Shown: piece by piece, positions 1-43,816 of the stretch | Numbering within the stretch: the first letter of the stretch is position 1 | Layout of the letters: the number at the start of each line of letters is the position of its first letter | From: Bacteroidaceae bacterium | Lineage (GTDB): Bacteria; Bacteroidota; Bacteroidia; Bacteroidales; Bacteroidaceae | NCBI GenBank assembly: GCA_017471185.1 | Contig: JAFUVZ010000075.1 | Coordinates: forward strand, 1-43,816 | Direction: 5' to 3' | Length of the DNA: 43,816 nucleotides | Notes under the pieces: generated by a model | Databases searched by the model: none | Told to the model about the DNA's origin: nothing | Seen by the model: the letters and a program-made list of their open reading frames with translations, nothing else | Made by a program: the position numbers and the translations under genes

Positions 1-60
1 ATATATTTATTATTAATATCTCTTATGTAGGGTACTATGCTGCTGAGATATAAATGTCCG

Positions 61-88
61 AAGTGAGTAAGTGAGTAAGTGAGTAAGT
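61..88. repeat. 8-bp tandem repeat (GTGAGTAA)
   Basis: Three full copies of GTGAGTAA run from 63 to 86 with partial units on both sides. The unit is not a multiple of three and lies outside any gene seen here. A small hairpin (CTGTCA / TGACAG, 103-119) follows. The rest of 1-360 holds phased repeats and a promoter, listed separately; I see no gene in it. Confidence 0.85.
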
Positions 89-139
89 CACGTGTCGGCA
101 TTCTGTCATTCTCTGACAGGGATGTGCCATGAAGCTTGC

Positions 140-193
140 AAGTATCAAACCCAAGGTTTGAAAGTATCAAACAGGCAGTTTGAAAGTATCAAG
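140..193. promoter_or_regulatory. Three 22-bp phased repeats, candidate operator
   Basis: The decamer AAGTATCAAA (last copy AAGTATCAAG) occurs at 140-149, 162-171 and 184-193, exactly 22 bp apart, about two helical turns. The second and third copies are preceded by GTTTGA, so each forms an imperfect dyad (GTTTGA-AAGTA-TCAAAC). The array lies about 100 bp upstream of the promoter at 292-323. Binding by a dimeric regulator on one DNA face is inference; no regulator gene is visible nearby. Confidence 0.45.
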
Positions 194-291
194 CTCATTG
201 GTGCGAAAAAAAATAAGTGAATCTTATGAAACTAATCTGAAATACGGAATGGTGCGTTGGTGCGGTGCTCAGAAAGAAAAAAAGGGATATA

Positions 292-323
292 TTTGCACGA
301 ATGGTAAATAATGAGTAGATTTG
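292..323 (+). promoter_or_regulatory. Bacteroidota-type promoter of the aromatic operon
   Basis: TTTG at 292-295 and TAGATTTG at 316-323 are separated by 20 bases, matching the -33/-7 consensus (TTTG, TAnnTTTG). Transcription would start near 329, about 30 bases before the ATG at 361. A second -7-like box (TATATTTG, 288-295) overlaps but has no good partner. Confidence 0.6.
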
Positions 324-360
324 CAAGCGTTTTGAACGAAAAACAAACAAATCATCAGCA

Positions 361-1134
361 ATGAAGATAAATATATTACAACATGATATTGTTTGGGCTG
401 ACCCTGCGGAAAACCGCAAGCGACTGGAACAGCAGCTGTTTCAACAGCCCAAGGCTGACCTCTATGTGCTTGCTGAAATGTTTTCAACGGGTTTCGCCAC
501 TGAGCCTGAAGGCATCGCTGAAACTGATTGCGCTTCGCTGGAATGGATGAAACTCATGGCGAAAAAACTGGATGCAGCTATCGCAGGCAGCGTGGCTACG
601 GAAGAGGACGGACGGTTCTATAACCGTTTCTATTTCGTGGAGCCCGACGGAAAGGTGACTTTCTACAACAAGCGCCATCTGTTTACCTATGGAGGTGAGC
701 ATAAGCATTTCAGGAGGGGCAATGAGCGTGTGGTGGTGGAGTTCCGTGGCGTGAGGTTCCTGCTACTGGTATGCTACGACCTACGTTTTCCTGTCTGGAG
801 CCGCAACCGAGGCGACTATGACGCTATCCTGTATGTGGCAAGCTGGCCTCTCAGCCGCCTGGATGCCTGGAAGGCATTGCTGAGGGCAAGGGCGATAGAG
901 AACCAATGTTATGTGGGATGTGTCAACCGGGTGGGCAATGACCCGAAATGTGAGTATGCGGGTGGATCTGCCATCATCAGTCCGTATGGGAAGACATTGG
1001 CAGAGGTATCTGATTTCCAAGAGGGTTATGCATCAGCAGAGATTGACATGGATGAGCTGGAAGCGTTCCGCGAGAAGTTCCCAGTACTCAATGATGCAGA
1101 TGGTTTTTCAATGGAGAATGGAGAATTATTCTAA
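361..1134 (+). CDS. Nitrilase-superfamily amidohydrolase, omega-amidase (Nit2/YafV) type
   Basis: A 257-residue C-N hydrolase covering the complete single domain. The Glu-Lys-Cys catalytic triad is visible: E39 in LAEMFSTGF, K104 in NKRHLFTYGGEH and C138 in LLVCYDLRFPVWSR. Length and the short cytosolic form without signal peptide fit the omega-amidase branch, which hydrolyses alpha-ketoglutaramate or alpha-ketosuccinamate to the keto acid and ammonia. It is the first gene after the promoter at 292-323, and iorA follows 30 bp on. Sitting beside an aminotransferase and an arylpyruvate oxidoreductase, it could pull glutamine-dependent transamination of arylpyruvates by removing alpha-ketoglutaramate (inference). 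Another nitrilase-family amidase specificity cannot be ruled out. The ATG at 361 gives the family's usual N-terminus. Confidence 0.88.
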   Translation: MKINILQHDIVWADPAENRKRLEQQLFQQPKADLYVLAEMFSTGFATEPEGIAETDCASLEWMKLMAKKLDAAIAGSVATEEDGRFYNRFYFVEPDGKVTFYNKRHLFTYGGEHKHFRRGNERVVVEFRGVRFLLLVCYDLRFPVWSRNRGDYDAILYVASWPLSRLDAWKALLRARAIENQCYVGCVNRVGNDPKCEYAGGSAIISPYGKTLAEVSDFQEGYASAEIDMDELEAFREKFPVLNDADGFSMENGELF

Positions 1135-1164
1135 CTGATAAGTAAATATGAATTGAAAAGATAT

Positions 1165-2763
1165 ATGGAGAAAAGATTATTGTTAGGTGACGAGGCGATT
1201 GCATTGGGTGCGCTACATGCCGGACTGAGCGGCGTATATGCCTATCCTGGCACACCTTCCACTGAAATCACGGAATTTATACAGGGCTCACCACTGGCTA
1301 AAGAGCGTGGCGTGAGGAGCCGCTGGTGTACAAACGAGAAGACTGCGATGGAAGCCGCATTGGGTATGTCTTACGCTGGTAAGCGTGCCTTGGTGTGCAT
1401 GAAGCATGTGGGCATGAACGTATGCGCTGACGCTTTCGTCAATTCTGCCATTACTGGCGTAAACGGTGGCGTGGTGGTACTGGCGGCTGATGACCCATCG
1501 ATGCATTCTTCTCAGAATGAACAGGATTCTCGTTTCTATGGCAAGTTCGCCATGATTCCTATCCTGGAACCATCAACCCAACAGGAGGCATACGATATGA
1601 TGCCGAAGGCATTCGCCCTATCTGAATCACTGAAGCTGCCAGTGCTGATGCGAATCGTTACGCGCATGGCACATTCAAGGGCTGCAGTAGAGGTGGGCGA
1701 TCCTATGGAGCAAAACGCATTGAACCCTGATAATCAAAGGTCTCACTGGGTGTTGCTGCCAGGCAATGCTCGCAGGCAGTATCTGAGCCTGATCAGCAAG
1801 CAGCCTGAGATAGAGATGTCAGCCGAGAATTCCACTTACAACGAATTGGCCTTAGGAAATCCTGGCGGAATAGGCATCATCGCAGCTGGTACTGGTTACA
1901 ACTATGTAAGGGAAGCAGACGTGCCTGAGAGGTCTGTCCTGAAGATTTCTCAATATCCGCTACCTATTAACAAAATCAAAGAGTTAGCCAACTATTGCAG
2001 TGAGATTTTAGTCGTAGAAGACGGGCAGCCTTTCATCGAGGAATCTGTGAAAGCCATCGTGGGCGCAGGCTATCCAATCACTGGTCGCCTGACAGGTAAG
2101 CTGCCTCGCACAGGGGAGTTAAATCCCGACAATGTGGCTGCAGCTCTGGGTATAGAGAACAAAGCTGCTTTCGAGCCTGCCAAGAATATCGCTGGCAGAC
2201 CTCCTCAGCTCTGCCAAGGATGCGGACACAGAAGCGTTTACCAGGCTCTCAACGAAGTGGCCAAAGAGTTTGATGACCCTCGTATCTTTGGCGACATAGG
2301 CTGCTATACGTTAGGAGCGTTACCTCCATTCAGCGCTATCGACAGTTGCGTGGATATGGGTGCTTCAATCACGATGGCGAAGGGTGCGGCTGACGCTGGT
2401 CAGTTCCCTGCTATCGCCGTGATAGGCGACTCTACCTTCACCCACTCTGGTATGACAGGCTTACTGGATGCAGTAAACGATAACGCCAACATTACAGTCA
2501 TAATATCAGATAATCTTACAACTGCGATGACAGGCGGCCAGGATTCAGCAGGCACACACAAGTTCGAGGCTATCTGCCTGGCACTGGGTGTGGAGCGTGA
2601 GCATCTGCATGTTGTGATTCCTCTGCCTAAGAATATGGAGGAAATCAAGCAAGTCATACGTGACGAAATCAATTATAAAGGAGTTTCAGTGATCATCCCT
2701 CAGCGCGAATGTATGCAGACACTGGCACGTAAGCTCCGTCAACAAAAAGCGAAACAGTCATGA
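1165..2763 (+). CDS. iorA: Indolepyruvate ferredoxin oxidoreductase, alpha subunit
   Basis: IorA uses thiamine diphosphate to decarboxylate arylpyruvates oxidatively to arylacetyl-CoA, or the reverse, with ferredoxin. The N-terminal half carries the pyrimidine-binding domain (YAYPGTPSTEITEF near residue 25), the middle has CQGCGHRSVYQAL, and the ThDP/Mg site lies around GDSTFTHSGMTGLLDAV and ISDNLTTAMTGGQD. I chose ATG 1165 over an in-frame TTG at 1153 because MEKRLLLGDEAIALGA is the normal start. The protein is 532 residues and ends soon after VIIPQREC; the two 4Fe-4S ferredoxin motifs (CxxCxxCxxxC) usual at the C-terminus of archaeal IorA are absent. The TGA overlaps the ATG of iorB by 4 bp, so the subunits are translationally coupled. 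Confidence 0.95.
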   Translation: MEKRLLLGDEAIALGALHAGLSGVYAYPGTPSTEITEFIQGSPLAKERGVRSRWCTNEKTAMEAALGMSYAGKRALVCMKHVGMNVCADAFVNSAITGVNGGVVVLAADDPSMHSSQNEQDSRFYGKFAMIPILEPSTQQEAYDMMPKAFALSESLKLPVLMRIVTRMAHSRAAVEVGDPMEQNALNPDNQRSHWVLLPGNARRQYLSLISKQPEIEMSAENSTYNELALGNPGGIGIIAAGTGYNYVREADVPERSVLKISQYPLPINKIKELANYCSEILVVEDGQPFIEESVKAIVGAGYPITGRLTGKLPRTGELNPDNVAAALGIENKAAFEPAKNIAGRPPQLCQGCGHRSVYQALNEVAKEFDDPRIFGDIGCYTLGALPPFSAIDSCVDMGASITMAKGAADAGQFPAIAVIGDSTFTHSGMTGLLDAVNDNANITVIISDNLTTAMTGGQDSAGTHKFEAICLALGVEREHLHVVIPLPKNMEEIKQVIRDEINYKGVSVIIPQRECMQTLARKLRQQKAKQS

Positions 2764-3335
2764 AGAAAGATATCAAACTATCAGGCGTAGGCGGACAAGG
2801 CATCCTGTCTATCGCTACCGTCATAGGTGAAGCCGCTACGGAAGCGGGACTTCATTTGAAACAGGCTGAGGTTCACGGTATGAGCCAGCGTGGAGGTGAT
2901 GTGCAGAGCGACCTGCGACTCAGTACGGATGAAATTTTCAGCGACCAGATTTCTCTGGGCAAGGCTGACCTGATCATCTCTATGGAACCTATGGAAGCAA
3001 TGCGTTACCTGCCTTACCTGAGCAAGGAGGGAGTGATCGTTACCTCTTCCAAGCCTTTTGTGAACATCCCTAACTATCCTGATGAGGATGCTTTGCTGGC
3101 TGAGCTTGACGCTATGCCTCATGTGGCTCGCCTGGACATCGAGCAACTGGCGAAGGACAACGGCATACCTAAGAGTGCGAACATGATTCTGCTGGGCATG
3201 GCCACACGCTATGTAGAAATCATCTCAGCCGAGCAGATGAAACAAGCCATCCGTATGATTTTCAATAGAAAAGGAGAACAGGTGGTAAACGATAACCTCA
3301 AAGCATTCAACATAGGCTATGAAAATATTCAGTGA
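2760..3335 (+). CDS. iorB: Indolepyruvate ferredoxin oxidoreductase, beta subunit
   Basis: A 191-residue gamma-domain pyruvate/ketoisovalerate oxidoreductase subunit. Family features are the N-terminal LSGVGGQGILSIATVIGEAA segment and EVHGMSQRGGDVQSDLR, which contact CoA and the partner subunit. It forms the catalytic complex with IorA; the start overlaps the iorA stop by 4 bp, and the end overlaps the next gene by 17 bp. Full length, nothing missing. No iron-sulfur motif is present, as expected for beta. Confidence 0.95.
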   Translation: MKKDIKLSGVGGQGILSIATVIGEAATEAGLHLKQAEVHGMSQRGGDVQSDLRLSTDEIFSDQISLGKADLIISMEPMEAMRYLPYLSKEGVIVTSSKPFVNIPNYPDEDALLAELDAMPHVARLDIEQLAKDNGIPKSANMILLGMATRYVEIISAEQMKQAIRMIFNRKGEQVVNDNLKAFNIGYENIQ

Positions 3336-4623
3336 GGAATTGGTGGAAGAGGCCCGTGTGAAGAATCACGTGGCCGACTTATCTACAGCTACCATTGGCG
3401 AGGTGCTGCTAGTGGCGCAATACTTGGAGCAGAAGACAGGCATCCCTTTCATCCGAATGGACCAAGGTTCACCAGGCTTGCCTGCAAACCGCTATGGCAT
3501 CGAAGCTGAGAAAAGGGCTTTGGATGCAGGCGTGGGTTCGCAATATCCGGCAGCAGCCGGCATTCCTGAGCTGAAGGAAGCTGCACATGAGTTCATCAAG
3601 GCGTTCATCAATGTGGAGGTAAGTGCCCGTTCTTGTGTGCCTACCACAGGCTCTGTGGCTGGCTCGTTCGGCTCATTCATCGCCTGTACGCAACGCATTC
3701 CTGGCAAGGACAAGGTATTGTTCATCGACCCGGGATTCCCTATCCAGAAATCACAGTTGCGCATCCTGGGCATCGAGTGGAAGGAGTTTGACATCTACGC
3801 TTATCGTGGCGAGAAACTGCGTGCCAAACTGGAGGAGGAGATGAAGGATGGTGACATCGCTGCCATCGTGTACTCCAACCCGAACAACCCTGCGTGGATC
3901 TGTTTAGAGGACTCAGAGCTTCAGGTTATCGGTGAACTGGCTACGAAATATGACGCTGTGGTGATGGAAGACTTGGCTTATTTCTGCATGGATTATCGCA
4001 AGGATCTGAGCCATCCATACCAGCCACCTTATGTTCCGACAGTAGCCAACTATACTGATAATTATATACTTATGTTATCTTCATCGAAGATATTCAGCTA
4101 TGCAGGACAACGTATGGCACTGGTGGCTATCAGTGACAAGCTGTTCAACCGCCACTACCCTGCCCTGGCTGAACGCTATCACGACTCTGGCGTGTTTGGT
4201 CCTACCATGATCGCTTCCATCCTTTATATGATCACCAGCGGATGTACGGCTACCACGCAATACGGCTACGCTGAGATGCTGCGCCTCTCTTGCGAGGGAA
4301 AGATTAATTTCGTGGAAGACACGCGAGAATACGAACGCCGTGCGGCAAAAATGAAGAAGATATTCACGGATAATGGCTTCCATGTGGTTTACGACCATGA
4401 TGTGACACAGCAAGTGGGCGACGGCTTCTTCTTCACCATCGGCTATAAGGACATGAGCGGTGGCGAACTGCTGAAGGAGTTGCTGTTTTATGGCGTGAGC
4501 TGCATCTCGCTCTCCACTACCGGTAGCTTGCAGAATGGGGTCAGAGGATGCACCAGCCGCATGAGAGACGAACTGTACCCTGTGATGGAGGAAAGAATGA
4601 AACAATTTGATTTAGACCACTAA
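3319..4623 (+). CDS. PLP-dependent aminotransferase, class I/II
   Basis: A 434-residue fold-type I aminotransferase. Visible PLP-site elements: the substrate/phosphate loop near TTGSVAGSFGSF, YSNPNNPAWI (Asn contacting the ring), VVMEDLAYFCMDY (Asp/Tyr) and the Schiff-base lysine K257 in SSSKIFSYAGQRMAL. It overlaps iorB by 17 bp and is followed 13 bp later by a phenylacetate-CoA ligase. The context points to interconversion of aromatic amino acids and arylpyruvates; the nitrilase at 361-1134 would fit glutamine as donor (inference). The exact amino acid specificity cannot be read from the sequence. Full length for the family. Confidence 0.9.
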   Translation: MKIFSEELVEEARVKNHVADLSTATIGEVLLVAQYLEQKTGIPFIRMDQGSPGLPANRYGIEAEKRALDAGVGSQYPAAAGIPELKEAAHEFIKAFINVEVSARSCVPTTGSVAGSFGSFIACTQRIPGKDKVLFIDPGFPIQKSQLRILGIEWKEFDIYAYRGEKLRAKLEEEMKDGDIAAIVYSNPNNPAWICLEDSELQVIGELATKYDAVVMEDLAYFCMDYRKDLSHPYQPPYVPTVANYTDNYILMLSSSKIFSYAGQRMALVAISDKLFNRHYPALAERYHDSGVFGPTMIASILYMITSGCTATTQYGYAEMLRLSCEGKINFVEDTREYERRAAKMKKIFTDNGFHVVYDHDVTQQVGDGFFFTIGYKDMSGGELLKELLFYGVSCISLSTTGSLQNGVRGCTSRMRDELYPVMEERMKQFDLDH

Positions 4624-4636
4624 TAGAAACAAAGTT

Positions 4637-5947
4637 ATGATTTGGAATCCGAACAAAGAGTGTATGAGCCGCGATGAAATGAGCGCGCTCCAAGGTAAGA
4701 GGCTGCATAAGATTGTGGAGTATGTATATCATAATGTGCCGTTCTATCGGAACAAACTGCAGGCGATGGACATCACTCCTGATGATATCCGCACGATTGA
4801 GGATATCACCAAACTCCCATTCACGACCAAGAAGGATCTGCGTGACAACTATCCTTTTGGTCTTCAGGCTGCCCCACCAAGCGAGATTATACGTATCCAC
4901 GCTTCATCAGGCACCACGGGCAACCCTACCATCGTGGGCTATACCCGCAAGGATATCGGGGTTTGGAGCGAGTGTATGGCACGATGCCTCACGGCTTATG
5001 GCGTAGGACGTGATGACATCTTTTCCGTTTCTTATGGTTACGGACTGTTTACAGGTGGCTTAGGCGCCCATAACGGTGTGGAAATGGTGGGAGCGGCAGT
5101 AGTTCCTGCATCAACCGGGAACACGGAGAAACACGCCAGACTGATTCGCGACTTGGGCATCACAGGTATAGCCTGTACGCCTTCATACGCATTGTATTTG
5201 GCTGAAACGATGGACAAAATCGGTATTACCAAAGACCAGATAAAGCTGCGTGTGGGTGCTTTTGGCGCAGAGCCTTGGACGGAGAAGATGCGCGAGGAAA
5301 TTGAGGAACGCTTGGGACTGAAGGGCTTCAACCTCTATGGACTGAGCGAGATCATGGGCCCGAGCGTGAGCTATGAATGCCAGGCCCAGCATGGGTCTCA
5401 CATCAACGAAGACCACTTTTATCCTGAGATCATCAATCCTGTGACATTAGAGCCGCTTCCTATAGGCCAGCAAGGCGAACTGGTGTTCACCACGCTGACA
5501 AAGGAAGGTATGCCCGTATTGAGATATCGCACGCGAGATCTTTGTTCCCTACTGCCTGGTCAGTGCGACTGTGGCAGAACGAGCGTGAGGATGTCGGCTA
5601 TCCACGGACGCAGCGACGATATGCTGATTATCAGAGGCATCAACGTATTCCCTTCCCAGGTTGAGAGCGTAGTGCTGAGCATGAAGGAGTTCGCTCCTCG
5701 CTATATGCTGATTGTAGATCGCATAAACAACCTCGATACCCTGCAGGTTCAGGTAGAACTGAGACAGGAATACTTTACCTCAACCTTCGATACGCCTGCC
5801 GCTATCGACGAACTGGAGAAGCGTTTGGCCAACAAACTGAAGAGTGTGTTGAGCATCGCTGCCAAGGTGAAGCTGAAGGCTCCTAACACCATTGAGCGTA
5901 GCCAGGGTAAGAGTGCGCATGTAATTGACAATAGAAACCTTAAATAA
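4637..5947 (+). CDS. paaK: Phenylacetate-CoA ligase (arylacetate-CoA ligase), copy 1
   Basis: A 436-residue adenylate-forming enzyme linking an arylacetate to CoA with ATP. Signatures are HASSGTTGNPTIVGYT (P-loop-like phosphate motif), FNLYGLSEIMGPSV (A5), and GRSDDMLIIRGINVFPSQVE in the hinge and C-terminal domain. The CDCGRT segment after LLPGQ is the small cysteine loop common in this family. It sits directly before a second copy (2 bp gap). With IorAB it can run arylacetate to arylacetyl-CoA to arylpyruvate, i.e. aromatic amino acid salvage, or the reverse with ATP recovery. Indoleacetate or 4-hydroxyphenylacetate are possible substrates. Confidence 0.93.
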   Translation: MIWNPNKECMSRDEMSALQGKRLHKIVEYVYHNVPFYRNKLQAMDITPDDIRTIEDITKLPFTTKKDLRDNYPFGLQAAPPSEIIRIHASSGTTGNPTIVGYTRKDIGVWSECMARCLTAYGVGRDDIFSVSYGYGLFTGGLGAHNGVEMVGAAVVPASTGNTEKHARLIRDLGITGIACTPSYALYLAETMDKIGITKDQIKLRVGAFGAEPWTEKMREEIEERLGLKGFNLYGLSEIMGPSVSYECQAQHGSHINEDHFYPEIINPVTLEPLPIGQQGELVFTTLTKEGMPVLRYRTRDLCSLLPGQCDCGRTSVRMSAIHGRSDDMLIIRGINVFPSQVESVVLSMKEFAPRYMLIVDRINNLDTLQVQVELRQEYFTSTFDTPAAIDELEKRLANKLKSVLSIAAKVKLKAPNTIERSQGKSAHVIDNRNLK

Positions 5948-5949
5948 AG

Positions 5950-7263
5950 ATGAATTACTCTAACTATTTCAACCCTGAGGTAGAGACCCTCTCTGAAGAA
6001 GGACTGAGGGCTATCCAGCTGGAGCGCTTGCAGAAAACGGTGCGCCATTGTATGAACTCGCCTTTTTACCAGAAGAAATTCCAGGAATTGAGCGTATCTC
6101 CTGAAGACATCAAGACCTTAGATGACATCAGCAAACTGCCCTTTACCTCGAAAGAAGACCTGCGTGAGAACTATCCTTTCGGACTGGCCTGCGTGCCTTT
6201 GAAGGATTGCGTGCGCCTGCACTCATCCAGCGGCACGACTGGCAACCCCACGGTAGTGCTTCACACGCAGAAAGACCTGGATGAATGGGCAAATGCAGTG
6301 GCCCGATGCCTTTGGATGGTGGGAAGCCGTCCAGAGGACGTATTCCAGAATTCTGCCGGATATGGTATGTTTACAGCTGGTTTAGGATTCCAGTATGGTG
6401 CGGAAAAGGTGGGCATGCTCACAGTACCTGCAGCAGCTGGCAATACTATACGCCAGATCAAATTTATCAAAGACTTCGGCACGTCAGTGCTGCATGCCAT
6501 CCCAAGCTATGCCTCCCGTATCTACGAGGTGATGAAGGACGAGGGTGTGGACCCACGTAAGGATACGAAACTGCGAGTCCTCTGCATCGGAGCAGAGCCT
6601 CATAGCGAGGAGCAACGCCAACGTATCGAGCAGAACCTGGGTGTGAAAGCATACAACTCTTATGGCATTTCCGAGATGATGGGACCAGGCGTAGCTTTTG
6701 AATGCCAGGAACAGAATGGTCTGCACATCTGGGAGGATTACTTTATCGTGGAAATCATTGACCCAGTAACATTAAAGCCTGTGCCTGATGGCGAACTGGG
6801 AGAACTGGTCATCACCACCATCAATCGTGAGGCGATGCCTTTACTTCGTTACCGTACTCGTGACCTGACACGCATCTTGCCTGGCGAATGTCCCTGTGGC
6901 AGGCATCACAAACGTCTGGCTCGTCTGCAAGGCAGAAGCGACGATATGATGATTCTGAAGGGTGTGAACATCTTCCCGATACAGATTGAGAAAATTCTAC
7001 TGGGATTCAAGGAACTGAGTACAGATTACCTCATTACCTTAGAGACTGTGGACAGCAACGACATCATGACCATTGAGGTTGAGTTGAACCAGTTGTTTAC
7101 GGATGATTACAACCGTCTGAAGTCATTGGAGCGTGAAATCACCCGCCAGCTGAAGGATGAGATTCTGATTACGCCTCATGTGAAACTGGTACCTAAAGGT
7201 AGCCTGCAGGTTTCTGATGAGAAGAAAGCAGTGAGAGTGAAAGATTTACGAAAACTATTTTAA
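5950..7263 (+). CDS. paaK: Phenylacetate-CoA ligase (arylacetate-CoA ligase), copy 2
   Basis: A 437-residue paralogue of the preceding gene with the same architecture: LHSSSGTTGNPTVVLHT, YNSYGISEMMGPGVAFECQ, CPCGRHHKRLARLQG and GRSDDMMILKGVNIFPIQIE. The two copies align end to end but differ widely across the substrate-binding central region, so this is an old duplication rather than a recent one. Two ligases in one operon suggest divided substrate use (for example phenylacetate versus indoleacetate or 4-hydroxyphenylacetate), which is inference. The ATG follows the previous stop after 2 bp, so translation is probably coupled. Confidence 0.93.
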   Translation: MNYSNYFNPEVETLSEEGLRAIQLERLQKTVRHCMNSPFYQKKFQELSVSPEDIKTLDDISKLPFTSKEDLRENYPFGLACVPLKDCVRLHSSSGTTGNPTVVLHTQKDLDEWANAVARCLWMVGSRPEDVFQNSAGYGMFTAGLGFQYGAEKVGMLTVPAAAGNTIRQIKFIKDFGTSVLHAIPSYASRIYEVMKDEGVDPRKDTKLRVLCIGAEPHSEEQRQRIEQNLGVKAYNSYGISEMMGPGVAFECQEQNGLHIWEDYFIVEIIDPVTLKPVPDGELGELVITTINREAMPLLRYRTRDLTRILPGECPCGRHHKRLARLQGRSDDMMILKGVNIFPIQIEKILLGFKELSTDYLITLETVDSNDIMTIEVELNQLFTDDYNRLKSLEREITRQLKDEILITPHVKLVPKGSLQVSDEKKAVRVKDLRKLF

Positions 7264-7274
7264 ATTTAACTATT

Positions 7275-7703
7275 ATGACAATCAAACAGTTATCCATTTT
7301 CTTAGAGAACAAGTCGGGCACTTTGGTTAAAGTACTCGACCTATTCAAGCAGTCGCAGATTCAGCTCATCGCCATCACAATAGCCGATACTGCGGAATAT
7401 GGAATCTGCCGCATCATCTGCAGCGAGCCTACCCGCGCTTATCAAGAGCTGAAAGAGGCTGGTGTAGCAGTGGCACTGACAGATGTGTTCGCCATCGAGC
7501 TGGACAATAAGCCTGGCTGTGGAGCCGACGCCATCAAGGTGTTCAGCGACAGCGGCATCAGCATCGCTTACCTGTATTCATTTCTCGTGGCTGGCAAGGG
7601 CATCTTGGTGTTCCGCACGGACAACAACGAACAGGCACGCGAGGTGATTATCCTTAACAACCTGAAGTTCGTAACCGAAGAAGAACTGAAGGCTTGGGCA
7701 TAA
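7275..7703 (+). CDS. Tandem ACT-domain protein, likely aromatic amino acid sensor
   Basis: A 142-residue protein made of two ACT domains: residues 1-70 begin KQLSIFLENKSGTLVKVLDLF and residues 70-140 begin VFAIELDNKPGCGADAIKVF. ACT domains bind amino acids at domain interfaces, often regulating enzymes of amino acid metabolism. It has no catalytic domain, lies 11 bp after the second ligase, and closes the operon. Stand-alone ACT proteins often accompany phenylacetate-CoA ligase/IorAB genes in anaerobes, so it may tune these enzymes to aromatic amino acid level (inference). Confidence 0.88.
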   Translation: MTIKQLSIFLENKSGTLVKVLDLFKQSQIQLIAITIADTAEYGICRIICSEPTRAYQELKEAGVAVALTDVFAIELDNKPGCGADAIKVFSDSGISIAYLYSFLVAGKGILVFRTDNNEQAREVIILNNLKFVTEEELKAWA

Positions 7704-7728
7704 GATTTCAAACGAACTAACATTCTAA

Positions 7729-8865
<1,137 letters not shown>

Positions 8866-8876
8866 TTCTAAAACCG

Positions 8877-8916
8877 GTGGGCGATGGCAGGGGAATGACT
8901 GTTTCCAATCGCCCAC
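8877..8916. terminator. Hairpin between the esterase and GH9 genes
   Basis: GTGGGCGAT (8877-8885) pairs with ATCGCCCAC (8908-8916), and an inner GGGGAA/TTTCC pair extends the stem. It is followed by CTTGTTTCTC rather than a clean T-run, so termination may be partial. Confidence 0.5.
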
Positions 8917-8962
8917 AACTTGTTTCTCTACCCTTCAATCAACCATACAAATTCCATCAACT

Positions 8963-11458
8963 ATGAGAAAGCATCTCTTAATATTGGCAGGAGTGCTTAT
9001 TGCTACACTCGGCAAGGCACAGGGTCTGCGTCTGAACGACCTCGATTATTTTGAACGCCAAGGAGTAAACATACTGGTTTTCAGTAATAGTTTTAATGGC
9101 GGATTTAATGATGAAAAGGATTCAGGCATCGAGATTATCCACCACGGAGTACGCACTGTACAAGGTGGGGCCATTCGTCTGAACAACACCCCTGAGCAAT
9201 GGGATCTGGTGCCCACACTGACAGACAGAAAGGTGGATAAAGCCAACAATTCGATTGAGATCTCGCTCAGATATGAAGACTATGATTTCGACAGCAAGGT
9301 GGTTGTAACAGGCAAGGGAAATGCTGTGGAAATCAGCGTGTACCTCGACAAGCCCGTACCTCAGGCAATCGCTCATGAAGCAGGTTTCAACCTGGAATTC
9401 CTACCCTCGCAATATTGGCTAAAGACTTATATCATGGACGGCAGGCTGAACCGTTTTCCACGCTACGCATCCAGTGAAACCATCACTCGCCCGAATGCAG
9501 AGAAAGCCCGTCAGTTCAAAGGATTCAAGACTTATGACGACAGAGGTACTGACCGATTTATCGACCCGCTACCTATAGAAAAAGGGCACTCTATCCTAAT
9601 GGCTATGGATGATCCAGAGCGCATGATGAAAGTGAGCAGCCAGGATGCAGAGCTGTTGCTCTATGACGGACGGATCTTGGCACAAAACGGGTGGTTCGTG
9701 CTTCGCAGTTTGCTGCCAGAAGGAAAGACTGGCAAGGTATTGACGTGGACCGTAGAGCCTCATGCCATTCCTGGCTGGATCCGTGAGCCAAACATCGGCT
9801 TCTCTCAAGTGGGCTATGTGCCAGAACAGCCCAAGGTTGCCGTCATTGAGCTTGACAAGAACGATACCGTCAAGCCAACGGCTTCAATTTATCGCATCCA
9901 AGAAGACGGAAACACAAACGAGATCTTCAAGGGAGAAATCCAACCTTGGGGACATTACTTCAAGTATAATTATGTAAAGTTTGATTTCTCATCCGTGCAT
10001 GAGCCAGGTGTCTATTATATTAAATATGGTGATACCCAAACCAACAATTTCATGATTGACAGCCATGTTTACGATAAGATAACTGATGCCACCACCGATG
10101 TGTGGATTCCTATCCACATGAACCACATGACGGTAAACGAGGGATATCGGATTTGGCACGGAGAGCCTTTTAAGGAGGGGTATCTGCAAGCTCCTCCGAG
10201 TGATCATTTTGACATGCATAGGCAAGGGGAATCAACAGAGACGAAGTATCAGCCTTACGAGCTGATTCCTGGTCTTAACGTGGGTGGTTATTTCGATGCT
10301 GGCGATTTTGACATCGAGACAGGCGCCAATATCGGTGTGGTGGAGAACTTGGTGCGGGCTTGGGAACTCTTTAAATCCCAGCGTGACGAAACCTTCGTAA
10401 ACGAACAGCAACGCTATGTGGACTTACATCGTCCGGATGGTACACCAGACATCCTGCAATACATCGAGCACGGAACATTGAACTTAGTGGCACAAGCCGA
10501 GCAAATAGGACACATGGCATCCACATTGTCGAACTCGGTGCTCGACAACTATCACCACCTGGGTGATGCAGCATCCATTACTGACGGACTCCACTATGAC
10601 AGAAGTCTGAAGCCCTACGAAGTATCAGCCGATGGCAAGTCGAGCGGCACGCCTGACGACATGTGGGCTTTCACCAACCGCAACGTCTGGATGGATTTCA
10701 GAGCAGCGACTATGTTTGCCGCAGCCAGCAGAGCTTTGGAGGGTTATAACGACGACCTCGCTAAGCGTGCCCTCACCCAATCCAAGAGACTGATGGAGGA
10801 AGCCTCTGCCATGATGTCTGAGAATAACCGCTTCAACAGTATGGCGACAAGTCTTCAGCTATATGCCGCCACACGTGAACAATCTTACTTAGACAGCTTT
10901 AAGGAGCAGATTTGGAAGGCATTAGATAACAATGTGGTCAACAATATACAGACTGCCTTAGACGCCATTCCTTATATGGATGATGCTTACAAACAACGTC
11001 TTCGTCAGTATATACAGCGATACCAGGAATATATCTTCACATTCGACAAGGATAATCCTTACGGAGTGCCTATCGGCTTGGGAAACTGGGCAGGAAGTGG
11101 TAATGTGGTTGGTTTTGGCACCACCATCTGTTTCGCTTACCTCTATTATCCTGACATTATCAAACGGGATGATATTTTCCGTGCGGCTAACTACATCTTC
11201 GGATGCCACCCGTATCACAACTATTCCTTAGTGGCAGCAGTGGGAGCAGCAAGACCTAAGGCTGTGTTCTATGGCAACAACAGGGCTGATTTCTCTTTCA
11301 TCCCTGGCAACCTGGCCCCTGGCCTACTATTCCGCCAACCCGACCATTTTGAGAATTATGACGACTGGCCTTTTCTATGGGGACAGAACGAGGGTACCGT
11401 TGGGGGAAATACCCAATATGTCATCTTTGGCTCAGCGTTCAAAAGTCTGATGGAATAA
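8963..11458 (+). CDS. Glycoside hydrolase family 9 with N-terminal Ig-like domain
   Basis: An 831-residue exported glycosidase; residues 1-19 are a signal peptide (MRKHLLILAGVLIATLGKA). Residues about 25-270 are a beta-rich domain I do not recognise. Residues about 275-360 match the Ig-like domain of GH9 enzymes (NIGFSQVGYVPEQPKVAVIE, GVYYIKYGD). The (alpha/alpha)6 catalytic domain follows, with GGYFDAGDFD carrying the catalytic-base Asp pair, GNWAGSGNVVGFG, and near the end WGQNEGTVGGNTQ with the general-acid Glu. Family activities are endoglucanase, exo-beta-glucosidase/cellobiohydrolase and glucosaminidase, so beta-glucan is the likely substrate. It carries no lipobox, no dockerin and no C-terminal sorting domain. 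No SusC/SusD pair is in the window. Confidence 0.88.
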   Translation: MRKHLLILAGVLIATLGKAQGLRLNDLDYFERQGVNILVFSNSFNGGFNDEKDSGIEIIHHGVRTVQGGAIRLNNTPEQWDLVPTLTDRKVDKANNSIEISLRYEDYDFDSKVVVTGKGNAVEISVYLDKPVPQAIAHEAGFNLEFLPSQYWLKTYIMDGRLNRFPRYASSETITRPNAEKARQFKGFKTYDDRGTDRFIDPLPIEKGHSILMAMDDPERMMKVSSQDAELLLYDGRILAQNGWFVLRSLLPEGKTGKVLTWTVEPHAIPGWIREPNIGFSQVGYVPEQPKVAVIELDKNDTVKPTASIYRIQEDGNTNEIFKGEIQPWGHYFKYNYVKFDFSSVHEPGVYYIKYGDTQTNNFMIDSHVYDKITDATTDVWIPIHMNHMTVNEGYRIWHGEPFKEGYLQAPPSDHFDMHRQGESTETKYQPYELIPGLNVGGYFDAGDFDIETGANIGVVENLVRAWELFKSQRDETFVNEQQRYVDLHRPDGTPDILQYIEHGTLNLVAQAEQIGHMASTLSNSVLDNYHHLGDAASITDGLHYDRSLKPYEVSADGKSSGTPDDMWAFTNRNVWMDFRAATMFAAASRALEGYNDDLAKRALTQSKRLMEEASAMMSENNRFNSMATSLQLYAATREQSYLDSFKEQIWKALDNNVVNNIQTALDAIPYMDDAYKQRLRQYIQRYQEYIFTFDKDNPYGVPIGLGNWAGSGNVVGFGTTICFAYLYYPDIIKRDDIFRAANYIFGCHPYHNYSLVAAVGAARPKAVFYGNNRADFSFIPGNLAPGLLFRQPDHFENYDDWPFLWGQNEGTVGGNTQYVIFGSAFKSLME

Positions 11459-11498
11459 AAGGAAGAGTTGACGAAAAATGTCTTTATTTGCCTCTGTT

Positions 11499-12335
11499 AT
11501 GAAGCATAAACCGTTTAATATAATCAGTAAGATAAGAAGCATTCTTTGGATATTGTCCGTATTGCTGTCACTATACAGTTGTACGGCATCTACAGCACTT
11601 TCCACCTCCACTGTTTATCCGATTGACGGGAAGGTGGCTGAAATCGTTGAACGTGGCACTTTGCTCGTTGGTACCACAGGTGACTACCGTCCGCTAACTT
11701 TCCAGGAGGATGATGGAACATATTGGGGATTTTGCATTGAGGTTGCAGAAGAGATTGCCAGGTATTTAGGGGTGAAAACTGAGTTCATCAAGACCTCATG
11801 GCCTACGCTTACTGCTGACGTATTAGCTGATCCTCAGTCTTTTGACCTTGCCATCGGGGGCATTACCATAACAGATACGCGTCGGGAGACCATGCTAATG
11901 AGCGAAGGCTATCTCGATAACGGGAAAACTATACTTTGCCGTGCTGATGAAGCTGATCGTTTCAAAGCTTTGGCTGACATCGACAAACCAGAGGTTCGCG
12001 TAATGGTGAATCCAGGAGGGCTAAACGAGAAGTTTGCCAATGAGAACCTGACTCATGCCACCATCCTCGTTCATCAGAAGAATGAGGAAATCCCTACTCT
12101 CGTGGCAGAAGGTAAAGCAGACGTGATGATTACGGAAATAACTGAGGCCCCCTATTATGTGCAGACAGACTCCCGCCTTGCTGCTCCACTCTTGAAAAAG
12201 CCTTTCACTCATGGTGAAATAGGCGTGCTAATGCGCAAAGGTCAGGATGTTTTAATGCAAATAGTAAACAATGCTATCCGGAAGATGAAATCCGATGGCT
12301 TTCTCGACCGATTACATGAGAAGTATGGGTTATGA
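11499..12335 (+). CDS. pheC: Cyclohexadienyl dehydratase-like (PheC) SBP_bac_3 lipoprotein
   Basis: The mature part has the periplasmic solute-binding protein family 3 fold and the specific signatures of PheC, the secreted prephenate/arogenate dehydratase: GTTGDYRPLTF, FIKTSWPTL, FDLAIGGITIT, VMVNPGGLNEKFANENL, ATILVHQKN and GKADVMITEITEA. PheC makes phenylpyruvate or phenylalanine outside the cytoplasm. The N-terminus is a hydrophobic signal ending LLSLYSC, read as a lipobox, so membrane anchoring is likely. I chose ATG 11499 (basic n-region MKHKPF); ATG 11478 is an in-frame alternative. It begins 19-40 bp after the GH9 stop and may be cotranscribed. A plain amino acid-binding protein is the main alternative, but the NPGGxNEKF block favours PheC. 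Confidence 0.75.
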   Translation: MKHKPFNIISKIRSILWILSVLLSLYSCTASTALSTSTVYPIDGKVAEIVERGTLLVGTTGDYRPLTFQEDDGTYWGFCIEVAEEIARYLGVKTEFIKTSWPTLTADVLADPQSFDLAIGGITITDTRRETMLMSEGYLDNGKTILCRADEADRFKALADIDKPEVRVMVNPGGLNEKFANENLTHATILVHQKNEEIPTLVAEGKADVMITEITEAPYYVQTDSRLAAPLLKKPFTHGEIGVLMRKGQDVLMQIVNNAIRKMKSDGFLDRLHEKYGL

Positions 12336-12362
12336 ATCCCCCTCTCATTTACATAACAAAAA

Positions 12363-12389
12363 AAGAGGCTCTCACTATGGGAGTCTCTT
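12363..12389. terminator. Bidirectional terminator between pheC and tRNA-Lys
   Basis: An 11-bp stem with two G-T wobbles (AAGAGGCTCTC, loop ACTAT, GGGAGTCTCTT). A run of A at 12356-12362 gives a U-tract for minus-strand transcripts from the tRNA, and TTCCTTTTG serves the plus strand less well. Confidence 0.8.
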
Positions 12390-12399
12390 CCTTTTGTCG

Positions 12400-12472
12400 T
12401 GATCCGCTTGGGGCTCGAACCCAAGACCCCAACATTAAAAGTGTTGTGCTCTACCTGCTGAGCTAGCGGATC
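12400..12472 (-). tRNA. tRNA-Lys (UUU anticodon)
   Basis: A 73-nt cloverleaf on the minus strand: acceptor stem GATCCGC/GCGGATC, D-arm GCTC..GAGC, anticodon stem CAACA/TGTTG with loop CTTTTAA (anticodon TTT), variable loop GGGTC-type and T-arm TTGGG-TTCGAGC-CCCAA. Discriminator base A; CCA is not encoded. Confidence 0.97.
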
Positions 12473-12559
12473 AACGCCTTGATTATTGAAATCGGCTGCA
12501 AAGATAATGACTTTTATCGAATATACAATAAGTTTTCATGAAAAAATTTTTGCGTTCGT

Positions 12560-12590
12560 TTTGTACTGCCACAATCTTTCATTACTTTTG
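12560..12590 (+). promoter_or_regulatory. Promoter of the slyD-like gene
   Basis: TTTG at 12560-12563 and TACTTTTG at 12583-12590, spaced by 19 bases, match the Bacteroidota consensus. The start codon at 12626 lies about 30 bases after the predicted transcription start. Confidence 0.65.
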
Positions 12591-12625
12591 CAAACATTAT
12601 TATTCACAAGAACAACTTTTACACA

Positions 12626-13210
12626 ATGGACAATAAGTTTATTACAGTTGCCTACAAGCTCTACACGATCGAGGATGGCGACAAGGATTTTGCAGAAGAA
12701 GCAACCGCTGAAAGACCTTTTGAGTTTATCACAGGCGTAGGTCTGACCTTGCCTTTATTCGAGGAGAAAGTGAAGGATTTGCAGGCTGGCGAGGCTTTCG
12801 ACTTCATTATTAACAAGGAAGACGCTTATGGCGTTTATGATGACAGCCAGGTGGTTACATTGCCCAAGAAGACTTTCGAGATTGATGGTAAGTTTGATAG
12901 CGAGCACATCGTAGAGGGTGCCATCATTCCTCTGATGAGTTCTGAAGGTGACCGTTTCAACGCTAGCGTGAGCGAGATTACAGATAATGAGGTGACTGTT
13001 GACCTCAACCATCCGTTGGCTGGATGCGACCTTCAGTTCATAGGAACCATCGTGGAGAGCCGTCTGGCTACTAATGAGGAACTGGCTGCTGTGGCTAAAA
13101 TGATGAGCGGAGAAGGATGTTGCGGAGGTGGATGCGGCAATTGCGGTGGCGGTTGCGAGGAAGGGTGTGGCAACGATTGTGGTCCCGACTGCGATTGTCA
13201 CAACAAATAA
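12626..13210 (+). CDS. slyD: FKBP-type peptidyl-prolyl isomerase, SlyD-like, with metal-binding tail
   Basis: A 194-residue cytosolic protein. Residues 1-150 contain the split FKBP domain with insert-in-flap chaperone domain typical of SlyD (FITVAYKLY start, EDAYGVYDDSQVVTLPK, DLNHPLAGCDLQFIGTIV). Residues about 163-194 form a Gly/Cys/His-rich tail with 11 cysteines (CCGGGCGNCGGGCEEGCG and following), like the Ni/Zn-binding tail of E. coli SlyD. It folds or isomerises proline bonds and may assist nickel delivery. It has its own promoter at 12560-12590 and ends in the terminator at 13240-13271. Confidence 0.92.
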   Translation: MDNKFITVAYKLYTIEDGDKDFAEEATAERPFEFITGVGLTLPLFEEKVKDLQAGEAFDFIINKEDAYGVYDDSQVVTLPKKTFEIDGKFDSEHIVEGAIIPLMSSEGDRFNASVSEITDNEVTVDLNHPLAGCDLQFIGTIVESRLATNEELAAVAKMMSGEGCCGGGCGNCGGGCEEGCGNDCGPDCDCHNK

Positions 13211-13239
13211 GAATAAAACTTTCTAATAGCATGATAACA

Positions 13240-13271
13240 GACGGAGGCAAGAATCAATCCTTGTCTCCGTC
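13240..13271. terminator. Bidirectional terminator between slyD and cyuA
   Basis: GACGGAGGCAAG (13240-13251) pairs with CTTGTCTCCGTC (13260-13271) with one wobble, and outer ATGAT/ATCAT lengthens it. It lies between convergent genes; no long T-run, so the mechanism is not certain. Confidence 0.65.
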
Positions 13272-13277
13272 ATCATT

Positions 13278-14573
13278 TCATCGTTTGCTGGTCATAATCT
13301 GAAGCACCAGCTTGTCCGTCTCGTTCATACCCTGTGCCCCAATTTCCGTAAGGTTCCGGATACTGGTATCAATATCCTCATCGATAATCCCCTCCAGACT
13401 GGTGACACATCGGTTTTCCATCGCCATCACGGCAGAGAGCACAGCCGTTGACACACCAGTGGTCACTTTCAAAGCACAACTGGGCTTAGCTCCGTCGCAA
13501 ATCATGCCCGTCAGGTTGGCAATCATATTCTTCACGGCAAAGGTAATCTGCTCGTAGGTACCCCCCATGAGATAGGTGATTCCACAACTGGAACCAGTTG
13601 AAGCCACCACACATCCGCATAAAGCCGACAACCTGCCCAAGCTCTGCTTGATATAGATAACGGTGAGGTGGCTCAAGGTCAATGCCCTGATCAATTGTTC
13701 TTCACTTTTACCAGTCTCCTCCGCATAAATCAAAACAGGATTTGTACATGAAATGCCCTGATTACCGCTACCCGAATTGCTCATGACAGGAATCATCGCT
13801 CCACCCATACGAGCATCGCAAGCACCTGATGTATAAGCCAATATCCTGGAGAAAATGCTATTTCCCATCAGTCGCTCCTCAATAGGTCCTTGGAGCATAC
13901 GACCTAATCCGTGTCCATAGTCGCCTTTGAAAGAGAATTCAGCAGCTCTCTTATTCAGTTTCGCTGAGTCGAGAATAAAACGAATCTCATCCAGCGGAGA
14001 TGTCATTGCAAAATCATATACCTTTTTGAAAGAAAGAGACACATCTTCTTCCTCAGCCTCATCCTGGCAAGGCTCACGCCTGTCGAGCAATACTTCTCCA
14101 TCCTTCTCCCAGTAAACAAAATGCGTATGTCCTCCGGCTATGATGGCAACAGCATCATGATCATCCGTTTTGCAACAAACTTCCACATAGAGTTTGTCGC
14201 AAGTGCCTTCTTTCAGACCTATGTTGATTCGCTTTTCAGCAATGAATCGCTTGCCCTTTTCCACAGCTTCAGGATTACAATCCTTCAAGACCTCCAGCTC
14301 GTATTCCGATTTGCCAATCAAGGCACCCAGAGCGATAGCGATAGGCAAGCCTATCATCCCTGTGCCAGGTATGCCCACACCCATCGCATTCTTGAGGATA
14401 TTGCCACTCAGCAGCACTTCAATATGCTCAGGACGATGGCCCAGCAACTCTGTGGCACGAGCCACACACAAAGCCACAGCTACGGGTTCGGTGCATCCGA
14501 TGGCAGGCACCACCTCCCTCTGTATTAGCTTAATAATCTGTTTCCTTTCTTCAACAGCCAATGGTTCAGTCAT
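13278..14573 (-). CDS. cyuA: L-cysteine desulfidase / serine dehydratase alpha-like (CyuA, YhaM, UPF0597)
   Basis: A 431-residue member of the UPF0597 family, which breaks L-cysteine into pyruvate, ammonia and sulfide with a 4Fe-4S cluster. Expected cysteines are in place: C27 in VPAIGCTEPVAVAL, then SNSGSGNQGISCTNPV, and LCGCVVASTGSSCGITY, which would supply cluster ligands. No signal peptide, so cytosolic. Convergent with slyD; a possible -7 box for it (TACTTTTG read on the minus strand) is at 14596-14603. Serine as substrate remains possible from family annotation. Confidence 0.88.
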   Translation of the reverse strand: MTEPLAVEERKQIIKLIQREVVPAIGCTEPVAVALCVARATELLGHRPEHIEVLLSGNILKNAMGVGIPGTGMIGLPIAIALGALIGKSEYELEVLKDCNPEAVEKGKRFIAEKRINIGLKEGTCDKLYVEVCCKTDDHDAVAIIAGGHTHFVYWEKDGEVLLDRREPCQDEAEEEDVSLSFKKVYDFAMTSPLDEIRFILDSAKLNKRAAEFSFKGDYGHGLGRMLQGPIEERLMGNSIFSRILAYTSGACDARMGGAMIPVMSNSGSGNQGISCTNPVLIYAEETGKSEEQLIRALTLSHLTVIYIKQSLGRLSALCGCVVASTGSSCGITYLMGGTYEQITFAVKNMIANLTGMICDGAKPSCALKVTTGVSTAVLSAVMAMENRCVTSLEGIIDEDIDTSIRNLTEIGAQGMNETDKLVLQIMTSKR

Positions 14574-14595
14574 GGTATAATCACATTATGTTGCG

Positions 14596-14603
14596 CAAAA
14601 GTA
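14596..14603 (-). promoter_or_regulatory. Possible -7 box for cyuA
   Basis: TACTTTTG on the minus strand, about 23 bases before the cyuA start. The expected TTTG partner is imperfect (CAGA on the plus strand at 14624-14627), so confidence is low. Confidence 0.35.
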
Positions 14604-14669
14604 ACAAAAAATTTAGTGAATATCAGAAAAAATGCCTACCTTTAGCTGTTCAAACGATATGTTTTTAAT

Positions 14670-15746
14670 ATGTTCAACACTTTTGGTAATATTTTCAGAC
14701 TGACTACCTTTGGTGAATCTCATGGCGAAGCCATAGGAGGCGTTGTTGACGGGATGCCTGCAGGCGTTGAGATTGACATGGATTTTATCCAGCAAGAACT
14801 GAACCGCAGGAGGCCTGGTCAGTCGGCTTTAACCACTTCCCGCAAGGAGCCTGATACAGTAGAATTGCTTTCTGGCGTGTTCGATGGAAAATCCACAGGT
14901 ACCCCGATTGGCTTTATCGTGAGGAATACCAACCAACATAGTGACGACTACGACAACCTGCGTGAGGTGTTCCGTCCTTCACATGCCGATTTCACCTACT
15001 ATAATAAGTATGGTATCCGCGACCATCGTGGAGGAGGCCGTTCATCAGCCCGCGAGACCATTGCCCGTGTGGTAGGTGGGTCATTGGCAAAACTGGTATT
15101 GAAACAGTTGGGCATCAGTATTACGGCTTATACCCAGCAAGTTGGAAACATCCGTCTGGAAAAGGGCTATGCTGATCTCGACTTCAGTTTGATTGAACAG
15201 ACCCCTGTGAGGTGTCCTGATGCAGAGAAAGCTAAAGAAATGAAGGCTTTGATCCAAGAGGTAAAGGCAGCTGGCGACACCATCGGAGGAGCCATCAGTT
15301 GTGTGATTCAAGGTTGTCCTGTAGGATTGGGAGAACCTGTTTTCGGCAAGCTTCATGCTGCTTTGGCAAACGCAATGATGAGCATCAACGCTGCCAAAGG
15401 CTTTGAATATGGCGAAGGTTTCAGCGGCTTGAATATGAGAGGCTCTGAGCAAAATGACGTGTTCTACAATAAAAATGGAGCCATCAGTACCCGTACCAAC
15501 CATTCGGGAGGCATACAAGGTGGCATCAGCAACGGACAGGATATTTATTTCCGGGTGGCATTCAAACCTGTAGCGACTCTGCTCCTTGAGCAGCAGACCG
15601 TTGATACAGAGGGGAATGATTCCGTAGTGAAAGCCAAAGGCAGGCACGACCCTTGTGTGTTGCCAAGAGCCGTACCTATCGTAGAGGCGATGACGGCTAT
15701 GACGATTCTCGATTATTATTTACTCAATAAAACTACCAGACTATGA
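14670..15746 (+). CDS. aroC: Chorismate synthase
   Basis: A 358-residue full-length AroC, which converts EPSP to chorismate using reduced FMN, the last common step for aromatic amino acids. Signatures: [17 protein letters not shown] at the N-terminus, [42 protein letters not shown] in the middle (FMN/EPSP contacts), and [18 protein letters not shown] near the end. The stop overlaps the next ATG by 4 bp, so it forms an operon with the M20 peptidase. It feeds the pathway used by the PheC-like enzyme upstream. Confidence 0.97.
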
Positions 15747-17092
15747 TTAAACAATACATCCAAGACAATGAGTCCCGTATGCTGGACGAGCTCTTCAGTC
15801 TGATACGCATACCCAGCATCAGTTCTGAGTCTGCCCACAAAGATGATATGATCCGTTGTGCGGAAAGATGGAAGGAATTACTGTTGGAAGCTGGCGCTGA
15901 CAAAGCTGAGGTGATGCCTTCAGAGGGCAACCCGATGGTCTTTGCAGAGAAAATCATCCATCCGGATGCCAAGACAATTCTGATATACGGTCATTATGAT
16001 GTGATGCCCGTTGAGCCTTTAGAATTGTGGAAGGCCAGTCCGTTCGAACCTGTGATTCAAGATGATATCATCTGGGCTCGTGGTGCGGATGACGATAAAG
16101 GACAGAGCTTTATCCAGACAAAGGCTTTTGAATATGTGGTAAAGCACAACTTGTTGAAGAACAATGTGAAGTTTATCCTTGAAGGTGAGGAGGAAATTGG
16201 ATCTCCAAGCCTGGAAGCTTTCTGTGAGAAGCATAAGGATTTGCTGAAGGCTGACATCATTTTGGTGTCAGACACCTCTATGCTGGGCAAAGACCTGCCT
16301 TCTTTGACTACAGGCTTACGTGGCCTGTCCTACTGGCAGGTAGAGGTGACTGGTCCAAACCGAGACCTGCATAGTGGTCATTTCGGAGGAGCAGTAGCCA
16401 ATCCTATCAACGTGCTTTGCAAGCTGATAGCCCAGATGACGGATGCTGACGGACGCATCACCGTTCCTCATTTCTACGATGATGTGGAAGAGGTTCCTGC
16501 TGAGGAGCGTGAGATGATCGCCCACATTCCTTTTGACTTGGAGAAATACAAGAAAGCCATTGATGTAGAGGAGGTTTGTGGAGAGACGGGCTATAGCACT
16601 TTGGAGCGCAACAGTTGCCGCCCGTCATTCGATGTATGTGGCATCTGGGGTGGATATACTGGCGAGGGAGCCAAGACGGTAATTCCAAGCAAGGCATACG
16701 CCAAAATCTCAACCCGGCTGGTGCCTCATCAGGACAACGAGAAGATTGGTCGGCTGATGATGGACTATCTGCAGGATATTGCCCCAAAGAGCGTGAAGGT
16801 GAAGGTGGAATACCTACATGGTGGCGAGAGTTATGTATGCCCTATCTCCTTGCCTGCGTACAAGGCAGCTGAGAAGGGCTTTGAGAAAGCGTTTGGCAAG
16901 AAGCCGTTAGCTGTTCGTCGTGGTGGTAGCATCCCAATCATCGCTACTTTCGAGAAGGTATTGGGTATCAAGACGGTACTTATGGGCTTCGGCTTAGAGA
17001 GCAATGCCATTCATTCTCCAAACGAGAACTTCCCGTTGGATATCTTCCGCAAGGGTATCGAAGCTGTCGTGGAATTCCACTTAAATTATTAA
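15743..17092 (+). CDS. M20 family dipeptidase (zinc)
   Basis: A 449-residue metallopeptidase of the M20 family. Metal-site elements: YGHYDVMP (first His and Asp), [11 protein letters not shown] (bridging Asp), [14 protein letters not shown] (catalytic and ligand Glu), DTSMLG, and [11 protein letters not shown] (C-terminal His). The central lid domain ([13 protein letters not shown]) carries the dimerisation His. No signal peptide, so it likely trims dipeptides or cuts Xaa-dipeptides in the cytosol. Coupled by a 4-bp overlap to aroC, a pairing that gives no obvious functional clue. The terminator at 17101-17137 follows. Confidence 0.9.
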
Positions 17093-17100
17093 TTCATAAT

Positions 17101-17137
17101 AAAGAAAGAGGGCATCTAATTAATGCCCTCTTTCTTT
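17101..17137. terminator. Bidirectional terminator sharing topB's last bases
   Basis: A perfect 15-bp inverted repeat (AAAGAAAGAGGGCAT, 7-nt loop, ATGCCCTCTTTCTTT). For the plus strand the T-rich right arm acts as tail; for the minus strand the A-rich left arm does. The stop codon of topB (17136-17138) overlaps the right arm. Confidence 0.9.
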
Positions 17138-19352
17138 ATGGCTTTACGACAAATGGCAAGCGATAGGTACAGCCAGACTTCCACTCTGAGCATCCATAGG
17201 CGGTATTGCCTTTGATAATGTGACCTTTACCACAGACGGGGCAAGGCTTGCCAATGATGCTATCATCTGGGATTGTTGAACGTTGAACGTTAACAGGTTG
17301 AGATGGAGGCATTGGCTTGCTTTCTGCAGAGGAAGTTTTACTTTGCGAAGCACCCTTGCTCTGCGAGGCAGGCTTCTTGGCAGCTTTCTTCTTTTTCTTC
17401 TCCTCCTCAGGATTCACTACCGTGATACGACGGTTGGAATTGTCTGAAAGAACGGCATTGATGATTTCAGTCACCATTTGTTTCAGTTCATCCAGGAACT
17501 GACCAGCCTGATAAGTCTTCTTTTCAATCTCACGAAGCTTCTTCTCCCACAATCCTGTCAGTTCTGCGCTCTTGAGCAGATCTTCGCGAATCAAGCCTAT
17601 CAGTTCTATGCCTGTTGGGGTGGCTATCAGGTTCTTACGCTCCTTGCGGATGTAGTTACGCTTAAACAAGGTCTCGATGATAGCAGCACGGGTAGAAGGC
17701 CTTCCGATGCCGTTTTCCTTCAAGGCATCACGCAACTCGTCATTATCCACCAACTTACCTGCTGTCTCCATCGCACGAAGCAAAGTAGCCTCGGTATAAG
17801 GACGAGGCGGTTGGGTCCATTTCTCCTGCAGTTCTGGGATATGTGGCCCCTGCTCGCCTTTCTTAAACTGAACATTGACTATTGATGACGGGCCGTTATT
17901 CCCCACAGAAAAAATACTGTCCTCAGCATCATCACTGTCATTCTTCAGCTTTCCGTTTTCAAGCTGGGCGAACACCACTCGCCATCCTGGGTCAAGTACT
18001 TGTCTTCCACTGGTTTTGAATGGAATATCCTCTACCCTGCCCTCTACAGTAGTTGTACTGATTTTGCATTCGGGATAGAATACGGCAATGAAATGACGAG
18101 CCACCAGGTCGAACACGTTTTTCTCCTGATCTGTCAGATTAACAGGAGGTTGACCAGTGGGAATGATAGCATGATGGTCTGTCACCTTAGAGTTGTCGAA
18201 TACTTTCTTGCTCTTGGGCAATTGACCTTTGGCTGATGAGCCAACCAATGGTTCCACAAGGTTCTCATATCCATTGAGTCCTCGCAAGATGCCTGGACAT
18301 TTGGGATAAATGTCATCGCTCAGGAAAGTGGTATCTACTCGCGGATAAGTGGTTACCTTCTTCTCATACAGGCTTTGGATGAGCTTCAGCGTTTCATCCG
18401 CACTAAAACTGAATTTCTTGTTGCAATCCACCTGCAGAGAAGTAAGGTCATAAAGTCTGGGAGGATACTCTTTACCAGGTTTCTTCGTCACATCAGTCAC
18501 CACAAAAGGCAGGTTCTTAATGCGTTCCAACAAGGCAAGTCCCTCAGCCTCATTGGCTATCGGCTCCATACCCGGGTTATCTATCTTCGAGATATCCACC
18601 GGCTCATCGCCTTTCTTATTCTTCTCAGCCTCAGCAATCAGTTCCTCATCACTTTTCTTGACAATCGCGTTAAACAAGGTGTCGCGATAAGTCGTCTTGA
18701 GCTCCCAATACTGGCGAGGGACAAAGTTCTCTATTTCTTGCTGGCGGTTCACGATTAATGCCAATGTGGGAGTCTGCACGCGTCCGATGCTCAACACCTG
18801 ACGGTGCTGACCATATTTAATCGTATAGAGACGAGTGGCATTCATACCCAAGAGCCAGTCACCGATGGCCCGGCTCAGGCCTGCCTCATAGAGCGACTGA
18901 TAGTCGGAAGCCTCATGCAAGTGGTTGAATCCCTCACGGATAGACTCCTCCGTCAGCGACGAGATCCAAAGCCTTTTCACAGGGCATTTGGCACCAGCCT
19001 TCTGCATCACCCATCGCTGAATCAGCTCTCCCTCCTGGCCGGCATCACCACAGTTGATAATCATGTCAGCCTTCTGCATAAGTCCCTCAATGATATGGAA
19101 TTGCTTCTCGTAGGTAGGATTAGAGATAAGTTTGATGCCGAAACGGGGTGGAACCATAGGCAAAGCCCCTAAGCTCCACGACTTCCAAGAGTCCGTATAG
19201 TCTTGCGGCTCCTTGAGCGTACAGAGGTGTCCGAAAGTCCAGGTCACTTGGTAACCTTTGCCCTCCATATATCCGTCTTTCCGCTCCGTAGCTCCCAATA
19301 CCTGAGCGATATCCCTTGCCACCGATGGTTTCTCTGCGATACAAACAATCAT
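17136..19352 (-). CDS. topB: DNA topoisomerase III (type IA)
   Basis: A 738-residue type IA topoisomerase that relaxes and decatenates DNA. Residues 1-150 are the Toprim domain (CIAEKPSVARDIAQVLGA; INCGDAGQEGELIQRW with acidic metal ligands). The active-site Tyr is in KVTTYPRVDTTFLSDD, near residue 340. A Lys-rich, Ser/Ala-rich linker (EEEKKKKKAAKKPA) near residue 650 leads to a C-terminal zinc ribbon: CPVCGKGHIIKGNTAYGCSE with a further Cys (GCTYRLPF). Full length for the family; chromosomal TopB of Bacteroidota looks like this. A -7 box (TATCTTTG on the minus strand, 19372-19379) lies 20 bases upstream. Confidence 0.95.
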   Translation of the reverse strand: MIVCIAEKPSVARDIAQVLGATERKDGYMEGKGYQVTWTFGHLCTLKEPQDYTDSWKSWSLGALPMVPPRFGIKLISNPTYEKQFHIIEGLMQKADMIINCGDAGQEGELIQRWVMQKAGAKCPVKRLWISSLTEESIREGFNHLHEASDYQSLYEAGLSRAIGDWLLGMNATRLYTIKYGQHRQVLSIGRVQTPTLALIVNRQQEIENFVPRQYWELKTTYRDTLFNAIVKKSDEELIAEAEKNKKGDEPVDISKIDNPGMEPIANEAEGLALLERIKNLPFVVTDVTKKPGKEYPPRLYDLTSLQVDCNKKFSFSADETLKLIQSLYEKKVTTYPRVDTTFLSDDIYPKCPGILRGLNGYENLVEPLVGSSAKGQLPKSKKVFDNSKVTDHHAIIPTGQPPVNLTDQEKNVFDLVARHFIAVFYPECKISTTTVEGRVEDIPFKTSGRQVLDPGWRVVFAQLENGKLKNDSDDAEDSIFSVGNNGPSSIVNVQFKKGEQGPHIPELQEKWTQPPRPYTEATLLRAMETAGKLVDNDELRDALKENGIGRPSTRAAIIETLFKRNYIRKERKNLIATPTGIELIGLIREDLLKSAELTGLWEKKLREIEKKTYQAGQFLDELKQMVTEIINAVLSDNSNRRITVVNPEEEKKKKKAAKKPASQSKGASQSKTSSAESKPMPPSQPVNVQRSTIPDDSIIGKPCPVCGKGHIIKGNTAYGCSEWKSGCTYRLPFVVKP

Positions 19353-19371
19353 ATCCTATACTTTTGAAGTG

Positions 19372-19379
19372 CAAAGATA
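19372..19379 (-). promoter_or_regulatory. -7 box for topB
   Basis: TATCTTTG on the minus strand, matching TAnnTTTG. The -33 partner is only TTCG (about 19399-19402), so the promoter is probable but imperfect. Confidence 0.45.
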
Positions 19380-19439
19380 GCAAAATCGGTTCAATAAACG
19401 AAGGTATTAAACATTTTGTTGCATTTCGGCAAGCGGGCG

Positions 19440-20798
19440 TCACAAAGCATTGATATGCTCGTCAAGCCACTGCAGACGGTTAACGATAAAATCTTTCAGG
19501 AATTTCACCTCGGCATCATAGGAACCACGATCTTCGTAATTAGGCCAAATCTCACCACGCAGAGACCATCCGGCACCTCCAGTTGCAGTACTTCTGAAAT
19601 TGCGCCCAATGGCAAATTTCATTTGATTTACTTGGGCTTGAACAAAATCGGGAAGCCTGTCAAGCTGAGGCTTTAAGGTATTCCACTTCTGTTTCAAAGC
19701 TGAGACGAAAGCCGGATCCATGAAGAAACGGTCGAACCAAGGAGAACGGGTTTTGATATACCATCCGTCTGGTCCTGCTGAACTTGCACCTTGTTCCCAA
19801 GTAATATGTTTGGCATTGCCGAAAGCGATGTCAAAGTCCCATACGAAAGGCTGATAAACCTTGCCATCACTCTTGAGGGCTAAATAACAACTGCCTCGCA
19901 TATTACCGTCACAGTTCTTAGTAAGCTCTTGGACGATATAATATTTCAAGAAAGATTCAATATCAATGTATCGGTTGTAGCCAACCTCTGGATTAAGGAA
20001 TAACTCGCCATATAGAGCAGCTTCGGCGCGATTGAAGCAATCCCTCACATACTCGAACTGTTCGTCGTTAGGCTCTTCTGGGTCTTTAAACATCAGTGGC
20101 AGACTGGCATAGCTGGTATGAAACTGATGGGACGCATCGAAATGGAAATCCAATTCTATCAGGTAGTCAGCTTTCAGGTCTTCAGCTTCTGTCGCCAATT
20201 CATCCACCAGGTCGAGGTCGCATCTTTCATCTGATACTTTGACATGCTCAGTCAGCTGATACACACCCAGATAAGTATTATTAAGATAGAGCTCAACGTT
20301 TCGGGAGCGGGGAGTCCAGTCCATACCCACGATTCGTGAGATTTCAAAAGCTGTAGTGTTTCTCAACAAAGACCTGTCACTATAGTTAGCCAGCAACACC
20401 CACTCCTTATCGGTGCTCATTCCTAAGAGTTTAGCCTTGCTGTCGAGTTTAATCTTATAAGGTTTCTTGGGCATAGTCCAAGTGGAGTTACCTCGTCCAC
20501 GAATGCGTCCTGACCCTGAAAAAGGAGTACCGTCAGTATATAGCTTATCATCATCATTGATCATTACAGAACAATTGATGTAATTCTCCTTATCCTTGAT
20601 TTCAACATGGTTCTCTGTTTCAATAACAACCACCGGTATTTTCGTTTCTACCACAGGTTCGGTTGTAGGTGATTGAGGCACAGGCTGTTCATTATACATA
20701 GAATCACTATCTCCAGAGCATGAAGCCAGGAGCCAGGCAAGAGGAGTCAGCAGAGCCAACCACAGAATTTTCAAATCACGGTTATTCATTTTCATCAA
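19440..20798 (-). CDS. CotH-like kinase family lipoprotein
   Basis: A 452-residue protein with a lipoprotein signal (LLTPLAWLLASCSGDSDS; lipid Cys about residue 28), followed by a Pro/Thr-rich linker. Residues 75-440 carry the CotH kinase fold: SGRIRGRGNSTWTMPKKPYK (nucleotide loop and Lys), EWVLLANYSDRSLLRNTTAF, and FVWDFDIAFGN (metal-binding Asp). CotH of Bacillus phosphorylates spore coat proteins; in Bacteroidota, homologues are surface or periplasmic lipoproteins of unknown target. This one stands alone, with a -7 box at 20814-20821. No companion CotB-like substrate is visible. Confidence 0.85.
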   Translation of the reverse strand: MMKMNNRDLKILWLALLTPLAWLLASCSGDSDSMYNEQPVPQSPTTEPVVETKIPVVVIETENHVEIKDKENYINCSVMINDDDKLYTDGTPFSGSGRIRGRGNSTWTMPKKPYKIKLDSKAKLLGMSTDKEWVLLANYSDRSLLRNTTAFEISRIVGMDWTPRSRNVELYLNNTYLGVYQLTEHVKVSDERCDLDLVDELATEAEDLKADYLIELDFHFDASHQFHTSYASLPLMFKDPEEPNDEQFEYVRDCFNRAEAALYGELFLNPEVGYNRYIDIESFLKYYIVQELTKNCDGNMRGSCYLALKSDGKVYQPFVWDFDIAFGNAKHITWEQGASSAGPDGWYIKTRSPWFDRFFMDPAFVSALKQKWNTLKPQLDRLPDFVQAQVNQMKFAIGRNFRSTATGGAGWSLRGEIWPNYEDRGSYDAEVKFLKDFIVNRLQWLDEHINAL

Positions 20799-20813
20799 AT
20801 CAAAAGGTCAGAG

Positions 20814-20821
20814 CAAAGGTA
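20814..20821 (-). promoter_or_regulatory. -7 box for the CotH-like gene
   Basis: TACCTTTG on the minus strand, 16 bases before the start codon. The -33 position holds CTTG rather than TTTG (about 20842-20845 read on the minus strand). Confidence 0.45.
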
Positions 20822-20926
20822 TAGAGAATAATCGAGGAATGCAAGAACAAAATAATTTAAAGGAGAGAAAACAGGAAAAGACTAAAACTACACACTACCT
20901 ACATGAAGGCAAGCACAAGCCTATAA

Positions 20927-20966
20927 GAACCGCCCCTTTTGTGCAAGAGCCGTCCCTTTTGTGCTG
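20927..20966. repeat. Two 20-bp direct repeats
   Basis: AGAACCGCCCCTTTTGTGCA (20927-20946) is followed at once by a copy differing at three positions (20947-20966). It opens a 580-bp stretch (20799-21381) that has no gene and contains this repeat plus the two inverted repeats listed next. Confidence 0.8.
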
Positions 20967-21012
20967 GTCATTCTGTGCGCTGCCAATCATCAAGAAATAA
21001 TTATTTTTGTCG

Positions 21013-21092
21013 AAATTAGCCTTCAGCCTTCATTTTACCCTCTATCTAACTGAATTATAACACAATAGACTATGAAGGCTGAAGGCTAATTT
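21013..21092. repeat. 21-bp perfect inverted repeat, spacer 38 bp
   Basis: The 21-base sequence at 21013-21033 (core GCCTTCAGCCTTCA, itself a tandem of CCTTCAG) is repeated in reverse complement at 21072-21092. The 38-bp spacer is AT-rich. The size and layout resemble a small palindromic mobile element or a structured RNA; no protein-coding sequence fits inside. Confidence 0.8.
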
Positions 21093-21146
21093 TAATAAAT
21101 TTCTATTAAGTTTTTCAAGCATGTATATACACCCTGAAAGGCCGGT

Positions 21147-21207
21147 AAGCTAATAGCCCAGGACAACGCCCTGGGCTATTAGCTTTTTGCCCCTTCGGGG
21201 CGCTATT
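21147..21207. repeat. REP-like double hairpin
   Basis: AAGCTAATAGCCCAGG (21147-21162) pairs perfectly with its complement at 21170-21185 over a 7-nt loop, followed by TTTTT and then a second short hairpin GCCCC-TTC-GGGGC (21189-21201). From memory, similar CCCTGGGCTATTAGC..GGGGC units recur between genes of many Bacteroidales, like REP/RAYT-linked elements, but I could not check this. It could also act as a terminator. Confidence 0.6.
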
Positions 21208-21381
21208 CAATAGTATATTCATTCACTTGCAAAACATTAATTAATATTATTGCATAAGTCGCTGGTAAAGCGCATAGGGGAACAAGGAAAGGCATACTTG
21301 CCAGTCATCATTCACCTAAGCCCAAACGATCATTCTCCTATACTCAATTTGAAAAGCAAATTATATAAAGTGCATTAATAA

Positions 21382-21924
21382 TTAACGCCACTCCACATCA
21401 AACATACCGTTGGCTATACGATGGTGACGGGTATCTCCGTTCATATAGATCGCATCACCCTCAAACGAGAAGGTGCCAGACAGAACTTTATTCTTCAAAC
21501 AGGTCCGGATATAAATGCTGGAAGAAGAGGCTTCCATTACACGCAGGTCTTGAATAGTTTTGCCATCCTCCTCATAGGAACCAGCTTCATAGGTCAGTTC
21601 AACTTTAGCCTCATTGTTCAGTCTCGCTCCATTCTTCAACTTATGCAAAGGCATACGCATTTCGATATACTTGCAGCCCTCAGCACCATCCAAAAACGCC
21701 CAAACCCTCAAGGAATCTTCCCCCCACTTTTGTGACATAACCGAAGGCAGATACTCCGGACTCAAGGCAGCATATTTTACCCATTTGTATTCCACTTTCT
21801 TACCATCAAGAAGAAACCCTAATGTATTATTACCCGCATCAGTCTCTGTAAACGGATCTGATTTTTCACAAGCCGCAAAAGACAAGATGACACAAAAAGC
21901 CATAAAAAAACGTATCAATCTCAT
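21382..21924 (-). CDS. Small lipoprotein of unknown function
   Basis: A 180-residue protein with a lipoprotein signal MRLIRFFMAFCVILSFAAC, lipid Cys at residue 19. I chose ATG 21924, since an upstream in-frame ATG (21963) would precede the signal with 13 odd residues. The mature part (NNTLGFLLDGKKVEYKWV opening, SSSIYIRTCLKNKVLSGTFSF near the end) looks like a beta-rich domain common in Bacteroidota lipoproteins (DUF6252-like), though I am unsure. A weak TATTTTTG -7 box is at 22015-22022 on the minus strand. Function unknown. Confidence 0.75.
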   Translation of the reverse strand: MRLIRFFMAFCVILSFAACEKSDPFTETDAGNNTLGFLLDGKKVEYKWVKYAALSPEYLPSVMSQKWGEDSLRVWAFLDGAEGCKYIEMRMPLHKLKNGARLNNEAKVELTYEAGSYEEDGKTIQDLRVMEASSSSIYIRTCLKNKVLSGTFSFEGDAIYMNGDTRHHRIANGMFDVEWR

Positions 21925-22134
21925 ATAATTAATTAACAAATCTAATATCCTCACATAAAACATTCAACTCACGGAAACGGCAATCACATCAGCGTTTCCT
22001 AAAATTTAGGATTACAAAAATATATAAATAACCCAATATATGCACACTCAATCATACACTTTAACATTTATTAAAGAAAGCACGAGACGATGCTCGAAGC
22101 TAATTACCGATTACCTCTTCAGGGTATTTTGCAG

Positions 22135-23949
22135 TTATTCCTCAGCACAAATGATCTGGCGAAGCAGATAGGTGGCGTTCTGGTTCTTGGCTACGCCTGG
22201 GGTGATGCGGTAACTATAAGTGACATCAGTGCCCAGTTCGATTTCGAAGCACCAGCAGTGGAAACGGTCTGGATATTCGTCTGCCATCTGGCTCAAAGCC
22301 AGATCGTGAGTGGCGATGATGCCTGTAACAGGCTGGCGGCTGATGGTCTGGAGGAACAGGCGAGAGCCTCCGAGTTTATCTGCACTATTGGTACCCTTGA
22401 GGATTTCATCCAGGATAATCAAGGTAGGGTGATGCTGGCGACAACTATCCATCAGTTGCTGAAGTCTCAGCAATTCTGCATTGAAATAGGAGATACCACG
22501 AGAGAGGTCGTCTGTGGTCCGCATAGAAGTAAACAGGTTGAACAGGCTCACCTTCAACGAAGTAGCGAATACAGGCATACCGTTCATCGCCAACAGACAG
22601 TTCATTCCTATGGTCCTGAGAAAGGTGCTCTTACCAGCCATATTGGCCCCAGTCACGATGTAATAATGGTTGTTGAGGATGGTGAAATCATTCCTCACGG
22701 CTCTTGCGCCCAAGAACGGATGCCATAAACCTTTGCCTTCATACACCACCTCATCGGGGTTATCCGCCAGTTCTGCCCTACCCGCATCCGGTTCATTGGC
22801 CCTGAAGGTCGCCATTGAAATCAAAGCGTCAAAACGACTGACGGTTTCAATCCACATGCCCACCTCATCGGCATAAAGCCGTTGCCAACGGCGATAACGA
22901 CGAATGATGAAATAATCATTGAGCCAGCAGACGTTAAAGACCAGCATAGCCACTTCATTCCCCCTTCGGTCTATGCTATCCAAAATACGGGTAAGTTGTC
23001 TGAAAGCGACGGAAGCATTGGCTTTATCGGCAAAAAGACGCTGATAGAGCTCTTGATTATAGGATGCCTTGAAACTGGTCTGTTGCAACAGATTCACCAA
23101 TGTGGCGTATGCTTTCATCTCACCATGCAACTTGCCGATGGCGACGCTGGTGCGCTTCAAAGGCTTGGCACAGAAAGCTATCATCAATACAATATGCAGC
23201 AAGCCCCACGTGATGGGCACATTGGCTGGCAAAGGGGTAAAAACGCTGAGGAATACAGTAACCCAGAATCCTAAAATCAAAAGATCAGCTATGTATAAGA
23301 TAGAAGGATGAGACAAAACTTTGGCATCATTCAAAGCCGACAAAGAACCATCTGCCCCTGTTTGAGAGAAGGCTTTCCGGCTATCCACACTCAGGAAATC
23401 CACACGCAAAGGCTCCATCTGAGCCAGTTCGTCTATCGCCTCGCGCTTCCGATTGATGAAATCCAGCTCTGATGCTTTGGGCAAAGTCATCAGACTCTCT
23501 GCCAACATCCGTTTGCCCCCAGGGGTAACGGTGCGACAGATGCGATTGAACAAGGAGTCCTTGCCAAAAACATCCAGGTCGAAGGTAAAAGGATGGGAAG
23601 CGTCCACGAATTCACTGCCTTCGTCAAAGCTGTTGAAATCGCCTTGCAGATAGCTGATCTCATGCAGGTAAGTCTGTTGATGTCTTGTGAGGTCATCAAT
23701 CTGTGCATCATTCCATTGATCGGTATAACGGATTACCAGATAGGTGATGAGCGAACAGACAGACTCGCCTCCCATCAGCCAGTCTTTTTCATAGAGTGCG
23801 AAAAAGGCCAAAACCAGGAAAGAGATGAACGAAAGCAATTCGCCAACCAGGAATAAAGGACCTTTCTTTCCCAAGCCAACAATCTCCTTGCCCAGCTTGT
23901 CGGCACAAGCCTGATAGTGTCGCACCAAGTTTAACCGTTTTTCACCCAT
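22135..23949 (-). CDS. Membrane-anchored MutS-like ATPase
   Basis: A 604-residue protein with two hydrophobic segments near residues 30-75 (LFLVGELLSFISFLVLAFFA; SVCSLITYLVI) and another pair around residues 215-255 (ILYIADLLILGFWVTVFLSVF). The C-terminal third is the MutS ATPase domain: YYIVTGANMAGKSTFLRTIG (Walker A, about residue 430), SRGISYFNAELLRLQ, LIILDEILKGTNSADK (Walker B) and GIIATHDLALS. The mismatch-recognition and connector domains of true MutS are missing, so it is not the main repair protein. Its start overlaps the end of nagA by 19 bp, so the two are coupled. Role unknown. Confidence 0.88.
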   Translation of the reverse strand: MGEKRLNLVRHYQACADKLGKEIVGLGKKGPLFLVGELLSFISFLVLAFFALYEKDWLMGGESVCSLITYLVIRYTDQWNDAQIDDLTRHQQTYLHEISYLQGDFNSFDEGSEFVDASHPFTFDLDVFGKDSLFNRICRTVTPGGKRMLAESLMTLPKASELDFINRKREAIDELAQMEPLRVDFLSVDSRKAFSQTGADGSLSALNDAKVLSHPSILYIADLLILGFWVTVFLSVFTPLPANVPITWGLLHIVLMIAFCAKPLKRTSVAIGKLHGEMKAYATLVNLLQQTSFKASYNQELYQRLFADKANASVAFRQLTRILDSIDRRGNEVAMLVFNVCWLNDYFIIRRYRRWQRLYADEVGMWIETVSRFDALISMATFRANEPDAGRAELADNPDEVVYEGKGLWHPFLGARAVRNDFTILNNHYYIVTGANMAGKSTFLRTIGMNCLLAMNGMPVFATSLKVSLFNLFTSMRTTDDLSRGISYFNAELLRLQQLMDSCRQHHPTLIILDEILKGTNSADKLGGSRLFLQTISRQPVTGIIATHDLALSQMADEYPDRFHCWCFEIELGTDVTYSYRITPGVAKNQNATYLLRQIICAEE

Positions 23950-25067
23950 TTCCCTTCAAACATCACCTTCTTCACGTTCCAATCTTCGTCAAACGACACT
24001 AAATTAGCCTGATAGCCAGGCTCCAGCAAGCCAACCTTCTTATCGAGTCCCAGCACCTTGGCAGGATAGTATGATGCCATCCTCACGGCTTTACCCATCG
24101 GAATGCCCACATGCTCCACACAATTCCTCACGGCTTTCAGCATACTCAACGCAGAACCACAGAGGATTTTCCTTCCTTCTGCATCAGTACGGGCAAAGCA
24201 ATCACGTTCCGCATCATATTCCACATTCATGGCTGGACAATCCGTGAACCTGTCTGTGAAGAGATACAACGACTCAGGCATCATCTCGTAGGCCATCCTC
24301 ACCATCTCATAGGCAACATGTACCCCGTCAACAATGACACCTGTCATAGGCTTGGCGTGGAAGATAGCTGGGATATGACCAGGCATGCGATGATGCATTG
24401 GAGTCATACCATTATATATATGTGTAACGGAATGACGCGGATTGCTGACGAAACGCAATGTCTCACCATAACCAGCGGCACTATGGGCGTAAGAAATCCT
24501 TACCCCTTTTTCTTCCATATATAATACCTGCTTGTCAGAAATCCTTTCAGGCGATACAGACATCATGCTGACAAAATGCTGGTCTTTGCCAAACAAAGCA
24601 TTCAATTCGGCATCCGTACAATCTCTCACGCAATCCTCACGATGAGCTCCTCTGTTCTCCATGCTGAAGAAAGGACCCTCCAGATGCATGCCCAGGCAAT
24701 TGGCAGGAATCTCAGACTGATGTTCCTTCAATGCCTCCTGCATCTTCAGGTACATCGGCAAGGTATTGCTGGGGGCAGCTGCCAGGAAACCTGTGGTGCC
24801 TTCTGCCATCATCGTATCTCCCATATCTTTCAGTTCTGAGAATACTGCAGTCACGCCAAAAGCCCCGCCACCAGAACCATTCACCAACAGGTCAATGAAT
24901 CCGGGTGTTACATAACTACCGTGCATATCCACACGTTCCATTTCTTCAGGAATCTTACTCTCATGCAGAACATCCACAATGCGGTTGCCATCAATAATCA
25001 AGCCCAGGTTAGGGAAGCCGTCAACTATCTCAGAACCATAAAATTTTCCATTTATTAAAGCTATCAT
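23931..25067 (-). CDS. nagA: N-acetylglucosamine-6-phosphate deacetylase
   Basis: A 378-residue amidohydrolase that removes acetate from GlcNAc-6-phosphate. Recognisable segments: VTPGFIDLLVNGSGGGAFG, HLEGPFFSMENRGAH (metal-ligand Glu), RHSVTHIYNGMTPMHHRMPG, VDGVHVAYEMVRMAY and LFTDRFTDC with the catalytic Asp. The HxH of the wider family is absent, as in E. coli NagA. It overlaps the MutS-like gene by 19 bp. Upstream lies a promoter followed by a hairpin with a U-run (25091-25118) that could attenuate it. It fits with the GH20 hexosaminidase at 29494-31137 in GlcNAc use; nagB is not in the window. Confidence 0.93.
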   Translation of the reverse strand: MIALINGKFYGSEIVDGFPNLGLIIDGNRIVDVLHESKIPEEMERVDMHGSYVTPGFIDLLVNGSGGGAFGVTAVFSELKDMGDTMMAEGTTGFLAAAPSNTLPMYLKMQEALKEHQSEIPANCLGMHLEGPFFSMENRGAHREDCVRDCTDAELNALFGKDQHFVSMMSVSPERISDKQVLYMEEKGVRISYAHSAAGYGETLRFVSNPRHSVTHIYNGMTPMHHRMPGHIPAIFHAKPMTGVIVDGVHVAYEMVRMAYEMMPESLYLFTDRFTDCPAMNVEYDAERDCFARTDAEGRKILCGSALSMLKAVRNCVEHVGIPMGKAVRMASYYPAKVLGLDKKVGLLEPGYQANLVSFDEDWNVKKVMFEGKWVKNG

Positions 25068-25090
25068 GTCAATACAAATTTATTATACAT

Positions 25091-25157
25091 AAAAAAAAGG
25101 AGTTTCTCCCGAAACCCCAATCCTTAGTTAACCTTAAATCTAATACTATGAAAAACA
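25091..25157 (-). ncRNA. Candidate small RNA or attenuator leader before nagA
   Basis: A minus-strand promoter (25163-25193) would start RNA near 25157. About 65 nt later comes a strong intrinsic terminator: GGGGTTTC-GGGA-GAAACTCC (25099-25118) followed by eight U (25091-25098). The body includes TAGTATTAGATTTAAGGTTA and a GTTAAC palindrome. It ends 24 bp before the nagA start. This could be a stand-alone sRNA or a premature-termination leader for nagA. From memory, similar TTAGATTTAAGGTTAAC leaders occur in several copies in Bacteroides (perhaps the FopS family of paralogous sRNAs), not verified. Confidence 0.55.
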
Positions 25158-25162
25158 CATTG

Positions 25163-25193
25163 CAAAGGTAAGCATTTCATTCAAATTGACAAA
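25163..25193 (-). promoter_or_regulatory. Promoter of the candidate RNA / nagA
   Basis: On the minus strand TTTG (25190-25193) and TACCTTTG (25163-25170) are 19 bases apart, a full consensus match. Confidence 0.7.
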
Positions 25194-25292
25194 CAAAAGG
25201 CACGAAAACCTGACTTCTTATAACATTCTTTATACTTCATGGTGTAAAACAAACACTTTTGTTACGGATTTTAACAATCTGACATAAAAAAA

Positions 25293-25319
25293 CTGCCCCA
25301 CCTGAAACAGGCAGGACAG
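25293..25319 (-). terminator. Terminator of the mutA-mutB operon
   Basis: On the minus strand CTGTCCTGCCTG, loop TTT, CAGGTGGGGCAG form a 12-bp stem with wobbles and one mismatch, followed by seven T (plus-strand A run 25286-25292). It lies 25 bp after the mutB stop. Confidence 0.85.
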
Positions 25320-25343
25320 CAATTCATATAAGAGAATCGGGGA

Positions 25344-27512
25344 TTACTCTTCGTCAAGCAGAATCTCCAGGATGGTGCATGCAGCCTTAGCCACAGAGGT
25401 ACCAGGACCGAAGATAGCACTTACGCCAGCCTTGTAGAGGAAGTCGTAGTCCTGAGCAGGAATCACACCACCTGCAATGACGATGATATCCTCGCGACCC
25501 AGCTTCTTTAATTCTTCAATCAGCTGAGGAATCAAGGTCTTGTGACCAGCAGCCAGAGAAGATGCGCCCACTACGTGAACGTCGTTCTCAACAGCCTCAC
25601 GAGCAGCTTCCGCTGGAGTCTGGAACAATGGTCCCATATCCACATCGAAACCACAGTCAGCATAACCAGTTGCAACGACCTTAGCACCACGGTCGTGACC
25701 GTCCTGACCCATCTTTGCCACCATGATACGTGGCTGACGGCCTTCCTTCTTTGCAAACTCCTGAGCCAGGCGGCAAGCCTTCTCGAAGTCGCTGTCATTC
25801 TTAGATTCTGATGAATACACGCCTGAAATAGTTCTAATTACTGCTTTATAACGGCCTACGATAGTCTCGCAAGCGTCTGAAATCTCACCCAAAGTACAAC
25901 GCAAACCTGCTGCCTTAACAGCCAAAGCCAGCAAATTGTTCTTGCTCTTGCGGCCTTCAGCAAAGTCACGTACGCACTCTGTAATTTCAGCCAGAGCTGC
26001 CTGACAAGCAGCCTCATCACGGTTAGCACGCAACTTTTTCAGGTTCTCAACCTGCTCTAAGCGAACAGCAGTGTTGTCAATTTCCAGAATGTCGATCGGT
26101 TCTTCATGATCCAGACGATACTTATTGGTACCAACGATAGTCTGAACGCCTGAGTCAATACGAGCCTGAGTACGGGCAGCTGCCTCTTCGATACGCATCT
26201 TTGGCAGACCAGTTTCGATAGCCTTTGCCATACCGCCCAACTTCTCGATTTCCTGAATATGCTCCCAAGCCTTATGCACTAATTCGTTGGTCAGAGACTC
26301 TACATAGTAAGATCCACCCCATGGGTCAATCTGCTTGCAGACATTGGTCTCTTCCTGAATATAAATCTGGGTATTACGAGCAATACGAGCTGAGAAGTCA
26401 GTAGGCAATGCGATAGCCTCATCCAAAGCGTTGGTGTGCAGTGACTGAGTGTGGCCCAATGCAGCAGCCATAGCCTCGATACAAGTACGGCCTACGTTGT
26501 TGAACGGATCCTGCTCAGTAAGTGACCAACCAGAAGTCTGCGAGTGAGTACGCAATGCCAAAGACTTAGGATTAGTAGCGCCGAAACTCTTCACAATCTT
26601 AGCCCACAGCAGACGACCAGCACGCATCTTGGCAATCTCCATGAAGTGGTTCATACCGATAGCCCAGAAGAATGAAAGACGAGGAGCGAAAGCATCAACA
26701 GGGATACCTGCGTTCACACCAGTACGGAGGTAATCCATACCATCAGCCAAAGTGTAAGCCAACTCAATATCAGCGGTAGCGCCTGCTTCCTGCATGTGGT
26801 AGCCAGAGATAGAAATAGAGTTGAACTTAGGCATGTTTTGTGAAGTATATTCAAAGATATCAGCAATAATCTTCATAGAGAATGCTGGTGGATAGATATA
26901 GGTGTTACGCACCATGAACTCCTTCAAGATATCATTCTGAATAGTTCCAGCCATTTCTTCCAACTTAGCGCCCTGTTCCAGACCTGCGTTGATGTAGAAT
27001 GCCATAATTGGCAATACAGCACCATTCATTGTCATAGACACAGACATCTTATTCAATGGAATACCATTGAACAGCACCTTCATGTTCTCAAGAGAGCAGA
27101 TAGACACACCAGCCTTACCCACATCACCAACTACTCGGGCGTTATCCGGGTCATAACCACGATGGGTAGGAAGGTCAAATGCTACAGACAGACCTTTCTG
27201 ACCAGATGCAAGGTTACGACGATAGAATGCGTTTGACTCCTCAGCAGTTGAGAAACCAGCGTACTGACGGATGGTCCAAGGACGCAGAGGATACATAGCT
27301 GAATACGGGCCACGCAGGAATGGAGGAATACCAGACACAAAGTCCAGATGTTCCATACCCTCCAAGTCCTCCTTGGTGTAAGCGGGCTTTACATGGATAT
27401 GTTCTGGGGTTTCCCAGTCGGCAGTAACAGCGTTAGCTTTCTGCCATGCAGCGCCATCGGTAGCCTGACCAAGGGCTGCATATATATCTAAGTTTTTAAA
27501 ATCTTTTCTCAT
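25344..27512 (-). CDS. mutB: Methylmalonyl-CoA mutase, large (catalytic) subunit
   Basis: A 722-residue adenosylcobalamin-dependent mutase interconverting succinyl-CoA and (R)-methylmalonyl-CoA on the route to or from propionate. The N-terminal TIM barrel has [21 protein letters not shown] and [19 protein letters not shown]. The C-terminal B12 domain carries [16 protein letters not shown] (the DxHxxG base-off motif) and later [17 protein letters not shown]. Full length for the family. Its start lies 6 bp after the mutA stop, and it is terminated at 25293-25319. Confidence 0.97.
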
Positions 27513-27518
27513 GATGTC

Positions 27519-29369
27519 TTACTTCAATAATTTAGCGTTGTATTCCTTCATTGTTTCCAGCACATTGCAACGAACATGGATGAAGTTCTCGATACCCTGT
27601 GCCTTCAGGTCGTCCATGCAAGCAGGAGCACCTGCCACGATGAACATAGCGCGACCGTTCAGATACTGGAATGCAGGAACTGCATATTCTGCATATTCAT
27701 CATCGCTTGAGCAGAGCACCACGATGTCAGCGTCAGCTGCCAGAGCAGCGTCAACACCTTCCTCAACAGTCTTGAAGCCAAGGTTGTCAATAACCTTGTA
27801 GCCTGCGGTTGCCAGGAAGTTGCAAGAGAACTGAGCGCGAGCCTGACGCATAGCCAGGTTACCGATGGTCAGCATGAATGCCACAGGACGCTTAGCAGCA
27901 GCTTCAGTCTCCAGACGCAGAGCCTCGAATTCAGAAGCGGCACGGTCGAACTTCAGCGTTGCGATTTCAGTCTCGGCCTTGTCACCACAGCAGCAGCAAA
28001 CGTCAACTGGTTTCTTGCCATTGCTTACCTCTGTGAAGTTAGGATATTGGTTGGTACCTACGAGGATTTCCTTACGCTTAGCTACGTTAGCGTGACGGGT
28101 CTTAGTGCTTTCAGCCACAGCTGCCTGCACCTTGCCAGCCTTCACCTGTGCGTAGAAGCCACCGTCTTCCTCAACAGCGAGGAACAGCTTCCAAGCCTGC
28201 TCAGCGATAGCTACTGTCAGGTTCTCGATGTAGTAAGAACCACCGGCTACGTCAACGATACGGCCCATGTGGCTCTCTTCCTTCAGCAACAGCTGCTGGT
28301 TGCGTGCCAGACGCTCAGAGAAGTCGTTAGGCTCTTCGTAAGTAACGTCAAACGGAGTAACTGTCATTGAATCCACACCACCCAGTGCAGCACTCATAGC
28401 CTCTGTCTGCGTACGCAGCAGGTTCATGTGAGCGTCAAATACGGTAAGGTTGTAGGTTGATGTAACAGCATGCATGTGAATCTTGCAAGCCTCCTTGTTG
28501 TCAGTGTAGGTAGCCATGATGTTAGCCCACAGCAGACGAGCAGCACGGAACTTGGCGATTTCCATGAAGTAGTTAGGGCTAACACCCAGGTTGAAACGCA
28601 TCTTCTGGTTCACTGTCTCTGCAGATACACCAGCATCAGTCAACAGGTTCAGGTATTCAGCACCCCAAGCCAAAGCATAGCCCAGCTCCTGATAGATGAA
28701 TGAGCCAGCATTCTGAAGATTGAAAGCACCTACACCGATTACCTGATACTGTGGCAACTCAGCAGTCGCCTCAATCAGAGCCTTCATGGTTGCTACAGCA
28801 TCTGGACGCTCATGTCCGCGAGTCATCATTTTGCCAATGAAGTCGTAGTCGATAGAACCCTTGAGCTCAGCCAAAGGATAATTGTTCTTCTTGAAGTAAG
28901 CCACCAGCAGGTTAGCCAGGTTCACAGCCTTCTTCATGCAGCAAGCGAAGTTCAGCTCCACGCACTGAGGCAGGATGCCGTTCAGCAAAGTCTCAATGAA
29001 CTTTTCGTCAACCTCTGCATGACCGAGGCTGAACATCAGAGAGTCAACGCCACGGTTCAGCACATCGAGGGCTTTCTTGTTAGCCTCTGCAGGATCAGTT
29101 ACCTTCAAGTCCTGACGTACAAACCAAGTGTTGTCTTTCTTCTTGTTACCTCTCAGATAAGGGAACTCGCCAGGAAGAGAGTTGATGGTCTTCAGATCCT
29201 TCACATTCTCCAGGCGGTAGAAAGGAAACACATTGAATCCTTCATTGGTTCTCCAGACAAGTTTCTTGTCGAATGGAGCGCCTTTCAGGTCGGTAGTAAT
29301 CTTCTCAATCCACTGTTCGGTAGTGGTCGGAGAGAACTCCGTGAAAAGCTTTTCTTTCAATTCTGCCAT
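27519..29369 (-). CDS. mutA: Methylmalonyl-CoA mutase, small subunit
   Basis: A 616-residue paralogue of MutB that forms the heterodimer but does not bind B12: the DxHxxG motif is absent from its C-terminal domain (region ATAGYKVIDNLGFKTVEEGVD), as is normal for MutA. The barrel domain has HAVTSTYNLTVFDAHMNLLRTQTEAMSAALGG. An unusual CCCCGD cluster occurs near residue 450 (KKPVDVCCCCGDKAETE), in the linker between barrel and B12-like domain. First gene of the mutA-mutB operon; a -7 box is at 29425-29432. Confidence 0.95.
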   Translation of the reverse strand: MAELKEKLFTEFSPTTTEQWIEKITTDLKGAPFDKKLVWRTNEGFNVFPFYRLENVKDLKTINSLPGEFPYLRGNKKKDNTWFVRQDLKVTDPAEANKKALDVLNRGVDSLMFSLGHAEVDEKFIETLLNGILPQCVELNFACCMKKAVNLANLLVAYFKKNNYPLAELKGSIDYDFIGKMMTRGHERPDAVATMKALIEATAELPQYQVIGVGAFNLQNAGSFIYQELGYALAWGAEYLNLLTDAGVSAETVNQKMRFNLGVSPNYFMEIAKFRAARLLWANIMATYTDNKEACKIHMHAVTSTYNLTVFDAHMNLLRTQTEAMSAALGGVDSMTVTPFDVTYEEPNDFSERLARNQQLLLKEESHMGRIVDVAGGSYYIENLTVAIAEQAWKLFLAVEEDGGFYAQVKAGKVQAAVAESTKTRHANVAKRKEILVGTNQYPNFTEVSNGKKPVDVCCCCGDKAETEIATLKFDRAASEFEALRLETEAAAKRPVAFMLTIGNLAMRQARAQFSCNFLATAGYKVIDNLGFKTVEEGVDAALAADADIVVLCSSDDEYAEYAVPAFQYLNGRAMFIVAGAPACMDDLKAQGIENFIHVRCNVLETMKEYNAKLLK

Positions 29370-29424
29370 TGTAAAATAAATTATTTAAAATTAAAAATTG
29401 ATTGTAATATTATAAAATCGGGTG

Positions 29425-29432
29425 CAAAGATA
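29425..29432 (-). promoter_or_regulatory. -7 box of the mutAB operon
   Basis: TATCTTTG on the minus strand, about 55 bases before the mutA start. No clear TTTG at the -33 position; instead an AT-rich palindrome TCTTTAA-TAG-TTAAAGA (29456-29472) covers that place and could be a regulator site or the tail hairpin of the GH20 gene's transcript boundary. Confidence 0.45.
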
Positions 29433-29493
29433 CAAAAAATACGTGGATAAACGGCTCTTTAATAGTTAAAGAATGGTAATATAATATGTATAT

Positions 29494-31137
29494 TTATCGA
29501 AAAACATGCTGTGCCACCGTCCAATGATGAAGGTCATATATGGTTTTCAACCGCTTCAGCCTAACCAAAAAGGCATCATAATCCTTCTTGTCAGGTTGCA
29601 GCCATTGGACTTCGGCCAATGCCGCCATACGAGGAAGCACCATATATTCAGCATGTTGCGGATAAGTGATGTATTCCGTCCAGAGATTTGCCTGCACACC
29701 CAGGATATGTTTAGCCTCCTCTTCCGTCAGTTCTGCAGCAACAGGCTCAAAGGCATACACGTCCTTTACCTGTACGTTGCCACCAATCGAAAACGGTTCG
29801 TATAAGATATCGCCTGTCTGATAATAATCGAAATACATAGCATTGTAGGGTGTCATGATGACATCGTGCCCCAGCTTGGCAGCTTTCGCTCCTGGCTCTG
29901 CTCCTCGCCAAGACATGATGGTGGAAGTCTGGTCAACGCCACAGCTCAGCAGTTCGTCCCAACCGAGCAGCGTCTTACCATGCACATGCAGGAATTTCTC
30001 CACACGACGGGTGAAATAGCCCTGCAAGAGATCCTCCTTCGTCTGCCCTTCCTGAGGTACCAGCCCTTCGTCCTTGATGCGTTGCTGGCAGAGCGGACAT
30101 TCCGCCCAACGGTCGCGAGGACATTCATCGCCACCGATATGGATGATGTCTGAAGGGAAGACCGTGATCAGTTCCGCCAGCACATCCTCCACGAACTGAA
30201 AAGTCACTTCCTTGCCTGGACATAACACATCAGGGAAGATACCCCAGAGGTGAGACACCTCATACGGGCCACCCGTGCAACCCAGTTCGGGATAAGCTGC
30301 CAAAGCAGCGAGCATGTGTCCAGGCATATCTATCTCAGGAATAATGGTAATGTAGCGGTCGGCAGCATACTTCACGATTTCACGGCATTCCTCTTGGGTG
30401 TAGAAGCCTCCGTGCCTCACCCTGTCGTCAACGTCTGAGTTACGGCTTATCGTAGTGCCAGACCGCCAGGCGCCAATCTCCGTCAGACGAGGATATTTCT
30501 TGATCTCAATGCGCCATCCCTGATCGTCAGAGATATGCCAATGCAGACGGTTCATCCCATGGAGAGCAAGGAGGTCTATGTATTCCTTCACAAAATCAAG
30601 TGAGAAAAAATGCCTTGCACAATCCAGGTGCATGCCTCGATAAGGGAATCTGGGTTCATCAGCAATGCTCACTGCAGGCAGGGTTACGCCTTGCCCTTTT
30701 TCCTGCATGACGGGCAACGACTTACGCAAGGTCTGGATGCCAAGGAATACACCAGCTGGCGTCTTGCCAGTAATCACCACTCCTTTTGCATTGACAGTCA
30801 GGGTATAACCCTCCTCATTCTGTATTTTCCCATCAAGCGCAAGCAATATGTTTCCCTTGCCAACTTTGGCTGCTTTGGCCTTCGCAGGCATAGGCTGTGT
30901 GCCCAGACGCATCCGCGTCATCTCGTTCACATAGTCGCTCAGGAACCGGGCATTGCGCTCCATATCGGCATTCTCTTCCGGATAGACCACTACGGCTGAT
31001 TCGCTCAACAGAAACCCTGCGCCTGCTGGTTGACTTACAGTCTTGGGAAGAGGCACCACCTCGTAATTGGCCACTTGAGCCTTAGCGACCACTGATAGCA
31101 CACACAACGTGCACAGTAAAAAGAAAAAGTTCTTCAT
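29494..31137 (-). CDS. Beta-N-acetylhexosaminidase, GH20
   Basis: A 547-residue exported glycosidase with signal peptide MKNFFFLLCTLCVLSVVAKA. Residues about 25-155 form the GH20 N-terminal alpha/beta domain. The TIM barrel starts at FPYRGMHLDCARHFF and includes LHWHISDDQGWRIEIKKYP, IPEIDMPGH and the catalytic pair Asp-Glu in IHIGGDECPRDRW; WDELLSCG and GVQANLWTEY line the active site. It releases terminal GlcNAc or GalNAc from glycans in the periplasm. With NagA it points to host- or fungal-glycan use. No lipobox seen. The gene stands alone, divergent from the transporter at 31272. Confidence 0.94.
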   Translation of the reverse strand: MKNFFFLLCTLCVLSVVAKAQVANYEVVPLPKTVSQPAGAGFLLSESAVVVYPEENADMERNARFLSDYVNEMTRMRLGTQPMPAKAKAAKVGKGNILLALDGKIQNEEGYTLTVNAKGVVITGKTPAGVFLGIQTLRKSLPVMQEKGQGVTLPAVSIADEPRFPYRGMHLDCARHFFSLDFVKEYIDLLALHGMNRLHWHISDDQGWRIEIKKYPRLTEIGAWRSGTTISRNSDVDDRVRHGGFYTQEECREIVKYAADRYITIIPEIDMPGHMLAALAAYPELGCTGGPYEVSHLWGIFPDVLCPGKEVTFQFVEDVLAELITVFPSDIIHIGGDECPRDRWAECPLCQQRIKDEGLVPQEGQTKEDLLQGYFTRRVEKFLHVHGKTLLGWDELLSCGVDQTSTIMSWRGAEPGAKAAKLGHDVIMTPYNAMYFDYYQTGDILYEPFSIGGNVQVKDVYAFEPVAAELTEEEAKHILGVQANLWTEYITYPQHAEYMVLPRMAALAEVQWLQPDKKDYDAFLVRLKRLKTIYDLHHWTVAQHVFR

Positions 31138-31190
31138 AGTATCATAGATTTTATTTTATCAAGCTTTAATCATGCAAAAATACTCATTTT

Positions 31191-31222
31191 TTTGTTTAAT
31201 TGTTCGGTTTGCACTAATTTTG
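31191..31222 (+). promoter_or_regulatory. Promoter of the AspT-type transporter
   Basis: TTTG at 31191-31194 and TAATTTTG at 31215-31222 with a 20-base spacer. The ATG at 31272 follows about 43 bases after the predicted start. A minus-strand TATTTTTG box (31175-31182) may serve the divergent GH20 gene. Confidence 0.6.
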
Positions 31223-31271
31223 CAGGCGGAAATATGAAAGGAAAAGTTTAACTGATTAGTTTTTAGGTATT

Positions 31272-32933
31272 ATGGATTGGTTACAAAGTTTATTGTGGGA
31301 TACAACATCGGTGGCACACATCGTGCTGCTTTATTCATTTGTCATTGCAGCTGGCGTTTTCTTGGGCAAGCAGAAGGTTTATGGGGTCTCCTTAGGAGTC
31401 ACCTTCGTGCTGTTCATGGGCATCCTGGCCGGGCATTTCGGCTTTACGGGCAACACTGACATCCTGCATTTTATTCGTGATTTCGGACTGATTCTCTTTG
31501 TGTTCTGTATAGGTCTTCAGGTAGGTCCTTCATTCTTCACGTCTTTCCAACAGGGAGGCGTCAGGCTGAATCTGCTCGCCACGGCCATCATCGCTCTTGA
31601 CATCGTGGTGACCTTAGCTATCTTCTACATGGATGGCTCTGTGGAACTGCCTATGATGATTGGTGTGCTCTACGGAGCCGTGACTAACACGCCTGGTCTT
31701 GGTGCTGCACAAGAAGCCCTGAATCAGATAGGTTACACAGGCGATCCCATCGCGTTGGGTTATGCATGCGCTTATCCCTTGGGTGTGATCGGTATCATAG
31801 TAGCTATGCTGATTATCAAGAAGCTGTTTAAGATTCATGCCAAGGAAGAGGAGAAATCTTTAGAGGGACAGGAAGATACCAGCAAGCAGCCTCACACATT
31901 ATATCTGGAGGTTCGCAACGAGGCGATTGACGGCAAACAGCTCTTGGAGGTGAAATCGCTTTCCGGACGTAATTTCGTGGTGTCACGCATCAGACACAAC
32001 GGCTATTTGGACAGTCCCAATCAAGAAACAATATTTAATATCGGTGATCAGTTGCGTATCGTCTGTGCCGAGGATGATGCTCCCGGCATCACGGCTTTCA
32101 TCGGACGTGAGATTGAGGGCGTGAAATGGGAGGACAAGCATTTCCCGTTGGTTTCAAGACGAATCCTCGTCACCAAGTCGGAGATAAACGGCAAGAAATT
32201 AGGCGACTTACATTTCCGCAGCATGCACGGAGTGAATGTGACGCGTGTGAACCGTTCAGGTATGGACCTGTTCGCTGCTCCAAACCTGAAGTTACAGGTG
32301 GGCGACCGTGTGATGGTAGTTGGTCCGCAAGATGCCATAGAGCGCGTAGCCAGGGTACTGGGCAATGAGATGAAGAAGCTCGACACACCAAACATCATCA
32401 CCATCTTCGTGGGCATCTTCTTAGGTATCTTGATAGGTAGCATCCCTATCATGTTCCCTGGTATCCCTACCCCCGTGAAGTTAGGTCTGGCAGGCGGACC
32501 GTTGGTAGTGGCTATTCTGATAGGCCGGTTCGGCTATAAGTTCAAGCTTATCACCTATACCACCATGAGTGCCAATCTGATGCTCCGCGAATTGGGCATT
32601 GTCTTGTTCTTAGCGAGTGTAGGCATCGAGGCGGGCGAGAGCTTTGTAAAGACGGTAGTTGAAGGTGGTGGTATGATGTACGTGCTCTATGGCTTCCTCA
32701 TCACCATCATCCCGTTACTGCTCGTTGGCTTGTTTGCCCGTTGGAAATACCAGATGAACTACCTGACTCTGATGGGACTCATCAGTGGTAGCTATACCCA
32801 ACCGGCTGCCTTAGCTTACGCCAACCAACAGACTGATACTGACGCATCCTCTGTAGGATATTCAACGGTTTATCCTTTGAGTATGTTCTTAAGGATCATC
32901 GTAGGACAGGTGATATTGTTAGCGATGATGTAA
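31272..32933 (+). CDS. AspT/YidE/YbjL-type transporter with two RCK_C domains
   Basis: A 553-residue inner-membrane protein. Residues 1-185 and 375-553 each contain about five to six hydrophobic helices in the repeated AspT antiporter module ([20 protein letters not shown] and [19 protein letters not shown] are the matching signature loops). Residues about 205-365 are two soluble TrkA-C/RCK_C domains ([28 protein letters not shown]). The founding member AspT exchanges aspartate for alanine; the substrate of this branch is unknown. Own promoter at 31191-31222; ends before the tandem palindromes. Confidence 0.92.
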
Positions 32934-32946
32934 CAAGAGAAAAAGG

Positions 32947-33039
32947 GAGATTTAGCCAGGAAACCACCAATAATTTGGCTAAATCTCAATTTTTTTACGA
33001 GATTTAGCCAGGAAACATCCTCAGAATTGGCTAAATCTC
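32947..33039. repeat. Two tandem palindromes (52-bp direct repeat)
   Basis: Two inverted repeats of 12-bp arms, GAGATTTAGCCA ... TGGCTAAATCTC, at 32947-32987 and 32999-33039. Each is followed by AATTTTTTTA, so both look like intrinsic terminators for the transporter. The first 18 bases of each unit are identical, while the loops differ. The second ends 10 bp before the -7 box of the ATPase gene (33050-33057), so they may also serve as operator sites. Confidence 0.85.
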
Positions 33040-33049
33040 AATTTTTTTA

Positions 33050-33057
33050 TAACTTTG
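33050..33057 (+). promoter_or_regulatory. -7 box of the AAA ATPase gene
   Basis: TAACTTTG, 19 bases before the ATG at 33077. The -33 position would fall in the right arm of the second palindrome (TTGG at 33027-33030), so a factor bound there would cover the promoter. Confidence 0.5.
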
Positions 33058-33076
33058 CGCCAAAACAGATGAAGTT

Positions 33077-34540
33077 ATGAAAGAAAACATCATTGGCCGC
33101 AAAGAAGAAATATCCCGCTTGGAGCAATACGTAGGCAGCTCCCGTTCAGAGTTTATCGTCCTTTATGGCAGGCGACGCATCGGAAAGACTTTCCTCATCA
33201 AGGAACTGTTTGAGGGGAAGTTCACCTTCCGCATGAGTGGCAAGGAGAACGCCAATACAGAGGAACAATTAGAGAACTTCTACTACACCCTATGCAACTA
33301 CGCCGCCCATGTCGAAAAGCCCAAGACCTGGGCACAGGCATTCCACGCCTTGACTGAATACATAGAGAAAGAGACCCATGAAGGTCTGAAAATCATCTTC
33401 TTCGACGAGTTGCCTTGGTTTGACACAAACAACTCTAAATTCATCAGTGCCTTAGAGCATTTCTGGAACGACTGGGCCGCTTATCGCAAAGACATCAAGC
33501 TCATTGCCTGTGGAAGTGCCACCACCTGGATGCTCGACAACATCATCAATGCCAGAGGAGGCTTACACAACCGAGCCACGCACACCATCCTGCTCTCACC
33601 ATTCACGCTGCATGAAACCGAGCTATACTTCAAGGCATACGGATTCCCATACGAGCGGGCGGAACTGATAGACTGCTATATGGCAGTGGGTGGAGTGGCT
33701 TACTACCTGTCACTGTTTGAGCAGGGAAAGAGTGTAGCGCAAAACATCGAGTCTTTGTGCTTTACGCGGGGAGGAGAGCTGGTGGATGAGTTCCAGAAGA
33801 TATTCAGGTCGCTCTTCCGCAAGGCCGACAACCACATTGCCGTCATCACGGCCTTGCAGCAAAAGGGCATGGGCATGACACGCCAAGAGATTGTGGAAGC
33901 AGCTCATCAGACCAACAACGGCAACCTGACCAAGCTGCTGAGAGAGCTGGAGGAATGTGAGTTCATACGCAGCTACACACCATTCAAGAAAAGCAAGAAA
34001 GACATGCTGTTCCAGCTCATCGACCCATTCACCCTGTTCTATTTCCGTTTTATGTCAGAGGGAAAGCACTTCCTAAAGGGCTACTGGCAAAAGACACAGG
34101 CCACCAGCCGCTACCAGACCTGGTGCGGATATGCATTCGAGATTGTGTGCCTGAACCATCTGCAGCAAATTGTACACGCCTTAGGCATCGACGGCACCAT
34201 CAATACACCCTGCTCGTGGATATACCGCCCCTCAAAAGACACGCTGGAAAATGCCGAGGCCGATGAAGACCTGAGACACGGGGTGCAGATAGACCTGCTG
34301 ATTGACCGTTCAGACAAGTCTATCAGCATCTGTGAGATAAAATACACCCAAGGAGCGTATGAGATTACCAAAGATTACGAGGCGCATCTTGCCCAGCGGC
34401 TCCGCACTTTCCGCAAGGTGACAAAGACCCGCAAGTCACTGATTCCCGCTTTCATCACCCCTGAAGGGCTACTCGACAACCTCTATGCCCGCAGGGTGCA
34501 ACGCTCCATAACGGCCGACCAGCTGTTTGTTCCCCTGTAA
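33077..34540 (+). CDS. AAA ATPase with C-terminal DUF234/PD-(D/E)XK nuclease-like domain
   Basis: A 487-residue archaeal-type ATPase. Walker A is in LYGRRRIGKTFLIKELF (residues about 29-45), Walker B in KIIFFDELPWFD (about 105-116), with a sensor region LIACGSATTWMLDN. A winged-helix segment follows (GMTRQEIVEAAHQTNNGNLTKLLRELEE). The C-terminal part has VQIDLLIDRSDKSISICEIKY (about 420-440), the Asp...Glu-x-Lys pattern of PD-(D/E)XK nucleases. Such genes occur as variable, stand-alone loci in Bacteroidota and archaea; their role (defence, mobile, or housekeeping) is unknown. The repeated palindromes directly upstream may be linked to it. Confidence 0.88.
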   Translation: MKENIIGRKEEISRLEQYVGSSRSEFIVLYGRRRIGKTFLIKELFEGKFTFRMSGKENANTEEQLENFYYTLCNYAAHVEKPKTWAQAFHALTEYIEKETHEGLKIIFFDELPWFDTNNSKFISALEHFWNDWAAYRKDIKLIACGSATTWMLDNIINARGGLHNRATHTILLSPFTLHETELYFKAYGFPYERAELIDCYMAVGGVAYYLSLFEQGKSVAQNIESLCFTRGGELVDEFQKIFRSLFRKADNHIAVITALQQKGMGMTRQEIVEAAHQTNNGNLTKLLRELEECEFIRSYTPFKKSKKDMLFQLIDPFTLFYFRFMSEGKHFLKGYWQKTQATSRYQTWCGYAFEIVCLNHLQQIVHALGIDGTINTPCSWIYRPSKDTLENAEADEDLRHGVQIDLLIDRSDKSISICEIKYTQGAYEITKDYEAHLAQRLRTFRKVTKTRKSLIPAFITPEGLLDNLYARRVQRSITADQLFVPL

Positions 34541-34561
34541 GAATGCACTCCGACAGGGGCC

Positions 34562-35329
34562 TCAGTTACACATGGCCCCTCCATCAATCACAAAGTCCTG
34601 ACCTGTCACGAAGCGCGAGGCATCACTGGCCAGGTAGAGGGCGCAATAAGCGATGTCCTCAGCCTCTCCCAGCATACCCATAGGCGATTCGCTCTCGAAA
34701 TGCTTCTTCAGTTCGGGCATCTGCAGAATGCCGCGCGTCATCTCCGTCAAGATAAAGCCTGGATAGATGGTATTCACTCTCACACCCTTCTCTCCCAATC
34801 GTTTTGCTAAAGTCTTCGAGAAACTCTTGATGGCTCCTTTCGCTGCTGTGTAAGCCAATGGTCCGTTGGCCTTGAGGGCAGCTAATGAGGCGATATTGAT
34901 GATGCTGCCCTGATACTCGGCACATTTAGGCCAGGCGTACTTGCACATCATATAGACACTGCCTAAATCCACGCTCATCACTTTGTTGAAATTAGCGGAG
35001 TCAAATTCCAGTTCCAGGTCACCATGCTTGCCCTGGGTGCCTGCACTGTTGATAAGGATGTCCAGTCTGCCGAAAGTACTCACACAAGTCTCCACAGCCT
35101 GACGGCAATTGTCTTCCACACTGAGGTCTGCCACGATGTATCCACACACTCCCCCAGCCTGTTCTATCTCCTGCTTTACCTGTATGGCCCTTTCTTCCAC
35201 CATGTCGGCTACAAACACTTTGGCACCAGCTTCCGCAAGCAGCAGGGCACAAGCCTTGCCTATACCAGCCCCTCCGCCTGTGATGAGCGCCACCTTCCCA
35301 TCTACTCTGAATGCTTCAAGTCCTTTCAT
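34562..35329 (-). CDS. Short-chain dehydrogenase/reductase (SDR)
   Basis: A 255-residue classical SDR with the nucleotide-binding GGGAGIGKACALLLAEAGA at residues about 18-36, NSAG (90s), and catalytic Ser-Tyr-Lys in INIASLAALKANGPLAYTAAKGA. An Asp after beta-2 (VFVADMVEER) favours NAD(H) over NADP(H). IYPGFILTEMTRG and the C-terminal VIDGGAMCN are typical. The substrate cannot be read; FabG-like reductases, sugar-acid and hydroxysteroid dehydrogenases are all possible. It follows the tannase-like gene after 12 bp, so both are in one operon. Confidence 0.88.
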   Translation of the reverse strand: MKGLEAFRVDGKVALITGGGAGIGKACALLLAEAGAKVFVADMVEERAIQVKQEIEQAGGVCGYIVADLSVEDNCRQAVETCVSTFGRLDILINSAGTQGKHGDLELEFDSANFNKVMSVDLGSVYMMCKYAWPKCAEYQGSIINIASLAALKANGPLAYTAAKGAIKSFSKTLAKRLGEKGVRVNTIYPGFILTEMTRGILQMPELKKHFESESPMGMLGEAEDIAYCALYLASDASRFVTGQDFVIDGGAMCN

Positions 35330-35341
35330 ATCTTATCTTAC

Positions 35342-37456
35342 TTATTTTACCACGATTCTTACTTTGCCTAAGTTAGGGATGCAGGTAAACTGAGTCTGTG
35401 CATCACCCTTGCGCTCTGAGAACACCTTCACCGTTGGGAAATAGGTGCCAGGCTGGTTGTAACTCACGGTCGTGTCAAACTCCACATGCTCGCCGTTGGC
35501 ACTGAACTGAGCCTTCGACAAATCCACGGGCTGGGTAAACTCACCAGAACCATCCATGCACCAGGCAGCACGTACCACCTTGCCCGTTCCTTGAGGCACA
35601 TCTATAGACACATGCATTGTCACCTGCTCACCAGGTTTCACGTCAGCACGTTCCTTACCATCAATAGTTACCGTCGGCACAGGCTGAATACCACCTCGCT
35701 GAACGCCATCAGCAGTGAGCAACACCTGTGCATCCTCTATGCGATAGTCGGAGGTCTTTGAGGGAGCGATACCACGCTCCACCCAGTCGCTTACATCCAA
35801 CAAGGCCTGATAAAGCACAGTAGTATAATCCACCACCTCTGTAGGATCATCCTCGCCACCATGCGTACTGCGGTCGGTGTACCACAGGCGGAAGTTATCA
35901 TCAGTGGCATTACCCAAATATTCAGTCACCTTCGTTCTGTACCAGTCGCCCTGCCAAGGATAAGCCTCCCTATCCCATACAGAGCAGCAGAGAATCATCT
36001 TGCCATGAATCTTGCCCGTAGGCAATACGCCAGAGGCAGCTTGTGTGATGATAGGGCCTAAGAGCATAGGGCGTTGTGGATAGATGGGCAGGTCGTTGAA
36101 GCTGCGGAACTGGTTCCACGCATAATAGTCCTTGGTGGGCATCTGATGGCGGTAGTAGGTCTCTGACGCCAGCCAGTCGCTGTTATCCACCTGCACCTGG
36201 TCGCCCTCACGCACCTTTGCCAACAGTTGTGGGTTATTGATGGATGCCAAAATCACATATTTGCCTTTAGTACCCACAATCTGCAGCTGTTCACTCTTGC
36301 CCTCGCCTGAGAGCAGCATCAGTTCGCCACCCAGGGTATGCATCTCCACCTCTTGGTCTATCTCAAATGCCACAGGTTTTTCCTTCACCTCAGTACCCAA
36401 GCTTGCCCACGCACGGTCGGCACTTCCTCGGTCGGTTTCCGACATAGGTGCCACGATACCCAACTGCTCAGCCTCCAACTGACCAATGGCACGCTTCACC
36501 ACTGCTTTGGTTTGCACATGATCGCGCTGCAGTGAGGGCGGATTGTCATAGCCCAAGTAACCCGGCTTGTTCCAGAAGTCCTCACGGAAATACTTCGTAT
36601 CCATTCCTACTATGCTTCTGTAGAGCACCGTAAATCCGTGCGCATCCATATATTTCCAACCATACCACGACTTGATGGGAAATCCCATACTGGTGGCCTC
36701 CTTCAGTACCTGACGCTGCTCGGCATTCAGCGTAGCGTATGGGTCACCGCTGCCACCCGGACGCATCGCATCCACAATATCCTCCATCTTGTCACGCAAC
36801 ACACGCAAGGCATTCATGCGCACGCCAAACACGTTGGGGATAGCCTGCGGAGAGCCTAACACGAAAGGCACGGCACCGTCCCACACACCCTCGGTAGCCT
36901 CCATGCTGCCCGTAGTGCGGTAAGCCCCGCCACTACCTCCGAAGCAATAGCCGTAAGGACGATCGCAATCATAGAGCAACTTGGCGATATAGCGTGACAA
37001 CTCGGCACAGGCAGCGTTGGCACGATAGGCACCTATCGTAGCCTCTCTGCGGGTAGATGGGTCATTTACATCCATCGCCCCACCCTCGTTGGTCTCTATA
37101 AAATAAGCACCGTGCGAGATACTGAAGCCAATGGGACTTGCCGCATAGTAGTTTTGTGCGGAGGTCTCACTGTCAGGCATCGGTGTGATATATTGGAAGA
37201 ACCTACCCGTGAAGTCCTCCTTATTTAATGGGAAGTAGAACGAGAAACGCGTACCGTCGTCGAAACCACCGTGAATATAACGGCACTTCACCGGCACGGT
37301 CATCGTCTTGTCCACATCGATAAACGGATTCTTGAACTGTGCGTCAGCACACACGAAATCCAGTTTCTTGCCCTTGAGGTTCTTCACGCCGGCAGCATTG
37401 ACCACACCTGCCAGCAGTGCCGTCATCAGCAACATTACAAGTCTTAGTGTCTTCAT
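35342..37456 (-). CDS. Secreted tannase/feruloyl esterase-like alpha/beta hydrolase
   Basis: A 704-residue exported protein; residues 1-21 are a signal peptide (MKTLRLVMLLMTALLAGVVNA). The core has a nucleophile elbow YGYCFGGSGGAYRTTGSMEA (GxSxG, near residue 180) followed by EGVWDGAVPFV, as in tannases. Near residue 545, STHGGEDDPTEV then LLDVSDWVERGIAPS matches the catalytic-His and (D/E)WVExGxAP block of the tannase/feruloyl esterase family. The last 110 residues look like a PKD/Ig-like domain (VKPGEQVTMHVSI; SYNQPGTYFPTVKVFSER). It likely cleaves phenolic or other esters in the periplasm. Family assignment rests on motifs only. Operon with the SDR gene downstream. Confidence 0.65.
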   Translation of the reverse strand: MKTLRLVMLLMTALLAGVVNAAGVKNLKGKKLDFVCADAQFKNPFIDVDKTMTVPVKCRYIHGGFDDGTRFSFYFPLNKEDFTGRFFQYITPMPDSETSAQNYYAASPIGFSISHGAYFIETNEGGAMDVNDPSTRREATIGAYRANAACAELSRYIAKLLYDCDRPYGYCFGGSGGAYRTTGSMEATEGVWDGAVPFVLGSPQAIPNVFGVRMNALRVLRDKMEDIVDAMRPGGSGDPYATLNAEQRQVLKEATSMGFPIKSWYGWKYMDAHGFTVLYRSIVGMDTKYFREDFWNKPGYLGYDNPPSLQRDHVQTKAVVKRAIGQLEAEQLGIVAPMSETDRGSADRAWASLGTEVKEKPVAFEIDQEVEMHTLGGELMLLSGEGKSEQLQIVGTKGKYVILASINNPQLLAKVREGDQVQVDNSDWLASETYYRHQMPTKDYYAWNQFRSFNDLPIYPQRPMLLGPIITQAASGVLPTGKIHGKMILCCSVWDREAYPWQGDWYRTKVTEYLGNATDDNFRLWYTDRSTHGGEDDPTEVVDYTTVLYQALLDVSDWVERGIAPSKTSDYRIEDAQVLLTADGVQRGGIQPVPTVTIDGKERADVKPGEQVTMHVSIDVPQGTGKVVRAAWCMDGSGEFTQPVDLSKAQFSANGEHVEFDTTVSYNQPGTYFPTVKVFSERKGDAQTQFTCIPNLGKVRIVVK

Positions 37457-37481
37457 CTTTTGGTTTATTTATTTCGAGGTG

Positions 37482-37513
37482 CAAAGATAATACATCAAAA
37501 GACCTGCCGCAAA
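37482..37513 (-). promoter_or_regulatory. Promoter of the tannase-like/SDR operon
   Basis: On the minus strand TTTG (37510-37513) and TATCTTTG (37482-37489), spacer 20 bases; 25 bases before the start codon. Confidence 0.65.
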
Positions 37514-37544
37514 TTTTTCAGGATTTTATTGGCAGTTTATTTTA

Positions 37545-37609
37545 AACGGCACCAGAAAAGCCATCAGGCGCCGTTCGATGAGGCATCAGCCGCCACCAGG
37601 CACCTCATC
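37545..37609 (-). terminator. Two adjacent hairpins after the beta-helix gene
   Basis: AACGGC (37545-37550) pairs with GCCGTT (37570-37575), and GATGAGG (37577-37583) pairs with CCTCATC (37603-37609). Both lie 45-110 bases after the stop of the beta-helix gene in the minus-strand direction, before AT-rich sequence. Loops share a related ATCAG-GC-GCC sequence. A terminator or 3' end structure is the simplest reading. Confidence 0.45.
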
Positions 37610-37654
37610 AGCTGCCTGTTGTTCTGCCGGCATCCAACCATTTAACGATATGTG

Positions 37655-39061
37655 TCAGTTCACATTACCGTTATTGGTCATAGATACACAGGTCAACTTA
37701 TATCCATTCTTGTTGACAGTGCCGTTATTTGTCAGTTTTGTGACATAAGTGTCGCCGGTAAGGTTCCATACCGCTCCGTTCTCTACCGTTACGGTAGCCG
37801 ACTTGGCTGTGCCATGAGTATTAGCTGCTCCATACCAGTTCACATTCTTCCCCACACTGACAGTCACGTTGTTCTTATCATCGGCACTCACATCACCCTT
37901 GTATGTCCAGCTGTCTTTAGTGGTCTTAAGCACAAGATTACCTGTAGAGTTGTCGCCTCGCTTATAGTACTCCACGCTCATCAGCGTTCCGCTTGCCACA
38001 TCAAGTGTCACATCAGTGAGTGTGAGCGTTCCCGCCACATTGGTAACAAAGCAGAGCGGAGCATCAGCATGGGTAGTTGTCAGTGTAGAGCTGCTGATGT
38101 CGCATGAAGGTTTCGTACCCTCAGCGTCACCTGAGTTCGACTGATGTAGCAGGATGCCTCTGGCTTCAGCGCAAGAAGTCATGTCGCTGTTTTCAATAAT
38201 GACAGCATTTGCCCCCTCTACAGTCGCCATCGGGCCTTTCTCAGAAATGCCAGTGATGCCCTTAACTGAAATTTTCCCTGTAGAATATATTACAGAAGAC
38301 TTAGATCCTTTAGCCGTAAAAGACCCTCCATTCACTGTTACCGTGCCTCCACCCCTGTCTGTGGCTATGGTCGATGAGGTCTCACTATGGGTTACAACAG
38401 TAAGATTATCAGCATAGATAGAGCCTCCACCTGTAGCATGGATTCCACGTGACATACTCTTCAAGCACTCTATCGTCACATCGCTCACACTGACCGTTCC
38501 TCCGTATGCCACAATGGCATTGGCCCCCTTGGCTGTGGTGTAAATCTTACCTCCTCTCATTTCTATCGTGCCAGAGCCTGTTGACAATATGGCAGCATTA
38601 GTGCCATAGAAACTGCTTCCATCGTGGTCAGAGGTGTCACCTCCCGTCTTGTTTACCAGACAGTCGGTCATGCTCATTGTACCTCCGCTTACCTTCACGG
38701 CGTTCTCGTCTGTTGAGGTTGAAGTGAAAGTTGTTTGGCTAAAGCTCTTTATACCAGAGCTTTGGCTATAAGCATCCTGCCCGTCATAGTCTGTTTCCGT
38801 TTCATCAGACTGCTCCTCCGAAGATTGTTCCTCTGCTCCTGATTCTCCGGAAGATTCTTCTTCAGCATCAGATTCACCTGTATTTTCTTCATCCTCAGAA
38901 TCGCTTTCTGAGGTTTCCGCAGCGGTATCTTCCTGTTCCTGAGTTACAGCCAGAGTCACAGGCACCGCAAGTTCATCGTCACCATCACTACATGCCAAAC
39001 AGGTAAGTCCCATAGCCAGCACTATGCACAAACGTTGCATTTTTTCCAAGATTTCTTTCAT
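37655..39061 (-). CDS. Beta-helix surface lipoprotein with acidic linker
   Basis: A 468-residue protein. The lipoprotein signal ends MGLTCLACSDGDD (lipid Cys about residue 24). Residues 40-95 form a Glu/Ser/Asp-rich linker (SESDSEDEENTGESDAEEES and on), a probable flexible stalk. Residues 100-468 are short Gly/Thr/Ser-rich beta repeats (GTMSMTDCLVNK, GTIEMRGGKIYT, GTVSVSDVTIEC, GTVTVNGGSFTA and more), the pattern of a right-handed parallel beta-helix seen in adhesins. No catalytic motif found. The acidic lipoprotein linker suggests outer-membrane surface exposure (inference). It lies 24 bp after the Sel1 gene, likely one transcript. An alternative start at residue 8 is possible. Confidence 0.8.
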   Translation of the reverse strand: MKEILEKMQRLCIVLAMGLTCLACSDGDDELAVPVTLAVTQEQEDTAAETSESDSEDEENTGESDAEEESSGESGAEEQSSEEQSDETETDYDGQDAYSQSSGIKSFSQTTFTSTSTDENAVKVSGGTMSMTDCLVNKTGGDTSDHDGSSFYGTNAAILSTGSGTIEMRGGKIYTTAKGANAIVAYGGTVSVSDVTIECLKSMSRGIHATGGGSIYADNLTVVTHSETSSTIATDRGGGTVTVNGGSFTAKGSKSSVIYSTGKISVKGITGISEKGPMATVEGANAVIIENSDMTSCAEARGILLHQSNSGDAEGTKPSCDISSSTLTTTHADAPLCFVTNVAGTLTLTDVTLDVASGTLMSVEYYKRGDNSTGNLVLKTTKDSWTYKGDVSADDKNNVTVSVGKNVNWYGAANTHGTAKSATVTVENGAVWNLTGDTYVTKLTNNGTVNKNGYKLTCVSMTNNGNVN

Positions 39062-39085
39062 ATCACTCTTTAAAATTTCAAATGG

Positions 39086-39658
39086 TTATAATCCCAGCAA
39101 AGCCTTGATGCGTAACTCTGTCTTATCGCCTTCTGCAGCTTTCCTCAGTAGTTTCTCACGTATTTCATCGCCATCTTTCTCATTCCTGATGGCTTTCTTG
39201 AGCCACGACTTTGCCTTGGCTTCATCAGCTTCCACTCCATTTCCATTCAGATACGCCTTGCCCAACGCATATTGGGCTTCTGCATTATCTTGTCTGGCTG
39301 CTTTGGTGAAATATTCCACAGCTTTCGCCTTGTCTTTCTCCACACCCTCACCGTTCTTGTAGCTCTTGCCCACCTGATACTGAGCCTTTGCATGGCCTTG
39401 ACCCGCAGCCTTCAAATACCATTCAAAAGCCAAAGAGTCGCTTTCCTCCACCCCATGTCCCTTGTCATAGCATCGTCCCAAACGGTACTGAGCCTTGCGG
39501 TGGCCTTTCTGTGCCGAGGCAAGCAGTTTTTCCACAGCTTGTGCATACTGTTTCGCATCATAGAGAGCCTTGCCCTCCTCATAAAGCCTGTCGGCGTTCT
39601 GTGCCCATGCCATTGCGCCAAACATAAAGGTGAGCATCATGATAATAGTCTTTTTCAT
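39086..39658 (-). CDS. Secreted Sel1-repeat protein
   Basis: A 190-residue periplasmic protein with signal peptide MKKTIIMMLTFMFGAMAWA. It holds a TPR-like opening (RLYEEGKALYDAKQYAQAVEKL) and then three Sel1-like repeats of about 36 residues: AQYRLGRCYDKGHGVEESDS, AQYQVGKSYKNGEGVEKDKA and AQYALGKAYLNGNGVEADEA. Such repeats form a protein-binding superhelix. It precedes the beta-helix lipoprotein in an apparent two-gene operon and could be its partner or chaperone (inference). Promoter at 39682-39713. Confidence 0.88.
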   Translation of the reverse strand: MKKTIIMMLTFMFGAMAWAQNADRLYEEGKALYDAKQYAQAVEKLLASAQKGHRKAQYRLGRCYDKGHGVEESDSLAFEWYLKAAGQGHAKAQYQVGKSYKNGEGVEKDKAKAVEYFTKAARQDNAEAQYALGKAYLNGNGVEADEAKAKSWLKKAIRNEKDGDEIREKLLRKAAEGDKTELRIKALLGL

Positions 39659-39681
39659 ATCAATAATTATTTATCCTGTCA

Positions 39682-39713
39682 CAAAAGTACCAACAGGCAA
39701 GTTAAGACACAAA
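39682..39713 (-). promoter_or_regulatory. Promoter of the Sel1/beta-helix operon
   Basis: On the minus strand TTTG (39710-39713) and TACTTTTG (39682-39689), spacer 20 bases; 23 bases before the start codon at 39658. Confidence 0.65.
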
Positions 39714-39806
39714 CAAGTTCAGCGAATGGCAGGATTTGTTAAGCGAAAACGCCATTTAAACGATAAAAAAAGACCCGACAACAAGGTGAAGCAGTAAAAA
39801 ATGTTA

Positions 39807-39814
39807 TATATTTG
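39807..39814 (+). promoter_or_regulatory. -7 box for the alpha/beta hydrolase gene
   Basis: TATATTTG, 25 bases before ATG 39840. Its position rules against the longer reading frame that would begin at 39801, since that ATG would lie upstream of the transcript start. No clear -33 partner. Confidence 0.5.
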
Positions 39815-39839
39815 CAACTGGATTATAAAAAAAACATAT

Positions 39840-40685
39840 ATGAATAAGAATTTTATTGTAATGGCTCTGTCAGCCCTGTTGCTGACAAGCGTTTCTGCAA
39901 TGGCAGAGACCACGAAACTGACGATTGACGGTAGTAAGGGTAAACTGGCAGCTGTGATACAGAAGCCGCAGACAGCCCAAGGTGAGCGCATTCCAATGGT
40001 GATCCTGATGCACGGATTCGGGGGCAGCAAGGACGGCAGAGGCGGTCAGAAGGCTATGCTGGAGATTATCGCTGACAAACTGGAAGCTCAAGGCATCGCA
40101 AGCATCCGCTTCGACTTCAACGGTCATGGTGAGAGCGAGGGTGAGTTCTGGCAGCACACGGTACCCAACGAGATTGAGGATGCTCTGCATGTATATGAAT
40201 ATGTGCGCGACCTGCGCTATGTGAGCACGGTTTCCGTTTTGGGACACTCGCAAGGAGGTGTGGTGTCAAGTATGGTGGCTGGCAAATTAGGCGCAGAAAT
40301 CAAGGCCGCTGTACTGATGGCTCCTGCAGCTGTGTTGCGTGACGACGCCATTCGCGGTAGTACGTTTGGTTCAAACTATGACCCGTTGAACCTGCAAGGC
40401 GACTATATCGAACTGATGGGAGGCCGTCAGAAATTAGGTACCGAGTATATCCGCACGGCATTCAGCCTGCCTATCTATGAGACAGCTGCCAACTACAAGG
40501 GCGCTCTCTGTGTGATTCACGGCACGGGCGACAAGGTGGTGCCTTATACCTATGGCGTGCGCTATACCGAGCAGAGCAACAATGCCGAGCTCTACATCCT
40601 GCCTGGCGAAGACCACGGCTTTATGAAAGACCAACAGCGTGCTACCGACATTGCTGTGGAGTTCTTGGTAAGAAACCTTAAATAA
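39840..40685 (+). CDS. Secreted alpha/beta hydrolase (esterase/acyl hydrolase)
   Basis: A 281-residue exported hydrolase. The start at 39840 gives a clean signal peptide (MNKNFIVMALSALLLTSVSAMA); an in-frame ATG at 39801 overlaps the -7 box and is rejected. Catalytic elements: ILMHGFGGSKDGRGG (oxyanion loop), nucleophile elbow LGHSQGGV, VIHGTGDKVVPY (acid Asp) and PGEDHGFM (His). The family includes cinnamoyl/feruloyl esterases and serine peptidase-like hydrolases; the substrate is not clear. A possible weak hairpin follows at 40691-40717. Confidence 0.87.
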   Translation: MNKNFIVMALSALLLTSVSAMAETTKLTIDGSKGKLAAVIQKPQTAQGERIPMVILMHGFGGSKDGRGGQKAMLEIIADKLEAQGIASIRFDFNGHGESEGEFWQHTVPNEIEDALHVYEYVRDLRYVSTVSVLGHSQGGVVSSMVAGKLGAEIKAAVLMAPAAVLRDDAIRGSTFGSNYDPLNLQGDYIELMGGRQKLGTEYIRTAFSLPIYETAANYKGALCVIHGTGDKVVPYTYGVRYTEQSNNAELYILPGEDHGFMKDQQRATDIAVEFLVRNLK

Positions 40686-40690
40686 AAACA

Positions 40691-40717
40691 GCCTTTCCCC
40701 CAAAATAGCGGGGAGGC
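40691..40717 (+). terminator. Possible weak terminator after the hydrolase
   Basis: GCCTTTCCCC pairs with GGGGAGGC (bulged stem), followed by TATTTATAATTTA. Weak pairing, so it may allow read-through to the DUF3237 gene. Confidence 0.35.
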
Positions 40718-40738
40718 TATTTATAATTTATCTTGACG

Positions 40739-41254
40739 ATGAAAAAGCAAATCTTATTCCTCACAGCTCTATTAGCCTGTCTGTGCTTGAAGGCTCAAGA
40801 GATAGTGCCTCCCACAGCCAGCGAAACACCCCAGTTGGAGTATGTCATGCAACTCTATGTCACCCTCGAACCCGAATATGTAGTAGGCGAAGTGCCCCAC
40901 GGCAAGCGAGTGGTGATACCCATCACGGGCGGCATTTTCGAAGGTCCTAAACTCAAAGGAACCATCATCCCTGGTGGTGCCGACTACCAGTACCAGAAGA
41001 CCGACGGCAAGAACCTGCGCACCGAGTTAGAAGCCATTTACAGCATCAAGACCGACGATGGCGTATATATCCATGTGCGCAACTGTGGCATCTTCAGCGT
41101 AGGCGAACAAGGCTTCTATTTCCTCACCGCCCCCAAGTTTGAGGCGCCCGAAGACAGTCCTTACGCCTGGCTCAACAACGCCATCTTCGTGTGCGGTCCT
41201 GCCCCGTCAGAGCCCAACACCGTAAGGCTCAACATTTGGAAAGTAGTAAGGTAA
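40739..41254 (+). CDS. Exported DUF3237 family protein
   Basis: A 171-residue protein with signal peptide MKKQILFLTALLACLCLKA. The mature part matches DUF3237: QLEYVMQLYVTLEPEYVVGE, PHGKRVVIPITGGIFEGPKL, IIPGGADYQYQKTDGKN and IHVRNCG. This beta-barrel family has no established reaction. I chose ATG 40739 over the in-frame TTG at 40733. Its final codons (VVR, stop) fall within the 473-bp duplicated segment, and its 3' end overlaps the convergent gene at 41229 by 26 bp. Confidence 0.85.
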   Translation: MKKQILFLTALLACLCLKAQEIVPPTASETPQLEYVMQLYVTLEPEYVVGEVPHGKRVVIPITGGIFEGPKLKGTIIPGGADYQYQKTDGKNLRTELEAIYSIKTDDGVYIHVRNCGIFSVGEQGFYFLTAPKFEAPEDSPYAWLNNAIFVCGPAPSEPNTVRLNIWKVVR

Positions 41255-41624
41255 CGAAGCTTTCCGGCAGCACTATGTTCGGAGCATCCAGCGCCTCTTT
41301 AAACAGGGGCGCTATTTCTTCGTCCCTGAATCCAGCGATACCGCATCCTATGCGCGTCACCAAGAAAGTAAGGTCAAGGCGTGTAGCAGCAAAAGCTATG
41401 AACTCATCCACATAAGGAGCAATGGTCTCCACTCCACCTTGCATAGTGGGTATGCCGTAGCTTTGCCCTTGCAGGCCGACGCCCTGTCCCCAGATGGCGC
41501 CAAAGCGTTTCATTGCCACCCAAGCAGCTCCACCTCCGTGATGTCCCATCAGGTTACTGCCAAACACAAACACCTCGTTAGGTGCCAACTCACTAATATT
41601 CTCTGGTGTAAAACGGTCTTTCAT
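41229..41624 (-). CDS. A1S_2505-like phage-associated protein, copy A
   Basis: A 131-residue protein of a small family annotated from memory as A1S_2505 phage non-structural protein. Visible: NEVFVFGSNLMGHHGGGAAW near the N-terminus and VTRIGCGIAGFRDEEIAPLF near the C-terminus; the Gly-rich VFGSN and GCGIAGF loops resemble nucleotide/ADP-ribose-binding loops of macro-like folds, which is only a resemblance. The last residues (SKC) differ from copy B (LSSD) because the repeat ends there. I chose ATG 41624 over 41633. Its promoter is at 41652-41682. Together with copy B it sits in a degraded patch. Confidence 0.8.
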   Translation of the reverse strand: MKDRFTPENISELAPNEVFVFGSNLMGHHGGGAAWVAMKRFGAIWGQGVGLQGQSYGIPTMQGGVETIAPYVDEFIAFAATRLDLTFLVTRIGCGIAGFRDEEIAPLFKEALDAPNIVLPESFVTLLLSKC

Positions 41625-41713
41625 ACTCGCCAATCTTTAATGTCCCTCTCGCAAAGTTACTGCTTTTATTCAGAAAAACAAACAACCGTGCTATCTTCAC
41701 AAACAGCAAGGCT
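41241..41713. repeat. 473-bp direct repeat, unit A
   Basis: Aligns without gaps to 42753-43225. It spans the end of the DUF3237 gene, nearly all of copy A, its promoter, and the last bases of the truncated umuD. By eye there are about two dozen mismatches, of which about ten cluster around 41508-41540. Confidence 0.9.
41652..41682 (-). promoter_or_regulatory. Promoter of A1S_2505-like copy A
   Basis: On the minus strand TTTG (41679-41682) and TAACTTTG (41652-41659), spacer 19 bases. The same promoter is kept in copy B. Confidence 0.7.
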
Positions 41714-41900
41714 CAATCATGCTGTCACCATCCACTCGGCCATAAAAAGTAACCTCAGGATGCTTGATTAAATCACGATTGAAGTCCAGGCTATTCCGCA
41801 GATAATCCTCCGCAGGAGAGGGAAATCCCGCCTTTATGAAGGGCGCAAACTGCAACTCCAACGCCTTATCAAAATCGCCTTTCAGTATCTTCATAAACAT
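41697..41900 (-). pseudogene. umuD: Truncated umuD (LexA-like S24 peptidase) fragment
   Basis: A 67-residue reading frame matching the N-terminal half of UmuD: FIKAGFPSPAEDYLRNSLDF (Ala-Gly cleavage site), then DLIKHPEVTFYGRVDGDSMI with the Ser nucleophile in GDSM. It stops four residues later (EPCCL), exactly where the 473-bp repeat begins, so the Lys-containing half is lost and it cannot be active. UmuD normally gives the mutagenic polymerase V subunit; no umuC is in the window. Confidence 0.85.
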
Positions 41901-41918
41901 TCTCTATACCTTATCAGA

Positions 41919-42611
41919 TTAGATTTGTGAAGAAGCTTTTTCACGCTGTGATTTTATCTCCATTTCCTTTTCTGCAGCTTGTATTGAATCAGATAATGCT
42001 TTCATGGAATCCCATTTTTCAGCTAATGATTTATATTCGTATTTAACTAGAACTGTTATGTCTAACTTATGTAACTGATCATCATCAGTTAAGGATAGTT
42101 CAGTTAGCGTAATTTTCGTATCTTTAAAATCCCAAAAATAAACCTCTTCTAAAGCATTACCACGACTTCGATTAGTTTTGATACGTTCAGCTTTATAGTA
42201 ACGGTCATTGAATGTATCAAGAAAGAAATTTCTTAGTTTTGGAGATTTAAACATCAAGAATATAGATGCTACACGACCATCTATCTCATTTACTTCTACA
42301 TCTGGGCATTTTTCATAATATCTCGAAGCTTTTTCTCCATTTCTATCCACATAATCTAAACATACATTCCCCTTAAGTAGATTATCATCTATTCTCTTTA
42401 AATAAAAGTCTTTATTTTCTAAGCCTATATTTTCAGCAACTGAAATGGGATCACCAAGTTTAATACCCATAAAAGTAAGAGGTACATCTGTGACAGCTAA
42501 ACTATCTTTTATTGATTTCTCAGGGTCTATCTCAGATTGTTTATTATTATAGTTAACATTGCATGATGTTAAAAATAATACCACAAATAGTAAGTTAACA
42601 AGTTGTTTCAT
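41919..42611 (-). CDS. AT-rich lipoprotein of unknown function
   Basis: A 230-residue protein with signal MKQLVNLLFVVLFLTSC (lipid Cys at residue 17). I chose ATG 42611, since the in-frame ATG at 42650 lies inside the hsdS remnant. The mature part is charged, with KITLTELSLTDDDQLHKLDI and a C-terminal coiled-coil-like stretch (DSIQAAEKEMEIKSQREKA). I do not recognise the family. The base composition is clearly more AT-rich than its neighbours, and it lies between the two repeat units, suggesting horizontal gain. Confidence 0.7.
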   Translation of the reverse strand: MKQLVNLLFVVLFLTSCNVNYNNKQSEIDPEKSIKDSLAVTDVPLTFMGIKLGDPISVAENIGLENKDFYLKRIDDNLLKGNVCLDYVDRNGEKASRYYEKCPDVEVNEIDGRVASIFLMFKSPKLRNFFLDTFNDRYYKAERIKTNRSRGNALEEVYFWDFKDTKITLTELSLTDDDQLHKLDITVLVKYEYKSLAEKWDSMKALSDSIQAAEKEMEIKSQREKASSQI

Positions 42612-42627
42612 AATGCCAAAATTTCTT

Positions 42628-42752
42628 TTATTTTGTTTTAATTTTATCAATTAGAGTGAATAATTCCTCTACCTTTGCCACTATGCGCTTCTGTTCTGCA
42701 AGAGGAGGGAGAGGGAAAAACCAATCTCTGAATGTATTTAATCCGACGAAAG
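42628..42752 (-). pseudogene. hsdS: hsdS remnant (type I restriction specificity subunit C-terminus)
   Basis: Reading the minus strand from 42750 to the TAA at 42628-42630 gives 40 residues: FVGLNTFRDWFFPLPPLAEQ followed by KRIVAKVEELFTLIDKIKTK. PLPPLAEQKRIVAKVEEL is the hallmark end of HsdS target-recognition subunits, before the conserved helix. The frame is cut at 42753, where the duplicated segment begins. No hsdM or hsdR is in the window. Confidence 0.85.
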
Positions 42753-43136
42753 AAGTAGTAAGGTGACGAAGCTTTCCGGCAGCACTATGTTCGGAGCATC
42801 CAGCGCCTCTTTAAACAGGGGCGCTATTTCTTCGTCCCTGAATCCAGCGATACCGCATCCTATGCGCGTCACCAAGAAACTAAGGTCAAGGCGTGTTGCA
42901 GCAAAAGCTATGAATTCATCCACATAAGGAGCAATGGTCTCCACTCCACCTTGCATAGTGGGTATGCCGTAGCTTTGCCCTTGCAGGCCGACGCCCTGTC
43001 CCCAGATGGCGCCAAAATGCCTCATCGCATACCATGCGGCACCACCTCCGTGATGTCCCATCAGGTTACTGCCAAACACAAACACCTCGTTGGGTGCCAG
43101 CTCACTAATATCCTCTGGTGTAAAACGGTCTTTCAT
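42738..43136 (-). CDS. A1S_2505-like phage-associated protein, copy B
   Basis: A 132-residue paralogue of the gene at 41229-41624, nearly identical in DNA apart from a patch that changes AWVAMKRFG to AWYAMRHFG. Its last residues (LSSD) come from hsdS-derived DNA read in another frame, so the natural C-terminus is probably near FVTLLL. Intact promoter at 43164-43194, so it may be expressed. Confidence 0.8.
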   Translation of the reverse strand: MKDRFTPEDISELAPNEVFVFGSNLMGHHGGGAAWYAMRHFGAIWGQGVGLQGQSYGIPTMQGGVETIAPYVDEFIAFAATRLDLSFLVTRIGCGIAGFRDEEIAPLFKEALDAPNIVLPESFVTLLLLSSD

Positions 43137-43225
43137 ACTTACCTATCTTTAATGTCACTCTCGCAAAGTTACTGCTTTTATTCAGAAAAACAAACAACCG
43201 TGCTATTTTCACAGACGGCACGGCT
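42753..43225. repeat. 473-bp direct repeat, unit B
   Basis: Gap-free match to 41241-41713. It carries copy B with its promoter and, at its left end, AAGTAGTAAGG, which equals the last codons of the DUF3237 gene. Its left flank is the hsdS remnant and its right flank is non-coding. Confidence 0.9.
43164..43194 (-). promoter_or_regulatory. Promoter of A1S_2505-like copy B
   Basis: On the minus strand TTTG (43191-43194) and TAACTTTG (43164-43171), spacer 19 bases, identical to copy A. Confidence 0.7.
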
Positions 43226-43277
43226 GAAATCTACTCAGAAAATGAAACTTTCAGAAAGCAATCAACAGATTTTAACT

Positions 43278-43303
43278 AAAAGCGGAAAAAATTTTCCGCT
43301 TTT
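43278..43303. terminator. Terminator of the M15 peptidase gene
   Basis: AAAAGCGGAAAA (43278-43289), two-base centre AA, TTTTCCGCTTTT (43292-43303): a 12-bp perfect stem with A/T-rich arms that give a tail in both directions. It lies 14 bases after the M15 stop. Confidence 0.8.
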
Positions 43304-43317
43304 TCCATATTCGTTAA

Positions 43318-43816
43318 CTATTGCAGTATAAACCCAATCTTCCTACGATTATCCTTCGGCCTTGCTGCAAAATGCAGCCAATAGACGGTGCCTCGTCGTT
43401 CAAGGAATAGTTCATCAAACTCTTGCCTTTTCTGGTCGGCAATGTCTATGAGGATGGTCATGTAACGGAGGGCCTGCTCAACGCCTGCACAACGGATATC
43501 TACCGCACAACCCCTCATGTGGTTGGAGGTTTTCGAGGGGGTCAGCCCTGCTTTCTCCATCGCCCGCATCACTTGGTAGGAACGGAAGCCCTGATTGATC
43601 ACTAAGGGTTCTACATCTTTAGAGGTGTAATAGTCCTCGATACTATTCAGCACATAAATGGTGTTATAGTTGAAGCGCAATTCCTCCAGCCAATCTTCGC
43701 AAAGGTGAATCAGGTTTTCCACAGCCTCCAACGGAGGCTCATTATTGTCTTCAGTCTTGAAACTGGTCTTGGTCAACTCTCCGAGCAAAAAGTGCTCGGA
43801 GAGGTGCTTGGTTCTG
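43318..43816 (-). CDS. Phage-type M15 peptidase (D-Ala-D-Ala carboxypeptidase-like), 5' end outside window
   Basis: The frame is open to the window's right edge and reads RTKHLSEHFLLGELTKTSFK at its start; KxLSEHFxLxEL is the usual opening of Peptidase_M15_3 proteins, so only a few residues are missing and a TTG at 43788 is not the true start. Family elements: NQGFRSYQVMRAME, KTSNHMRGCAVDIRC (His and Asp of the zinc site) and YWLHFAARP (second His). Such enzymes trim peptidoglycan cross-links and are common near Bacteroidota phages and conjugative elements. Here it closes the accessory patch. Confidence 0.85.
   Translation of the reverse strand, partial: RTKHLSEHFLLGELTKTSFKTEDNNEPPLEAVENLIHLCEDWLEELRFNYNTIYVLNSIEDYYTSKDVEPLVINQGFRSYQVMRAMEKAGLTPSKTSNHMRGCAVDIRCAGVEQALRYMTILIDIADQKRQEFDELFLERRGTVYWLHFAARPKDNRRKIGFILQ

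Follow-up and report, generated by a model that had tools for sequence, protein, structure and literature searches.

Gene Content and Layout

Near the start of the window (the whole stretch of DNA analyzed here, 43,816 nucleotides of contig JAFUVZ010000075.1 from a Bacteroidaceae bacterium), seven genes run on the + strand from 361 to 7703: a nitrilase-superfamily candidate omega-amidase (NIT), the two subunits of an indolepyruvate:ferredoxin oxidoreductase (IOR), an aminotransferase (AT), two PaaK-type ligases, and a pair of ACT domains (Table 1). A sequence-only reading had named these genes and proposed that they form an operon, and both points are borne out: all seven are present at the positions given. 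For IorA, the ATG at 1165 was judged by eye to be the likelier start.

Table 1. Features of the nitrilase–IorAB locus (positions in the window)
Feature	Position	Strand	Basis or remark
Candidate promoter, Bacteroides-type, TTTG-N20-TAGATTTG	292..323	+	37 bases 5' of nitrilase start codon
Nitrilase-superfamily omega-amidase candidate (NIT), 257 aa	361..1134	+	NF007757, PF00795, catalytic residues
IorA, indolepyruvate:ferredoxin oxidoreductase alpha, 536 aa	1153..2763	+	TIGR03336
IorB, beta subunit	2760..3335	+	NF005324; overlaps IorA stop and aminotransferase start
Aminotransferase (AT), fold-type I, 3g0t family, Q49-G50 class	3319..4623	+	
PaaK-type arylacetate-CoA ligase 1, AMP-forming	4637..5947	+	TIGR02155, PF14535
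PaaK-type arylacetate-CoA ligase 2	5950..7263	+	TIGR02155, PF14535
ACT domain pair, probable amino-acid sensor	7275..7703	+	PF19571; last gene of conserved run

The candidate promoter was identified with what we take to be the Bacteroides-type consensus, a pattern with nine matches across the window (0.80 expected) and no second + strand match from 361 to 7703. Scanning positions 1–9000 for sigma-70 promoters gave 15 matches where 9.5 were expected; four lie inside the run on the + strand, and the result was not counted as evidence. A terminator-like scan of the same interval, which found 4 against 6.6 expected, some within the run, was not used.

Identity of the Gene Products

The nitrilase scores 277.7 bits, above the curated cut-off of 249, against the PRK10438 amidohydrolase model NF007757, which we take to be the YafV model, and is also matched by PF00795 in a profile search. 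Residues E39, K104, E113, and C138, the catalytic Glu-Lys-Glu-Cys set, are invariant in all 154 aligned sequences, 40 operon-linked ones included; one divergent linked nitrilase (locus L142) falls under the NF007757 cut-off at 228.9 bits. In 22 of 80 named loci, a relative has a YbdL-type aminotransferase (represented by NF006569) no more than 3 kb away; such neighborhoods correspond to the known glutamine-transaminase/omega-amidase pairing. The family model, the intact catalytic residues, and these neighbors of its relatives all support the earlier assignment as an omega-amidase, and judging from sequence this is likely to be its activity.

IorB passes NF005324 (284.9 bits, cut-off 222). IorA is below the cut-off of TIGR03336 (527.1 against 650.9 bits), though clearly a homolog: it covers positions 2–539 of the 595 in the model, a short form without the C-terminal part, where the ferredoxin domain lies. 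The two ligases are full-length matches to TIGR02155, at 560.2 and 482.8 bits, below its cut-off of 646.3; on this basis both are read as PaaK-like, as clear homologs rather than strict equivalogs. The ACT pair passes PF19571 (ACT_8; 230.8 bits, cut-off 23.5) and is probably an amino-acid sensor.

At 31.9 bits against NF006569 (cut-off 420), the aminotransferase is not a member of the KAT/YbdL-type family, and the 11 matches in the window's genome all stay below that cut-off. It does carry Q49-G50-S-P near the N-terminus, fitting a QG-x-P motif, and QGFPD is found in all five chains compared (four enzymes of the YbdL/KAT/GTK kind); we read this as resemblance to YbdL and the kynurenine/glutamine transaminases, not membership. 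The operon aminotransferases as a whole form two classes, one with the Gln-Gly (Q49) motif and the class letters GDQVGIT, the other with the letters REMMAVS. The fold favors no one amino donor: apart from 3g0t, the structural neighbors of the AlphaFold model (pLDDT 93.2) range over many specificities, with aspartate, prephenate, glutamine, and methionine aminotransferases all within about 3 Z units. In five other loci (L053, L058, L069–L071), members of the AT family adjoin a distant 2-oxoacid oxidoreductase, an arrangement that would suit a glutamate/2-oxoglutarate enzyme and counts against glutamine. On present indications, the chance that glutamine is the donor is about even.

Conservation of the Linkage

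In a family sample of 201 genomes, NIT and IorA were both among the matches listed in 118. In 50 of these, spanning 13 genera, NIT lies less than 400 bp upstream of IorA on the same strand, with order and strand common to all 50 pairs, which is more than chance would give; in four more it lies 3.7–8.3 kb after IorA on the same strand, directly after the ACT gene in both of those inspected (L171, L175). In the remaining 64 it is elsewhere, 56 times on another contig, some perhaps reflecting contig breaks. The two are linked in 6 of 148 genomes of an order sample (counted by eye among the matches listed), and in 12 of the 80 named loci; one of these, L076, has the identical seven-gene order, its run likewise stopping at the ACT gene, with an opposite-strand gene next. 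The neighborhood, whose conservation the sequence-only reading had left to be checked, is thus conserved, and the breadth across genera excludes chance adjacency in one strain only, which that reading had considered. AT is also present in 34 of 40 IorA regions without linked NIT, so that it belongs to the IorAB run in either case and NIT is the optional member. In two loci (L057, L058), NIT adjoins AT on the same strand without this IorAB or the ligases.

For the nitrilase tree, 43 loci were at first scored as linked. Three order genomes (G007, G118, G060) with NIT 5–8 kb from IorA were then recoded as incidental, since the intervening genes are unrelated and some lie on the opposite strand, which leaves 40. 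The linked nitrilases do not form one clade (AU test, p-AU 1.5e-6) and at least four changes are forced on the tree, indicating that the linkage was gained or lost repeatedly. We regard the gene identities, their order, their conservation, and this repeated gain or loss as established.

Linkage also varies with aminotransferase class. Rows with a Q49-class AT have NIT no farther than 9.5 kb away in 28 of 33 cases, against 10 of 74 for the other class, in a sampling that favored nitrilase loci, many having been fetched because they hold NIT. Among 61 family loci with IorA, leaving out seven without a nearby AT, the NIT-linked ones are 15 Q49-like and 5 other, and the unlinked ones 4 and 30 (Fisher p 4e-6); on the tree this comes down to five independent pairs and is not significant. 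Given the sampling, and the split of the two classes at one branch, the co-occurrence of NIT and this AT class is a lead, not proof, resting on few independent events.

Prephenate dehydratase (PF00800) was not found in the window's genome, which is about 80% complete. The enzyme is present in 175 of the 201 family genomes. The 26 lacking it include 20 that were listed, of which 14 have IorA, against 141 of 201 overall. Its presence does not track IorA, and an auxotrophy link was accordingly rejected as support. The window's nitrilase resembles those of other genera more closely than those of the genus it is assigned to. A mutase-like protein on the same contig (25344–27512, named by eye) behaves alike, at 88–89% in other genera and 87% at best within the genus, and the GC content of the window agrees with that of six other stretches of the genome; no conclusion was drawn as to misbinning or transfer of NIT.

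Proposed Route

The linkage of the genes, with the predicted omega-amidase leading the operon in many gut and rumen Bacteroidales, stands on firm ground; what we infer is the chemistry. Our preferred reading, which we think somewhat likelier to be right than wrong, is that the operon turns arylacetates into aromatic amino acids, driven forward by a ketoglutaramate ratchet. The two ligases would convert arylacetates (phenylacetate, indoleacetate, and the like) to arylacetyl-CoA at the expense of ATP, and IorAB would carry out reductive carboxylation to the arylpyruvate with ferredoxin. AT would then form the aromatic amino acid, with glutamine at least partly as amino source, and NIT would hydrolyze the resulting alpha-ketoglutaramate to 2-oxoglutarate and ammonia, a hydrolysis proposed to render the final amination irreversible. 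The product amino acid would be sensed by the ACT pair. The anabolic direction seems fairly likely, and fits AMP-forming ligases, which favor acyl-CoA formation.

The operon would account for a known piece of physiology, the synthesis of phenylalanine from phenylacetate in the rumen, reportedly described by Allison in 1965. No omega-amidase is known in arylacetate assimilation by methanogens; the likeness there lies in a reversed IOR, for which a part in making aromatic amino acids has been proposed (PMC13285125). Both the core route and an anabolic use of it have already been proposed in print for Bacteroides, from an IOR and an AMP-forming arylacetate-CoA ligase whose activity was assayed; the pairing of IorAB with a ligase is alike, and the available portion of that paper does not mention a nitrilase or a tied aminotransferase class (PMC13285125). 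The ratchet itself has been described for methionine salvage (PMC6302742; PMC9309667), a context in which YafV was predicted to be an omega-amidase (PMC3223725). Shared with that KAT/YbdL and NIT2/YafV pair are an omega-amidase-like nitrilase beside an aminotransferase and a proposed irreversible amination (PMC6302742; PMC9309667); here, however, NIT is partnered by a 3g0t-family enzyme instead of KAT/YbdL, and reductive carboxylation would supply an arylpyruvate as the keto acid. Among the papers listed in searches of the open-access literature, none was seen to join an omega-amidase to IorAB/PaaK.

Alternative Explanations

The operon could run the other way: AT would transaminate phenylalanine or tryptophan with 2-oxoglutarate as acceptor, IorAB would oxidize the arylpyruvate to arylacetyl-CoA, and a reversed ligase or a thioesterase would free the arylacetate, NIT only clearing ketoglutaramate from a side reaction. 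The B. thetaiotaomicron IOR reportedly takes part in conversion of phenylalanine to phenylacetate (work cited in PMC13285125), B. fragilis makes phenylacetate (PMC11304471), and the oxidoreductases next to AT relatives also fit. We nevertheless consider this unlikely: AMP-forming ligases and an ACT sensor better suit synthesis, the omega-amidase would be left without a job despite a linkage that is common and repeatedly changed, and in one study quantifiable indoleacetate came from none of 66 Bacteroidota strains (PMC13290082).

NIT might instead act on another amide, either phenylacetamide or indole-3-acetamide, thereby feeding the ligases with which it shares an operon, or alpha-ketosuccinamate, with asparagine as donor. 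The nitrilase superfamily hydrolyzes many amides, and omega-amidases are said to accept the keto acids derived from either glutamine or asparagine. Against such substrates are the NF007757 score above cut-off, the two loci in which NIT and AT are linked but this IorAB and the ligases are missing, and the named loci outside Bacteroidales, where many NITs have YbdL-type aminotransferases as neighbors but none has these arylacetate genes; all told, an alternative of this kind is improbable.

That NIT merely hitchhikes behind a handy promoter as general ketoglutaramate repair would suit the 64 family genomes (of 118) in which it is located elsewhere, the three incidental order genomes, and a widespread superfamily, with matches in 141 of the 148 genomes from the order (weak matches being probably to other members). 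We nevertheless hold this very unlikely, given the fixed order and strand in adjacent pairs, linkage repeatedly arising or lost at differing positions of the run, and its correlation with AT class.

Implications

The distinct Q49/V113 aminotransferase class of the IorAB operon may have switched its donor to glutamine and become tied to an omega-amidase recruited there more than once; this is tentative, and we would sooner expect it to fail than to hold. Were it true, Bacteroidales would possess a one-way, glutamine-driven reductive carboxylation of arylacetates to aromatic amino acids, and the presence of the omega-amidase would make it possible to tell from a genome which way IOR runs. At stake is whether the IOR of gut and rumen Bacteroidales makes or consumes two compounds that reach the host, phenylacetate and indoleacetate. 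An omega-amidase built into the operon would serve as a genomic sign of consumption, and the ketoglutaramate ratchet would extend beyond methionine salvage to arylacetate assimilation.

Gene identities and operon layout

The sequence-only reading of the cluster as a nitrilase with IorA, IorB, two PaaK-type ligases and an ACT pair was borne out by family models: the nitrilase scores above the NF007757 amidohydrolase cut-off and IorB above that of its own model, IorA and both ligases are clear homologues scoring below cut-off, and the ACT domain pair is recognised by its family model. The aminotransferase fits Aminotran_1_2, exceeds no NCBIfam cut-off among the best 25 models, and has as its nearest solved relative a Porphyromonas gingivalis protein labelled putative aspartate aminotransferase (3g0t). 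IorA matches its model only to position 539 of 595, the C-terminal stretch being absent; open frames of its family relatives are mostly 530-580 aa. Because the CxGCG and DIGC motifs are still present (by eye), it may retain one proximal cluster.

All seven genes are closely packed in one orientation: neighbours overlap twice, and no gap is longer than 18 bases (30 with an IorA start at 1165). The Bacteroides-type promoter pattern ahead of them matches nine times in the window versus 0.80 expected from shuffles, an approximately elevenfold enrichment, and in its strict form offers a convenient way to locate promoters in this genome; a pattern scan of the window gave no second match on the + strand inside the seven genes. 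A sigma-70 scan of positions 1-9000 yielded 15 matches versus 9.5 expected, with weak ones within the run. In the closest relative, L076, a Bacteroidaceae locus from goat omasum with identical seven-gene order, the run likewise stops at the ACT gene, followed by an opposite-strand gene, and the window's next four proteins have no match in that locus; the operon unit is therefore nitrilase through ACT.

Features of the window, with positions
Feature	Position	Strand	Remark
Short direct repeats ahead of the operon promoter	60-200		gtgagtaa units and repeated tttgaaagtatcaa stretches (by eye)
Bacteroides-type promoter	292-323		TTTG-N20-TAGATTTG
Seven-gene run	361-7703	+	nitrilase to ACT pair
IorA	1153-2763	+
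Chorismate synthase-like gene	14670-15746		by eye
31-base promoter-like sequence, one copy	41652-41682	-	perhaps a duplicated upstream region
31-base promoter-like sequence, other copy	43164-43194	-	identical, 1.5 kb apart

Conservation and history of the linkage

In the sample of 148 Bacteroidales genomes, six carry the nitrilase directly upstream of IorA (by eye, among the matches listed): the window genome, G064, G008, G016, G025 and G132. The complete nitrilase-IorA-IorB-aminotransferase-PaaK-ACT set was found in 4 of 20 aminotransferase-centred regions from this sample, and G008 has it at two sites. Of the 201 genomes in the family sample, 159 match the nitrilase at E 1e-60 or better (150 used, among the matches listed), 141 have IorA, and 118 have both among the matches listed. 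In 50 of these 118, spanning 13 genera, the nitrilase ends less than 400 bases before IorA, order and strand being identical throughout (among the matches listed); in four more it is found 3.7-8.3 kb downstream of IorA, on that gene's strand, in eight it is far away on IorA's contig, and in 56 it is on a different contig, some of which may be contig breaks. Arylacetate genes stand beside the nitrilase in 22 of 60 family regions inspected (50 taken as every third row listed, 10 chosen). Twelve of the best 80 named loci are linked; besides L076 they include Candidatus Phocaeicola gallistercoris, two Paraprevotella and one Rikenellaceae genome.

The nitrilase is the first gene in most linked loci, and follows the ACT gene in L171 and L175. 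In L082 and L095 the stretch shows nitrilase-aminotransferase-PaaK-ACT and no IorAB, L057 and L058 pair a nitrilase with an aminotransferase in the absence of window-type IorAB, L087 lacks the aminotransferase, and L142 has divergent nitrilase and aminotransferase in a different gene order. Two ligases, as in the window, occur in a minority of linked loci (9 of 40, by eye). The L095 run is preceded, within positions 1-10000, by leucine biosynthesis-like genes (by eye). On the nitrilase tree, which does not separate gain from loss of linkage, the 40 linked rows require 13 changes, at least four forced by well-supported branches; a single clade of linked nitrilases is rejected (p-AU 1.5e-6, quick tree).

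The nitrilase and its neighbors elsewhere

Catalytic residues of the nitrilase are invariant in all 154 sequences. A YbdL-type aminotransferase lies within 3 kb of it in 22 of the best 80 named loci (tree labels include Flavobacteriaceae, Hymenobacteraceae and Pseudomonadota), a representative scoring 610.9 bits on NF006569, methionine aminotransferase. This is the arrangement of the glutamine transaminase/omega-amidase pair, a partnership described in PMC6302742 and PMC9309667, and we infer that the window nitrilase has omega-amidase activity. A small acyltransferase-like gene (by eye) near the nitrilase in 16 unlinked loci says nothing on function; eight enterobacterial loci among the best 80 named have the nitrilase near neither YbdL-type, arylacetate nor acyltransferase-like genes.

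Two classes of aminotransferase

The aminotransferase is core to the IorAB run: even where no nitrilase is linked, 34 of 40 IorA regions have it, and some of the other six reach a contig end soon after IorA. Family aminotransferases fall into two separate classes by identity to that of the window, 45-55% and 74-82% (one comparison cut them at 62%, and one row under the cut has window letters), with near-complete difference at columns 27, 48, 49, 113, 118, 142 and 306. Column 113 aligns with a position at which type I enzymes read the side chain. At column 49 the window class has Q, which creates the motif QG-x-P; YbdL, Rv0858c, human KAT1 and mosquito KAT/GTK have this motif too (five of five chains compared, four enzymes), the aromatic and alanine-glyoxylate enzymes compared having LG and AG instead. 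As Rv0858c bears the name succinyldiaminopimelate aminotransferase, the motif does not prove that glutamine is used.

Of the 33 rows in this Q49 class, 28 have a nitrilase no more than 9.5 kb away, versus 10 of 74 in the other class, a difference that overstates the independent evidence because many of the 107 rows (from several loci sets, some the same genome twice) were picked for holding a nitrilase and the classes split at one tree branch (weak support, 45); a tree-based pair test of nitrilase link against class was not significant. In other Bacteroidales (L053, L058, L069, L070 and L071), members of the window's aminotransferase family adjoin a 2-oxoacid oxidoreductase pair that is only distantly related (22-25% to IorA) and is perhaps the 2-oxoglutarate enzyme; L058 has a nitrilase there as well.

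Direction of the route

It is reportedly long known, from Allison in 1965, that rumen bacteria make phenylalanine from phenylacetic acid. The proposed chain would run from arylacetate activation through reductive carboxylation to amination, and AMP-forming ligases favour acyl-CoA formation. Both directions appear in PMC13285125: the ligase beside the Bacteroides IOR is an arylacetate-CoA ligase with a suggested biosynthetic role, and the B. thetaiotaomicron IOR takes part in conversion of phenylalanine to phenylacetate. An omega-amidase would be useful only with glutamine (or asparagine) as amino donor, and amination would then be one-way, which tips the balance toward synthesis in genomes having it; glutamine as donor, and this net direction, are what we infer for the route. 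Prephenate dehydratase was not found in the window genome, which is approximately 80% complete, even though the window itself carries a chorismate synthase-like gene (by eye).

The IOR and ligase route, with its possible reverse use, and the omega-amidase ratchet in methionine salvage are already known; their joining in one widely conserved operon was not found in the open-access literature searched.
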